A DNA stretch of 60,064 nt, taken from assembly GCA_937958645.1 (NCBI GenBank), contig CALGNI010000051.1:1-60064 (forward strand), given 5' to 3'. Positions 1 to 60,064 of the stretch are shown piece by piece. Source of the stretch: Candidatus Absconditabacterales bacterium. GTDB lineage: Bacteria > Patescibacteriota > Gracilibacteria > Absconditabacterales > Absconditicoccaceae. The translations under genes and the position numbers were made by a program. Below the pieces are notes generated by a model, which worked only from the letters and a program-made list of their open reading frames with translations, was not told the origin of the DNA and did no database searches. Within the stretch, counting starts at the first letter, position 1. Each line of letters starts with the position of its first letter.

Positions 1-135
1 GATGAGGCAAGAGTGTAATGGATTCTGAAATAAATTCAGAATGACGATGAGGCAAGAGTGTAATGGATTCTGAAATAAATTCAGAATGACGATGAGGCAA
101 GAGTGTAATGGATTCTGAAATAAATTCAGAATGAC
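1..135. repeat. Three tandem 45-bp repeats
   Basis: Three identical 45-bp units sit head to tail with no spacer. Each unit contains an inverted repeat (ATTCTGAA, 5-base loop, TTCAGAAT) and ends in AATGAC, the end sequence of the dispersed family seen at 8389, 36224 and elsewhere. It lies just upstream of the RND permease and may extend beyond the window. Confidence 0.95.
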
Positions 136-181
136 GTAGTCTAACATACTAATATACCCAATTTACTTTAAACTTTAAATC

Positions 182-3100
182 ATGAACCTACAACCTATAT
201 ACGACCGCCTAGAATCATGATTTTTTGGTTTTCGAGTAAAGAACTGGAGGATATCATTTTTGGTGGTTGCGTTGATCATATGACTTGGTGGGTCTGCATT
301 GCTGTCTATACCCAAGGAATCGAGTCCGAGTATCAAGTTTGGGATTATCTGAATTACTACGGTGTATCCTGGGGTAAATCCTGTGGATATGGATGGTTTG
401 GTGACTGATGAGATAGAGCAAGCAGTAAAGGATATAAAGGGTATTGATAAGATAGATTCTACTTCCAGAGTAGGGGTTTCCTCTACGACTTTGACCTTGG
501 ATAATGAAGCTGATGTGAGGCAAGTGCTGATCGATGTGAAGGCTGAAGTAGATAAAGTAAATCTGCCAAGTGATGCTGAAGATCCAAGCGTGAATGAAAT
601 TTCCACTGACAACGAGGTGATGTTTCAGGTGCTGTTGTTCTGAGATAGAGGATCGTTTCCTAAGAGTCGCCTCAAAGCCCTTGGACAGACGGTTAAGGAC
701 CGCTTAGAAGGAAAGAATGGGATCGTAGATATATGAATTAGCGGTGGAGCTGGCTTTGACCTGCAAGTGCAAGTGGATCAAGCAAAGGCAGAAGCGCTTG
801 GAATTACGCTGTCTCAGATTTCTAATACGCTGCGTAGTTACAATCAAAATTCTCCGTTGTGAAGTTTTGAGATCGATGAGCTGAAGTATGATTTCCGTAT
901 TGATGGGGAACTTCCAGATGAGCAAGAGTTGTTGGATGTGCCGTTGACGAGCTCTATTAAACTTCGTGATATCGCAGTCCTAGAGCGTGTGTATGATGAT
1001 GAAGCAGTGAATGTGTTTGGGCAATATGGAAAACAAGGATATAATGTAACGACCCTCACGATAAACAAAGCTGAAGGAGGGAATATTTTTGATTTGTCTG
1101 CAGATGCAAAATGAGCGCTAGAGAAACTCCTAGAAACACCAGAATTTGAAGGAGTACAGTATGTATATTCGCAAGATCTTTCTGAGACGATTAAGGAGGA
1201 TTACGCTGATCTGTTTCAAAGTGGATTGCTCACGCTGGTGTGAGTATTTTGTTGTTTGTTGTTGTTTGTGTGACTAAAGGAAGCGAGTATTGCGACTTTT
1301 GCGATACCTCTAGCGTTCTTGATTACGTTCGTGGTGCTGCAAGAAATGGATTATTCGTTGAACTTTTTGACGAACTTTTCTTTGGTGCTGACGCTGGGGA
1401 TTGCCATCGATACCACGATTGTGATTATCGAATGATCCTATGAAAACCTCAAGATGTGATTCAATCCCAAGACAGCAGTACTGATGGCGGTGAGAGACTT
1501 CAAAGCTCCTTTGATCGCTGGGACGATGACGACTTTGGTAGTGTTTATTCCGATGATGGTGCTCCCTGGAGTGCTTGGTAAATTCTTGGCATACATCCCT
1601 ATCACGGTATTTATTACGCTGATCGCTGCGTTGTTTATCTCACTTACGGTGAATTCAGCACTATTTTACAAGTTATCAAAACCTAAAAAACGATATGTTC
1701 GCGAAGAGACTGCTGAGAAGTTCTTATCACATGAGGATCTAGAAGTATTGGCTGCCGAAAGAGTGGGTAAAGAAGAAAAAAACCATGAGACAAAGTCGCT
1801 GCGTCAGCGTAGTCTAGATGCGTTGAGTACCTGGTATGAGTTGGTGCTTACGAAGTTCTTGTCGAAGAAAAGGAATAGAATCTTGAGTGTGATTGTTCCG
1901 ATTATCTTATTGCTGATTACCTTTGTTACGCTGAGTCCTAAGATTTGATTTACGCTATTCCCAGGTGGAGATCAATGAGTCTTTCGTCTATCTGTAGAGA
2001 ATGTCCCTGGCGCTACGACAAGTCAGACGGCAGAATATATTCCTTTCTTGGAATCTGAACTATCAAGTATTCCTGAGCTGGAACAATACAGTATCACTGC
2101 CAATGGTAATACCTTATCAGCAACGGTAGAGTTACTTTCGCTGGATGAAAGAAATAAACAATGAATGAGAGAAGTATTTGATATTGAAAGAGAGGTATTA
2201 GAAAATCTAGAGTTCCTCGCGAGAGAGTGATTGACGGTAGAAACCTTAGTGGAACAAGGATGACCTCCACAAGGAAAACCTGTGGGGCTAAGAGTGACTG
2301 CTGATGAGACATCAAAATTTCCAGAACTAATTAGGGTGGCGAAAGAATTTGCTGCGCATCTTCGTACGATCGAGTGAACAAAGAATGTTGCACTTTCTTC
2401 GAAAGATACGCCAGGTCAGTTTATTTTCTCTTTTGATAAGGCGAAATTATCAAACTTTGGACTCAGTCCTGGAGAGGTGACGAGTCAGCTGTCAGTGGCA
2501 TTGAATGGGGCAAATGCGGGGACGATCACTCTGGATTCGATCGATGCTAGTATCAAGGTGTTGTATGATTCGTTTTCTGATGAGGTGAGTCCGAGTGATA
2601 TAGTAAATACGATGATAATAACTCCAAGCTGATTGATTCCCGTAAGTGAAGTGATGGACTATACGGTAGATAATGCTGTAGGGGAAATCTCTAGACAAGA
2701 AGGGAAGATCGCAGTGAAGGTAGATGCTGATCTAGAAGAAGCATTTACTAGGCAAGGAACGGTGTTGCAAGCTGACTTAGTAGCCCGAGCTGAAGAGTTT
2801 AACTTCCCAGAGGGCTTAAGTTTTGATGCAGCTGGAGAGGTGGAAGAAAATATAGAATTAAGAGATGCTGCTATAAGATGATTTGTGATAGCATTGTTTT
2901 TGATCTTGGTGATCTTGGTGCTGCAGTTTAATAGTTTCCGTAAGCCAGCGATTATTTTATATTCTGTATTTCTGGCTTTGCTTGGGGTGAATATATGATT
3001 GTGCCTCACGGGTAATCCATATTCGATGCCGTTTGGTATTGGGTTTATTGCGTTGACGGGGATCGTGGTGAATGATGCGATTATTTTCATCGATAAGATC

Positions 3101-3397
3101 AATAAGAATATGAGTCATGGAGTGGATGTGTTTGAGGCGATCATCGAGGCGGGGAGGTCTAGGCTCCAACCGATCATCCTCACGACGCTTACAACACTTC
3201 TAGGTGTGTTACCTATTGCCTTACAGGACGAATTTTGGGCTGGGCTTGGATACACAATGATCTTTGGACTGTTCGCTGGATCAGCAATGACGCTGTTTGT
3301 GATACCGAGTTTGTATTATATGGTGTTTGTGAAGAAAGAGAAAACTTGAGGAGTGGTGGTGAAGAGAAAAAGGTGGTGGCAGTTTTGGAGGAGATAG
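182..3397 (+). CDS. RND-family efflux transporter permease
   Basis: AcrB-like inner-membrane pump of 1071 aa, expected to export hydrophobic compounds using the proton gradient. The first TM segment follows a short cytoplasmic start, then comes the porter motif YPGVNP and both TM clusters. About 27 glycines are UGA, so a standard-code reading shatters the gene. The ATG at 182 is the first in frame and gives the usual N-terminus; it ends in TAG. In TM4 the AcrB Asp-Asp pair aligns with Asp-Thr (GIAIDTTI, near residue 406); in TM10 the AcrB Lys aligns with Asn (GIVVNDAI, near residue 959). No adaptor or outer-membrane partner is next to it. Confidence 0.93.
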
Positions 3398-3399
3398 GC

Positions 3400-3527
3400 A
3401 AGTTGGGCAAGTTAATTACTTGCCTGAGAACTAGGACCGAAGGGACGAAGTGATCAGCTGCAAGGGATATATGCCGAAGGCAAAGGCAAGTTGGACGAGT
3501 TTTTAGGTCATTCAGAGCCGGACAAGA
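3400..3527. repeat. Dispersed repeat family B copy
   Basis: Noncoding block built on CTTGCCT...ACTAGGACCGAAGGGACGAAG...ATATATGCC...GGCAAAGGCAAG. Its ends are complementary (acttgcct / aggcaagt-like), so it can fold as a long hairpin. Related copies lie at 4575-4775, 28436-28500, 34500-34550 and 42975-43050. Confidence 0.75.
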
Positions 3528-3581
3528 CCTAATGAATTTCATCTATATTCTATTTTCTACTTTCTACTTTCTACTTTCTCA

Positions 3582-4454
3582 CTATCCTTCTTCCGTCTCC
3601 TCACCCGTGTCCGCAAACATTCCCGTGTTGTACAATGGATTATTTTCGATCTGCTTGGCTCTTATCAGAATTCTTTTCGCATCGGTAAACCTTGGGAAAC
3701 AAGCCATAAGTGTGAGGAAGTTTTCACCGACTTGGTCATATTTTTCAATTTCTTCTCATACATCTTTTGGAAGTTTAATACTTTTATCATCAATTTCATA
3801 CGAATACAACTGTCCATCTCGGATTACATCAAAGGTCTCACCTGGTTCTAAGTCTTGAAGTTTATAAAACACGTATCCAAAAGGATTTTGTGCATCTTCT
3901 CGAGCAGTAACACTAGAATGCCCAAACAACAGTGAGTTACCCTGATCTCCTGGTTCTGCTGTAAAAGGATATTTCACCACTCACTCTCTGAGTTCTTGAT
4001 CAAAGTCACCATTTTGAAGTTTTTCATCACTTGCATAAGGTACATCAACAATAGGAGCATCCACTTCAATTGAACCAATCATCAATCTTCTCCCTGGTGG
4101 TAGATCATTAAATGCGAATTCTTGTTCACCCAAGTTGGCATCTAAATAGTCCTGGATTGTGATTGCTTTTTGCATCTGAATACCGCGATAATCCACCTCA
4201 TCCAACAAAGTATCGATTTGCTCAACACTCGAAGATCTCACTTGCTCCAACGCAAAATCATAGTCATCTATTCCACTATCTTGTATATTTACAACCTCAA
4301 CGGGTTCTTGATCAAACAACATATCCTGAACCGTAAATACGATTCATTTATAATACATTGCTGTCATTCATACGATAAAAACCGCCCCCATCACTCAAAG
4401 CAAGAGCAAGAATTCACGTCAAATCATTCATAGTCATGCTTGTATTTTTTTCAT
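3582..4454 (-). CDS. Sortase family transpeptidase
   Basis: Membrane-anchored protein of 290 aa that would cleave a C-terminal sorting signal and join the protein to the envelope. One N-terminal TM helix (about residues 12-32) precedes a sortase beta-barrel. The catalytic His is in FGHSS (near 180), the Cys in LTLMACFP (near 250), and the Arg follows in KRILIRA (near 257). The ATG at 4454 (MKKIQAG) puts the basic residues before the TM helix; internal UGA codons read as Gly in that helix. It ends in TAG. No obvious substrate gene lies beside it. The class is uncertain; the layout is class D/E-like. Confidence 0.88.
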
Positions 4455-4574
4455 TTTGATTTATGTTTTTTGTAAAGCACTACCACTATAGCACAAGTAC
4501 CGAAAAATCTCAAATTTAGGGGTATTTTTAGTATCATTTCTCTTGCGAAAGTTAATTTTTGTGATTTGTGTTAT

Positions 4575-4775
4575 ATCTTCGATATATATTTCTTGCAGCT
4601 ATTCACTTCGTCCTTGCCTATAGGTTCGAGCAAGGAAATATTTCTAGATATATATTACTTGCAACTATTCCCTTCGTCCCTTCGGTCCTCATTCATAGGA
4701 AAGGAAATATTTCTAGATATATATTACTTGCAACTACTCCCTTCGTCCCTTCGGTCCTAGCTCATAGGCAAGTAA
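4575..4775. repeat. Repeat family B, three imperfect copies
   Basis: Three successive copies of a unit with ATATATTACTTGCAACTA, CCCTTCGTCCCTTCGGTCC and CATAGG, in inverse orientation to the copy at 3400. The stretch from the sortase start to the rnpB terminator (4455-4777) holds nothing else I can recognise. Confidence 0.8.
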
Positions 4776-4776
4776 T

Positions 4777-4806
4777 TAAAAAAGAATGAAAACGAATTCA
4801 TTCTTT
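4777..4806 (-). terminator. Rho-independent terminator of rnpB
   Basis: A 10-bp perfect stem (AAAGAATGAA / TTCATTCTTT) with a 6-base loop is followed on the minus strand by T-rich sequence. It starts six bases after the 3' end of RNase P RNA. Confidence 0.75.
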
Positions 4807-4811
4807 AGATT

Positions 4812-5164
4812 TTCTCATGACATAAGCCCAGTTCTGTTTCTCGATGACATTTCTCTCGCCCTGCTTATAGCGGGGATCTAGCACTACCCCCGTATACACG
4901 GGATAAGCTTGCATCAAAAAGGGTTTACCACTGGCAGAAACATCATTACTGCTCAGGCAGAGTATCACGACGAAGCGCAAACCTCCTCTTTTCACCTTTC
5001 CCCCGCAACAACTAGTGTGCGGGGTAGTATAGTCTCTGTGGCACTTTCCTTTGATCTGCTTTAGTTACAAGTAACCAAAACGGATATCCAATAGCCGTTA
5101 GCTACTTTTATTGTTGTGATGCTGGGACTTTCCTCTCCATAACAGAGCGTCACCACCATGAGAA
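4812..5164 (-). ncRNA. RNase P RNA (bacterial type A-like)
   Basis: Catalytic RNA that trims tRNA 5' leaders, about 353 nt. On the minus strand it shows the 5' signature GAGGAAAGTCC, the central GAAAGTGCCACAGAGA block, a GGTGAAA segment, and the 3' signature ACAGAACTGGGCTTAT. The ends TTCTCATG and CATGAGAA pair to form helix P1, which fixes the boundaries. Its protein partner is at 28037-28414. An apparent 65-codon reading frame inside it (4798-4995, minus) is not a gene. Confidence 0.93.
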
Positions 5165-5227
5165 CCATGTTTTTATGGAAGATAAATGGGATAGCAAGAA
5201 AATAAAACATAAAAATAAAACATATCT

Positions 5228-5308
5228 AAATTTAGGCTCACCTCGACCGCAAGGGTCCGAGGTAGTACATACGCCGCTTTCACGAAATGAAAGTATTCGC
5301 CTAAATTT
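5228..5308. ncRNA. Candidate compact structured RNA element
   Basis: An 81-nt stretch can fold as a multi-branch junction: an outer 10-bp perfect stem (AAATTTAGGC / GCCTAAATTT), hairpin 1 (ACCTCG / CGAGGT around an ACCGCAAGGGT core), and hairpin 2 (CTTTCA / TGAAAG). It lies between the divergent rnpB and secG, outside both genes and upstream of the secG promoter. I matched it to no known riboswitch, tRNA, 5S or SRP RNA. The strand is unknown. The rest of 5165-5444 has a further ATTCTTCGA / TCGAAGAAT inverted repeat and no gene. Confidence 0.4.
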
Positions 5309-5444
5309 TTATCTCATTCTTCGATAATCGATATTTTGTTTCGTTCGGATGTCGAAGAATTCATTATCAATCATGAAGAAGTAGAGTTTCTTTGATTGCC
5401 TAGCACTAAAGTGACGAGGTAATTATCCGAATATACTTTTTCCT

Positions 5445-5472
5445 TTGCAAAAAAGATTGATTTTGCTAGTAT
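5445..5472 (+). promoter_or_regulatory. Candidate sigma70 promoter for secG
   Basis: TTGCAA, a 16-base spacer, then TAGTAT, 29 bases before the secG ATG. This is a sequence match only. Confidence 0.45.
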
Positions 5473-5501
5473 GGAACAACTTTTTACTCTCTATCTAAAA
5501 A

Positions 5502-5732
5502 ATGAGAATTGTTCTAATAATTGCACTAATTGTTTCTGGTATCTTATTTACTGGATCAGTACTTATGATGAGTCCAAAATGAGGTCTATGAGCTGGTATT
5601 GCTTGATTTTCATGAGGATCATGAGACTATGGTTCTAAGAAATCTGTAGAATGAACCCTAAAGAAAGTTGCTTATGTGACAAGCTTAGTTTTTGTTCTTA
5701 CTTCTATTATTCTTCCTTATGCGAATAACTAA
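5502..5732 (+). CDS. Protein translocase subunit SecG
   Basis: A 76-aa membrane protein of the SecYEG channel. It has two hydrophobic helices (about residues 3-20 and 53-72) joined by the Gly/Ser-rich loop typical of SecG. Seven or so loop glycines are UGA, so only code 25 gives a complete protein. It ends in TAA. Length and topology match the family (about 70-110 aa). Confidence 0.82.
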
Positions 5733-5754
5733 TCTATTTGACACAAAAGAAATT

Positions 5755-7686
5755 GTGTTGAAAAAATACATCTATTGATGACTGATAGCCCTACGATTAC
5801 TCATAGGGCTTCATGTTTTTTATTTGTATGCATCTTCATTGGGTGGATGATCATGAAAAGGTGGAACTTTCTTGGAAGCTACTACTTCACCGATTACTTT
5901 CCTCCCTTATGCATCAGAAAAAGACGATGATAAACTTTTTCAAAATATGCTGTTTCAAGGATGTACCCAACCTGTGTTTTCTGGTTCCAATATCCAATAT
6001 GAAAATCAATTGTGTGATATCTCTACGGATGATTATCAAACGTTTTCTGTGACGGTACCAGCGAACAATCTCTGGTCTGATGGTGAACCCATCACAGTAG
6101 AAGATGTGTATTTTACCTACGTTACTTTGTTGGGAGAAAACGTCTGGAATCTTCCTTACTTAGAGAAGTATCAAAACATCACTTCCAAAGTGGATGGGTC
6201 AGAAATTAGATTTACTTTTCCTTCTTCGAGCATCGACAACATGATCTTCTTTACGAATTTCATCTTACCTCAGCATGTCTTAGCCAATCAAGAATACACA
6301 CGATACACCTCAAACTTTGCAAACACCCTTACTTCTAGTACTTGCGTTCAATTAGATACCTGATGAAGCGATGTGAGAAGTGCCATCTTTGACCTGAGTC
6401 AGTGTGATGACTTCAATCTAAAGTTTTTTCAAGTGAAGTTTTTTGATGATTTAAAATGAATCTCAAATTATTCTCAAGAAAACACTTCTAGTATTGATCT
6501 GGTATACTCTGATGTGGAGATCGAATGATACGACAAAGTAAAGTGGATTAGTAACAAGTTTAGTACCTTGTTCTTCAATACAAGTGATGGAAAACTCAAT
6601 CAAAAACAAAGAAATTATCTCGCAAGACTGTTTATCGATGTGAACGAAAACAACCCAGAAATAGCTGCTGATCAATTCTTATTCAATGCACTCCCCGCTT
6701 GGGAAGCAAAGGATCTTGAAGAAAACCCTTTCCTAGAGCCAGAAATCGAAGAGGAACCAGAAATATCATCGTTTAGCCTACCTGCACTCGTCCCTCTCAA
6801 TGAAGAAACACCCACACATGAATATGAAATACTCAATCCAATTAGTGCTAGTGTTCCCCTAAATATGAAATTCACCAAGTCCTACACCACTATCTTCGTC
6901 AAATACAATAATGGTTTGAGCTACACACCAGAATCCTATAGCGCTGATGCACAATCAGCAAATTATAACCTCAATCCAAAGTTCAATAACATCGTACAAT
7001 GATCAAATACTTATGATATCCAATGAGTAAACGCAGATGGAACCACCGATAACTTTACCGTGACACTTTCTTATCTAGCACCACTGAACGAAGTACCTGA
7101 AGTAGTAGAAGCGGAAGAACAACCAAGCAAGAAATATCGTTTCATCTATTTCTCAGATGAACTCAATACCTCTACGATCAGAATCATCAAAAAGGGATTG
7201 GAGACAGCTTGATATGGTGATCTATTTGAGTTTATTGGGTACGATGATACTGATGAACTTGATGGTAAGATCTCAGCTTGAGAGTTTGATGTGGTGATTA
7301 GAACCTTGGATATGTGACTCAGAAGAGATTTATCAAATCTGTTTATAGCACAAGATCGTTATATCAATCCCTCTGGATATGTGAACGAAGAAATCTCAAC
7401 CTTGATTCAAGAATACTTCATCTCAGGTCAAGAAAAGAAAGATCGTAGCAAGGCTAGATTAGATGTGTTGTATACAGCCAATGTTCCTTTCGTGATCTTA
7501 GGAAAGAAGCTAGAATCATATCTTATCAATGACAAATATGAAGAGTCTCCTTTCCCAGAAAGACTATACGTGAAAGGTCGAAGAAAAAAATACATCAAAG
7601 ATATCTCACTCGTAACCAACACCTCTATCAAACGATCAGAAGTATTCAATCGAACTAATCTCGTTTCCTTTATCAAAGAGCTCTAA
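5755..7686 (+). CDS. Peptide-type ABC solute-binding protein (SBP family 5)
   Basis: Predicted membrane-tethered peptide/nickel-type binding protein, about 643 aa. One N-terminal TM helix precedes the family start (GGTFLEA) and the diagnostic WSDGEPITVEDVYFTY (near residues 105-120). The middle carries an acidic, Pro-rich linker (about residues 310-345) unlike classical OppA. No ATG is in frame near the start; GTG 5755 or TTG 5758 gives the TM helix, so the start is provisional. It ends in TAA, 6 bases before the M50 gene. No ABC permease or ATPase is nearby. Confidence 0.75.
5787..5821 (+). terminator. Terminator-like hairpin after secG
   Basis: AGCCCTA / TAGGGCT stem with a 10-base loop, then TCATG and six Ts. 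It lies 55 bases after the secG stop but inside the predicted N-terminal helix of the next gene, so it may end secG transcripts or attenuate the downstream gene. Confidence 0.5.
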
Positions 7687-7692
7687 ATCACC

Positions 7693-8355
7693 ATGTTATT
7701 TGGAAATATTGATATCATACAAATGATCTTCTTAGGAATCACTTTTGTGATATCAATTTCAATCCATGAATTTGCTCATGCTTGGACAAGTACCAAGCTG
7801 GGAGATCCTACTCCCAAACTCCAAGGAAGACTGACTCCAAATCCCCTGGTCCATATCGATCCCATTGGATTTTTGTTGATCTTTGTGATCTGATTTGGTT
7901 GGTGAAAACCAGTCATAGTCAACCCAAGCTACTACAAGAATCCTATCAGAGATGAGCTATTGGTAGCGCTCGCTGGACCTTTTTCAAATATCGTGTTGGC
8001 GTTTGCAGGAACGGTTTTCATGCATATATACATGCTCATTGCATGAGTGGATAGCGTGTATGGATGAACTGACCTGGTGATTCAATTTTGGACGCTATTT
8101 GGTTGGCTAAATGTCGCACTGGCAGTATTTAATATGATTCCTATCCCTCCACTAGATGGATATAGATTGTTGGTTTTCTTTTTCCCAAAGACCCAAAGAT
8201 TCTTACAAAAATATACGATGTATTTTGGAATCATCCTTCTGGGGCTTATTTTTCTCCCTGGGATCTCTTGAGTCCTGATGGGCTTCATCACACAAACTTC
8301 TCAAGTCATTTATGGAATCATCAATGCATTGGTTGCGTCACTGTTCTTTTGGTAG
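7693..8355 (+). CDS. Site-2 protease family (M50) membrane metalloprotease
   Basis: Intramembrane zinc protease of 220 aa. The HEFAH zinc motif lies in the first TM segment (residues about 25-29), and the second metal motif NMIPIPPLDG near residue 148. Both sites and about five TM helices are present, matching the short group-3 type without a PDZ domain. Such proteases cut membrane-bound regulators or leftover signal peptides; the substrate here is unknown. It follows the solute-binding gene by 6 bases, so is likely co-transcribed. It ends in TAG. Confidence 0.9.
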
Positions 8356-8388
8356 CGAGAGAGAAAGTGAGAAAGAAAAAATCCGTCA

Positions 8389-8505
8389 TTCTGAAAGGAG
8401 CGTAGCGTATTGAAGAATCTCGAGAGGTTCAATCTTCTCGAGATTCCACGTCGCAATCGACCATTATTCACTTCGCTCATAAGGTCTCATCCGACTCTGA
8501 ATGAC
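8389..8505. repeat. Dispersed repeat family A, full copy
   Basis: A 117-bp element bounded by inverted ends GTCATTCTGA and TCTGAATGAC, with internal CTCGAGA palindromes and the phrase GATTCCACGTCGCAATCGACC. It has no coding capacity and looks MITE/REP-like. Other copies or part copies: 10974, 13952, 15350, 36224 (two, paired), 43116, 52548. Confidence 0.85.
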
Positions 8506-8535
8506 AAATTACTATCTTATTTCTTGTTTATTCCC

Positions 8536-9606
8536 ATGTTAGAAAAACTAAAATCCATAGCAGATAAAGTTGAAGCTCTCCAAGAACAGCTCTATGATCC
8601 TACGATCACTGCAGATCATAAGAAGATGATCGCTATTCAGAGAGAAATTTCCTCGTTGTCAGGACCTTATGAGCTATATAAACATCTCAAGAAATATACA
8701 GACCAAAAAAATGAAGCAAAAGAAATGATCGAGAACGAAAGCGATGCTGAGATGATCGAGATGGCAAAAGTTGAATTTGACGAAGCGGAAGCGCAACTTG
8801 AAGGAATGGATGAAAAAATAAAAGTAGCCTTGCTTCCCAAAGATCCAAACGACGAAAGAAATGTGTACTTAGAAATCAGACAAGCCGCAGGTGGAGATGA
8901 AGCGGGGTTATTCGCTGCAGAATTACTGAGAATGTATTTGAGATATGCAGAAAGACAAGGACTCAAGCCTGAAATCATGGAACACGATAGAACCGGGATT
9001 GGTGGATTGAAATTCGCTATGGTAAAGATTGCGTGAGATAAGGTTTATTCAAAATTGAAATTTGAAAGCTGAGTGCATAGAGTACAACGTATCCCCGACA
9101 CTGAGACTAATGGGAGAGTCCACACTTCTACGGTCACCGTAGCAGTAATGCCCGAAGTAGATGATGTAGAGATCCATGTCGATCCCAACGACGTAGAGAT
9201 GGACACCTTCGCAGCCAGTTCTTCTGGTGGTCAAAATGCCAATAAGAACCAAACATGAGTCCGTCTGCGTCATATTCCCACAGGGATCATCGTAATGGGT
9301 CAAGACAGTAAATCTCAGATGCAAAATAAAGACAACGCATGGAAAATGCTCCGTACCAAACTCTATCAAACCGAGCTCGACAGACAGATCAAAGAACAAA
9401 AAGACAAACGTTTTGATCAAGTAGGTTCTGGAGATAGATCAGAGAAGATCCGCACCTACAATTTCCCTCAAGATCGCGTCACCGATCATCGTATCAAACA
9501 ATCTCGATCATGACTCCCTATGATCTTAGATGGAGAGATCGAAGACATGATGAATCAAATCATCGTGGAAAATCAGACGAAGATGTTGGAGAGTGTGGGA
9601 GAATAG
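8536..9606 (+). CDS. Peptide chain release factor 1
   Basis: RF1 ends translation at UAA and UAG. It is 356 aa, the normal length. The tripeptide codon-reading motif is PxT (PDT, near residue 186), which marks RF1 rather than RF2 (SPF). The catalytic GGQ is near residue 230. Four of about 22 glycines are UGA, including those in KIAGDK and FESGVHR, which are conserved in the family. The ATG at 8536 gives the usual N-terminus MLEKLKSI; the frame stays open upstream only into repeat sequence. It ends in TAG. Its presence without RF2 fits a code with no UGA stop. Confidence 0.97.
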
Positions 9607-9609
9607 AAG

Positions 9610-10833
9610 CTATATTTCATGGGTAAGTCGATGGTGAACATGTTGTAGAATAATTCATTGCTCATTGAGTGAATATTCTCGTCATGGGTTCATACTAAGA
9701 ACGATCTTTGGAAAAGAATCAGGCAATTTTTCTAGGTTACCCACCTCCCTTTTCATATTCTGATCATGCACGAGATAACTCACCTGAATAGCCACGCGCT
9801 GTTCTCATTTTCTTGCTATAAAGTCAATCTCATAAGCATTTCGCTTGCCTACTGTCACTTCATATCAACGGCGTTTCAACTCTATATAGACAATGTTCTC
9901 TAAGACCTTTCATATATCTGTCTCACGAGAATATCATCGCATATTTCTGATACCATGATCGGTAAAATAAAATTTCTCAAGGTAGGCTAAGATTCTTTTT
10001 CCTTTCAAATCAAATCTTGATACACGATCTATCAACAATGCATATTCCATAGCATTTATATAACGATGAACCGTCGCAGAGTGAGTTTTTCTTTGATGAC
10101 TCGTTAGCGTGTCTGCTATTTTTTTGTGTGAAATTTCAAATCACGTACTATGAGACAAAAACGATCAAATTTTTTGAAATAATTCAATATCAGGGACTCA
10201 TTCTCTACGCAGTACATCTTGATACATGGTTGATTCCCATACATATTGTATATATCTACGCTGAGTAAGATCATCTTGAGGAATGAAGTGTAATTCGGGC
10301 AATCATCATCTAGCTAAATATTTTTCAAATATTTCTAACGAAGGATCAACATCTTGAAACTGACAAAATTCTTGATAACTCAAGCTATATACTGGTATTT
10401 CAAAATATCTTCAAGTAAGAAATGTAGCTAACTCTCATGAAAGTAAGGTACTATTGGATCAAGTGATTATTGTAGTAAATTCATCCTTTGCTCTCCAAGC
10501 CCTAATAGCCTTTTCTCGATCTTGGATATCTTGCACTTCATCGATCACTACATAGTCAGGGTTTCAATATTCCTTCTTCCACAATTCTAGATACATCTGC
10601 AAATCTACAGCATTCGCAACTACATTCTCTAAATCAAGCTCTTTATTAAGATAGCATGCTTTTTTATCCTTGATAAAATCTCTAACGATACTACTCTTCC
10701 CTGTCCTTCTTTGTCAGGTAACAATCAATACTTCTTTTGTCTGAGCAAGATGAGTTAGCTGATCATGATACAATGATCTTGTCATCACAGGAGCCTTGAG
10801 AAATGCTTCTGACTCTTTTAGTATTTCTTTCAT
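9610..10833 (-). CDS. AAA family ATPase with DUF4143 domain
   Basis: 407-aa P-loop ATPase: Walker A TGQRRTGKS (about residues 39-47), Walker B YVVIDEVQ (near 95), sensor-like TGSNS, and a C-terminal DUF4143 nuclease-like region (YFTDHGIRN; later EIDFIARKGEQRVAIQV). The family often moves between genomes and its role is mostly unknown. By hand count 17 of 22 glycines are UGA, so no reading frame of useful length appears in the standard code. It ends in TAG, three bases from the prfA stop (convergent). A second family member is at 54920-56119. Confidence 0.88.
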
Positions 10834-10973
10834 TTTACAATAAGAAAGAGTAAAATATATAATATCTTATAGTGAATAATAAGAAAAACAATTATAATTG
10901 CAAATCTTAGATGCCAGTTTTAGGAAAATCAGAGAGTGCTGGGAAATAGAAGAGATGCTAAGGCAATGAGTTT

Positions 10974-11052
10974 GTCATTCTGAATCGGATAATGCTCCAT
11001 GACTGAAAGGAGTGGTTAGCAGCATGCGATGAAGAATCCAGTGTCTCGAGAC
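10974..11052. repeat. Repeat family A, partial copy
   Basis: Begins GTCATTCTGAATCGGATAA and continues to GAAGAATCCAGTGTCTCGAG, matching one half of the family A element. It lies between the ATPase start and the SPFH terminator. The rest of 10834-11112 holds no gene. Confidence 0.7.
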
Positions 11053-11112
11053 TTACTAAAGAAACATTTCTCTCGTGGATTCAAATCAACGATGAGTACT
11101 CCTAAGAAAGTT

Positions 11113-11147
11113 ATAAAAAAAAAGCCGCCTCGAAATCGAGACGGCCT
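11113..11147 (-). terminator. Rho-independent terminator of the SPFH gene
   Basis: GCCG-CTCG / CGAG-CGGC stem with one mismatch and loop AAAT, followed on the minus strand by nine Ts. It begins about 30 bases after the SPFH stop. Confidence 0.85.
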
Positions 11148-11175
11148 TTTATTAAACATAAACAAAATAATTAAA

Positions 11176-12165
11176 TTAGGCTTCTTTGTCTGTTTTAGTA
11201 GCATCATTTGCCTGTAAAGCAGCAAGTGTTTGCTTCATAACATTATTAACAGCACCAGCAGAACTATCCATAAGGATCAAATTAGAGTTATTCTTTGCTC
11301 CAATATTTTGCAATGTATCATAATGCTGTGTAATGATAATCATTGCGCTCGCTTCTTTTTCATCTATTCCTGTCCCCTTTAGCATTTTAACACTTTCTTC
11401 AAGTCCCTTTGCAATCTCTCTTCTTTGATTAGCAATCCCCAATCCTTGTAATTTCTTACTCTCTGCTTCTGCTTCAGCATCACGAACACTATTAATAAAC
11501 CTGGCTTCAGCCTCATGTGTTGCTGCAGCTTTTTCTCTTTCGGCAGCATTAATTCGATTCATAGCAATTTTTACAGATTCATCAGGATCAATATCAGTTA
11601 TTAATGTTTGAACAATTTCATGCCCATACTTAACCATAGCCTCTCCAATTTCATTTTTAATTGAAGTAGCTAATGAATCTTTATGTTCAAAGACTTCATC
11701 AAGCTTTTGTTTTGGCACTTCAGCACGCACTACATCATAAACAAACGATGTGATCTGCCCATGGGGATTATCTAATTCATAATATGCATTCTGTACGTTT
11801 TCAGTACTTACCAAGGTTTGTATTGCTACTTTAATTTTAACAAAAACATCATCCTTAGTTTTCGTTTCAATTTCAACCTCCATTTCGTGAATTCTCAGTG
11901 TTTGTTGGTGCACTACAGTATCAATAAATGGGTATTTGAAATTCAATCCAGCGGATCTTTGAGAGACAAACTTTCCGAATCGCTCTACTAATACTGCATT
12001 TTTTTGCCTTACAATGAAAAATACATCAAGTAGTGCAATTAAAACAATAAATACACCTAAAGCGGACCCAAAGTAACTTGCGGTATTCATATCTGTTCCA
12101 AAGAAAAAATATAAAGTAGCCGCAATAATATAGATAAGCGGAAAAATAAGCTTTAATAAATTCAT
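11176..12165 (-). CDS. SPFH/Band 7 domain membrane protein (stomatin-like)
   Basis: 329-aa membrane-anchored scaffold protein. Two hydrophobic segments (about residues 3-22 and 32-52) precede the Band 7 domain (RFGKFVSQRSAGLNFKYPFI onward) and a charged coiled-coil tail (residues 200-260). Proteins of this type form rings or microdomains that hold membrane proteases or transporters. None of its 15 glycines is UGA, unlike its neighbours, which suggests late acquisition or strong expression. It has its own promoter (12227-12254) and terminator. It ends in TAG? No: the last codon before the stop is GCC (Ala) and the stop is TAA. Confidence 0.92.
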   Translation of the reverse strand: MNLLKLIFPLIYIIAATLYFFFGTDMNTASYFGSALGVFIVLIALLDVFFIVRQKNAVLVERFGKFVSQRSAGLNFKYPFIDTVVHQQTLRIHEMEVEIETKTKDDVFVKIKVAIQTLVSTENVQNAYYELDNPHGQITSFVYDVVRAEVPKQKLDEVFEHKDSLATSIKNEIGEAMVKYGHEIVQTLITDIDPDESVKIAMNRINAAEREKAAATHEAEARFINSVRDAEAEAESKKLQGLGIANQRREIAKGLEESVKMLKGTGIDEKEASAMIIITQHYDTLQNIGAKNNSNLILMDSSAGAVNNVMKQTLAALQANDATKTDKEA

Positions 12166-12226
12166 ATATGTATAATTTTAACGATCATTCCCCAAATAAT
12201 TTGAGGCACCCAAAACGGGAAAACTC

Positions 12227-12254
12227 ACTATAGTTATTTATAATATTTTGTCAA
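12227..12254 (-). promoter_or_regulatory. Sigma70-type promoter for the SPFH gene
   Basis: On the minus strand TTGACA, a 16-base spacer, then TATAGT, about 60 bases before the SPFH ATG. Confidence 0.7.
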
Positions 12255-12303
12255 TGCCTATTTTAGATCAACCTGTCAATATATTATATATATTATTTAG
12301 TCT

Positions 12304-12331
12304 TTGACTGTTGAAAACTTTTCCTTACACT
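12304..12331 (+). promoter_or_regulatory. Candidate promoter for dnaA
   Basis: TTGACT, a 16-base spacer, then TACACT, about 70 bases before the dnaA ATG. I see no cluster of DnaA boxes here. Confidence 0.5.
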
Positions 12332-12403
12332 ACCAATTACTTAAGATATTGATATATAGATGCAACCCACCAAAAATATGTATTGTTTCATTGTCTTTTT
12401 TCT

Positions 12404-13921
12404 ATGCTCATTGATATCATCTGAAGCTATGATACTCACACCAAGAAGCATCTCATCCAACTCTGGACTGAGATCATTAAGTTTTTGGATGCAAAGCATG
12501 ATAGCAAGAAGATAGTCACTTTCCTCAACAAATGTGCATTTATTGGTATCGATGAAAAAGAAAAAGTACTGCATCTAGGAGTACCTAACGAATTCGTCCT
12601 TTCTCAAGTAAAGAAATTTTTCAAAAAAGCCATCAATGATGGGATTCATCAGACGTATAATAATGACTACTCTCTCAACCTCGTTGTGTATGATGATCTC
12701 CAACAAGGAGGTCATGAATTACAAATTGATCTAAAAAAACATCTCACTACGACAATCGAAACCAGCTCACCAAACTTAACAACAAACAAAAAAGAAGCGA
12801 CACTCAAGGAAAGCTGACTCAGTGAGTATTTTGGGATCTTGTTTGAAAAGAAATACAACTTTGACAACTATGTAATCTGAGCAACCAATGAATTGGCGGC
12901 TTCAGCAGGGAAAGCGATCGCAGAAAACCCTGGGGAAGTGTATAATCCATTCTTCATCTATGGTGATGTAGGTCTTGGAAAGACGCATCTCATGCAGGCG
13001 ATCGGTAATCATATCATCGACAATCAACCAGAGAAAGTGATTGTGTACCTCCCGAGTACCAAATTCATCGATAAGATTATTCATGCAGTGAGATTCAATA
13101 AGCTCGATCACTTCAAGCAAAAATTGGAAGAAGTTGATGTATTGATGATCGATGATATCCAATTCTTGGCGGGGAAAGACAAGACTCAAGAGATCTTCCA
13201 CAATATTTTCAATGATTTTTATGCTAAAGGAAAGCAAATTGTGATCACTAGTGATGAATCACCAAAAGCACTGACCTTGCTCGAACCCAGACTCCAAAGT
13301 CGTTTCTCACTCGGTCTAGTCGCTGATATCAAAGCTCCAGATCTTGAAACCAGAATGGCCATCCTCCAATCCAAAGCCCAAAAGAAAGATATTCAGCTAG
13401 AAGAAAAGCATACAGAAATCATCGCAGAAGCGGTTGACACCAATGTTAGAGAGCTAGAATGAGCATTGAATATTGTCATCACCAAGCAGCAACTTCTCAA
13501 AAGAGAGCTTACCGATGACGATATTTACAACTCCTTAGATACTCTTTGAATCCAAGATACCCACCGTCCATGAGTACAAGAAACTATAAAAACACAGACA
13601 CAAGTGGTTGCCGCGCCAACGATCCAACCATCGACCATTACCAATACCTCAGTCTCAGCCTATGAAAAGAAACTAGCGAATATAGCAGCGTATTATGGAC
13701 TAGAGATCAAGAACATCAAAGGAAACAGCAGGACCAAAGAGCTTTCTTTCGCCAGACAATGCGCTATGTACATCGCCAAGACCCAGTTCAATCGATCCCT
13801 CCAAAAAATAGGAAACTACTTCGGTGGAAAGAATCATAGTTCGGTGATATATAGTATTAGAAAATTTGAAGCAACGATAAAAAAGGATGCTCAGACGAAG
13901 GAGATTGTGAAGGGGTTTTAA
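12404..13921 (+). CDS. Chromosomal replication initiator DnaA
   Basis: 505-aa AAA+ initiator that binds the origin and melts DNA. Domain I occupies about residues 1-85, Walker A is GDVGLGKTHL (near 188), Walker B is MIDDIQFL (near 248), and C-terminal domain IV carries the DNA-binding signature ARQCAMYIAK...GKNHSSVIY. The ATG at 12404 gives the expected domain I (LWTEIIKFL). About six glycines are UGA. It ends in TAA. The flanks show no DnaA-box array, so the origin is probably elsewhere or uses divergent sites. Confidence 0.96.
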
Positions 13922-13951
13922 GAGAGAAACGAGATACAAATAATAAAACCC

Positions 13952-14036
13952 ATCGTCATTCAGAGTCCATTATTCTTCACTCACTTTGTGAGTGGTTGAA
14001 TAATGAGACGTGGAATCCAGGGTCACGAGATTCACT
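13952..14036. repeat. Repeat family A, partial copy
   Basis: Starts GTCATTCAGAGTCCATTATTC, contains a CACTCACTTTGTGAGTG inverted repeat, and ends with GTGGAATCCAGG...CGAGATTCAC. No gene lies between dnaA and the next stop at 14087. Confidence 0.65.
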
Positions 14037-14086
14037 TGATGAACATTGTTGTCATGATAGTAAGACTGTTTCGAGGTAACACTAAA

Positions 14087-14749
14087 CTATTTATCATGCG
14101 CTTCATGTTCTTCCAGTGTCTTCAAAGTTTCAACTGCAGTCGACACAATAGATTCAAAAAGACTTATATCGTTAACCGTTAGTCAATTCCTATTAGCTTT
14201 TGCTTCTTCCCAACTACTCAATATCTTTCTTTCTGTTGGTATATTCGACAATCAAAGCATTTCTTTAACTTCACTCATAGCAGAACGAGAGTAAACAATA
14301 CTTGCAAATCTAGTTAAAAGCAGCTCATTCTCAAATAAGTATATATCTTCAAGTTTGTTAACTTCCTCAACTAACTGTTCAGAGTAAGTACTTTTTAGCG
14401 TTGGTTGACGAGAGTTACTTGTAGATATATCAAAATATGTCTCAAGGTAATTTGATCACTCCTCACCATGTCTCATAAAATTTGAAGCAAGTCAAATTAG
14501 GACTTCATTTTGAGTTCTCATCTGTTTTAGTTTAACTTGTCTAGGACTCAGCGCCTGATTATTTAGGCTAGATTCATTAGAATTTACATTATTTCAAGGC
14601 ATCATTAATGGTAAAAAAGTAAACATAAATATTATAGCTTTTTTTCACAATTTTGCAATTTTGTTATATAAAACACCTCTTCTACCAATCAGGTATCCCT
14701 CCCCTATCTCAAAGACCATAAAAACTTTTTCATCTTTGATAACTTGCAT
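14087..14749 (-). CDS. Hypothetical single-pass membrane protein
   Basis: 220 aa, not recognised. A hydrophobic segment at about residues 42-60 (IIFMFTFLPLMM) splits a short basic head from a helical, charged tail of about 160 residues. Five or so UGA glycines and a TAG stop show it is read in code 25. The ATG at 14749 follows a TATAAT-like box and is divergent from the antitoxin gene at 14802, so the two may share a control region. Confidence 0.6.
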
Positions 14750-14801
14750 AAAAAATATTTTTTGATACTATAGTATTATAGATTTACAATATCTAATAAC
14801 T

Positions 14802-14999
14802 ATGTCTACAACAATTCAAGTAACGGTTCCTTTTGAGACTGAAAGTCAGCAGTATACGCTGAGTGATTTTCTTGAAGTTGTATTTTCAAAGTATGAAGAT
14901 CAAGAGAATAATCTATTGACAAAAATCATCAAAAGAAGCGAGGAGAACAAGGAAAATAAAGCTATAGATACAGATGAATTTTTATCATCATTAGACTAA
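14802..14999 (+). CDS. Probable antitoxin of a RelE-type module
   Basis: 65-aa acidic protein beginning with a short beta-strand (TIQVTVPF) followed by helices, as in small RHH/Phd-like antitoxins. The family is not certain from sequence alone; the call rests on size and on position 7 bases before a RelE-like toxin. It ends in TAA. Confidence 0.6.
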   Translation: MSTTIQVTVPFETESQQYTLSDFLEVVFSKYEDQENNLLTKIIKRSEENKENKAIDTDEFLSSLD

Positions 15000-15006
15000 G
15001 TCATTC

Positions 15007-15279
15007 ATGGAAATCATGATCTATCAATCATTTTCTAAAGATGTGGCTAAGATCAAAGATAAAGCGCTTATCAAAAGAATTAAGAATAAAATACTCCATA
15101 TTCAGCAAAAATCTAGAAAACATTTATTAGATTTTGGAGATATAGAGAGACTCACGGCAACTTGATCTTGCTATAAGATCAGAATATGAACATGGAGAAT
15201 TTGATGTATTATGAAGTGAAAAACTCTTCATCTACACAGATTTCTTCATAGGAAAGATATTTATAAAAAGTTTCCATAA
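15007..15279 (+). CDS. RelE/ParE-family toxin
   Basis: 90-aa protein with the RelE fold signature: N-terminal helix with IKDKALIKRIKNKI, then strands YKIRIGTWRIG and the C-terminal end HRKDIYKKFP, typical of ribosome-dependent mRNA interferases. Four UGA glycines, including the conserved RIG pair, are needed for the frame. It ends in TAA and overlaps nothing. Paired with the antitoxin at 14802. Confidence 0.85.
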
Positions 15280-15282
15280 TGT

Positions 15283-15419
15283 TTACCGTCGAAGCAAGCT
15301 TCTTGGTATTCTTTCTTCGAAATCATAAAGTACTTCTTTCAAAACAACAAGATTCCACGTCGCATGCTGCTATCCATTCCTTTCAGTCATGGAACATCAT
15401 CCGACTCTGAATGACGGAG
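15283..15419. repeat. Repeat family C hairpin followed by partial family A
   Basis: 15283-15330 matches the family C unit (ACCGTCGAAGCAAGCTTC...TTCTTTCTTCGAAAT) also found at 54703-54809. 15350-15417 matches the right end of family A, ending CTCTGAATGAC. Confidence 0.75.
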
Positions 15420-15472
15420 TTGCTTATCATCTTGCTACCTAAACTAACTATTTCTCTATTTCTCTTCCCACC

Positions 15473-16672
15473 ATGAACTATCTCTTCGACCAAGCCACCC
15501 TCCTCCCCTATCTCAAGGAACAAAAGATTCCGGCTTTTCGTGCGAAGCAAATTCGCCAAGCGATCTACAAAGAGTCGCTGTTGGATATCGATGACATCTC
15601 TACGCTGAGTAAAGATCTCAGAGATAAGCTCAAAGAAGATTTTGTGATCAATGACTTTACCTTGAAGGAAAAAGTAGAAGGACCAGAGACGACGAAGTTC
15701 TTGTTCGAACTCGCTGATGGGAAGATCATCGAGACGGTACTGATGTATCACCGACATGTAAAACCAGAATACGAAGATGAGATCAAACAACGTAAGATCC
15801 TAAGATCATGGACCAATCATGATATCTCACCAGAGACCCACAAATTAAACAGGATTACGATTTGTATTTCTTCACAAGTTGGTTGCGCTGTGTGATGCAT
15901 CTTTTGTGTGACAGGGAAACTAGGATTTAAGAAAAATCTTCCTCGACAAGAGATAGTCCTCCAGATCATCTATGCAAACAATTATATCAAAGGGAAGTTT
16001 GGGAAAAAAGAAGATGGAACACGAAATAAAGTAAGAAATGTGGTGTTTATGGGTATGGGAGAACCGATGCTCAACTATGATGAGATGGTACAGTCTATCC
16101 ATGCTATGCAAGATCAGACTGCTTTATGACTTTCGAAAAGACATATCACGATCTCAACCTCAGGTGTTGCCGATAAGATCAGACAGCTTATCGATGATAA
16201 GATCGATGTAAGATTAGCACTTTCTCTTCATGCACCAAATCAAGAATTGCGTAAAGAACTCATCCCCATGATTGCACGTAGATGGGATATCGATGAGCTC
16301 ATGGAGACCATTGATTATTACACCAAATCTACAGGAAATAGATTGTTTTATGAATATATCATGATCAAGGACAAGACGGATACGAAAGTGATCGGGAACC
16401 AACTTGGAAAGCTCTTGAAACATAGGAACGGCCATGTAAATCTCATCCCTTACAACGAAAATCCAGCTATGCCCGACTTAGAGACCTCTGACTATGATCA
16501 GATCATCAAATTTAAAAAGACTGTAGAATCGCACGGCGTGACCGTCACCGTTCGTGATACCCTCGGGAGAGATGTGAAATGAGCCTGCGGACAACTCTGA
16601 TATGAAGTAATCATGAAACAAAGAATAGAAGATATGGAAGCTGATGCGGAAGCAAACACCACCGAATCTTAG
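15473..16672 (+). CDS. 23S rRNA/tRNA adenine C2 methyltransferase RlmN
   Basis: Radical-SAM enzyme of 399 aa that methylates A2503 of 23S rRNA and A37 of some tRNAs. The cluster motif is CxxxCxxC (CAVGCIFC, near residues 138-145), with the Gly encoded by UGA. GMGEPMLN and ISTSGV are typical SAM-site segments, and the C-terminal CGQL contains the second catalytic Cys. It ends in TAG. The ATG at 15473 gives the usual N-terminal helical domain; the tail (about 20 residues after EVIMKQ) is slightly extended and acidic. Confidence 0.95.
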
Positions 16673-16814
16673 AACCATTGTAAAACAATTGTCAAATGCT
16701 CTTGCTATCTCAGTCGAGATCTCTATTTTGAAGAAATCCGAATAAAATTTCGGTGTAAACTATATTTCAAAACCGGTTCTGACATTATAGGTCAGGCTAT
16801 TAAATCATTCACAT

Positions 16815-17465
16815 ATGCCAATAACAAAAGTTCAATTTAAAAACTCGCACATGAACACTGCGTTAACAAATTTGAGTAATTATTTGCACAAAGCAAGGCG
16901 TTATAGATTCAATGGAGAAATTTGTTTTCATTTTGATGTCTATTCTGATAAAATTATTAATACTCTTGAAAGAGAAGATTATGAAGAAATCGAAATAACC
17001 ATCAATCTAGAGAATGGAACTGTCATCGAAGAGATAAATAATAAAGGCGCCGAAAACGAACAGAAGATATTGTCTCTTAATAAGGATCTCTTCTATCAAA
17101 AAGTTAGTGTCAATAAGAATCTCAATATCATTGCTACTGAAAGCTATATCTCTAACCTATTAGATATTGAGAATCAAAGCCAAGAAACTCCACAAAAGAA
17201 AGAAATTTTAAGCTTTGTAATCAATGTTTCACATGAAGTTAATGAGTATTTCATTGTAAAAACAAAGGTACTCAAAAGAAATAGCTATCACTCATATGAT
17301 GTTAACTTTAATTTTCGCAAGATTGATCGTAAAGAATTGATTGAATTCATTAATATTCAGGATTCAGAAAATGGGAGAATAGGCTGGGGAAGAATAAAAG
17401 AAAAAACAGTCAACCTTATGATGACTTCTAAACTTGTCTTCAATAAGAAGATAGCGATTGTATAA
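16815..17465 (+). CDS. Hypothetical protein, first gene of an unknown operon
   Basis: 216 aa, not recognised. No signal or TM segment; mixed alpha/beta with charged patches and a basic C-terminus. All six glycines are GGN. It ends in TAA, 57 bases before the next gene, with a perfect hairpin between. Two to three more unrecognised genes follow on the same strand before the terminator at 18836. Confidence 0.6.
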   Translation: MPITKVQFKNSHMNTALTNLSNYLHKARRYRFNGEICFHFDVYSDKIINTLEREDYEEIEITINLENGTVIEEINNKGAENEQKILSLNKDLFYQKVSVNKNLNIIATESYISNLLDIENQSQETPQKKEILSFVINVSHEVNEYFIVKTKVLKRNSYHSYDVNFNFRKIDRKELIEFINIQDSENGRIGWGRIKEKTVNLMMTSKLVFNKKIAIV

Positions 17466-17483
17466 CAATTATTCCCAAACCAT

Positions 17484-17507
17484 CAGTCCCGCATCATTGC
17501 GGGACTG
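17484..17507 (+). other. Perfect intercistronic hairpin
   Basis: CAGTCCCGCA / TGCGGGACTG with a TCAT loop, not followed by a T-run. It probably acts as an RNA-processing or stability element, or an old terminator, between two operon genes. Confidence 0.5.
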
Positions 17508-17522
17508 AACAATACAACGATT

Positions 17523-18077
17523 ATGACATCAGATCAACCAGCATCAGTGGGTCAAGGCCCTTCAATGACTTTTGATGAAGTCACTGTCAAAGTCTATTTG
17601 TCTCAAAATCCTAGTTCAGACGATCCTGTTATCGCTAGCTTGATTAAGGCAATGCAATCAGAGAAATATTATCTCATGAGTTTCATGATAGTGACTGAAC
17701 AAAATAAAAACCTTAGTTCATCAAATATTACAGAAGAATCATTTTGCTCAACCATAGAGCATATAAAGTTTTTTCTAAGAGAATATCCTTTAAGAGAAAC
17801 TGAAGACACTGCGTATGAAAATCCATTCAAAATACCTCTACGCTATGCCAAAACCAAAAATGATACATATGTAGGAAAACTTCTTAAAAGCAGCTTTTCA
17901 CAAGATATGATCAAAGATCTTCATTTTGGATTCTGGTTTGGCTCAAGTGATGAGTTTCTTATCAAAGAACTGTTTGAGGATTTCATTTCGGAGTATACAT
18001 TTACTCTTCGAAATATCTTAGATTCAAGAAAAGTACTATGATGAGAATTGAGAATAAAAACAAACAAATGCTTATAG
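17523..18077 (+). CDS. Hypothetical protein
   Basis: 184 aa in code 25, not recognised; soluble and mostly helical. The body ends ...SRKVL, then two consecutive TGA codons (18039-18044) read as Gly-Gly with a further 10 residues before TAG at 18075. In the standard code it would stop at the first TGA with a classic ATGATGA overlap into the small frame at 18038, so the true C-terminus is uncertain. Confidence 0.55.
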
Positions 18078-18157
18078 CAACAATTCTTTATTTACTGAAT
18101 AAGAACTGGAAGAAACTCAAAAAATGGTGGAAATCTTCACCGGAAAAACCACCTTAG
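18038..18157 (+). CDS. Possible 39-aa amphipathic membrane peptide
   Basis: Starts at ATGATG inside the end of the previous gene. A hydrophobic stretch (MLIATILYLL) is followed by a Trp/Lys-rich amphipathic stretch (NWKKLKKWWK) and a TAG stop. The composition resembles small membrane-active peptides, but nothing else supports it. Confidence 0.3.
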   Translation: MMRIENKNKQMLIATILYLLNKNWKKLKKWWKSSPEKPP

Positions 18158-18208
18158 TAAGACCGTTCATATCAGAAACAATAATTATAACCTAAAATCA
18201 TTACGCCT

Positions 18209-18394
18209 ATGTTTGGAGACTATATTAGCAAAGCCTTTGTTAACTTATTTAAAAAAGATAATTCTTCATCGATAGATACAAACACATCAGAAACTAGTAT
18301 CTATACTGATCCAGAATCAGGAGAAGATCAAAATCTAGGTGCATGCCAACATTCAATCATCAATAAAAATAAAGAAAATAATGCAATCAAATAA
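18209..18394 (+). CDS. Small hypothetical protein
   Basis: 61 aa beginning MFGDYISKAFVNLFKKD, then a Ser/Thr/Asp-rich tail. Not recognised. It ends in TAA and overlaps the next start at 18381 by 14 bases, which suggests translational coupling. Confidence 0.5.
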   Translation: MFGDYISKAFVNLFKKDNSSSIDTNTSETSIYTDPESGEDQNLGACQHSIINKNKENNAIK

Positions 18395-18806
18395 GTTACG
18401 AAATCTTGCGATCCAGATCGCATCAAAATCGAAAGTGACTGAACTTCTATGTATAAATACAGGAAGTCCGTTGAAAACAAATACGTTAATGCCCTCTACA
18501 GCATCACTAGTGATGAAATTTAGTGATCACTTAGTCAAAAATGCTATAAAAAAAGCCAAAATGAATCTCAAACGCGAAGAACCCATGAAGCATCAATGCT
18601 GCGTGATCTTTGAATTTGACCAAGATGGCAATATCTTACAAAGTGTAGAATTGTTAGAAAATGGAGCATTTACACTAATTCAAATTAACTGGTTATCTTT
18701 AGAAAAGAGATTTGGTTTTGAAACTGTAAAAGCAAAATTAGAAAAAATAAAAAAGATTCATCAAAAACGAAGACTTGAATCCAAGCCCAACAACATACTT
18801 GCATAA
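18381..18806 (+). CDS. Hypothetical protein, last gene of unknown operon
   Basis: 141 aa, soluble, basic (many Lys). The ATG at 18381 is chosen over the in-frame GTG 18339 because it overlaps the preceding stop in the usual way. There is a beta-rich centre (CCVIFEFDQDGNILQSVELL) and a coiled C-terminus. It ends in TAA, 27 bases before a strong terminator. Confidence 0.6.
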   Translation: MQSNKLRNLAIQIASKSKVTELLCINTGSPLKTNTLMPSTASLVMKFSDHLVKNAIKKAKMNLKREEPMKHQCCVIFEFDQDGNILQSVELLENGAFTLIQINWLSLEKRFGFETVKAKLEKIKKIHQKRRLESKPNNILA

Positions 18807-18835
18807 CAAGTAAAACGAAGATCATTTATCTTCGT

Positions 18836-18868
18836 GCCCCACAATCTCGATTGTGGGGCTTTTTTTTA
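18836..18868 (+). terminator. Strong rho-independent terminator
   Basis: GCCCCACAATC / GATTGTGGGGC perfect stem with a two-base loop, followed by eight or nine Ts. It closes the 16815-18806 operon. Confidence 0.92.
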
Positions 18869-18914
18869 TTCTCTATTCTGAATTCTCCCTTCTTTATTCT
18901 CCCTTCTTCATTCT

Positions 18915-19952
18915 TTATCTAAAAACCACCACTCTTCTCCCTACTTGTTGCTTCTTTCTTTGATACACTTCACCAAGATAGGTGACTTCATATCACAAAG
19001 TCTCCGCATGCTCTTTGATACGATTGGCGATGATCGGAAGATCTAGTCGGAGGTATTCTGGGATCGTCATAATAATCGGGACCTTCGGCATTTTTTCTTT
19101 GGTATGATCCAGGAAAATACTATACAGATCTACAATACTTGGGAGATACTCTTTCAAGATCGTCTCTGTCTGAGTCTTATGCTTATGCATGTCAGACTTG
19201 ATCACCGGACCAAGTCGTCACTCACTCACGATCACATCTACACTATCCAAGAAGGGTTTTTGAAATGAATCATTCACATCATGCTTGAAGAAGGTCATGA
19301 ATTTTTCTTCTTGGAAAAACTCTTGTTTCTTTCGTCGAGGGAGATTTTGCTTGGATGAAGTAATATTGATGTCTGAACCGATAGTATGATGACCCAATGC
19401 ATTAGCAATAAAATTTGTCGTTCCAAAACCACAAAATGGATCATAGACCGTTTGGATTTCTTTATCCTGCAGTCACAATCAAATATTGACCAAAATATGT
19501 GCTAGTTTACTTGGCATCATCCCAATTTGCATCCCATGAGTAGGCTTATCAAAATCAATACCACTATACAGATCAATATTTTGTCGTCCCAGAACTACTC
19601 CATACTGCCCTTTTCACATCAGACGAATTTCTATTCATTTTCTTTTGATCTCAAGATCACTTTTTCGTAATTCGAGTTCTTTGTATCTTCTGATACCAAA
19701 TTTTCTCTTCATCATAAGTCATAACTCTTGTGAATCTACTCCTACGATTTTGCATTCTTTTACATAGGGATCTAATTCATCATGGTTTACAATGATTCAC
19801 CATTTGATCAATCCTCATAAACTCTGCAAAAGATCTGGATTTTCTGTTTCAAAAAACGCAATACCTCACTTTATCGTAAGATCTACTGGGTTTACTCTTT
19901 CTAGTTCAACTAATGAAAGTTCTGGTGTTTTTCCTAGGACTCAAAAATACAT
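18915..19952 (-). CDS. TRM11-family SAM-dependent methyltransferase
   Basis: 345 aa. An N-terminal RNA-binding (THUMP-like) half is followed by the linker GMMPSKLAHILVN, the SAM loop VYDPFCGFGTT (near residue 180) and SDIN. The family modifies guanosine in tRNA (m2G10 type). In place of the usual DPPYG catalytic loop it has SEGRLGP, as in a divergent branch, so the exact target is uncertain. About 14 glycines are UGA. The ATG lies 2 bases after the stop of the S41 gene, so they form one operon. It ends in TAA. Confidence 0.8.
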
Positions 19953-19954
19953 AA

Positions 19955-21226
19955 TTATTCTAATAATAAATCTAGTTGCTCCTTAGCTTCTTCTAGCTGA
20001 GTATCTACACTCTCCTGTACAAATAAGTCTCTATCAAATTCAATCTCAATATCCGGAACTAGTCAGTCTTCATTTACATTGATACCTTTGGGTGTATATC
20101 GCTTACCGACACTAAACTTCAGTGATGAACCATCATCCAGATCTCTGATTGTTTGTACTGATCACTTACCAAAACTTGTCGTACCTACTAAAAGAGCTCA
20201 TATGTCGTCTCTCAAAGCTCATGCAACAATCTCTGACGCACTTGCAGACATTCCATCAATCAAGACCACTACAGGCAAATCCTCAAACACTCATCATCAC
20301 TGTGATCTCAAAAATTCATCAGGAAAGATTGAATATTCTACTTTGGTTACTATCTCTCCTTTGGGAATAAAGTATCCAGCGACATCTACTGAGATAGGGA
20401 GAATTCATCCTCCATTACCTCTAAGATCAAGGATTACTCCATCGGGATTTTGTGCTAACAAGGGTGTAATCGCTTCCTGCATCTTGGTGGCAGTATCTTC
20501 TCAGAAAGTAGCTATCTCTAGATACAGAAGCTTCTTTCATCATTGATCAATGATGTTTGCTGTGACTGATGGAACATCTATGGTGTCTCTTGTTACTACG
20601 ATTTCTAAGATCTCTTCTGTCTTTTCTCTATAAATAGTGAGCAATACTTCTGATCATTTGGGTCCACGAATTTTTTGTACTGACTCAAACAAATCTAAAT
20701 CTTGAATAGGTTCTTCTTCGATCTGCAGTATAAGATCTAATGCTTGTAATCAAGCCAAAAACGCAGGTGAGTTTTTTAGTACTTCCTCTATCTGCACTCC
20801 GTCTTTTCTTTTCATTACTACCGCACCGATTCCCTCAAAATTTTGTGTTCCTTGAATAGCTTCATCAAATGCAGTATTTTCTTGCTTATCAAGATAACTT
20901 GTGTATGGGTCACCGATTGCTTCTACAAAGCCCTTCAATGCATTGTCTTGCATATCAATAAAATCCACATCTTCATCATCTATATATTGATTTTCCAGGA
21001 TTGTGAAAATCTCCTCATATTTTGTCAAAATACTCGCATCGAATCAAGCCGGTTCTTCTTGTTCCGACTCTTCCTCTACTGGTTCTGGTATTAGGTCAAA
21101 CACATCGATCTTTTGTTTCAATGGTTCACTAATATAAGCAGAATAATAACTCTTTCCAAGTAACTGTTGAGATGATCGTCATGCTAAGATTACACCAATG
21201 ATCGCTCAAATCCAAAATCTATTCAT
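19955..21226 (-). CDS. S41 family C-terminal processing peptidase
   Basis: 423-aa Ctp-type serine protease. N-terminal TM anchor (residues about 5-20), acidic linker, PDZ domain (GIGAVV...), then the protease core: LDLRGNGGG, catalytic Ser in SASASEIVAGAL (near residue 333) and Lys in FGKGSVQT (near 347). It trims exported proteins at their C-termini outside the membrane. About 18 glycines are UGA. It ends in TAA, 2 bases from the TRM11-like ATG. Confidence 0.92.
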
Positions 21227-21306
21227 CAATGTTATATAAGTAAATTAGTTTGTTAGTATGTTAGTATATTGGTATGTTGGCTTAAGCTAAATCACTTTAT
21301 ATTATA

Positions 21307-21645
21307 TTATGTTCCTGTTACATTCTCGTACACCTCCCGCACCTTTCCTCCCTGTACGAAGATTACATCGATCCTGGGTTGTTTGGTGCTTGGATATTTT
21401 CGAAGATAGGTCTGAAAGGTACGTCTTACTCTCATCATCTTTTTATCAGTGATGTATGACATGATATCATCAATATATGAAACTGCCTTCACCTCAACAC
21501 ACAACAAGATTTCATTATTTTGGGCAAGTATATCTAATTCTCACCCCCTAATAGTAAAATTTCTCTGGAGTATTTCTCGTCAGTGCTGTCTAAGTCGATC
21601 ACAGGCAATAGACTCACCTGCAGCTCATTGCATTCTCTTGTTCAT
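21307..21645 (-). CDS. YraN/UPF0102 family nuclease-fold protein
   Basis: 112 aa with the family layout: MNKRMQGAAGE start, RNFTIRGGELDILAQ (the E-D and Q-K catalytic-like core), then LLCVEVKAV. The fold is that of Holliday-junction-resolvase-like nucleases; the cellular role is unsettled. Four UGA glycines. A longer start (MIFIFIKF, near 21671) is possible; 21645 matches the family. It ends in TAA? The last codons are GGA ACA TAA. Confidence 0.82.
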
Positions 21646-21732
21646 AAACTTTATAAAAATAAAGATCATGGGGAGCAAAAACAACCTCCTCAGCGTATTG
21701 ATTTTTGTGTATAATTCAATAAAGTTATCCGT

Positions 21733-22716
21733 ATGAAACCATGAAAAAACCATGAAAAAAACCCAAAAAATAAGGGTACTCCCGCAAAATCTGCTCCATC
21801 TACTGCAAACAAGACAGTATGTGTGCTAGATCGACTCCTCCACAAACCCGTGAAGGTAACTTTTCCAAAGGAATTAGAACTAAAAGTGTGAGAGATGATT
21901 GTATACAAAGATAAAGAAAAAAAAGAATTTTTAGGTGAATATCTTTGATATATTTGTAAGTCTGAAAAAAGCGGAACCTATATTCGCAAGCTCGCAGGCC
22001 GTGAACTTGAAAAACATGAAAGCAATAAAATCAAAGCTCAGTGAATGTTTACTTTGTTTAAAGAAGAATTTTCGGCAGAATTTCCCAATGCAAAAGCTTT
22101 GACATCAAGAATCAATCTTTATGGGAGTCAGGTGTATTTTTATTTCTTTGCTGAACAAAGATATGATTTTGCAGACTTTGTAAGAAGATTTAGAGAAAAG
22201 ATCAGACTAAAATTTTTCATCTATCAAGTAGGAGCGAGAGACAGAATCAGACTTCATCCCAACGCACACGAACGATATGATTCAAATGGACTTCCTTTGA
22301 TGTACCATATCTTTAAACATCCTTTGGAGCAAGTGAACAACGATACCGTGATTCAACAAGGTCTGCGTGGAAGAGACATGGAAAGACTCAAAGATTGGTC
22401 TTGAAAACTAGATCATACCTTAGGATTTGAGAAATATATCTATGATGAAGAGATTCCAAAATATCCAGAAAAGTGAACCAAGATTACTTATGACGGCAAG
22501 AAAATGATGGCAACGGGGTTCAATATTCTCACACAAGAAATCAAACTCAGAGGTGAGGATGTAGAGAAAAAATGAAAGTTTACTGGAGAATATCTTACCA
22601 TATCGTTAGATGAATACCAAAATAAAGCTACCGTCCTCAAACTATCTAGCAAAAGAATCACCAAACCAACAAGCGGCAAACGCGAACCTATCCCCTTCAA
22701 GAAAAGAAGAAAGTAA
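21733..22716 (+). CDS. PSP1 domain protein
   Basis: 327-aa soluble protein. The PSP1 core is clear: RINLYGSQVYFYFFAEQRYD then FVRRFREKIRLKFFIYQVGARDRIRL (residues about 120-175). PSP1 proteins are linked to sporulation and RNase Y complexes in Firmicutes; the role here is unknown. The usual Cys pairs near the end are missing, replaced by a long basic tail (GKREPIPFKKRRK). Five or six UGA glycines; TAA stop. Confidence 0.78.
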
Positions 22717-22828
22717 TCAAACCATCTAGGTATTGCTCTCTCAAGCACTAAAAACCAATCTATTGACAAAACTCAGATAATTATTATATTAAATCCATAG
22801 TAGAGTAATTTTATTCCTTCGTGTAGTT

Positions 22829-23767
22829 ATGATTAAATGAGAGATTATCCTTTGGTTACTACTTACTGTAGTACTTCTTCTTTCTCCATTGGTGTTTTTG
22901 ATCAAGAACTACGGGTACTTGATGGATGGATGGAAGCAAAAGCGAAATAATTATATGAGTAAGCTTCAGGAAAGATCTGAAGCAAAAATACAGCAACTCA
23001 AAGAAAGTATTCCAAAGAATGAACCACAGGAGATTTCTACAACATCCGTCGTTAAAGAGGAAACTCTTCCTGAACCAATCAAAAAAATCATAGAAACTGA
23101 CGAGATCGATATTCAAGTGCAACAAGAAAATAAAGCTGAGATCAGAAAAGTGAAAGTTGAAAAAACTCAAGTACAACTCATCGAAGAAAAGAAGCAAAAA
23201 GAAAAGAATCAAAAGAAACTCCATGAGATCAAAATGAGTGCTATTACCAATAGAGAAAGAGGAAAAGCCGAAGATTATGAAAAAAAATTAATAGAATGAC
23301 TCGCCTTAGATCCTGAAAATCATGAGTTTCAAGAGCGGCTTTCTGATTTATACTTTGATCAAGGAAACTATGTCAAAGCTCAGAGTATTTTGAAAAAAAT
23401 AGTAAATCGCGACCCAAGCAATCATAAAGCAATTTGGCAAATATGACAAGTATATTTCAAGCAAGATGACTTGGATACTGCGAAAATATTGATAGAAAAG
23501 GCTATTAGTGTCAAAAGTGATAATCCTAAGTATTATATCTCACTTGTAGATATCTTGTATACTAAAGGAAACATCAAAGAAGCACTAAAAGCTATGGAAC
23601 AAGTCTTAAGACTCAGACCAACCAAAATTGATTATCTCCTATGAATAGCTTCATTGCATGAAGAAAACAGCGAACCAAACAAAGCTCGTAGCTATTATTC
23701 AAAGATAATTGAACTGGATCCTATGCAAGAAAATGCTAAAGTAGCATTGCAACGTATGAATTCATAA
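22829..23767 (+). CDS. Membrane-anchored TPR repeat protein
   Basis: 312 aa: one N-terminal TM helix (about residues 5-24), a Lys/Glu coiled-coil linker (40-150), then four or so tetratricopeptide repeats (from about 155; LALDPENHEFQERLSDLYFD, KAISVKSDNPKYYISL, IIELDPMQENAKVAL). TPRs are protein-docking surfaces. It is followed within 35 bases by a small membrane protein gene. Few UGA codons; TAA stop. Confidence 0.8.
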
Positions 23768-23801
23768 GCACAAAATATCATTCAATTTTTCACTTATTCC
23801 C

Positions 23802-24038
23802 ATGATTAAAAAGAAGAAAAAACTCTTATTTGCCTTCATCGTATTGATTATTGCGGTACTGCTGTTCTCTGTGATCTGAGTGATTACGGTTTATCTTGCA
23901 TGACCACAACAAGAACAACGTGCATGATATGATAACCCAGCGTATCAAGAAGCAATCGTTGAAAATCTCAATCTTACTTGAGGTACGGTTACTATTACCA
24001 CAGGTTCTGGTGATGTTCTTACAGGTGCGGTAGAATAA
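23802..24038 (+). CDS. Small membrane-anchored or exported protein
   Basis: 78 aa: KKKKK start, one hydrophobic segment (residues about 8-33), then a Thr/Gly-rich outer tail. Not recognised. Six UGA glycines; TAA stop, 22 bases before the next ATG. Probably one operon with 22829-25014. Confidence 0.6.
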
Positions 24039-24060
24039 TTTCTTACATAACTCAAGTATC

Positions 24061-25014
24061 ATGAAACTCTCTGTAGATATCATTCAAAGACAAGCAAAAA
24101 TGCGTGCACACACTGCAACGCACCTTTTGCATTATGGATTAGAAAAGCTATTGTGAAGCACCAAACAAGCATGATCATTGGTAGATAATGACTTACTTAG
24201 ATTTGATTTTTCTTGTAAAGATCCAATCAGTGCTTGAGATCTTCAGATGCTAGAGTCTACGATCAACTCATGGATTCAGCATGGAGTGACAGTAAACACT
24301 AATGAAATGTCGATGGATGAAGCGAAAGAAACATGAGCGAAAGCTTTCTTTGAAGATAAATATGGTGATACCGTTCGTGTGGTAAGTATCGCATGATCAG
24401 TTGATGATGACCTTGATCTGCATTCTGTTGAACTGTGTGGTGGAATTCATGTAGGTAATACTTCTGATATCTGAGCATTTAAGATCATAGAACACAGCGC
24501 TGTAGCAGCATGAATTAGAAGAATAAGCGCTGTTACCTGAACCAAGGTGGCACAAGAAGCTCACTCCTATGAGTCACGCCTCCATAGTTTGGCACAACGC
24601 CTAGACTGCCAACCCAAACAATTAGAAGAAAAGATAGAAAAAATACTAGGAGATCTCGCACATCTCCAAGCAGATCACGCATCATTACAAGGAAAAATCA
24701 TCTGCACTCACCTTGATGAATTTCATCAAGAATGTGAACTTCCTTCAGCATGAAGTGCTCGATGAAAAGGATGTGTCCTGAACATCTCATGAACCGACCT
24801 AGAACATCATAGCTTCAAAGAAGTAGTAAATGCAGCCAAATGAAAACGAACACAACGCAATCGGATTCTTTACACCAACGAAGGAAACTTCGCCATCTAC
24901 ACCTGAACTTGAGACCTCTCAGCTAAGGATTTTGCTAAACAGCAAGGCTTGAAATGAGGTGGTTCAGATCAGTTTGTGCAAGGAAAGGATGAGAAGATAA
25001 AGGAGGTGGTTTAA
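24061..25014 (+). CDS. Alanyl-tRNA synthetase editing and C-Ala domains, free-standing
   Basis: 317 aa matching the C-terminal half of AlaRS: zinc/editing motifs HTATH (about residues 17-21) and CGGIH (near 127), a coiled-coil segment (about 170-215), then a C-Ala domain ending in GGGSDQFVQGK. It lacks any catalytic aminoacylation domain. Such proteins clear Ser or Gly from tRNA-Ala in trans; a link with a separate AlaRS catalytic chain is an inference. 15 of about 28 glycines are UGA. TAA stop. Confidence 0.85.
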
Positions 25015-25083
25015 ACTACACATCAAATGTGATTCTATAGCTACGCTAACTTTAGAGTAGTTTTTTATAGAGAATCAAACTTT

Positions 25084-25188
25084 CTATACATTATTAACTT
25101 CGAAAACTAAATCACTAGCATTATCAACCATTTCTTGCAAATACTCTTCATCATTTCACATCCTCTCATACGCAAGATCAAGTTCCTT
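25084..25188 (-). pseudogene. Possible remnant of an antitoxin-like gene
   Basis: A 34-residue open stretch without a start codon, directly after an in-frame TAA, reads ELDLAYERMGNDEEYLQEM... and ends in TAG. The Glu/Asp-rich helical style recalls the C-terminus of small CopG/MazE-like antitoxins. No toxin gene is beside it. Confidence 0.25.
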
Positions 25189-25198
25189 TTAAAGTAGC

Positions 25199-26011
25199 TT
25201 AGATCTCGACTTCCTGCAACTCAAGTTCCACCTCCCCACCTTTAGTCAACACCTGCATCCATTTCTTTTCTTGAAGCAAAGGTGTTGGAAGGTCGGTATG
25301 ATGAAGAGTTATTGTGTATCTAGATTCCTTAAGTCAGCGTTCTTTTATGATCTTCTCGAAACATACTTCTACAGCATCTAGGCCATGAAATCTTGTTTTC
25401 TTTCGATTTACTCTACTTTTGATGATCTTTTGATAAAACAAAAATCATCGAGAAAGTGGTATTAAGGTATCTACTCAAGCATCTGAAAAGTACTGAAGAT
25501 CATGCTTAAGTGTTTTGCGAAGCATAGGTTCTGAACGTCAATAGGTCGTGAGAAAATAGGTCCACATTCTCACCGTTTTTTGCCATCGTGCGAAGGGTGT
25601 TAGGAATTTTTTAGTTTCTTGCTGGGTGACTGAAGGAGTATATGAACTCGCATAGTTTGTAAGAATTTGCTGAGCGTTATCTGAGTCCGATTGTTCACAC
25701 AGCAATCAGATCTTTCCTACCAGTGAATGTGTAAAAGCAAAGTCATGAAGATAGGTCTCAAACAATGGTAAGACCTTAGTGTTTTTTGCTATAAAGCGCG
25801 CTTCCAGTGAAGGAGGCACAATAAGTGCATCTACAGAATCTTGCATCAGTTCAATCGATTGTTCAAGGCGCTTCTCTCTCAAAGCTGGAGACTTCTCTCA
25901 CCACGGTCGCATCGCTCGATCAACAAAAAAATGCACCTCATGTTCAGTCTTATTCAAGAACTGCATCAAAGGCAACATTTCATATCATGAGCTGATTATT
26001 CCTAGTTTCAT
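25199..26011 (-). CDS. Asp/Glu racemase-like fold protein, uncertain
   Basis: 270 aa. The start MKLGIISSGYEMLPLMQFL, followed by LIVPPSLEARF and VLPLFETYLHDF, resembles the half-domains of Asp/Glu racemases, but the catalytic Cys pair is not clear. The second half is basic and unrecognised (SRVNRKKTRFHG). About 10 UGA glycines; TAA stop. Standing alone on this strand. Confidence 0.45.
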
Positions 26012-26094
26012 AAAAAATAATTGAAAATTGAAAATTCATGATTGAAAATTTGTGACTGAAAATTAATTATCAATTTTCAATCATCCACTATCAA
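26012..26094. repeat. Repeat family D (ATTGAAAATT/ATTGATAATT)
   Basis: Direct and inverted copies of ATTGAAAATT and related 10-mers. Similar clusters lie at 28500-28535, 44620-44660, 45270-45357 and 50478-50508. Confidence 0.7.
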
Positions 26095-26694
26095 TTATAA
26101 CTTCCCTCCCCCATACAAAAACTCTTTCAAGAAGGGAACTAACTCTTCAAAGTCATGAGCGAACTGGATACGATCCAACAAGAATAACTTATACTGCAGG
26201 CTCTCCATACTCTTCAGGTGTTGTTCAAACATAAGCTTGTTCCCTACCGTTTTAGATGCCACTAATTGCACTCTAAGATTATCAACTGATTGAATAATCG
26301 CTGTTCTTTGCTCTTTGAGATAGAACTGAAGAAGACTTTTGATTTGATTGAATAAGGATCTTTCAAAATCTTCTATGGCTAACAGAGTCTGACTTTGTCT
26401 ATTTTTCAATGAGTCTCTTTGGGTGGTAAGTGATCATAAGATTCAGGTCCAATATGCTACGTCAGTTCACCAAGTGATATAATTGTTTGCTTGATTGATA
26501 TCTGTATCTACCTGATTCAATAAGGTATGTAATGATCCAAGATATCAAAAACAGGTTTGTTCACCTGTATCCATAGATATAGTGATACTTCAAGATTGAA
26601 TATTACATCGATATCTTGACTCAAAATACCCACTTACTACTCAAGTAAGCATCGTGATTCCACTAATTGATAATCAAAGGAGGAGTTTTTTCAT
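26095..26694 (-). CDS. Hypothetical membrane-anchored protein
   Basis: 199 aa: hydrophobic N-terminus (LLLGLSISGITMLTGVVSGY, residues 4-23), an outer domain with two Cys, then long helices. Not recognised. About ten UGA glycines in the first half. It starts 22 bases after the AI-2E stop on the same strand. TAA stop. Confidence 0.6.
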
Positions 26695-26716
26695 CAATTG
26701 ATATGATAAAAGAGAG

Positions 26717-28021
26717 TTACTTTTTCAATAATGATCTTTTGGTAATGATCTGTTTATACGTAATATTGAGAATCACTGCAATAGGAACTGCAATAATTAC
26801 CCCTAACAATCATAACAATGATCCAAAAATCAGCATCGTGACGAAGATCAACAAGGGACTCACTCAAAGCGTCTGAGACATAATCAAAGGGACCAAGATA
26901 TTGTTCTCTGTTCGTTGGATGATCATATACATTATTCATGCGGCAGCAAATCCTTTGAATCCATAGGCTAAAGTCGCTACAAATACCCCTGGTATAGCTC
27001 ATAGTATCGGTCCTAGATAAGGAATAAATTCTGTAAGTCACGCAATCAGCGCTAAGGTAAATCCACTTGGTAAAGCAAGTCAAAACAAACTCAACACAAA
27101 CAATCAAATTCATACCAAAAGTGCCACCGACAAACACAACAACAACTGTCCTACTAGTCGATTTCAGAGTCTATCATACAAGCCTTTCACTGTTCTTTCC
27201 ATATGATGCGGAGTAGATGATAATGATGCAATAAACTTAGATACTCATTCTTTTTCTATAGATCCAAACACCGCTACAGTGAGTGCAATCGCTATTTGAA
27301 ACAAGGCTGAGAAAGTATTGGTTAGCAAAGTAACCGCAAAATCTCCAGCATTTTTTATGTATGATGAACCAAGCGTTACTATTTCTGATATATTCTCGAT
27401 CAAAGTGTTTTGAAGACTTTGTTGGAGATTGGAACCTGCTAGATAATTCATAAGATTCTGTTTGAGAGAATCTGGCAAGATACTTCCTTGAATAATCGCA
27501 TCTAATCATTGTTCTTGTATCATGGTTTGGATTCATAGTGCTCGATCTATCAATAACACACTTAGTTCTGCTGTTTGTTGGATCAAAAAAGGAATTACTA
27601 AGATTACTCCTCCAAACAAGAATAACAGCAATAAAACATAAGTCAAAGCGATCGCAAGTCATCTAGGCATCCAGGCTTGAAAAAAACGGATAAACTTCTC
27701 CGATGCCATTGATAAAATAATTCAGGTAATCACGAGATAGAAAAGATCTAATGACTGGAAAAAGAAATATCCAATAAGCGCTGAGATTCATCAAATCAAC
27801 CAAAAGCTCCAAAATGAAGACTTTTGAATACTGAGTGAGTGGGCATCTTTTTCAGATATCTGATCTATTTCTTCTTTTAGCTCTTGGACATCTTCTTGCT
27901 CAAACTGTTCGATATTTTTTTCGCGACGGTCTTTAATATCTCACAACCATGCATGAAATTCGTCCATCGTATCGTCGAACCAATCTAATATTGTATGATC
28001 TTCTTGAGCTTCCTTCACCAT
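26717..28021 (-). CDS. AI-2E family transporter (PerM-like)
   Basis: 434-aa membrane protein. An extra acidic cytoplasmic head of about 85 residues (EQFEQEDVQELKEEIDQI) precedes the usual eight TM helices, with the family end GLLGVIIAVPIAVIL. Members export signal molecules or exchange Na+/H+; the substrate is unknown. Many UGA glycines. It begins 15 bases after the rnpA stop, so it is in the rnpA operon. TAA stop. Confidence 0.88.
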
Positions 28022-28036
28022 ATCACAAAAAAACAA

Positions 28037-28414
28037 CTAAAGCTTTCAAGATAAGAACTTAAGATCCCTTTTAACAAAGGATTTTCGTTGATTTATTATA
28101 GTTTTTTTGGGTTGAGTTGCAATAAGTTCTTTTAACTCCTCTGCTTTTTTCTTATTGACTGAAGCAAATACTTTTATGTGTTTTTTTCACTCTCCTTGCT
28201 CTTGAATAATTGAAAAACAGATTCTTTTTAACTCATTTCTCATTGATGCTCTTTTTTCTACTTTGAGAGAAATTTGAAATGCTCGCTGGGAAAACTTATT
28301 ACTGGAATATTGAGGAATAACTCGAAAAATAAGATACTCGCCATAGTATCTTTTTCCGCGCTTGAGCATATAATTTATTTCTTTTCCTGTGAGTTTTTGA
28401 TGTTTGGGGAGCAT
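28037..28414 (-). CDS. Ribonuclease P protein component
   Basis: 125 aa, binds RNase P RNA (rnpB at 4812-5164) and the tRNA leader. The basic RNR-type motif appears as KVEKRASMRNELKRI (residues about 49-63), and F-x-I-S-L-K leads into it. Two UGA glycines; the last three residues (GKL) come after a UGA, so the standard code would cut it short. TAG stop. It starts the operon with the AI-2E gene. The rpmH gene that usually precedes it is not here. Confidence 0.9.
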
Positions 28415-28435
28415 GATAGTAATTGATAATTAAAT

Positions 28436-28540
28436 TCTTGTCTAAGCGCTAGGAACGAAGGGACGAAGTACTTAGACACAAGAAGTATATGCAAAGCAAG
28501 AAAATGGATAATTGATAATTGATAATTGATAATTTTAATC
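28436..28540. repeat. Repeat families B and D
   Basis: 28436-28500 is a B copy (GCTAGGAACGAAGGGACGAAG...TATATGCAAAGCAAG). 28505-28535 is three tandem ATTGATAATTG units (family D). Confidence 0.75.
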
Positions 28541-28542
28541 TC

Positions 28543-29142
28543 TTATCCCTGTTTCCACTCATACGCCCTGTACAACTGCAACAACAACTCATATTTTGTA
28601 ATCAAATACATCATATAGGGGTCGCTTTCGCGCTTGGTGATTCCCATGCTTTTTGCTTCATTTACAAAGGGTTCTCGATAGGGTTCTGTGATTTCAACTT
28701 CCTTGGTTGGAAAAAATCATTTCATCAACGCCACCAAAGATCAGGCTTTAGTCAGATAAGAATCTGGAAAATATCATCATTGGCTTCATCGAAAGAAACG
28801 ATACATACATGAAAGCATAATCATATCAAACTCCTCTCCTTGGAGATGATCAATATCATTGAAACGACAGATGTCATCAGTATATAAGAGCATGTCAGAT
28901 GACTGAGCAAATGCAACATATCGTTTTGCTGACTCAGCTCTGGTGATGAATCCAAAAGGCTTTTCTTTTATTGATTCAATGGAAATCCCTATAGATTGGG
29001 CTCGTTCAAGAGCTTCATCAAATTCTTTATCCTGAAGTAATGGCCCAAAAGAAATCAATCACAAAAATATTCAAGCCAAAATAACCAAAATCGATATGAG
29101 CGCCAAAATACGTTTCGCTTCTTGTCGTAGCATACTCTGCAT
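28543..29142 (-). CDS. Membrane-anchored SLH-like protein
   Basis: 199 aa: one TM helix (residues about 12-33), then a helical outer domain with Cys pairs. The stretch from about residue 110 (YRFFRG...PDSYLTKAGSLVALMKGFF... AKSMGITKRE) is reminiscent of a degenerate S-layer-homology repeat, an inference only. Eight UGA glycines; TAA stop. Divergent from rsmG by 26 bases. Confidence 0.5.
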
Positions 29143-29168
29143 AATACGTTTATAAAATTCTTTTTCTC

Positions 29169-29750
29169 ATGAAAAAAACGACACTAGATCCACATCGAAC
29201 TCCTCTTATACACGTGTTTACTGAACGAAACAGTAAAATCAATCTTTCTGCTATCAGAACACAAGAAGCTGTGTATCAAAAGCATATCTTAGATGCTCTA
29301 GAAATCAAGCAGTGCTTTGATCTGCATGAATATGATTGAAAGAAAGCATGTGATATTGGTACCGGAGGTTGATTTCCACTTCTGCCCCTAGCCATAGAAT
29401 TTCCAGATATTCAACGAACAGGAATCGATGGAAGAAGAAAAAAAATAGATGCAATCAATGATATGACCAAAACACTTTGATTGAAAAATTGTCGCTGAAT
29501 CCATAGCAGAAGTGAAGATCACAACACTAAGTATGATCTAGTCACGGCCAGAGCGGTAGCTTTTGCAGACACCTTACTTCCTCGGATTGACGAAATTCTC
29601 AAACCTTGAGGAGTCTGTATTTTGTACAAATTGTTTACGAGCAAAGAAGATCGTCTGATCAAGAAGTTTGGACGAAAGATCATCAAGACTCATGCCTACA
29701 CTCTTCATGATGACGCGGTGGAAAGAATGATCTATATTCTCAAAAAATAG
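29169..29750 (+). CDS. 16S rRNA G527 N7-methyltransferase RsmG
   Basis: 193 aa. Start segment ERNSKINLSAIRTQEAVYQKHILDAL and SAM loop CDIGTGGGFP (near residue 63), where the third Gly is UGA. TARAVA matches the family's catalytic region. Slightly shorter than E. coli GidB (207). Five UGA glycines; TAG stop. Confidence 0.93.
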
Positions 29751-29905
29751 CTAACAACAAAGTATACTTACACATCTTAGTCAATACTAATCACTCCCAA
29801 AATCTTGAATATGGATCGGAGTTCGCTACACTACAACTAACAAAATCATAGGAAGCAAGCCTACTAAGCTCCAAAAAGCTTAAATTTTAGTAATTATCTA
29901 TTCAT

Positions 29906-32116
29906 TTGGCCAGAAGAAAAACTACACGTAGAAAAAAATCAAGTATCGTGCTTGATAGATACAAACTCTGATGACTGCTCGTAATCTTATGAGTACTATT
30001 TTTCTTTTCATTTTATACTGCGCAAGAATCACCGCTGTTTAGCGCTTTATCGTATCCTACCACTCAATTGTTTTGATATCAAGGGAGTTTCGTCTTTTTT
30101 GCCTTTTTGATTGTTACGGGGGCATTTATCTTATTTAGACAACGTTTTTACACGAGTCGATTATTTAAGTTTGCCTTTATACTCCTGTTTTTCATCTCAT
30201 CGATACTAAATTTTCAGCTGATATGAATCAATCTCAGTGATCGAAGTTCTGATGCAGTGAGGAGTTCTATTGAAGCACACGGTGGTTGGCTGTGATACCT
30301 ATGAATCTTATGATCAGATTATTTGTTCGGAGGTTCCGCAAATGCCATCAAAGGATTCTTTATCTTTGCACTGGTTGCGACTTTAGTTGCTATGGCATTG
30401 TACTACAAAGTAAAAATACCGTCTATCAAGCTGGAAGCGATGAAAGGAAGTTATGAAGCAGCAAAGAAAACGGCAGCAACCAAAAAAGTAGTTGCAGCAG
30501 CCGCAAAAGCTTCTGCATGAGCTACACCGCTTATTCCCAAAGATACCCCACCATTGAAAGAAGATTATGAAAAAAATAAACAGTCACTCAAATCATTAAT
30601 CAAAAACAAACTCAACAACACCGTACAAAAGAAACAAGATCAAGAAACGATCAAGGAGATGAATATTAGTTTTCCTAAGGATAAGCCTACTTATTCTTTA
30701 GAGTTACTAGAAAAAGCTGAAACTAATGATGTTACGGTAGATGAAGATTGGCTTTTGAAAAAAGCGCAGTGAATCAAAGATAAGCTAGCAGAGTTTGGTA
30801 TCGATGTGGATATAGAAGGATTCAATATCGGACCCACCGTGATGCAAATTAAAATCAAACCTCAAGCCGGTATCAAAGTCTCAAAAATCGAAAATTTGAA
30901 AAAAGATCTTGCACTTTCACTCAGAACAAAATCATTGAGAGTCTTAGCTCCTATACCAGGGACGGACTCTGTAGGGATTGAGATTCCAAATCCAAGACCA
31001 CAAATGGTTAGACTTGGAGATAGTTATAGCTCGCTAGAGTTTTCAAAATCAATGAAAGAAAATCGAACATGACTGATCATCGGAAAGTGAATATGATGAG
31101 AACAGGTAGTAAAACCCCTAGAGAAGATGCCTCATCTATTGGTAGCTTGAGCCACTTGATCTGGTAAGTCTGTATGAGTAAACTGATTTATTGCTTCATT
31201 GATTTATCAAAATACACCAAGTGAATTGAAGTTTATTATGGTGGATCCAAAACAAGTAGAGCTTTGAATTTATGAATGAATTCCTTATCTACTGGCGCCG
31301 ATTATTACCCAACCTGATAAAGCAGTTAAGATTCTGAAGTGGGCAGTAAATCATATGAATGAAAGATATAAACTTCTCAAAGATAATAAAGTAAGAAATA
31401 TCGATGAATATAATGCCAAAATAGAATGAGATGAGACAAAACAAAGTATGTACCGTTTGGTTATTATTATTGATGAACTCGCTGATCTTATGATGAGCGG
31501 TAACAAGAAAGATACAGAACAATATATCGCTCGTATCGCTCAAATGGCTCGTGCGGTCTGAATGCATCTTATCTTAGCTACTCAAAGACCAAGTGTGAAT
31601 GTAATTACCGGACTTATCAAAGCAAACATCCCGACCAGAATTTCTTTTGGTGTTGTATCTCAAATTGATAGTAGAACCATCTTAGATGTAAAATGAGCTG
31701 AAGATCTCGTAGGTAAATGAGATCTGTTATATATGGATCCCAAAAGTAAATTTCCTATCAGGATTCAGTGACCATTTATTGATACTCCAGAGACAGAAAA
31801 GATTGTTGAAGCAATCAAAGAAAAATATATGGCCAACCTCACAGAAGAAGATATCTATCATCCAGAAATTATGCGTATCTTAGAAAATAAAGGATCATGA
31901 GTAGCTTGAGCATGATGAGATGTTAGTGATTCAGATGAAGAATTGATTGAGCAAGCTATCTGAATAATTGCGGCAACAGGGAAAGCATCTGCTACTATGC
32001 TCCAAAGAAAACTTGGAGTTTGATTTCCACGTGCAGCAAGACTCATCGATATCCTAGAAGAAAGAGGTATCGTAGGCCCACAAGAATGATCTAAAGCCAG
32101 AGAAATACTCATGTAG
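29906..32116 (+). CDS. DNA translocase FtsK/SpoIIIE
   Basis: 736 aa. N-terminal four TM helices (residues about 25-165), a short linker, then the motor: Walker A VAGATGSGKSVGVNG (near 418), where four of the glycines are UGA; Walker [13 protein letters not shown] (near 519); and the C-terminal winged-helix gamma domain ([17 protein letters not shown]). It pumps DNA through the septum. No ATG is in frame; TTG 29906 ([11 protein letters not shown]) precedes the first TM and is the likely start. TAG stop, overlapped by its terminator. Confidence 0.94.
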
Positions 32117-32140
32117 ACGTCGTTTTGACGTCTTTTTTTT
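32115..32140 (+). terminator. Rho-independent terminator of ftsK
   Basis: AGACGTC / GACGTCT stem followed by eight Ts. It overlaps the ftsK stop codon. Confidence 0.85.
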
Positions 32141-32168
32141 TGACAAATATAACACAAGTAAATATACT
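32140..32168 (+). promoter_or_regulatory. Consensus sigma70 promoter
   Basis: TTGACA, exactly 17 bases, TATACT, about 30 bases before the ATG pair of the repeat protein. It begins at the end of the ftsK terminator T-run. Confidence 0.8.
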
Positions 32169-32204
32169 TAGGTAATCAGTAATTTCTTTATCATTTCATA
32201 ATCA

Positions 32205-34472
32205 ATGATGGCAGAAGAGAAAAATCCTAAAAACCCAAAAGACCTCAATGTGAAAAAAGTAAGTTCATCAAGCAAACCAAAGTTTGATGATATTTATGAT
32301 GCCATCAATATTGATGATGTTGACAAAAAAATCAGCAGCGATCTTTCTGAAAAACCAAAAAAGAAAAGTATTAAGAAAAAACCTAACATCAATATCAAAG
32401 ACTCTGGTCATATGATTGATGGTATTTGAGATCTTGATGCTTACATTGCCAAAAGAAAAGATACAAGCTCAGCTAAAAACATGGAAAGACCGAAAGAAGA
32501 ACTTAACTTCCTTACTCAAGATGATCTAGATATTAGATCATTGGAGAATATTTATGCAATAGTGCCAAATAAAAAAGGCGATCATAAGCTGGTTTGGAAA
32601 AAAGACACTGCCCCAGAAGATCTTTGGGAAGATGACAAATGAAGAAGCAAAGGTACAGTATATGTAAAAAATGGAAAAAAGATCTATGATGTTGCATTAG
32701 ATTTCAAAAGACATGCAACACTCAAAAATCAAAATGATGATCGTTTTGATGTATGGCTTATTGATGAAGAAAAAGATTTAGATAACCAACTTGACGCAAT
32801 CAAAAATGGTCTTGGTGGAGGAAGAAATTTTGAAGACCCACTGATCATTGATAACCACAAAAAGAAAACTAAGAAAAAAAGTGCTCCAAAAAGCAAAGAT
32901 GACTCTATCAAAGCAGCAGAAATAATAAGTCTAAAAGCTGAAAAAGAAGCAAAAAAGAAGATAAAAGATAACAGCGCTGATAAAGAAAAAGCCAAAGAAG
33001 GAGCGATACAGAAAGCTAAAGAAGAAGTTAAACTCAAGGAAGCTGCTTCTGCAAAGGCTAAAGCTGATGAAGATGCTAAACTCAAGGATGAAGATGCTAA
33101 ACTCAAGGATGAAGCTGCTGCTGCAAAAGCCAAAGCTGATGAAGATGCTAAACTCAAGGAGGAAGCTGCTGCTGCAAAAGCTAAAGCTGATGAAGATGCC
33201 AAACTCAAGGAGGAAGCCGCTGCTGCTAAATCCAAAGCTGATGAAGAAGCCAAACTCAAGGAGGAAGCTGCTGCTGCAAAAGCCAAAGCTGATGAAGAAG
33301 CCAAACTCAAGGAGGAAGCCGCTGCTGAAAAAGCTAAAGCTGATGAAGATGCCAAACTCAAGGAGGAAGCCGCTGCTGCAAAAGCCAAAGCTGATGAAGA
33401 TGCTAAACTCAAGGAGGAAGCTGACGCAAAGGCCAAAGCTGATGAAGATGCTAGAATAAAAGAGGGAGCTGTTAAGGCTAAAGCTAAAGCTGATGAAGAA
33501 GCTAAAAATAACATTGATGAGCCTAACTCCCTATGAATTGATATTGGATCCTTGACTGATATTGAAGAAAGTCCTCCAAAAATATCATCAAAAACGAACA
33601 CCCCAAAAGAAACCAAGAATAATTCAATAAAAGCTGAAAGCAGTACGTCAACATCTACTAACACACTCATTGATCTAGATGCGCTCACTAATCTGGATGA
33701 AACTCCTTCAAAAAAGATCAAAAAACCTGAAATCGTAGTAAACGAAGTAGTAAACGAAGTAGTAAAAGAAAATATAAAAGTCGAATCAGAGCAAATCAAA
33801 GAACCAGCAGCTTCCAAAGTAACTAAAGATATACCAGCGGTTGAAAAATATTTAGCAACAAGTAACGCTGATATTTCAACCGACTTCTTTGAAGATGACG
33901 ATGATGACGAGGAAGAAACATCTGGTGCTTGGAAAAAACGACTTATCAGACTCTTAGGTTTGGTGTTTTTGGGAGTACTGATTGGACTTGGACGATTGTT
34001 GTGGAAAGTAATGTTTGCAGATTCAAACACAAGAGAATTAGACCTTGATGATATCTCTGGAGAAGTCGTTACCATTCCTGGTGCAGATAGTGATGATTCA
34101 CAATGATCGAATAATAATAATAGATGAAATGATAACGATGAAGTAGATACAGAACAATACGACGATCTCATCGCTCTCCCTAATCCAAATGGAGATATTG
34201 ATCTATGAACTGATGGAGAGCTTATTGAACTACCAGAAGAAGTCTCAGAAGAATACCTTATTACTCTTAGACAAACTATAAGAACCTTAAAAAAAGAAAG
34301 CCGCACCCTTCTGAATAAATCTAGACTGATCAATAATGCTGATGCTCTAAGATTCGCTATCGCAGCTTACTCTCAAGCGAATGATCTGGTTGAAAAATTG
34401 GATGAAAATGAAAGTCAAGTAACTGCAGAACAACTAGAAAAAATTATCGAAAAAGTTCGTTTGTATATTAAG
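32205..34472 (+). CDS. TolA-like Ala/Lys/Glu repeat membrane protein
   Basis: 755 aa as written. Acidic/basic low-complexity head; at about residues 260-430 some ten 14-15-residue repeats (KADEDAKLKEEAAAAKA) forming a long helix; one TM segment near residue 590 (LGLVFLGVLIGLGRLLW); and an acidic outer tail. Such helices span the envelope or hold proteins at the pole; function unknown. At 34438-34444 a run of seven As ends the protein as ...NYRKSSFVY. The neighbouring frame would give an amphipathic helix ending in TAA at 34495, so a one-base slip is likely. Confidence 0.7.
33050..33490 (+). repeat. In-gene 42-45 bp tandem repeats
   Basis: About nine imperfect copies of a 42-45 bp unit (AAGCTGATGAAGATGCTAAA core) encode the repeat helix. 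The same repeat produces a 534-codon open frame on the minus strand, which is an artefact. Confidence 0.85.
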
Positions 34473-34557
34473 TCGGTTAGAGATTTGATTGGGTAAATTA
34501 GGTAAATTAGACGAGTTAGCTAAGTAACATATATCAAAGGCAAAGTGATTTGGTTTT

Positions 34558-35181
34558 TTATCTAGAAGTCATTTCTTGAACAAGAGTCTTCCAGTCATCG
34601 CACTGTACGACTGAAACTCAATGAGGATTTGAATATTTTTTAGTTTCAAAAAGATAGACAATTCACTGATATCAAATTGGTAACGCCTCAATTAAGTCAG
34701 GATTGTCATCTATAATTCAGGAAATATTTGTATGCTTCTGCAAAAAATCAGACTTCCGATCATTTCATTTCTCCTTATCTACATCCTCTGGTCTTAGTGT
34801 TATAGGAAGTTCTGGATATCAGTGTAAAGCTAATCGTTTTTTCGTTGATCAGTAAATAGATATTGGACGATTTGAAAGATAACAACTAAATTTCTTTCAA
34901 GATTGTATCAACTCCTGTATTCAAGAAACAGAATCAACTACTGTTTTCAACTCTAATTGAAAAGCTTCGTCGGTCAATCGATAGTGTATTTTATCTTTAA
35001 CATTCTCCCAAGACCAACTAGGATATGGAACATTCTGTACATAAAAATATTTCTCTCTTATTTGTTGGGCTGTCATTCCTTCATCACTACCAAATGCTTC
35101 AATCATTTTTTCTATCCAAAAAATCGTCGTTTGCGAAAGTGTATCGTCTATATCTAATGCTATACCCGGTCATATATCCAT
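34558..35181 (-). CDS. HAD-superfamily phosphatase-like protein
   Basis: 207 aa. N-terminal catalytic loop DIDDT (residues about 10-14), motif 2 in CYLSNRP, and a late acidic motif IIDDNPD (near 165). The layout is like small nucleotidase (5'-nucleotidase-type) HADs. Nine or so UGA glycines. It starts 33 bases after the dnaX stop on the same strand. TAA stop. Confidence 0.75.
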
Positions 35182-35213
35182 TGCTATTATCAACAAGCAT
35201 AAAATTTTAGCTT

Positions 35214-36194
35214 TTATTTTATCCACTCATACACCCCAGCCTTGATACTAATCAAAGGCATTGAGCTGGCTCTCATTTGAGAGATGATTTTGGTTCGAAT
35301 CTGCGCTAGAGAACTATATAGTGCTGGATCCTCCAAGAAATGCTCGTCAAAATATTGGAGAAGGTCTTTTGATACTGCCATCAAATCAGAACCTCATTGA
35401 TGAAGATCTTCAAAGATTTTTATGGTATTTTCTAGTTCTTTAGCTTTCATTCACTCAACGATACCCGCTAGTGTTTGATGAGAAACTACCCCAAGGAAGG
35501 TGCTCACATTTTCTGCATTCACTTCTCCCAAGATACTCACCTGCTCCAAATATTTGATCGCATCACGTTGTCCTCATTGGGCGAGCTTAGCGATCATAGC
35601 AAGACCATCGTCTGTCGTTTTGATTTCCTCTTCCGTTGCGATATTTTTAAGATTTGAGACAATATCCTGTATACTATGATTGCGGAAATTAAACACTTGG
35701 CAACGAGAGAGAATGGTATCAGGGACTTTGTGAATTTCGGTGGTAGCTAGGATGAACATAAGATATTCTGGTGGTTCCTCCATGATTTTTAACAATGCAT
35801 TGAAGGCACCCTTACTCAGCATATGGACCTCATCGATCACATAGACTTTTTTCTTCAATACTGTCGGGACATAGAGTGCTTTTTCTATGATTTCTTCACG
35901 AATATTATCTACACCCGTGTGAGAAGCTGCATCGATCTCAACATAATCTAAAATCTTCCCAGAATCGATACGCTCTGCTAATTCTAGATCAGGCTTGGTA
36001 AGGAAGTTTTCATCGTTTACTGCCTTTGCCAAAAGTCTTGCAGTAGATGTTTTTCCTGTACCTCTTGGACCATAAAACAAATAGTTATGATTTACTTTTC
36101 CTGAAGCTAACTGAGCTTTGAGTACATCAACGATATGGTGTTGTCCTACGAGGCTATCAAAGGAATCTGGACGGTATTTGAGGTAGAGGGACAT
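35214..36194 (-). CDS. DNA polymerase III subunit gamma/tau (short)
   Basis: 326-aa clamp-loader ATPase: Walker A YGPRGTGKTSTARLLAK (near residue 41), DEVHMLSKGAFNALLKIMEEPP, sensor ATTEIHKVPDTILSRC. The family's four-Cys zinc module between Walker A and EIDAASHTG is absent (no Cys in that stretch), and the tau tail is missing; it ends soon after domain III begins. Four UGA glycines, including AQGGQRDA; TAA stop. Confidence 0.93.
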
Positions 36195-36223
36195 GAGTTA
36201 AATATTGAAGATTAAATCACTTA

Positions 36224-36462
36224 GTCCGTCATTCAGAATCGGATAGCTTCACATAAGCGAAGCGAATGGAGAAGCTTTGCGATGTGGAATCCAGTCAGGT
36301 ATAAAATCTACTTACTAAGAGATTACTTACTCGAGGTTACTTTACTAAAATGAAAGCAATATTCGTTAAGTTATTCTCGAGAACCTGGATTCCACGTCGC
36401 AATCGACCATTATTTCCCTTCGATTCCTCAGGGTCATAAGGTCTCATCCGACTCTGAATGAC
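36224..36462. repeat. Repeat family A, composite copy
   Basis: Two family A arms face each other: GTCATTCAGAATCGGATAG...GTGGAATCCAG at the left and CTGGATTCCACGTCGCAATCGACC...CTCTGAATGAC at the right. Together they form a 239-bp element with inverted ends. There is no other feature between dnaX and the RNA terminator (36195-36518). Confidence 0.8.
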
Positions 36463-36518
36463 GATCTCTTTTCTCCTTTGTATTCATCTCCCTCTCAAAC
36501 TCCACCCTTTCTCTAAGC

Positions 36519-36553
36519 AAAAAAATACCAAGAGAGGTATTCCCTCTCTTGGT
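36519..36553 (-). terminator. Terminator of the noncoding RNA
   Basis: Perfect 11-bp stem (ACCAAGAGAGG / CCTCTCTTGGT, 5-base loop) followed on the minus strand by ATTTTTTT. Confidence 0.92.
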
Positions 36554-37030
36554 CTGAAATCATCATTGATTTCATTGATATCGTGACACGTGGTCCCTAC
36601 TACTTTGATATCATGAACAGGTGAAAGTGATATTTCGCACGGTCGTGCATATTCGAAATAGCTCTTATACCCATTCTATCCGGTTACCATTCTTAGGATT
36701 CACTACGTTCTAATGTTGTAGTTTAGTGTAAACGATTAGATCGTTTATTTTTTGTTTTTGATTTTTGTTTTGTTTTTTTTTGTAATCTTTTTGTTTTGAT
36801 TTTTTTGTTATTTCATTAGAATCTCGAAAACAGAAGTTTTCTCATAATGCCTAACTACCAACTTGGTTGGAGCTGAGAGAGTAGGACTCTCCAAAAAGTA
36901 ACCAAATCTTAGCAAATCAGAGAGTAACGTTGATGCTTTATACTCTGATATACTAAGGAGTATATTGATACTAAATAGACGAATATCTATCTAACATCAA
37001 TACACTTCATTTCTTAATGACCTCATCAAC
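36519..37030 (-). ncRNA. Structured noncoding RNA, about 510 nt, unknown family
   Basis: Transcribed leftward between a consensus promoter and a strong terminator, with no credible ORF. On the RNA strand the 5' domain closes with GTTGATG / CATCAAC (37024-37030 with 36929-36935) around a long hairpin and a TACTC / GAGTA hairpin. Then come a GGAG/CTCC arm, GAAAAC-TTCT-GTTTTC (36826-36841), a 70-nt A-rich single-stranded linker, AAACGAT / ATCGTTT (36730-36746), and a 3' domain with nested ATTTCG and GCAC stems (36632-36659). I see no tRNA-like end, so not an ordinary tmRNA. Confidence 0.6.
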
Positions 37031-37036
37031 ATATAT

Positions 37037-37064
37037 ATTATACATATAATACTTTATCTGTCAA
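37037..37064 (-). promoter_or_regulatory. Consensus sigma70 promoter for the noncoding RNA
   Basis: Minus strand TTGACA, 16 bases, TATAAT. The predicted start is near 37030. It also sits back to back with the gene at 37073. Confidence 0.85.
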
Positions 37065-37072
37065 ATTTTTGC

Positions 37073-37789
37073 ATGTTTTATTCTCAACAATATGTACACA
37101 CAACAAATAACGGCAACAATGCGTTAAGTTATGAGGAAAGAAAGGTTAAATTATGAAAAGCAGAACTTACCCTCCCCTACTTAAAACAAATAAATAAAGC
37201 CAATCAGATAGAATTGTGAGATCATTTGGTGCTAGAAGAAATCGATGAGGACTGAATCTTACATAGTCATACCGGATTGAAGCATCTGTATCAAATACAG
37301 GATCAATCACAATATATTTTCGATAATCACAATCATGCTCTGTATTTTTGGCTCAAACGAATCAGAAAACACCAAGGAGAAAAAATTCATCTTATCCACA
37401 TAGATCAACACTCTGATCTTAATATCCCTAGCACCGTATTCGATCCTTGACTCCTGCATGATGATGAATATATACGGAGATACACAAATTTTGAATGTCA
37501 AATATCCAGCTTCATCCAACCCTTTCTTCAAAGCTTTCTTAGCGTTGAATTCACCTGGATCAAGTCAGAACAAGAACTCTTAGATTTTGTCTATGAATAC
37601 TGAAATACTCCCCTCCTGCTTGATATCGATATGGATTTTTGGGCACCAGGGATGTCTCCTGCTTCACCCGATAAGACCATGAGTATCACAAAAGATCTGA
37701 TTGCTCATGCCTCGCTCACCACCATAGCTACCTCTCCGATGTTTATTGATCAGGAGTTGGCGCTTGAGTATGTGAGAGAACTTTTATAG
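37073..37789 (+). CDS. UPF0489-like protein
   Basis: 238 aa. The pair of motifs FDNHNHALYFW (near residue 82) and LIHIDQHSDLNIP (near 105), and later LLLDIDMDFW, match the UPF0489 pattern (arginase-like metal-binding His/Asp sites are suspected). Function unknown. Five or so UGA glycines; TAG stop. The ATG at 37073 lies 9 bases beyond the -35 box of the divergent RNA promoter. Confidence 0.6.
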
Positions 37790-38057
37790 AATTTCTTACT
37801 TACGTATGTATAACTTCGACATGTTAAGCTACACTAAAAATAATTTTCTATGCTTCATTCTTCATTTTTGGCATAGCCCCAAAAACGAAGCAAAAAACGC
37901 CTAGTCTCCCAAACTCCGCACGTTGGTCGACAACTCCTTCGTGCACATTCTGATCAGTAGCGGAACGCAACGGCAATATATTTCGATTTTTTGATTGCAT
38001 ACTGTAAGAACTTATTGCGTAAGTGCCTTATTGCCTTTTTACTCTTTAACCTCTCAC

Positions 38058-39110
38058 ATGAAAATCTGTTTAGCTCCTATGGATGGTGTTACTGATTGTG
38101 CCTACAGGATCCTGTGTAAAAAGATCTTCGAACAGCATGGAGCTCCTGATGATGAGCTGATGCTCTGGACAGAATTTATGTCCGCTGATGGATATGTACA
38201 CAACCCTCCTGGAGTCATCAAACATATTCAAAGAAGTGATTATGATCATGAGACCATAGCTCAGATTTTTTGATGAAACACCGACACGCTGATTTCTTGT
38301 ATTTTGGATATTGAAAAGAAATATGACTTCGCAGGAATAGAACTAAATATGGGTTGTCCTTCCCCCAAGATCATGAAGTGTGCTGCCGGGTCTGGAATGC
38401 TCAAAGATAAGCAAAAAACCTTAGATATCCTGAAAGAAATTGCAGGAAAAATTTCTACTCCTTTTTCACTCAAGACCAGAATTGGACTCAGCCAAGATGA
38501 TATCCAAGAACAATTTGATTTCTTGATACAAGCAAGCAAATATGTCACTACTATCTGAGTACATGGAAGAACCTATAAACAATCACATGCAGGAGAAGTG
38601 CGTCGAGATTTTATCTATGACCTCAAAAAAGAACTCCCTGAGACCATTATTATCGGAAACGGAGGCCTCAGGACCTACCAAGATGGCTTAGATAAGTCAG
38701 GAAATCTCGATGGAATCATGCCAGCACAGTGAGCAATAGGAAATCCCCGAATTCTTACTCCTCATACCCCTAGCCCGGCAGAAGTATATGAAACCATCAT
38801 CTATCATCTGAGCCTCATGACAGCCTGTGAACTCCAATTCAAACAAGCAGTAGCTTCATACGATCACAGCATCTGACTCAAACAACCTACACTAGCACAA
38901 CTAGAAGACACAACCCAACAAATCAGATCTTGAGCCCTTGATGTCTCACAAGCTCATAGCCCCATAGAATTTCGTAAATACCTCTTCAGATATCTCCTAG
39001 GTCTCCCCAACTCCAAAGACCTCAAAAAGAAAATCCCTCAAGCTAGGGATTATGCAAGTTTGGTGGGGATATTGGAGGAGTTTTTTGAGGGGATGGGAAC
39101 ACAGATATAA
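38058..39110 (+). CDS. tRNA-dihydrouridine synthase
   Basis: 350-aa FMN enzyme that reduces uridines in tRNA D-loops. APMDGVTD at the start binds FMN; NMGCPSPK (near residue 100) has the catalytic Cys region; KTRIG and VHGRTYKQ, then GNGGL, follow the family order. The C-terminus differs from DusB and the exact subclass is unclear. Six UGA glycines; TAA stop. Confidence 0.9.
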
Positions 39111-39160
39111 ATTTAAATAAGCCATCTCCTCTCCAAATAATCTCGAACATTGCAACATAT

Positions 39161-39304
39161 ATGGAACCACTAGATATTAACAACCTTAGAGAACAACTAG
39201 GTTTGTATAAGATACTGTGATTTGATATGGTCAACAACAACCATTTGGACTGTATCCCCAAAAGAGCTAATAAGCTGTACTTTGATACCTATGTTTATAG
39301 CTAA
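39161..39304 (+). CDS. Small hypothetical protein
   Basis: 47 aa with a clean ATG and TAA, one UGA Gly (KILGFD), and a charged, folded-looking composition. Not recognised; 50 bases after dus on the same strand. Confidence 0.4.
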
Positions 39305-39376
39305 GAATAGAGAGTATGGTTTTGTTGAGTAACTACTCTCTTTCTATTGAACAGAGAAGTAGAAGAGTTATTGAAC

Positions 39377-39410
39377 ATAAAAAAAAACCTACAAGAGATT
39401 CTCCTATAGG
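39377..39410 (-). terminator. Terminator of the exported Cys protein gene
   Basis: CCTATAGGAG / CTCTTGTAGG stem (two G-T pairs) with a 3-base loop, then nine or more Ts on the minus strand. Confidence 0.8.
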
Positions 39411-39462
39411 ATAAGAATTTAATCTAACCCCATAAGAGAATACCCTCTGAGGAATTTTTCTT

Positions 39463-39792
39463 CTACCATTCGTAACTAATCTTCTTGCTCCAGCTATGTA
39501 CGCAGGCACAACCATTTACTGTTCTCTCAGTTGAAGATGATAATGCCTTAAAAGAATAACCTTTTTTGTTCATCATATCATCCTCTGAAGTCCCACAAGC
39601 TGTCCAACCACATTTTCCCGTAACTTCAACATTACTAAATCCTTGGTCTTCCAAGTCAACCTGAATTTTTTTTACTAGTTCATAGGATAAGCTGTTATCA
39701 CCTCCCATAAATAATCTTGACCCGAAGAACAAGCCTCCTACAATCATAAATGTTACTAATAATTTCGAAAATGATGTTAATCTCATTGCCAT
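39463..39792 (-). CDS. Small exported Cys-containing protein
   Basis: 109 aa: hydrophobic signal or anchor (LLVTFMIVGGLFFGS), then four Cys (KCGWTACG and GCACVH) likely forming disulfides outside the cell. Not recognised. No UGA codon among its roughly eleven glycines. TAG stop. Confidence 0.6.
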   Translation of the reverse strand: MAMRLTSFSKLLVTFMIVGGLFFGSRLFMGGDNSLSYELVKKIQVDLEDQGFSNVEVTGKCGWTACGTSEDDMMNKKGYSFKALSSSTERTVNGCACVHSWSKKISYEW

Positions 39793-40031
39793 TATTTATT
39801 GTTTTTTGTTAGATAATTCGCCAATATATTCTAAAGGGCATTGACTTAATTCCCTTATTGTTGACTTATAATTATTTTGTGATAAATTGCAAGAGATATT
39901 TAAGTTTACACAATACCTATTCTGTAAACTAAAATCTCAAAACTCACTTAAGTAGTAAATTAAAAATAATCAGCAAACAACTAATACACTAAACATTAAA
40001 AAGCTTCTTTGACATCATGCGGCAACAAAAC

Positions 40032-40055
40032 AAAAAACTACTCAACGAGTAGTTT
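40032..40055 (-). terminator. Terminator of the rsmH-ftsL unit
   Basis: AAACTACTC / GAGTAGTTT with an AAC loop, then six Ts on the minus strand. Confidence 0.85.
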
Positions 40056-40087
40056 CTGTATGAGAGTCATCTTACAATAATTTCATT

Positions 40088-40387
40088 CTAATTAGCAACA
40101 CCCGGCTCATTCACCACATACTCTGTATCATACGCATTGATGGTGATCATATTATCACCGATAGATTGGAATCGTGAATCGTGGTATTGGAGTTTCATTT
40201 CTGATCGAAGATTTTTCTTGGTTTTGATGACTTCTAGTTCTTGGATGCTCTTGTCAAATTCGAGACTCGCTAGTTCGTTTTTTGCTTTTTCTAAGAAGTA
40301 CCCTTTGGTTGATGCTGAGGTTACAAGATTTGCATACACTGCTATCACACTTACCAATACAGAAAAAACCATAGCAAACTTCATCAT
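40088..40387 (-). CDS. FtsL-like cell division protein
   Basis: 99 aa: short N-terminal TM helix (residues about 3-22) followed by a coiled-coil helix with an EKAKNELASLEFDKSIQELE heptad pattern. The call rests on this topology and on its place directly downstream of rsmH, as in the dcw cluster. No UGA codon. TAA or TAG stop; terminator 35 bases on. Confidence 0.65.
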   Translation of the reverse strand: MMKFAMVFSVLVSVIAVYANLVTSASTKGYFLEKAKNELASLEFDKSIQELEVIKTKKNLRSEMKLQYHDSRFQSIGDNMITINAYDTEYVVNEPGVAN

Positions 40388-40516
40388 GCTATAAAATTTC
40401 TGCTGGCGTCTTCATGCAAATTTTGACGTGAGATATTTTTTTGCAAGGCTTTGCAAAACGACAATGTTTGACATGCAGGGTAAGAAATAAAAAACTCTTA
40501 TGGAACACATTCGTTC

Positions 40517-41386
40517 CTATATTTTTTCGAATATTCTGAGTTTGGCGCTTCTTGATGCTTTATTTCTCTCCATCTCCTTTCGATTTGGTTTGATAACCTT
40601 TTTGTTATATAGTATTCACTGCTTATTATCAACTAGTTCTTTGAATCTAACCTTGACGAGTCTATCTTCTGAGCTGTGGTATGTTATTACACAACATCTC
40701 CCTCAAGGCAAGAGGAAATCATCGAATCTCTCCAAAAACTTCTCCAAATCGACAAGTTCATCATTGATAAAAATTCTTCGAGCTTGAAACAAAATAGCCA
40801 ACACTTTCGCATTTATTTCGTTCTTTCTCGCTCGTGCTTTCACGTCTCCCGTGGTCTTGAAGGGGTTCTTCCTTTTTTGCTTGATCAATTCACGAGAAAT
40901 CCACTCACGATAGGTCTGTCAAAAATCTGTATAACGCTCAAATAAGTTGTCTAATTCCTCAAAATGTGTCTTTTTGAGCCACTCACTCACGGGGATTCAT
41001 GAGCTGGTGTCAAAACGCATGTCTAAATCTCCGTCAAGTTTAATACTAAAGCCACGTTCAGCTACCTTGAAATGATCCATATTTACCCCAAGATCTAAGA
41101 GCATGCAATCAAATGCATCGATTCATGATTCTTTTTTGATTTTATCAAATTCAATATAACTTCATTGCACCAACGAAATTCTCTCCAGTTCGTCTCATAG
41201 AAAGTGCTTTGCTTTGGTGATCATATGCTCATCTTTATCAATTCACACGAGCTTGATAGTAGGAAAGTGAGCCAATAAAGCTTGTGTATGACCTGCATGA
41301 CCCAGGGTACCATCAAGATACGTAGAACCATCCTCGGGAAATACTTCAATTATTTCGTCTAATAATACCGGTACATGTCTAAGCAT
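40517..41386 (-). CDS. 16S rRNA C1402 N4-methyltransferase RsmH
   Basis: 289 aa. HVPVLLDEII start, LDGTLGHAGHTQALL SAM loop, MLLDLGVN, and the C-terminal VITYHSSEDRLVK, all in family order. It methylates C1402 in the ribosomal P site. Eight of 16 glycines are UGA. TAG stop. mraZ, which often precedes it, is absent. Confidence 0.95.
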
Positions 41387-41548
41387 AATACAAAAATGAC
41401 AAAAAGAAAAAATAAGCTATCACTAGGGGAATATTGCCTTATTTAGACAATTGATTATAAGGTAAGAAGTTGATCGATTATTGCAAAGCAAATGCACTCT
41501 TGCGATCATCTGTGTTATTTATCATTTTTTATCCTTTTTATAGTAAAT

Positions 41549-42244
41549 ATGAAACGCATCTGAACTGACCGATGAGCAATTGCTCTTTCAATTCTTGCTT
41601 TGGCACTTCTTCGATTCCTTTATGGAAGATATTGATGAACTGTTAATGTTGACACAAATAAAGCTGCTGTAGCTCCTGCAATAGTAGATGCTGTGGTTGA
41701 CGCAGATGAATGAGACACTGATGATGACTGAGATGCTAACGTTGATGCTGATGCTGATGCAAATATACCATGGTACACTTACCTCCAAGAAAATGATTAT
41801 ACTGACACCAAAGCACTTACTGATTTTGGTAGTGATGACATCATCACTAGAGCAACATCTACACCATTTCTTGCAAGATACTGAGTTGTTGCTGATCTAG
41901 AAGAAAAATCTACTGAAACAGAATGCTCTTTCCCTGATATAGTAAACAAATCTGAACCACTTCAGGCAACCATTGCTACTGCCTGTGGATTTGATCTTCT
42001 TAGATGATCAAATGGTAACTTTATACCAGACAGAGTGATGACAAAGGATGAACTTCTTACGGTATTGGTAAGAACTAAAACTGGATTCCTCGCAGAAGAC
42101 GCTACTCCATGGTACAAAAATTACTTCAATTGGGCTATTACAAATGGATTGGTAACTGAATGAACTTCAATCGAAGATTTCTCAGGAAACGTAACAAAAG
42201 CTGACTTGTGACAATGGTTATATAGACTATCATTACTCGACTAA
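41549..42244 (+). CDS. SLH domain exported protein
   Basis: 231 aa: signal/anchor (AIALSILALALLRFLYG), an Asp/Ala-rich linker (VDADEGDTDDDGDANVDADA), then one to two S-layer-homology repeats (CSFPDIVN...ACGFDLLRGSNGNFIPDR; PWYKNYFNWAITNGLV). SLH repeats hold proteins to the wall surface. About ten UGA glycines; TAA stop. Confidence 0.8.
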
Positions 42245-42286
42245 GAAACGTCATTATTATTTTATTTTACTTATATCTAACAACAA

Positions 42287-42964
42287 ATGGTTATAATAGC
42301 AATTATACTTCTCTTGATTTGACTACTCGTGTGATGGTATCTATGAAGATCATACTACAATAAGAGCCTCGGGAGAATCTTATCACTTATTCTTTTGATT
42401 ATTGTTGCATTTGCAGCTGCACGATTTGCACTCAAGTATGCACAAGATGGTTTATGGGAATCAAGACCTAGTTCTGCATTGTGGACAGGATTTATCTTCT
42501 CATCAATTATTGCTCTAGTTAGTTTATTGAATTGAGGAAGTGGTTGTGGCGATGCTTCATGTGGATGCGCAAGATGATGAGCATGCACTAGATGAAACAC
42601 TCATGGTTCATCTAAAGGAACATCTCATGCAGCAGCGGCAACTAGTTCTGCAGCAGGAGTTGCGACTCACTCTAGCAAATCACACACCAAAACTACATTT
42701 ACTGGAAAACCAGATGATCTAAAAAAGGTTGAAGGAATCGGTCCAGTTATCGAAAAACATTTGAATGAAAATGGTCTTCATACCTTCGAACAACTAGCTG
42801 ACGCTGATCCAGTTCACATTAGAAGCATCTTGGATCTAGAAGGTGATAGATTCCAAAATCATCATCCTGATACACGACCAGCTCAAGCTGCTATGGCTAG
42901 AGACGGAAATCGAGATAAACTTAAAAAATGGCAAGATGAATTGGATGGAGGGAGAGTTAAATAG
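42287..42964 (+). CDS. Membrane protein with helix-hairpin-helix tail
   Basis: 225 aa: two TM helices at the start (residues about 2-16 and 32-45, third at 66-84), a Cys/Gly loop (GCGDASCGCARGGACTRG), an Ala/Ser/Thr linker, then an HhH domain (KKVEGIGPVIEKHLNENG) ending WQDELDGGR, a pattern seen in many predicted ribosomal/NADH-type fusion proteins. The HhH may bind nucleic acid. Nine UGA glycines; TAG stop. Confidence 0.65.
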
Positions 42965-42974
42965 AGGTTAGAAT

Positions 42975-43050
42975 TAATTACTTGCCTATGAACTAGGACC
43001 AAAGGGACTTAGGGAATAGTTGCAAGTAATATATGCCTATGGCAAAGAGG
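42975..43050. repeat. Repeat family B copy
   Basis: TTACTTGCCTATGAACTAGGACCAAAGGGACTTAGGG... to ATATGCCTATGGCAAAGAGG, with complementary ends. Confidence 0.75.
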
Positions 43051-43061
43051 TTAGAGTTAAA

Positions 43062-43093
43062 AAAAACCTGGAGCGGAATGCTTCAGGTTTTTT
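43062..43093. terminator. Bidirectional terminator
   Basis: AAACCTGgAG / CTtCAGGTTT stem with T-runs on both strands; it separates the HhH gene (+) from gatB (-). Confidence 0.8.
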
Positions 43094-43115
43094 TCTTGAA
43101 GTAATTAGAAGCGAT

Positions 43116-43168
43116 TCGTCATCCTGATTGAATCTGTAGCGAAGCGAAAGATGACTTCAGAATGACGA
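43116..43168. repeat. Repeat family A, short copy
   Basis: 53 bp from GTCATCCTGATTGAATC to CTTCAGAATGAC, with internal GCGAAGCGAAAG. Confidence 0.75.
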
Positions 43169-43185
43169 GCTAATATACCAACATA

Positions 43186-44619
43186 CTAACCTATTATTTT
43201 ACGTATCAACCCATTCACCATCCCTGGGTCTGCAGCTCATCAACTGAGTTTCATTACTTGACCTACGACGAATCACATTGGTTTCATATTTCCTGACTTG
43301 AGATCTTCAAGGAGATCTGGTTTTTCTTTGAAAATTTGATCAAGTCGATTTTTCACTTGATCCTCATCTACAGGTTTGAGTCATTTTTCTTCAATCACCT
43401 GCTCTGGGTTAGTTCCGTGAGCAATCATCTCGCTCATAACAATTTTGGCCTGAGCGTTAGCCAGTTTCCCGTCCTTAATCAGGAGAAGAAAATCTAAGAA
43501 CTGTTTTTGAGTAAAGGCCAATGCATCAAATCAGACTTGTTGTTCATTGAGTCGTCTTTGAATGGGTCATACTAATCGCTTCGCTACTTCAGCAGGAGGA
43601 TTTCATTGCGCTACCCCATATTCAAATGCTTGATTGACGTCAACGTCATTGATCAATGCATTGATATATTCTTTATTGAATTTGTATGCATCTTTATAAG
43701 TCTTGATACGCTCATATGGACCTGGTTTCATGGTTTGACTAATTTTTGACAACTGTTGTTCAGATATTGAGACCAAAGGCATATCTGGCTCTGGGAAATA
43801 TCTATAGTCCATAGCATCCTCTTTTGATCTCATCACAAAAGAACTTCCGGCCACATCATCCCATCATCTGGTTTGTTGATCTATCACACCACCATTATTC
43901 AAAATCTCAGTTTGCCTCTCTACTTCATATTCGATTGCTCTAGAGATCGCAGAAAATGAGCTCATATTCTTGGTCTCTGTCCTATTTCATAAGATTTCAG
44001 ATCACTGTGGTTTCAATGAAATATTTACATCCACACGCATCTGCCCTTTATCCATATCTCCGTCTCCTACATCTTGAAATCTTGCCACTCTTTGCAGATG
44101 CTTCAAAAATCAAATCACTTCTTGCGTAGTGCTAAATTCTGGATGAGTTACGATCTCCACCAGCGGTGTTCAAGCACGATTATAATCTAAAGTCACTGCT
44201 CCTGCACTATGAATACTCTTTCCTGTATCAGTCTCGATATGTGCGTCAACAATTCATACGGTACGCTCTTCAGAAAATTCTTTATCTATGAAAAAAGTCA
44301 CCGAACCATCAATATTGGTAGGTTTGGAAAACTGGGTAATCTGATATCCCATCGGGAGATCAGGGTAAAAGTACGACTTGCGATCAAATTGTGAAATCAA
44401 CTGCACCGTACAATTCAATGCTAATCATAATTGTATCGCCTTCTCCAATGGCTCTTGATTCAATACAGGAAGTGCTCAGGGTTGTCCCATACAGGTCGGA
44501 CACACATGGGTATTTGGCGTCAAATCATCAAACTCCTGCTCATTTTTACAACGACAAAAGAGTTTGTTGGGAGAGTTTAGTTTGATATGGATTTCTAGTC
44601 AGATGACGGTATCGAACAT
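43186..44619 (-). CDS. Aspartyl/glutamyl-tRNA amidotransferase subunit B
   Basis: 477 aa of the GatCAB complex that turns Glu-tRNA-Gln into Gln-tRNA-Gln. FDTVIGLEIHIKL start, zinc Cys pairs (CRCKN and CPTCMG), DYNRAGTPLVEIV, and [12 protein letters not shown] are all present, with the C-terminal GatB/YqeY tail. About 14 UGA glycines. The last three residues (IIG) precede a TAG; the core ends NGLIRK. GatA and GatC are not in the window. Confidence 0.95.
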
Positions 44620-44622
44620 GGG

Positions 44623-44660
44623 AATAATTGATAGTGGATAATTGAAAATGGAGAATTGGT
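44623..44660. repeat. Repeat family D copy
   Basis: AATTGATAGTGGATAATTGAAAATGGAGAATTG, matching the 26 kb, 28.5 kb, 45.3 kb and 50.5 kb copies. Confidence 0.7.
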
Positions 44661-44699
44661 GTATTAGCGTTTTAGCAAAGGATTTTTTCAACAGTAGCA

Positions 44700-45269
44700 C
44701 TATTTTTCAATTTCTTGTTTAAATCGCTCATTAAACTTTCTCACAGCCTTTACTCTATGGTGTGTGTCTTTCCAAAAATCATCATCTAGCATGCTTGCTA
44801 CTGAAGTTTTTCACTCAGGACGAAAGAAACTCAAATAAGGGAGCTTACTATTGAATGGAGCGTTTGGATGAGAGAAATCAGCTATTCATGTACTCTCTCA
44901 AACAAATGAGATCGGTTGATCTAGAGATGCATCTATATAACTTACTACGGATTTGAAGGATATTTTCTTATTTTCAATTGCATCAAACAAAGCATTCATT
45001 CAACTAACTCATAGTCATTCAAATGCTTGTTTTGCTAGTGGTCATGGAAATTGATTGTATCAATCAAAGTACACTCAAGTATCCTCTACCATTAATGGTT
45101 TTTGCAATATCGCAAATGCCTTCTTCGCTTTATCTTGAGAAACATCAATCACGCTCAAAGACTGTATCTCAGGCACATCAAGATCTACCTGCTTCAGTTC
45201 TATTCAAGAGTGAATAACGCTCAAGATTTTTTCAAATTTTTTAGTATTTCCAGTGACGATGTGAAGCAT
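44700..45269 (-). CDS. Non-canonical purine NTP pyrophosphatase (RdgB/HAM1 family)
   Basis: 189 aa, removes dITP/XTP from the nucleotide pool. TGNTKKFE start, then LMVEDTGVYFDGYNQFPGPL, where three of the glycines are UGA. The later family region (SFVGESTGIADF, then HHRVKAVRKF) is present. Start MLHIVTGNT at 45269; TAG stop. Confidence 0.88.
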
Positions 45270-45357
45270 GGTAATAATTGATAATTGAAAATTGATAATG
45301 GAGAATTGAGTAGATCGTTTTGCACGTAATTTTCAATCTTCAATTCTCAATTTTCAA
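45270..45357. repeat. Repeat family D, facing copies
   Basis: AATTGATAATTGAAAATTGATAATGGAGAATTG near 45275 faces CAATTCTCAATTTTCAATT near 45340, so the gap can fold as one hairpin. Confidence 0.75.
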
Positions 45358-46410
45358 TTAAACTAGTTCTATCCTCAATCCCGTCAACTGACTTGCCAAT
45401 TTGATATTGATTGCTCCCTTACCAATTGCTAAGGCTTTTTGGTCTTCTGGTAGTTTTACGGTTGCTTTACCATGTTCTATATCCACGTGGCTAATTTTGG
45501 CTGGTTTGAGAGAGTCGATAACCAATTGAATAAGTGCTTTATCTTCATCATCAGATGATTTTTCGATGATATCAATTTTTTCTCCGTTCAATAAAGAAAG
45601 GATCGTATTGATTCTATCTCCACGGTGTCCAACAAATACTCCTACTGGATCGATTTTTTCATCATCAGTACTTACGATCATCTTTGTTCTTTTTCCTGTG
45701 ATTCTTACGATCTTATCGATCGTCACCATTCCCTCTTCGTATTCTGGCACGATTCTTTTCAACAATGCGTCGATAAATTCTGATCCTGATTGAGTGATAT
45801 CTAGATTGATACCTCCACTCCCCTTCGAGATTTGTTTGAGATACACGATAATTTCTTCACCACCATGATAGACTCTATTTGGTACCTGTCCTTGAGGAGG
45901 AAGCACAACAGTAGCTCCATCTACATCAAGCACGACACTTTCTGCGATCACTCTCAGTACTTTCGCCTTCAATAGTTCTCCTTGCTTATCTTGAAACTTC
46001 TCAAAGAAACGTTCTCTTTCGATATTTTTAAGATTTTGCTTGATGGTTTGTGCAGCAGCTTGCACACCAATTCTGGTGAACTCTAGTGGATCTGGTGTGA
46101 TTTCTACCGTCAAGGTATCACCAATTATAGCATCATCTTTGATTTCCTTAGCTTGATCCAAAGTCTTTTGGCGATCATCTTCTTTATCTTCGATTTCTTC
46201 AACCACATCCCAAAGTCTATAGATCTTGATCTCTCCGCTTCCTCAAACCGTCACCGCTACTTGCGCTTTTCTTTCATTTGGAAGGTAATCTTTCTTATAC
46301 GCAGTCTTGATACCCATTTTCATGATATCCAAAACTTGTACAGGATCGTACTTATACTCTCAGATCAGTTGTTCAATAGCTTCTTTAATCTGTGCTCAAT
46401 TTAATTTCAT
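45358..46410 (-). CDS. Transcription termination/antitermination factor NusA
   Basis: 350 aa: N-terminal RNAP-binding domain (NGAQIKEAIEQLIGEYKYD...), S1 domain (KAKVLRVIAESVVLDVDGA), KH1 (KRTKMIV...DPVGVFVGHRGDRI) and KH2 (LAIGKGAINIKLASQLTG). No C-terminal acidic repeats. UGA appears only in the N-terminal quarter (three codons) and not in the other 20 or so glycines. TAA stop. Confidence 0.95.
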
Positions 46411-46446
46411 AGGAATATATAAAAGGTAAAATAATGTCTATATAAT

Positions 46447-46476
46447 AAAAGCCCCCCGAATCCTCGGAGAGCTTTT
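46447..46476 (-). terminator. Terminator upstream of nusA
   Basis: AAAAGC...CCGA / TCGG...GCTTTT imperfect stem with T-rich tails in both directions. It lies between nusA and the next minus-strand gene. Confidence 0.6.
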
Positions 46477-46545
46477 GTTTTGTATGATGTTACTATACTC
46501 GCGCGGGAGAAAATTGCAAGGGATTCTCAGACTTTTCAGGCTTTT

Positions 46546-46580
46546 AAAAAAGACTCCCCTGAAAACAGAGAAGTCTTTCA
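46546..46580 (-). terminator. Terminator of the beta-rich exported protein gene
   Basis: AAAGACTTCTCTG / CAGGGGAGTCTTT stem with G-T pairs, then five Ts on the minus strand. Confidence 0.75.
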
Positions 46581-46597
46581 TTACGTCAAATCATAAC

Positions 46598-47221
46598 TTA
46601 TTCGAGACTAATTCCAGCTATAAACTGAAACATCATCATCTCAAATGAGAAATCTTGTTCTTGTAGGTTGCTTAGGTCAAAGCTATCATCAATCTTCGTA
46701 ACCCTAAAAGCGATATCTGCTATTCTCTCACCAGCGATAAGTGAACAACCAAGTCCTACACTCAATCCAACATATCCGTACTTAACATCATCGGGCAATT
46801 CATTTCCGAACCGATCAGGGACAATAGTCAAAAGACCCATCACTCCTTTAGCATTTACATACCAACATTGTTTGTGATGAACCCATGAAAACTCTGGACC
46901 TACTCCGACCTCTATACGAGACATACGCGATATCTCATCAAAGGGTATCCCATAGCCTCTTCCTCCCAGAATCTCACTATGAAAAGCCATATTCCCAACT
47001 CTTTTAGACCTATATTGAAGTCCAAATTGAATTTCATCACCGTCATTAGCTGAAGGGGAAGACGCACTCGTATTCTTGAAAGAATATGTTGCATATCCCG
47101 CCTTGAGTGAAAGTGATTCTTCACTAAGTCGAGAATGATAATCATCAGAACCTACTTGCCCTGCTGCAAACTGACTAGAAAAAAGAAGTGGTAAAATTAA
47201 TACATAGTAAAGTCTATTCAT
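46598..47221 (-). CDS. Exported beta-barrel-like protein
   Basis: 207 aa with a signal peptide (YYVLILPLLFSSQFAAGQV) and alternating hydrophobic strands ending in an aromatic-hydrophobic strand (FQFIAGISLE), as in outer-membrane barrels of Bacteroidota. All 21 glycines are GGN. Gracilibacteria are not expected to have a classical outer membrane, so function and origin are open. TAA stop; ATG at 47221. Confidence 0.5.
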   Translation of the reverse strand: MNRLYYVLILPLLFSSQFAAGQVGSDDYHSRLSEESLSLKAGYATYSFKNTSASSPSANDGDEIQFGLQYRSKRVGNMAFHSEILGGRGYGIPFDEISRMSRIEVGVGPEFSWVHHKQCWYVNAKGVMGLLTIVPDRFGNELPDDVKYGYVGLSVGLGCSLIAGERIADIAFRVTKIDDSFDLSNLQEQDFSFEMMMFQFIAGISLE

Positions 47222-47443
47222 AATTTTAATTTTTTTGTTATGAGATTTTGTTTATTTCTACATTGATATCCATTGGTGACTGAGAGTCAATATTATTTCT
47301 TGACAACATAGAAACATCAATGACATAATTACCCCATAAGAAAAAGCTTGCATGCCTCATCATCATTCATAAGATGACCTTCACTGAATCTTGTCGGTGA
47401 AAACGTACTGATCATTAAATCATCAATCATAAAATAAAAAGAC

Positions 47444-47869
47444 ATGAAAAACTTACCAAGTATTCAAACAATGCTAACAAACCTCTATCTAGAAGGAGCA
47501 TTAAAAACCAATAATAACAAGAGTATCAGCATTGATAATAGGAGCTCGTTTACCTTTGATATTCCCCGAAAAATCAATCTAGATCAGAATTTACCTTTAG
47601 ATTCATCACTACAAGGATTATTGGTAATTACTGAAGATAATGATGTAATAAAGATTGAGCCCTTAGCTGAAAACACTGAAAGACCATTTTTCAGCATCAG
47701 AAATAGCATCTATCACAATATAGAAAACAAAACAATAAAAAAACTACCAGAAATAGTAGTAATCGTGAAACAAATAAAACCTAATATCAAATTATTATTT
47801 GATATCCTTGGTTTGAGCGAAGAAGATAAAGAAGAATTTGACCTGTGTTTACACATTCCATTTGGTTAA
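47444..47869 (+). CDS. Hypothetical protein
   Basis: 141 aa, soluble, not recognised; Asn/Ile/Lys-rich with no UGA. A TTGACA near 47298 may belong to its promoter. TAA stop followed by a terminator hairpin shared with the convergent gene. Confidence 0.55.
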   Translation: MKNLPSIQTMLTNLYLEGALKTNNNKSISIDNRSSFTFDIPRKINLDQNLPLDSSLQGLLVITEDNDVIKIEPLAENTERPFFSIRNSIYHNIENKTIKKLPEIVVIVKQIKPNIKLLFDILGLSEEDKEEFDLCLHIPFG

Positions 47870-47901
47870 AGAATCTATGAAAGATATATTTTTTCAAACT
47901 A

Positions 47902-47936
47902 AAAGACGTGGGAGCATTACTCCTTCGTCTTTTTTA
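47902..47936 (+). terminator. Terminator hairpin shared by convergent genes
   Basis: AAAGACGtggGAG / CTCcttCGTCTTT stem followed by TTTTTATTTG. It overlaps the stop codon of the minus-strand gene. Confidence 0.7.
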
Positions 47937-48801
47937 TTTGTTCCATCATTTCTTTTAACAAATCTGCATGACAGGTCGTAAAATTTCTAGCCTGGCCTGG
48001 AAGATAAGAAGAATCCTCTTCTAGTTCAATATTAGCATCACATGCATCATCAATACTTGATCTAAACGTCTTCCCTTCATAGTATTTCATTCATACAAGG
48101 ATCTCATGAGCAAGCATGAGAACATTGGTTGAATGATCGAATCGATAGTTGTGATCAAATTCATTATAAGTAATTACCAGTCATTGCTCATCATCAGGAA
48201 TTCTTGTTTCTATAATCTCATTTTTTAGCATAGATGCCCCATCACGAAACCAGATATGATGGTAATCTCGATGACGATAGTCAGTCTCAATATGAGAGAA
48301 AATAAAAGTATTCTGAAATTCATTGAGCAAGTGTATCGCAGCTATCATTGATTTTCTCAATTCTTTTCTGATTCACAAGTTGATACCAATTACTATTTCT
48401 CATCAAAAATCAGAATCATCCATCTTTTTTATATCATCCAAAGAACTAGTATCAAGCTTAGGTCTACCGTTAGTGGCATCTCGGAATTGTTCATAAGTCG
48501 CTGTCCAATAAACATCTCATGAGTCCATGTAGAATACAGGTTTTTTTCAGGTATTTGGATTGGATTCAGTAGGTTCTGAATACATAAAAGTTCATTCTCA
48601 TATAGAACTTAATTCATCACGATCTGACCATCTTTCTTTAAATAATCATCTAGAAATTCCTTTACCATCTTCGAAGAAATATACTACCTCCTTTCATCGT
48701 TCACTAATGGGTCACTCGTGCTCTACCTGTAGATCTGAATATCTAAAGTCATTAGTAGTAAATCGTGTACTCGCTATCGTAAAAAAGAGAGAAAAAAACA
48801 T
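47917..48801 (-). CDS. Exported hypothetical protein
   Basis: 294 aa with a hydrophobic start (MFFSLFFTIAST) and a large outer domain rich in Asp, His and aromatic residues (IETDYRHRDYHHIWFRDG; HEILVGMKYYEGK). Not recognised. About fifteen UGA glycines, unlike its exported neighbours, so it is probably long resident. TAA stop. Confidence 0.6.
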
Positions 48802-48819
48802 CAATGAAAATAAATAGTA

Positions 48820-48853
48820 TAAAAAATGAGACCTATAACATACTATAGGTCTC
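48820..48853 (-). terminator. Terminator between two minus-strand exported genes
   Basis: Perfect GAGACCTATA / TATAGGTCTC stem, 6-base loop, then ATTTTTTAT on the minus strand; it ends the 48873-49811 transcript. Confidence 0.9.
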
Positions 48854-48872
48854 AGATAAAGGAATTCAAGCT

Positions 48873-49811
48873 TCAATATAGCTCATAATAGGCCTCTTCA
48901 TCACAATAAGTGAAATTATGATTTTGAGAAGAATTATTTACAGCTCTCATAATTGAATCATCATTATTTCCAACTCCACTACACACAGAAGGCAACCCCG
49001 TAATCAAAGCTTCTTGTCCTGAATCTACATGAAGAAATCCTATTGCATGCCCTATTTCATGCATCATAATTTGCTTACGCTGATTTGCATTCCACGTTCC
49101 ATAAAAAGGATGACTAGTGTTTATTGCAATCCATCTAGACGGATACCCATTAGCAAATTTTAGTAATTGAGTTTTTGCAACAGCAAGATCTGGCAAGCTT
49201 GAATACGCAGTAAAATCTATTGGTAATATCCAAACAAGATTATTAATCTGAGGATAAAATCCAGAATAATGTCTTCTTGAAAAGTTTAAATTTCCATTTA
49301 GATTGTTCCATTTGGAAGTAGCAGTATTCGTTGCTGCAAACCAGTCAGAATTTAGCTTTAAAGAACCATTTGCAACGGTAGCTACTCTCACTGAGCTAGT
49401 TTTAGTTATCAAAGACCATTGCCTATAATAGTTCTTCATATTTCCATCAGATCTCAATAATTCTAAGATTTGATCAACTGGGACTCCCAAGTCCCCATCA
49501 TAAGTAATTCCCCATGGCTGAATATCCATTTTTTTCTTAGCATACCCCTCAACCTCTATGAGATATCCAGCTACTGAATCAAGCTGTTCCTGAGAATATC
49601 TAGCCAAAGACATCTCCTCCAGAACCTCCTCCAACAACAATTCTCCTTCTTTTACAGTATTTGACGGATCGCTAATCTCCGTTAGTTCATCCTCACAATC
49701 ATGACCAATAAGTTCATGATTGTGTTCGTGAGGTGTGGTAACTTGCTTCTCGCAAGATAAGGTCAGTAATACAGGGCATAAAGCCACGAGCAACATTTTA
49801 AGTACATTCAT
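48873..49811 (-). CDS. Lipoprotein zinc metalloprotease (M57-like)
   Basis: 312 aa. Signal peptide with lipobox LLTLSC, a His-rich segment (HEHNHE), and the metzincin motif HEIGHAIGFLH (near residue 247) followed by a SIMRAVN Met-turn. The layout matches dual-action HEIGH metallopeptidases common in Bacteroidota. All 19 glycines are GGN. An upstream in-frame start (49895) would hide the signal peptide, so 49811 is preferred. TAA? The last residues are YYELY before the stop. Confidence 0.8.
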   Translation of the reverse strand: MNVLKMLLVALCPVLLTLSCEKQVTTPHEHNHELIGHDCEDELTEISDPSNTVKEGELLLEEVLEEMSLARYSQEQLDSVAGYLIEVEGYAKKKMDIQPWGITYDGDLGVPVDQILELLRSDGNMKNYYRQWSLITKTSSVRVATVANGSLKLNSDWFAATNTATSKWNNLNGNLNFSRRHYSGFYPQINNLVWILPIDFTAYSSLPDLAVAKTQLLKFANGYPSRWIAINTSHPFYGTWNANQRKQIMMHEIGHAIGFLHVDSGQEALITGLPSVCSGVGNNDDSIMRAVNNSSQNHNFTYCDEEAYYELY

Positions 49812-49982
49812 ACATGCAGTTTTGATTTGTGAATAATTAATAATCAGATAACACAACACTCCTAGCGCTGTGATAGATAATAAACATCGTTCCATAACGG
49901 TGGTTTTTTATTTAGTGATTAATTGACAAATGAGAGCCTCTTGTCTAGAATTGGGCTAACACTTTATTTCATCTGAAGCATA

Positions 49983-50480
49983 ATGAAACGATTTGAAAAA
50001 ATCAAAGAAAAAACTATGAAAATAAAGAACAACGTTAAGAAACCTAGTTTCTGAGCGCTTTCTACGAAACTTATTGTGGATAAAGTTTTTGCAAAAACAG
50101 TAAAAAACATCAACGGAATCGTTGAACTTTCTTCTTCAGAAATACTCAAAATCAAGAAAATTACCTACCAAATCACTGAAGAAGTAGATCCAATCATCGG
50201 AAAAAGGAAAGAAGAAGCAGAGTCAATTGCTCATCAAGAGACCAAAAAATGATTTACTCTCAAGCCAGAGACAGAAAAAGAAATCTCTTTTTCATTACCA
50301 GTAAAATTCGCCAATCACGGTAGTTCTAAGAGCTGATGAGATCTTCATCTCCTGAATCATATGTCAGAAAGATCAAGAAAAACTTCTATAAATTATCAAC
50401 TCATCATCGATATAGCTTATCTAAATGAAAAAAAAGAGCTTAAGAACAAGGTTCTTAAGCACTCTATACACTTTGATTAA
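49983..50480 (+). CDS. Hypothetical arrestin-fold-like protein
   Basis: 165 aa, basic. The segment FTLKPETEKEISFSLPVKF and the strand-rich end (INYQLIIDIAYL) recall Spo0M/arrestin-type sandwich domains, a weak inference. Four UGA glycines. A perfect CTTAAGAAC / GTTCTTAAG palindrome is encoded near the end (50440-50460). TAA stop. Confidence 0.5.
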
Positions 50481-50508
50481 TTGATAGTGGATAATGGATG
50501 ATTGAAAA

Positions 50509-50904
50509 TTATTCCATTCCAATCCAGGTTGATCTAGCTTTTGGAGTGAATAACTCCTCTTTTTTTCGATAGGTATACACAATATCTGATTTCCATTCTG
50601 GGGTTCAAAGCAGTGACTCAATATCTTTAAGTTGATCTGCTCATTCTAACTCCTTTCGATCATCAAGTTTTCTCAATCGAAATTGGGTAAGTGTTTCATA
50701 ATATCAATTCGTATAGGTATTGGCTCAAGATCATTTTCTCAAGAAGTTTAACTCGATGATTCCTGCTCTAATAAGACACAAAGCCTCGTGGAATGTATGG
50801 TCTTTTAGAAGATACCAACACACAATAATATGAGCATCATGTGTTCGCTCTCATTTTTTAAAGTCTTTATTTATTCGTTTTTCTACAGTTTCTTCAATAG
50901 TCAT
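50509..50904 (-). CDS. Hypothetical protein
   Basis: 131 aa, soluble, helical, charged. Not recognised. Six UGA glycines prove translation in code 25 is needed for an intact frame. TAA stop; family D repeat just after it. Confidence 0.55.
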
Positions 50905-50963
50905 CTTCTTTTTCTCTTTATATAATTGTTATAAAAGTTTTCATCCAGTTCTTGGGCTTTTGG

Positions 50964-51530
50964 TTACATCGCCACCTGACTCATCGGAACCTTCATCTTC
51001 TGATGGGTTTTTCCGTAATGTTTGAAGAGTTTTTTCGCTCCTCGATTTACTTGTTGATGATCTTGAAGGCGGAGTTTTCTTACCCAAGTCTTGATTTCGT
51101 TCTTAGTCCCTTCGATCTCAAGTACCGGTGGCATATCATCATAAAAATCTACGTCAAAGGCCGTGTTATCAATCATATAGGTCACTCTTATTTTTTCTTT
51201 GTACCACAGGCACTCAAATCCGAACATATGCAACATGAGTTTCCCAGCTTCTAGACTAGGCACTGCGATATTTTCTTCCAAACGTACTTTATGATTCTTC
51301 GATGCTATTTTTGTCTTGATGGTGATTTCAAATTTTTCACCTCCATATGATCTTAGTCTTGCTGTCTTTCCTTGTTTTTTCATCGTTCTGTCTTTGGTAT
51401 CAACATACCAATCACGTAGGTATACACTACCCTTTTTCACTGCTCCTGCTTTCTTCAACTTTCTTACCAACAATGGATAACTTACTCCCAAGATCTTAAT
51501 CTCAGTCTCTTTCAAAGATTCAATATTCAT
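50964..51530 (-). CDS. CYTH domain protein
   Basis: 188 aa of the CyaB/thiamine-triphosphatase superfamily, which binds triphosphates and two metal ions in a tunnel barrel. EIKILGV gives the ExExK-like start (degenerate: E-I-K), followed by ARLRSYG and ITIKTK. It may hydrolyse tripolyphosphate or inorganic triphosphate. No UGA in 11 glycines. The start MNIESLKE is chosen at 51530. TAG or TAA stop. Confidence 0.78.
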   Translation of the reverse strand: MNIESLKETEIKILGVSYPLLVRKLKKAGAVKKGSVYLRDWYVDTKDRTMKKQGKTARLRSYGGEKFEITIKTKIASKNHKVRLEENIAVPSLEAGKLMLHMFGFECLWYKEKIRVTYMIDNTAFDVDFYDDMPPVLEIEGTKNEIKTWVRKLRLQDHQQVNRGAKKLFKHYGKTHQKMKVPMSQVAM

Positions 51531-51689
51531 ACAAAAAAAAGATGTAAAAAAACACAAAAAATCGTGACGATTTCTAGAACTTTTTTATATTTTTATTTCT
51601 TATTTTTTGCTATTTTTTTAGCTGATCCTTATACTTTAGTATCTACTTGAAAACAAGTTATATCTATTTTTATATATTTGTCAATACCA

Positions 51690-52490
51690 ATGATAAACAA
51701 AAACATTGATCTTACAAAAATCGACACGCTACCGAAAGATTTTGATAAGGATCAAAAGAACAAGATTAAGAAAGAAAACATCAAACTCAATGCTAAGATC
51801 ATTGAGTACCAAAAGCAAATGTATGCTCAAGGTGAGTACTCTTTGCTCGTAGTGATGCAAGGGATGGATGCCTCTGGGAAAGACGGCGCTGTGCGTAGAA
51901 CCTTCCAAGGAATTAATCTTTCTGGAGCAAATGTGCATTCATTCAAGGTGCCAAGCAAAGAAGAATTTGCTCATGATTTCTTGTGGAGAATACACAAAAA
52001 TACTCCAGAAAAAGGAATGATTGGAATCTTCAATCGTAGTCATTATGAAGACCTCTTGGTCCCATATATCGAAGGATTTTTGGACGAAAAAGCTCTAGAA
52101 AAAAGAGCAAAACATATTAATAATTTTGAAGAACTCTTAGAAGACGAGAAAACAATCGTAATCAAATTTTACCTACATGTCTCACACGAACAACAAAAAG
52201 AAAGACTCAACGAAAGACTGACTAACCCACTCAAATACTGGAAACATGAAGATGGAGATTTCAAAAAATCTTCAAAATACGAAAAATTCATCGATGCCTA
52301 CCATCGAGTATTCGGGAAAACAAACACCAAGGCTGCACCACGACACGTGATCCAATCAGACAACAACCACGTCAAAGTAAATCAAATGTCAAAAGTAATC
52401 GTCGATGCCTTCGAAAAACAAATGAAGCTAGAATGGCCAGAGCTTGAGACAGATATGACTATTGTGGAGGTTCCTGGGGTGATGGAGTAG
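51690..52490 (+). CDS. Polyphosphate kinase 2 family protein
   Basis: 266 aa. Walker A GMDASGKDGAV (near residue 60), lid GIFNRSHYEDLLV (near 110), and PRHVIQSDNNHVK. PPK2 uses polyphosphate to phosphorylate nucleotides (or the reverse). Single-domain type. The ATG at 51690 is preferred to an in-frame TTG at 51678. All 12 glycines are GGN. TAG stop. Divergent from the CYTH gene. Confidence 0.95.
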   Translation: MINKNIDLTKIDTLPKDFDKDQKNKIKKENIKLNAKIIEYQKQMYAQGEYSLLVVMQGMDASGKDGAVRRTFQGINLSGANVHSFKVPSKEEFAHDFLWRIHKNTPEKGMIGIFNRSHYEDLLVPYIEGFLDEKALEKRAKHINNFEELLEDEKTIVIKFYLHVSHEQQKERLNERLTNPLKYWKHEDGDFKKSSKYEKFIDAYHRVFGKTNTKAAPRHVIQSDNNHVKVNQMSKVIVDAFEKQMKLEWPELETDMTIVEVPGVME

Positions 52491-52602
52491 TCGATCGGGG
52501 ATCGGAAAGCTAAAAGTAAAAAGCTAAAAGCTAAAATATTGTTTGTCATTCTGATGTATATCAGAATCTATCGAGATTTTTAATTTTATCTTGTATATAA
52601 AG

Positions 52603-52836
52603 ATGGAAAATCAAGTATTTTCACCAGATAGCCAAGAGGTAATAATGAAGATTTGTGAGTTTGAAGACAAAGTTGAAGAAGATGAACCATACAATGTTTT
52701 TCTTGAATTAACAAAAGAAACCGATCTAGATGGTGACATCGAATTTTCTCCTTGATCAACAAATAATAAGAAAGTAGCCTACTCAGCTGAGAAGCTATTA
52801 AGGAAGCTCTGAAATAGCTTATATTTTAAGAAATAA
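52603..52836 (+). CDS. Small acidic hypothetical protein
   Basis: 77 aa, Glu/Asp-rich, two UGA glycines, TAA stop. Not recognised. First of a run of small genes to 53850. Confidence 0.5.
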
Positions 52837-52845
52837 TTATATTTC

Positions 52846-53180
52846 ATGAACATGAGCAAAAAATGAATTGGCTTATTTAAGCTTCCTCGAGGAACCGTGA
52901 AAAATGAAATAATCGAAAATAATAAAAATTCTTTTCAATTCTTTAATTTTTCAGAGGTTCCTTAACTCTCCTACAAGATGAAAAACAAATACAAAGAATC
53001 TTCATCAAACACTTGAAGATTATTACAGACCAAGAGTATGACACTCTCTTAGACGAACTGAAAGCACAAGAAAACCATAGTAATCTTACGCAAGAATTGA
53101 AAAAGTATATTGGTGAATATATGCCAATTAAGGGAAAGGGAGTTAGTTCTTCTTTTTGAGCATCAATATATCTCAAATAA
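52846..53180 (+). pseudogene. Possible frameshifted small gene
   Basis: An ATG frame (52846-52965, 39 aa, KKGIGLFKLPRGTVKNE) ends in TAA, while an overlapping frame without a start (open from 52947) runs to TAA at 53178 with good coding character (IFIKHLKIITDQEYDTLLDE). A single slip would join them; alternatively they are two separate short genes. Confidence 0.4.
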
Positions 53181-53205
53181 CAGTTTTATACCTAACACCT
53201 CCTTA

Positions 53206-53850
53206 ATGCCCTTAGAACATCAGCATTACAAAGATTTCACAAGCAGTAATGATATTGATTGAAATGAATGAGCATATTACATGGCTGCTAATTCTTATTT
53301 AGATGAACTTACAATTGAACAAACCATTATTGAGAGCTTGCTCGCCAATGAAAAAACTCATCCAGATGAAATAAAAGAAAAAGTCGATACAAATGAAAGA
53401 AAAGTTAACAATACTCAAATAGTTAAAATTACTTGAAGTGAAGTTTTGATTGATAAATTGGAATCACTTTCTACCAAAATAGCAAGTCTCAGATCAGAAT
53501 TATTTACCTTATTCTTAAGAAAGAAGAATATAGAACTACACACAGCAATACAGCAAATTGAAGATCTGGTTGGTGATGTTTCAAAAGATAATGAGTTAAA
53601 ATTCACCAAATTCTTTAGGAATTCTCTTCACTTCAAAACCAAAATAATTGATAAGCTAAGTAATCTAAAAGCAGAAGTAGATGCCGCATGACTCTTCGAC
53701 GCAAGTTTGATAGAGAAGTATGAAAAAGCAAACAAAGAGGCGATACATATTTATAACACACAATCAAATATAGAAAAGATAAAGAGAGATTTAGGATCAT
53801 CATCGCTTGAGGATGACATATGGAATGATGCGGATTCATGGTTCAAATAA
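53206..53850 (+). CDS. Hypothetical coiled-coil protein
   Basis: 214 aa, long helices with heptad pattern in the middle (SLSTKIASLRSELFTLFLRKK), acidic start. Four UGA glycines; TAA stop. No TM or signal. Confidence 0.55.
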
Positions 53851-53936
53851 TGACATACAAGTCAACGCATAGCTTCCTAAAAATAAAAGATAGATTACGC
53901 TAAGTAATTTATAATTTTTCTTCGCAGAATTCAATA

Positions 53937-53964
53937 TTGACAATATATGTAAAAAGCATATCAT
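53937..53964 (+). promoter_or_regulatory. Candidate sigma70 promoter
   Basis: TTGACA, 16 bases, TATCAT, 35 bases before the ATG at 53999. Confidence 0.6.
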
Positions 53965-53998
53965 AATCCATGATTATTCACCAACAAAAAAAATCGAA

Positions 53999-54529
53999 AT
54001 GAAAAAATTACCAATATTGATAGCGATATCTTCTGTAATCGTATTACTCATTACTGAATCCTACATAACACAAAATAAAAGAAATAAAACAAAAATAGAG
54101 ACACTTAGTTCAGATCGTGATTCTTTATCAGCAAAACTTCGTGAATTGGAATCGATTAGTGAAATGAAGATCTTTGACTTAGAAAAGACTATCGAATTAC
54201 GTGATTACACTCTAGATAATCACAGAGAAATCAGTTTTACTAAAGAGAGTTTATTGCTTTGGTCTATAGAGGCTATGGCACTAGATAAGGAATACGCCAA
54301 ATTACTAAAAAATTATCAAGATGACATCCAGGCAATAAAACAACAACTTAGAACTCCTAAAATCGGTTCTCCCGCATTCTTTGACAGTGAAGAAATGATG
54401 GAAATATTTAGTGGAAGACAGGTAGAAATTAACGTTAAAATTAAGAAACGAAATTCAATATTCACCCTTGATAGCCTAAATATAGAAAATCGAAAGAAAG
54501 AACTAACGTTAGATTTAGTAAAAAAATAA
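53999..54529 (+). CDS. Membrane-anchored coiled-coil protein
   Basis: 176 aa: TM helix (residues about 4-20), then a coiled coil (IETLSSDRDSLSAKLRELES) and a mixed end domain. Not recognised. No UGA, only two glycines. TAA stop with terminator 28 bases on. Confidence 0.6.
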   Translation: MKKLPILIAISSVIVLLITESYITQNKRNKTKIETLSSDRDSLSAKLRELESISEMKIFDLEKTIELRDYTLDNHREISFTKESLLLWSIEAMALDKEYAKLLKNYQDDIQAIKQQLRTPKIGSPAFFDSEEMMEIFSGRQVEINVKIKKRNSIFTLDSLNIENRKKELTLDLVKK

Positions 54530-54556
54530 GAAAATATTAATTTTCTTACCTACATA

Positions 54557-54592
54557 AAGAGCTCAGGTCAAATGACTTGAGCTCTTTTTTAT
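54557..54592 (+). terminator. Rho-independent terminator
   Basis: AAGAGCTCA / TTGAGCTCTT stem with an inner GGTCA/TGAC extension, then six Ts. Confidence 0.9.
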
Positions 54593-54702
54593 TGAAATCA
54601 TTCTCCGTCAAGTAGCAACTAAACCTCAAAAATTGCCACGCGTAAGGACAAGACGTACCATTGTCCCTATTATCGTAAATAAATTGACCCCACCTCACGC
54701 AG

Positions 54703-54809
54703 ACGCAAAATGATTACCGTCGAAGCAAGCTTCGCAGTATCCTTGGTGGAAATTGTTTTTCTTTACTACGAAGCAAGCTTCTTGGTAATCTTTCTTCGAA
54801 ATATTGCGT
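54703..54809. repeat. Repeat family C, inverted pair
   Basis: Outer ends ACGCAAAATGATTACC and GGTAATC...AATATTGCGT are complementary, and two internal CGAAGCAAGCTTCG-type palindromes face each other. Half a copy lies at 15283. Around it, 54593-54919 holds no gene; 54850-54880 repeats the 3' end of the Na/Pi gene. Confidence 0.75.
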
Positions 54810-54919
54810 CGCTACTCACTTTATTTTCTATTTTTTACTTTCTATTTTCTACTTTAATAGCTTCCTCAACCTCCCTCACCATTACTTTTAGTTTCATAAA
54901 GATCGTTTTTACGTGTTCT

Positions 54920-56119
54920 TTACATCGATACTATTTTTTCATATCAATCTAGTCAATCTAATACAGTAACTCATGGAATTTCTTTTTGGGCATCGCTCAG
55001 AGCTTGCCCGTACTTTGATTCATAAAGCTTTCATTCAATACTTCGGTCTATCTCGGTATTGGAAGAATACCAATAATAAATCGTTTTTTTCTTTTGACGT
55101 CGAGCATTGAAACAGACAGTTTCATATGCAAATCAAATATCTCTCCATCATGTCATCACATGCTTGATTCACGTATCAGCAATATATCGTTTTTTTGCGT
55201 TACGAATTCTTTCATTAATTTTTCCCTCTCTTTGTACTTGAGAGAAGAGATAACTCTCCTCAAAGTATGTCATATACCTACTTAATGTCTCAATACTGAC
55301 TCATAAAATATTTTTTATTTTGGTAAGACTCATTTGCTTGCCGTTCCTCTCCAACAGAAGTAAAAATAAGTCCTTCACTACTTGTTTTTCTCTTACATTA
55401 TGCGCAATTAAAATATCCTTGTTTATAATATCTTGTACGATTTCTTTAATAACTTCTGGATTTTTTGTTAATACATATTCTGGAATTCCACCATCTCTCA
55501 TATACTCTTCAAAATACTCTTTTCTTAAATGTCTATCTGCTGGTCAAATATCTAGTCAACGGAACGTTACATATTCATTAAAATTGAGTGGAAATACTTC
55601 TATAGTTGATGTTCTTCATGTAAGGAAGGCTTTTTGATCAACAAGTACTGAAGATTGAGAGCTTAATGCTATGATTTGAGTATATCATAGATCTGCAATA
55701 TTTTTCAGTTGTTGATGATAATCTGACATATAAGTGATTTCATCAAATATCATCACAAGTGGATCTTGTGTTTTCAATTTCAAATATCATCTTACTTCAT
55801 TAATTATCTCAAATAATGTATAGGTTTGCAGTAAATAATGGTCACATGAGATAAAACAAAACTTTCTTGGGTCTTCTCATTGTGCTATTTGTTCTTGTAC
55901 CCACATTTTTGTCAGCGTCGTCTTTCATACTCTCCTCATTCACACAAGAAGAGTTATCGGCATAATATCGACCATACTGTTTATTTTTGAGAGGTATTCA
56001 TCCCTTTGAGTAAATTCTCAAAGAGAAACACCATCTCGATGTAAATTATATTGCAATATAGTAGATAACATGTTTTGATACCAAATGAGATAAATGCAAT
56101 TATCCTTTGATACAATCAT
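54920..56119 (-). CDS. AAA family ATPase with DUF4143 domain (second copy)
   Basis: 399 aa. Walker A GMRRVGKTTLTK (about residues 63-74), Walker B LVMIFDEITYM (near 125), LSSQSS sensor, EVFPLNFNEYV, then DUF4143 with KRYIADTGIKHV and a C-terminal EIDRSIEGKLYESKYG. The same family as 9610-10833 but only distantly alike. About 15 UGA glycines. An inner start (MLSTILQ) is also possible. TAA stop. Confidence 0.87.
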
Positions 56120-56215
56120 AAGAAAAAATATTTATTTAGCAAGAAAAAAAACAATCCCCACGCTCCGCTCGCAATGACAACTGCATTTCTTCCTTTTAGA
56201 TTTTCGCTTTTAGCT

Positions 56216-57733
56216 TTACTTAATCGCTTCCTCAACCTCCCTCACCATATTGATCAACGAGGCACTATCTATATCGCTATCATCGCTGTCTTTTCCGAGT
56301 GTAGCGAGCGTTTGTATATGTCTGGTATAATACGCGTCTAGCATCGCTCCATAGCCCTCAGCGGAATCTGGCGACGAAACATAGCCAGATACGGCGTCTT
56401 TTATCATGGCATAGAGCTCTTGGTACTCAGTTCTTTTGTCTGCTTTGAGTGCGGTGATACTGTGGGTTACGTTCTTGATATGTTTTCCTGATCTTAGGAT
56501 CTGGACGACTTCTTCCTGGAGTCCTTGTTCAACACTCGCTGGAGCATCTAGGACTGAGAAGTATTGGAGGATCTTGTCTGCCATGACCTGGATATTGTCA
56601 TATGATGCTTCATGATCGATCTTGGTATAGTCATCAGTAAATGGTGCTTTGATATAGTCTAAGACACGAGTATTGAGCGTTTGAATATCTCCCTGTACTG
56701 CAGTAATATAACTCTCCACATCAAGCTGCGTTGCTAGTGACGGATCCATCTCATCGATGGTAAGCGCTGTTTGCGTATCTGCCTTGTCTGGGATGATTCT
56801 TTTTACTAGAGCAGTAAATGGCTTGATAAACGGTGCAAATAACAATGCCGTGAAGACGTTGAAGATCGTATTGAGGATCGCGTTCGCGAAGACCGGGTCT
56901 TTTTCTATATCTATGATATATCCTGTCAACTTAATAAGTTGCCAAAACAGCGCAATCCCTATCAACGCTGAGATCACGTTGAACAATACTTGGGCTATAG
57001 AAAGCTGTCTCTTAGATACTGCTCCACCTAGTGAGGCAATCACTCAGGTCATCGTGGTTCCGATATTGGATCCCATCACGATCGCAATAGATGCGGGGAA
57101 AGTGATAATATTCGAAGCCAAAGCAGCAAAGGTCATCACTGACATCGCACTACTAGACTGAATCACTAGCGTTACAATCACTCAGATAAGCCCAAATCCT
57201 CGCAAAGACATATCCCTATATGCAGCCAAGTCGAAACTTGCCTTCAATGCATCTACACTGTCTTTCATAAATCAGATACCGATAAACAGCAATCCGAATC
57301 ACACAAGCAACTTCCCTATTCGTTTGAGTTTTTCTCTTTTTGAACCAAGTAAAATACATATCCCTCACACTCCGATAATCGGAAGAGCGAAAGCAGAGAT
57401 CTTGAACGCACCAAATCCTAGGTATGACACCAAAATACTACTCACGGTCGTCCCGATATTGGCTCAGATAATCACTCAGATACTATTTTGTAGACTTATC
57501 AATCCTGCTCACAAAAATCATAATAACAATAAAGTTACCAACGAACTACTTTGTAATACTGCCGTCACTACCGTCCCCATACTCAAGGACTTGACTGAGG
57601 TATTGGTATATTTTTCTAGATAATATTTCATTTTATTTCCAGCGAGAGCCTTGATCCCATCTTCAAAGGTCTCCATACCAAAAAGCAGGAGTCCGATTCC
57701 TGCCACTAGCATCCAAATATCAAATGATTCCAT
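56216..57733 (-). CDS. Na/Pi cotransporter family protein
   Basis: 505 aa. Two inverted-repeat membrane halves, each with the QSSS signature (LQSSSLVT near residue 62; IQSSSAMS near 190), then a PhoU-like helical cytoplasmic domain (about residues 290-505). It imports phosphate with sodium. About nine UGA glycines in the membrane half, none in the tail. TAA stop. 27 bases after the VTC gene stop on the same strand. Confidence 0.93.
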
Positions 57734-57760
57734 GTTTTTCTATGATACAAAATGAAAGGT

Positions 57761-58621
57761 TTATTTTTTGATCAATTTCTTCAATTGAGTTGTTTGGAAC
57801 TTCTTGAGTTGTTTTCTTGAGGCCTTAGTCACTGAAAGATTACTATACATAATTGTTTTCACGGTATCAATAGTGTTTTTAAAACGACCCCATTCTTTCA
57901 CATTTCCTAGGAAATAATTCCCAAGACAGTATTTACTACAAGGTTTACTTGCTATCAAATTGAATTGATCAAAGATCTGCTTGGTTGGTGAATCTTTTGT
58001 TTCTGCCTTAAATTCTACGATTACGAGATTGTTCATCTCAAACTTTTGATTCCCATTTCTTACTTGTTCAGTAGAGACATTGAAATCAATAGTGATTTTT
58101 TCTGCTGTAGATTTGTGAACCAAGGTACATCTTTGGTAACTAGTTCTAAGCGATGGAAAGACAAGTTTTTCAAATGCTTCGCCATATAAAGACTTATGAA
58201 CATCATTCATAAACTCATATGCTGTAGTATCTAGCACTCCATGCTGGGCCACATCGATATCATATCTAAACTTACGCATTACATTCCCTTTCTTTTGTTT
58301 AAATTCAAAATACGACAACCCACTTTCCAGGTAATGCCTCGTTCTCATCTTGATCCTAGCAAGATCTCCGTTGTTGTGAGCATGATAGAACTCAAGATCT
58401 TGTGTATCCATATAGATATTATCATAAGAGAAGATCTTTTCTCCCCCTATTTCCAAGATCTGAAAATCTTCTTGTAACATCTTCAACAACTCACCAAGCT
58501 CTTCCTCATGAATCAAATACTTAGATTCGATTCTATTCATCAATGACGCCTGGGCATTCAGTTGATTTAAGGTAATCGCAGCGAAATTCTGCAATACATC
58601 TTGATATGTTGTTTTGTTCAT
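57761..58621 (-). CDS. VTC domain protein (polyphosphate polymerase type)
   Basis: 286 aa. RIESKYLI, IYMDTQDLEFYHAHNNGDLARIKMRTR, and YFEFKQK give the basic tunnel residues of the VTC catalytic core, which makes polyphosphate from ATP in yeast and some bacteria. No SPX domain. All 12 glycines are GGN. It precedes the Na/Pi gene by 27 bases, so phosphate import and polyphosphate synthesis are likely one operon. TAA stop. Confidence 0.88.
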   Translation of the reverse strand: MNKTTYQDVLQNFAAITLNQLNAQASLMNRIESKYLIHEEELGELLKMLQEDFQILEIGGEKIFSYDNIYMDTQDLEFYHAHNNGDLARIKMRTRHYLESGLSYFEFKQKKGNVMRKFRYDIDVAQHGVLDTTAYEFMNDVHKSLYGEAFEKLVFPSLRTSYQRCTLVHKSTAEKITIDFNVSTEQVRNGNQKFEMNNLVIVEFKAETKDSPTKQIFDQFNLIASKPCSKYCLGNYFLGNVKEWGRFKNTIDTVKTIMYSNLSVTKASRKQLKKFQTTQLKKLIKK

Positions 58622-58812
58622 TGTTTTTGTTTTGGGATAAGTAAAGAGTCTCTATTGAATTCTTTGAGAATTCTAACACCCTAAGTATATCCAGACGAAG
58701 TGCTTTTGTCAAAAATTTGAAGTAGTGGAGAAATCGAAGGTATTGACTTTGTTGGCATATTATGTAACTTCACATAGACAGATACATTAGAAAAATCAAA
58801 AATAAAATCACA

Positions 58813-59370
58813 ATGGCTGAACCAACATTAATTAACAAAATAATTACATCATTTACAAAACTGGAAAACAAAAGTTATCTAGAAGATGATCTAGAAGAAA
58901 ATCTAACGTTATATAAAAACATAAAAGAAATACTTAGTGGATGCAGAGAAGCAGGGTACTTACGATCAGAAATTAAAAATAGCTCTCACTATCTGAGAAA
59001 TCAAATTATTAGTCAACTTCAAGATAAAACAAAAAGCTTCAATCAAGAATCAGATATTGAAGAACTCAATCTGCATATGTGTCAAATGAGCAACTTTAAT
59101 TGTTATGGTATTGGTGATGGAACATCTGCTTCTGAACCAGCGAATTTGATGTTTATGATCCTAGAAACGGAATTAGAAAAACCAAAAGATGAAAGGAAAT
59201 ACAAAAACGAACAGGTGTATACATACTTGAGCAATATAATAGCTAGAAACATGAGTTCAGAAATTAAACAAAAAAGTCTCGAATTGTTAAACAAGTATGC
59301 AGGGAAAGAAGCCAGTTCATTTAAAGGTAATTGGAAACATTATAATAATTTAGTTTCTCCAATAAATTAA
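58813..59370 (+). CDS. Hypothetical protein
   Basis: 185 aa, soluble, helical; not recognised. No UGA. Its upstream ATTGACTT...GGCATATTATGTAA block resembles that of the next gene, and its terminator is nearly the same. TAA stop. Confidence 0.55.
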   Translation: MAEPTLINKIITSFTKLENKSYLEDDLEENLTLYKNIKEILSGCREAGYLRSEIKNSSHYLRNQIISQLQDKTKSFNQESDIEELNLHMCQMSNFNCYGIGDGTSASEPANLMFMILETELEKPKDERKYKNEQVYTYLSNIIARNMSSEIKQKSLELLNKYAGKEASSFKGNWKHYNNLVSPIN

Positions 59371-59394
59371 TCATCATTTTTCACGAAAACAAAG

Positions 59395-59424
59395 CCCGAA
59401 AGAGAAATTCTCTTTCGGGTTTTC
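59395..59424 (+). terminator. Rho-independent terminator
   Basis: CCCGAAAGAGA / TCTCTTTCGGG perfect stem with an AAT loop, then TTTTC. Confidence 0.9.
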
Positions 59425-59464
59425 GATTACTCTAATGGGAAATCATTTTGAGAAATCAATACGA

Positions 59465-59490
59465 TTGACTTAGTAGGTATATTGTATAAT
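59465..59490 (+). promoter_or_regulatory. Candidate promoter
   Basis: TTGACT then TATAAT after a short 14-base spacer; the -10 is preceded by TTG. It lies 43 bases before the ATG at 59533. Confidence 0.4.
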
Positions 59491-59532
59491 CTTATGGAGT
59501 GAAAATTAAAAAAATTAACAAAAATACAACTT

Positions 59533-59874
59533 ATGAAAAAATTTAACAAAAAATTCTTAATAGAGTTCTGTTTGATGCTTGGTATTCCTTTAGCTGTATA
59601 TGTACTAACTAAGAGCTTTTCATCTCATGAATTTGCAAAAAAAGCATATGACATATCTATGTTTGCAGGATTCACTGGGTTTATTGTTGTAACTCTTAGA
59701 GATATAGACAATTTCACAGATCAATTGCTAAGATACGTAACCTACATCTTCTACGGATTGACAGTTATGCTTATGTTAGCTACAGGTGGATTCTACTATG
59801 GTATTGTAATGGCAATATCATTTATACTTATCAGGAAATTAAAGAGTTGGTCCGATAAGGAATACCCCCCATGA
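59533..59874 (+). CDS. Small membrane protein ending at TGA
   Basis: 113 aa with three TM helices (about residues 8-25, 40-56, 66-98). Not recognised. The frame meets TGA at 59872, 22 bases before a strong terminator. With TGA as Gly it reads through the hairpin with no stop before the window end. All its glycines are GGN. Either this gene still uses TGA as stop (recent arrival) or it makes nonstop messages. Confidence 0.5.
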   Translation: MKKFNKKFLIEFCLMLGIPLAVYVLTKSFSSHEFAKKAYDISMFAGFTGFIVVTLRDIDNFTDQLLRYVTYIFYGLTVMLMLATGGFYYGIVMAISFILIRKLKSWSDKEYPP

Positions 59875-59895
59875 TCCTTACTTATGTTTAAATCA

Positions 59896-59929
59896 AAAGC
59901 CCGAAAGAGAAATCTCTTTCGGGCTTTTG
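59896..59929 (+). terminator. Rho-independent terminator, near copy of the one at 59395
   Basis: AAAGCCCGAAAGAGA / TCTCTTTCGGGCTTTT perfect stem; T-runs on both strands, so it may serve genes on both sides. Confidence 0.9.
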
Positions 59930-60064
59930 ACGAATCAAGACTTTTTGGGTGCATAAGCCAATTCGGTTCATCGTCATCCGATTTCATACGTGAGAACTGA
60001 TGCTTCCTTAGATTCTGCTCTACCTTCTTGATCAAATTACATAAACTGACTTTCTCATATCACC
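59930..60064. other. Right edge, unresolved
   Basis: A minus-strand frame (FDQEGRAESKEASVLTYEIG...LAYAPKK) looks partly coding but is preceded by TAA and has no start here. It may be the end of a gene broken by a slip or a chance frame; the window stops before this can be settled. Confidence 0.2.

Follow-up and report, generated by a model that had tools for sequence, protein, structure and literature searches.

What does the minus strand encode between a UPF0489 family gene and a dnaX-like gene of this Absconditabacterales genome, where a promoter and a terminator enclose about 510 nt without a credible open reading frame? In the 60,064-nt stretch of DNA that was analysed (hereafter called the window), the sigma-70-type promoter TTGACA-16-TATAAT occupies positions 37037..37064 of the minus strand and agrees with the consensus at 12 of 12 positions, with TTGACA at 37064-37059, a spacer of 16 nt, and TATAAT at 37042-37037. 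Transcription is predicted to start at approximately 37030. The intrinsic terminator (36519..36553, minus strand) is composed of an 11-bp stem at 36553-36527 and a T tract, ATTTTTTT. In shuffled versions of the region, the chance level is 3.1 promoter-like and 0.2 terminator-like matches. The whole predicted RNA therefore covers 36519..37030 on the minus strand, i.e., 512 nt. The UPF0489 family gene (37073..37789, plus strand; PF12640, 2.6e-9) is the divergent neighbour that marks the conserved location, and the gene for the dnaX-like clamp loader subunit (35214..36194, minus strand; PF13177, 5.9e-35) lies outside the transcript, downstream of the RNA on the same strand and approximately 330 nt beyond the terminator. 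Elsewhere in the window, the plus strand at 32205-34496 encodes a 763-residue protein, likely a coiled coil, in which long repeats rich in Lys, Ala, and Glu (KAKADEDAKLKEEAAAA) are accompanied by a hydrophobic segment.

The predicted RNA is present in four of the five genomes of the genus, namely, that of the window (G000), G002, G003, and G004. A BLASTN search of 59 related genomes detected true relatives in G003 and G004, and the G002 copy, which was missed by BLASTN, was found via the neighbourhood of the UPF0489 gene. The RNA is a single-copy element. All four copies are divergent from a UPF0489 gene (PF12640), beyond which a Dus gene is located, and dnaX is downstream in the window and in G004, as well as in G002 after an intervening open reading frame on the opposite strand. 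In G003, the gene next to the RNA belongs to the inositol monophosphatase family and is not dnaX. Every copy has a TTGACA -35 element, a TATAAT or TATTAT -10 element, a spacer of 16-17 nt, and a perfect terminator hairpin, so that the promoter and terminator assigned to the RNA by the initial annotation are both conserved in the three homologues. The fifth genome of the genus (G001, 65% complete) has neither the RNA nor UPF0489. The A-rich BLASTN matches in other genera are mostly coding or low-complexity sequences, and none of the four that were examined in full has the P1-P4 frame described below; GGTTAC and GGTAAC were not found as a pair in the UPF0489 neighbourhoods of other genera. Another structured-looking intergenic stretch, which follows an A-rich run and is unrelated to the RNA, was observed in G009:C1 just below 410472 (ACCGGTAGAGGG ... 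CCCTCTACCGGT).

Judging from these homologues, the locus is not a protein gene. No open reading frame is common to them under genetic code 25, in agreement with the earlier view of the approximately 510 nt, and the weak matches fall in several frames of both strands, which is the expectation for aligned noncoding DNA. On the other hand, the 512-nt predicted transcript folds with an energy of -145.1 kcal/mol, compared with -94.1 +/- 6.5 kcal/mol for shuffled sequences (z = -7.9). After removal of the terminator and the 5' hairpins, the conserved core of approximately 300-350 nt has a z value of -4.2 in the window sequence and values of -5.3, -4.4, and -6.5 in the three homologues. Separate minimum-energy folds of the four RNAs agree on the helices, and P6 and P8 fall in the same alignment columns across these independent folds; the RNA is structured, as had been proposed from the window alone.

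The first approximately 125 nt of the RNA are variable among the four homologues. In the window, this 5' part takes the form of two long hairpins (36908..37006; all positions within the RNA refer to the minus strand), which are absent from G003 and G004 and have different counterparts in G002. Helix P1, which is predicted in all four sequences, is formed by a 5' strand at 36893..36906 (UUUGGUUACUUUUU) and a 3' strand at 36679..36692 (GAAUGGUAACCGGA) in which GGUAACC is invariant; the core of the pairing is between GGUUAC and GGUAACC, with additional flanking pairs, and three columns are changed on both sides. P1 closes a four-helix junction with hairpin P2, hairpin P3, and stem P4. P2 (36875..36891) has a 7-nt loop at 36880-36886 (UCCUACU) and compensatory changes in two of five columns, and P3 (36854..36873), the length of which varies, has them in two of the four columns compared. 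The 5' strand of P4 (36814..36853) consists of UAGG, CAUUAU, a local hairpin insert at 36826-36841, and UUCUAAUG, and its 3' strand (36694..36715) consists of CAUUAGAA, GUAGUG, and CCUA, with an invariant CCUAAG. P4a is invariant, and compensatory columns are observed in P4b (two) and P4c (four). The outer P4 extensions of G002 (CUAC/GUAG and CUAUUUUAUU/AAUAAAAUAG) were assigned by eye, and the minimum-energy fold of G002 favours a local alternative there.

The loop of P4 (36716..36813) is A-rich and G-poor, with 66 A and 3 G residues among 98 nt, and includes a small hairpin, P5, at 36729-36747. Across the four homologues, this loop is 58-98 nt long with 56-67% A and 3-4 G residues, and it cannot be aligned; i.e., its composition is kept while its sequence is not. 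The initial annotation described a closed 5' domain and a 3' domain separated by a 70-nt A-rich linker. Both domains were recovered, whereas the linker was not: the A-rich stretch (36813-36716) is the P4 loop and lies within the domain that P1 closes (36906-36893 paired with 36692-36679). On the 3' side of P1, three hairpins precede the terminator, namely, the long hairpin P6 (36615..36676), with two compensatory columns in P6a and seven in P6b; P7 (36576..36613); and P8 (36555..36574), with three compensatory columns. The terminator stem is a perfect 11 bp in all homologues and has seven compensatory columns.

Because the G004 sequence is displaced by 2 nt in the MAFFT alignment at the P7 contact, pairs were counted on explicitly listed strands. 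With strands taken by hand from the folds and the terminator excluded, standard pairs occupy 294 of 310 pair cells (94.8%) when each 5' strand is matched with the 3' strand of its own sequence, a count from four sequences of one genus that gives limited covariation statistics. In the control, in which the 3' strands were swapped between species, pairing was 77-81% in all nine derangements. Compensatory change among homologues, which the initial annotation had named as a check on the structure, was observed outside the terminator in 28 columns that are changed on both sides with the pairing kept, and these are distributed over P1, P2, P3, P4, P6, P7, P8, and a tertiary contact.

This contact is formed between the loop of P2 and one side of the loop of P7 (AGUAGGG at 36595-36601 in the window). 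The P2 loops are UCCUACU in G000, UCCUUCU in G003, UCCCUCU in G004, and ACCUUCU in G002, and the corresponding P7 loop sides are AGUAGGG, GGAAGGG, AGAGGGG, and AGAAGGG, which gives seven pairs in each of the first three RNAs and six in G002. In G000, G003, and G004, the site that matches at seven of seven positions is unique within the RNA and sits at the homologous position. Two columns of the contact covary. The predicted pairing ties the 5' and 3' domains together, and the loop-loop contact could be formed within a molecule or between molecules.

The locus very probably encodes a functional structured RNA. Our main reading, to which we assign a probability of roughly 0.75 from sequence comparison, is that of a stand-alone, trans-acting structural RNA that is new to Rfam and, as far as searched, restricted to the genus. 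Two observations weigh against it: G001 carries no copy, and so narrow a range is unusual for an RNA with a housekeeping role. The alternative that survives best, a clearly improbable one, is a trans-acting antisense regulator, i.e., a large sRNA that base-pairs with mRNAs through its A-rich region or its loops. Such an RNA would have its own promoter and terminator, as observed here, and the long unpaired stretch would be on offer for pairing. However, that stretch is of low complexity and its sequence is not conserved, which makes the antisense role less likely, and the conserved folded body fits a structural role better.

The distribution of the RNA was searched with a 5' motif, GGTTACTNNNNGGNNAGNNNNNCTNNNNCNGC-N(4-30)-GTTAGGC, and with a covariance model built on the 3' half (36701-36551). 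In a genome collection of 84,980 species, the 5' motif was found in only three records, all of which are known homologues, and a looser 5' pattern detected only the four known copies among 353 genomes of the class. In the same number of class genomes, the covariance model also detected only the four, apart from a weak match in G236 (E = 0.014) that lies inside an apparent ABC transporter gene and was rejected. With laxer filters, nothing convincing was found in 40 genomes of the family, the remaining matches being weak (E of 0.2 or worse). The RNA appears restricted to one Absconditabacterales genus as far as searched, and a distant relative with unrelated sequence may be missed by such searches. 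Literature searches turned up no report of an RNA of this kind from these bacteria. The narrow distribution is one of two points in favour of a mobile element, or a phage or plasmid remnant, in which the RNA would be a ribozyme or a replication RNA; the other is that ROOL RNAs are encoded in phages and prophages (PMC12286853). This origin is very unlikely, however, since the single-copy RNA occupies the same locus between housekeeping genes in four genomes, and viral contigs, phages, and plasmids gave no match.

The conserved neighbourhood raises the question of whether the RNA acts in cis on dnaX as a leader or attenuator, given that dnaX is encoded downstream of it in the same orientation in G002, in G004, and in the window. 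In G003, the downstream gene is a different one, which is why the RNA is not considered a dnaX leader; moreover, a strong terminator ends the RNA well ahead of dnaX, and the opposite-strand frame intervenes in G002. A cis-acting role is thus most unlikely.

The stand-alone RNA was also compared with the known families. At the gathering threshold, none of the 4227 families of Rfam 15 matched the RNA locus; the sole passing match in the window is a class A RNase P RNA on the minus strand at 4807-5165, which scores above the gathering score. When the search at the locus was relaxed to an E value of 10, matches to a microRNA (mir-2804) and to snoRNA, leader, and sRNA families appeared, all of which are implausible and far below threshold, so that the earlier failure to match the RNA to any known class stands. 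The ROOL, GOLLD, and OLE models gave no match on the locus at the gathering score or at E values up to 10, nor did the homologues match any of the three at E values up to 1, where again only weak matches to implausible families appeared. The RNase P model (RF00010) does not match at the locus, the genuine gene being that at 4807-5165, and the identity was rejected. No match to the 6S model (RF00013) was found at the locus. Two loci that score under the Rfam cut-off, G000:C78:26715-26869 and G003:C7:35987-36142, are probably diverged genes for 6S RNA.

Neither RF00169 nor RF01854, the two SRP RNA models, matches at the locus. SRP RNA is likewise unmatched in the class, where RF00169 was searched in 11 genomes and RF01854 in 21 (G000-G012 and G036-G043), and the control genomes do match; either the SRP RNA of this class is strongly diverged or it has been lost. 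That it is unaccounted for is the ground for regarding the present RNA as some other diverged housekeeping RNA, above all SRP RNA, a highly implausible identity. The domain IV signature is absent from all four RNAs, and the RNA itself is absent from sister genera in which the need must be the same. The 6S candidates of G000 and G003 and the RNase P RNA are separate genes.

The least credible reading is that of a strongly diverged tmRNA, or a piece of a split tmRNA, that replaces the normal one, with the A-rich loop as the mRNA-like part. This identity was prompted by the presence of SmpB in G000, G002, and G003 when the tmRNA model scored above its cut-off in G001 and in other genera, yet not in G000, G002, G003, or G004. 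It was dropped once the 3' half of a normal tmRNA, with the T arm GGGTTCGACTCCC and CCACCA, was found in G003, broken by a contig end. Because that half sits at the contig end, the missing tmRNAs of the genus members are probably due to assembly breaks. RF00023 gave no match in the window and none at the RNA locus in the genome search, ARAGORN detected neither a tRNA nor a tmRNA in the window, and the T-loop motif GTTCRANYC is absent from all four homologues, whose A-rich loops share no conserved tag reading frame. The initial annotation was right in setting the RNA apart from a plain tmRNA. The tmRNA genes of the family are repeatedly located at or across contig ends (L070, which is the end of G003:C1, L072, L075, and L077), and this recurrence at ssrA suggests a repeated sequence or an integration site.

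If the RNA is a trans-acting structural RNA, it would be made constitutively at a high level, as the perfect consensus promoter suggests, and would fold into a compact body. It might then work in trans, with the body serving as a scaffold on which the A-rich loop is displayed or within which it is enclosed, either for a protein or, as for ROOL and GOLLD, in a homo-oligomer of the RNA. This mechanism, which is drawn by analogy, is a tentative proposal. A bolder and rather unlikely version is that these ultra-small candidate-phylum bacteria possess a new ornate RNA class, unconnected in origin with ROOL and GOLLD, in which a pseudoknotted body, alone or with protein, would form a particle that holds the flexible A-rich loop.

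Structured RNAs that are both large and stand-alone are rare; GOLLD, ROOL, and OLE, the structures of which were recently solved, reportedly form RNA-only homo-oligomers. Judged from its sequence and homologues, the RNA described here is a new family of a known general kind, a rating adopted because no new mechanism is demonstrated. With a covarying long-range contact and a single locus shared by four species of ultra-small, small-genome bacteria, the new family would provide a compact, independent test of the role of such RNAs.

Among the well-known RNAs, 6S RNA is similar in being a stand-alone gene with a promoter and a terminator; however, the RNA here lacks the 6S layout of one long hairpin interrupted by a central bubble, and a weak 6S candidate lies elsewhere in the genome. 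The length is comparable to that of tmRNA, in which two structured parts likewise flank an unpaired stretch; the tRNA-like domain and the tag frame are, however, absent here, and the genus has a real tmRNA. OLE likewise is large, adopts a structured fold of its own, and has dimer-forming relatives (PMC12286853), but the RNA here has no match to the Rfam OLE model. ROOL and GOLLD consist of compact domains with kissing loops and a variable, disordered linker inside a homo-oligomeric cage (PMC12286853). They differ from the present RNA in size, as the conserved core here is approximately 300-350 nt long, whereas the ROOL studied measures 659 nt and GOLLD is larger. They also differ in setting: the RNA here has no Rfam match and is located between housekeeping genes, not in phages or viral contigs, and ROOL is often found near tRNA islands, whereas no tRNA was detected by ARAGORN in the window. 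What they share, as predicted here from sequence alone, is a large stand-alone RNA with separate helical domains, a long-range loop contact, and a variable unpaired stretch, and the RNA of this genus may be regarded as resembling ROOL and GOLLD in outline, by analogy and without homology.
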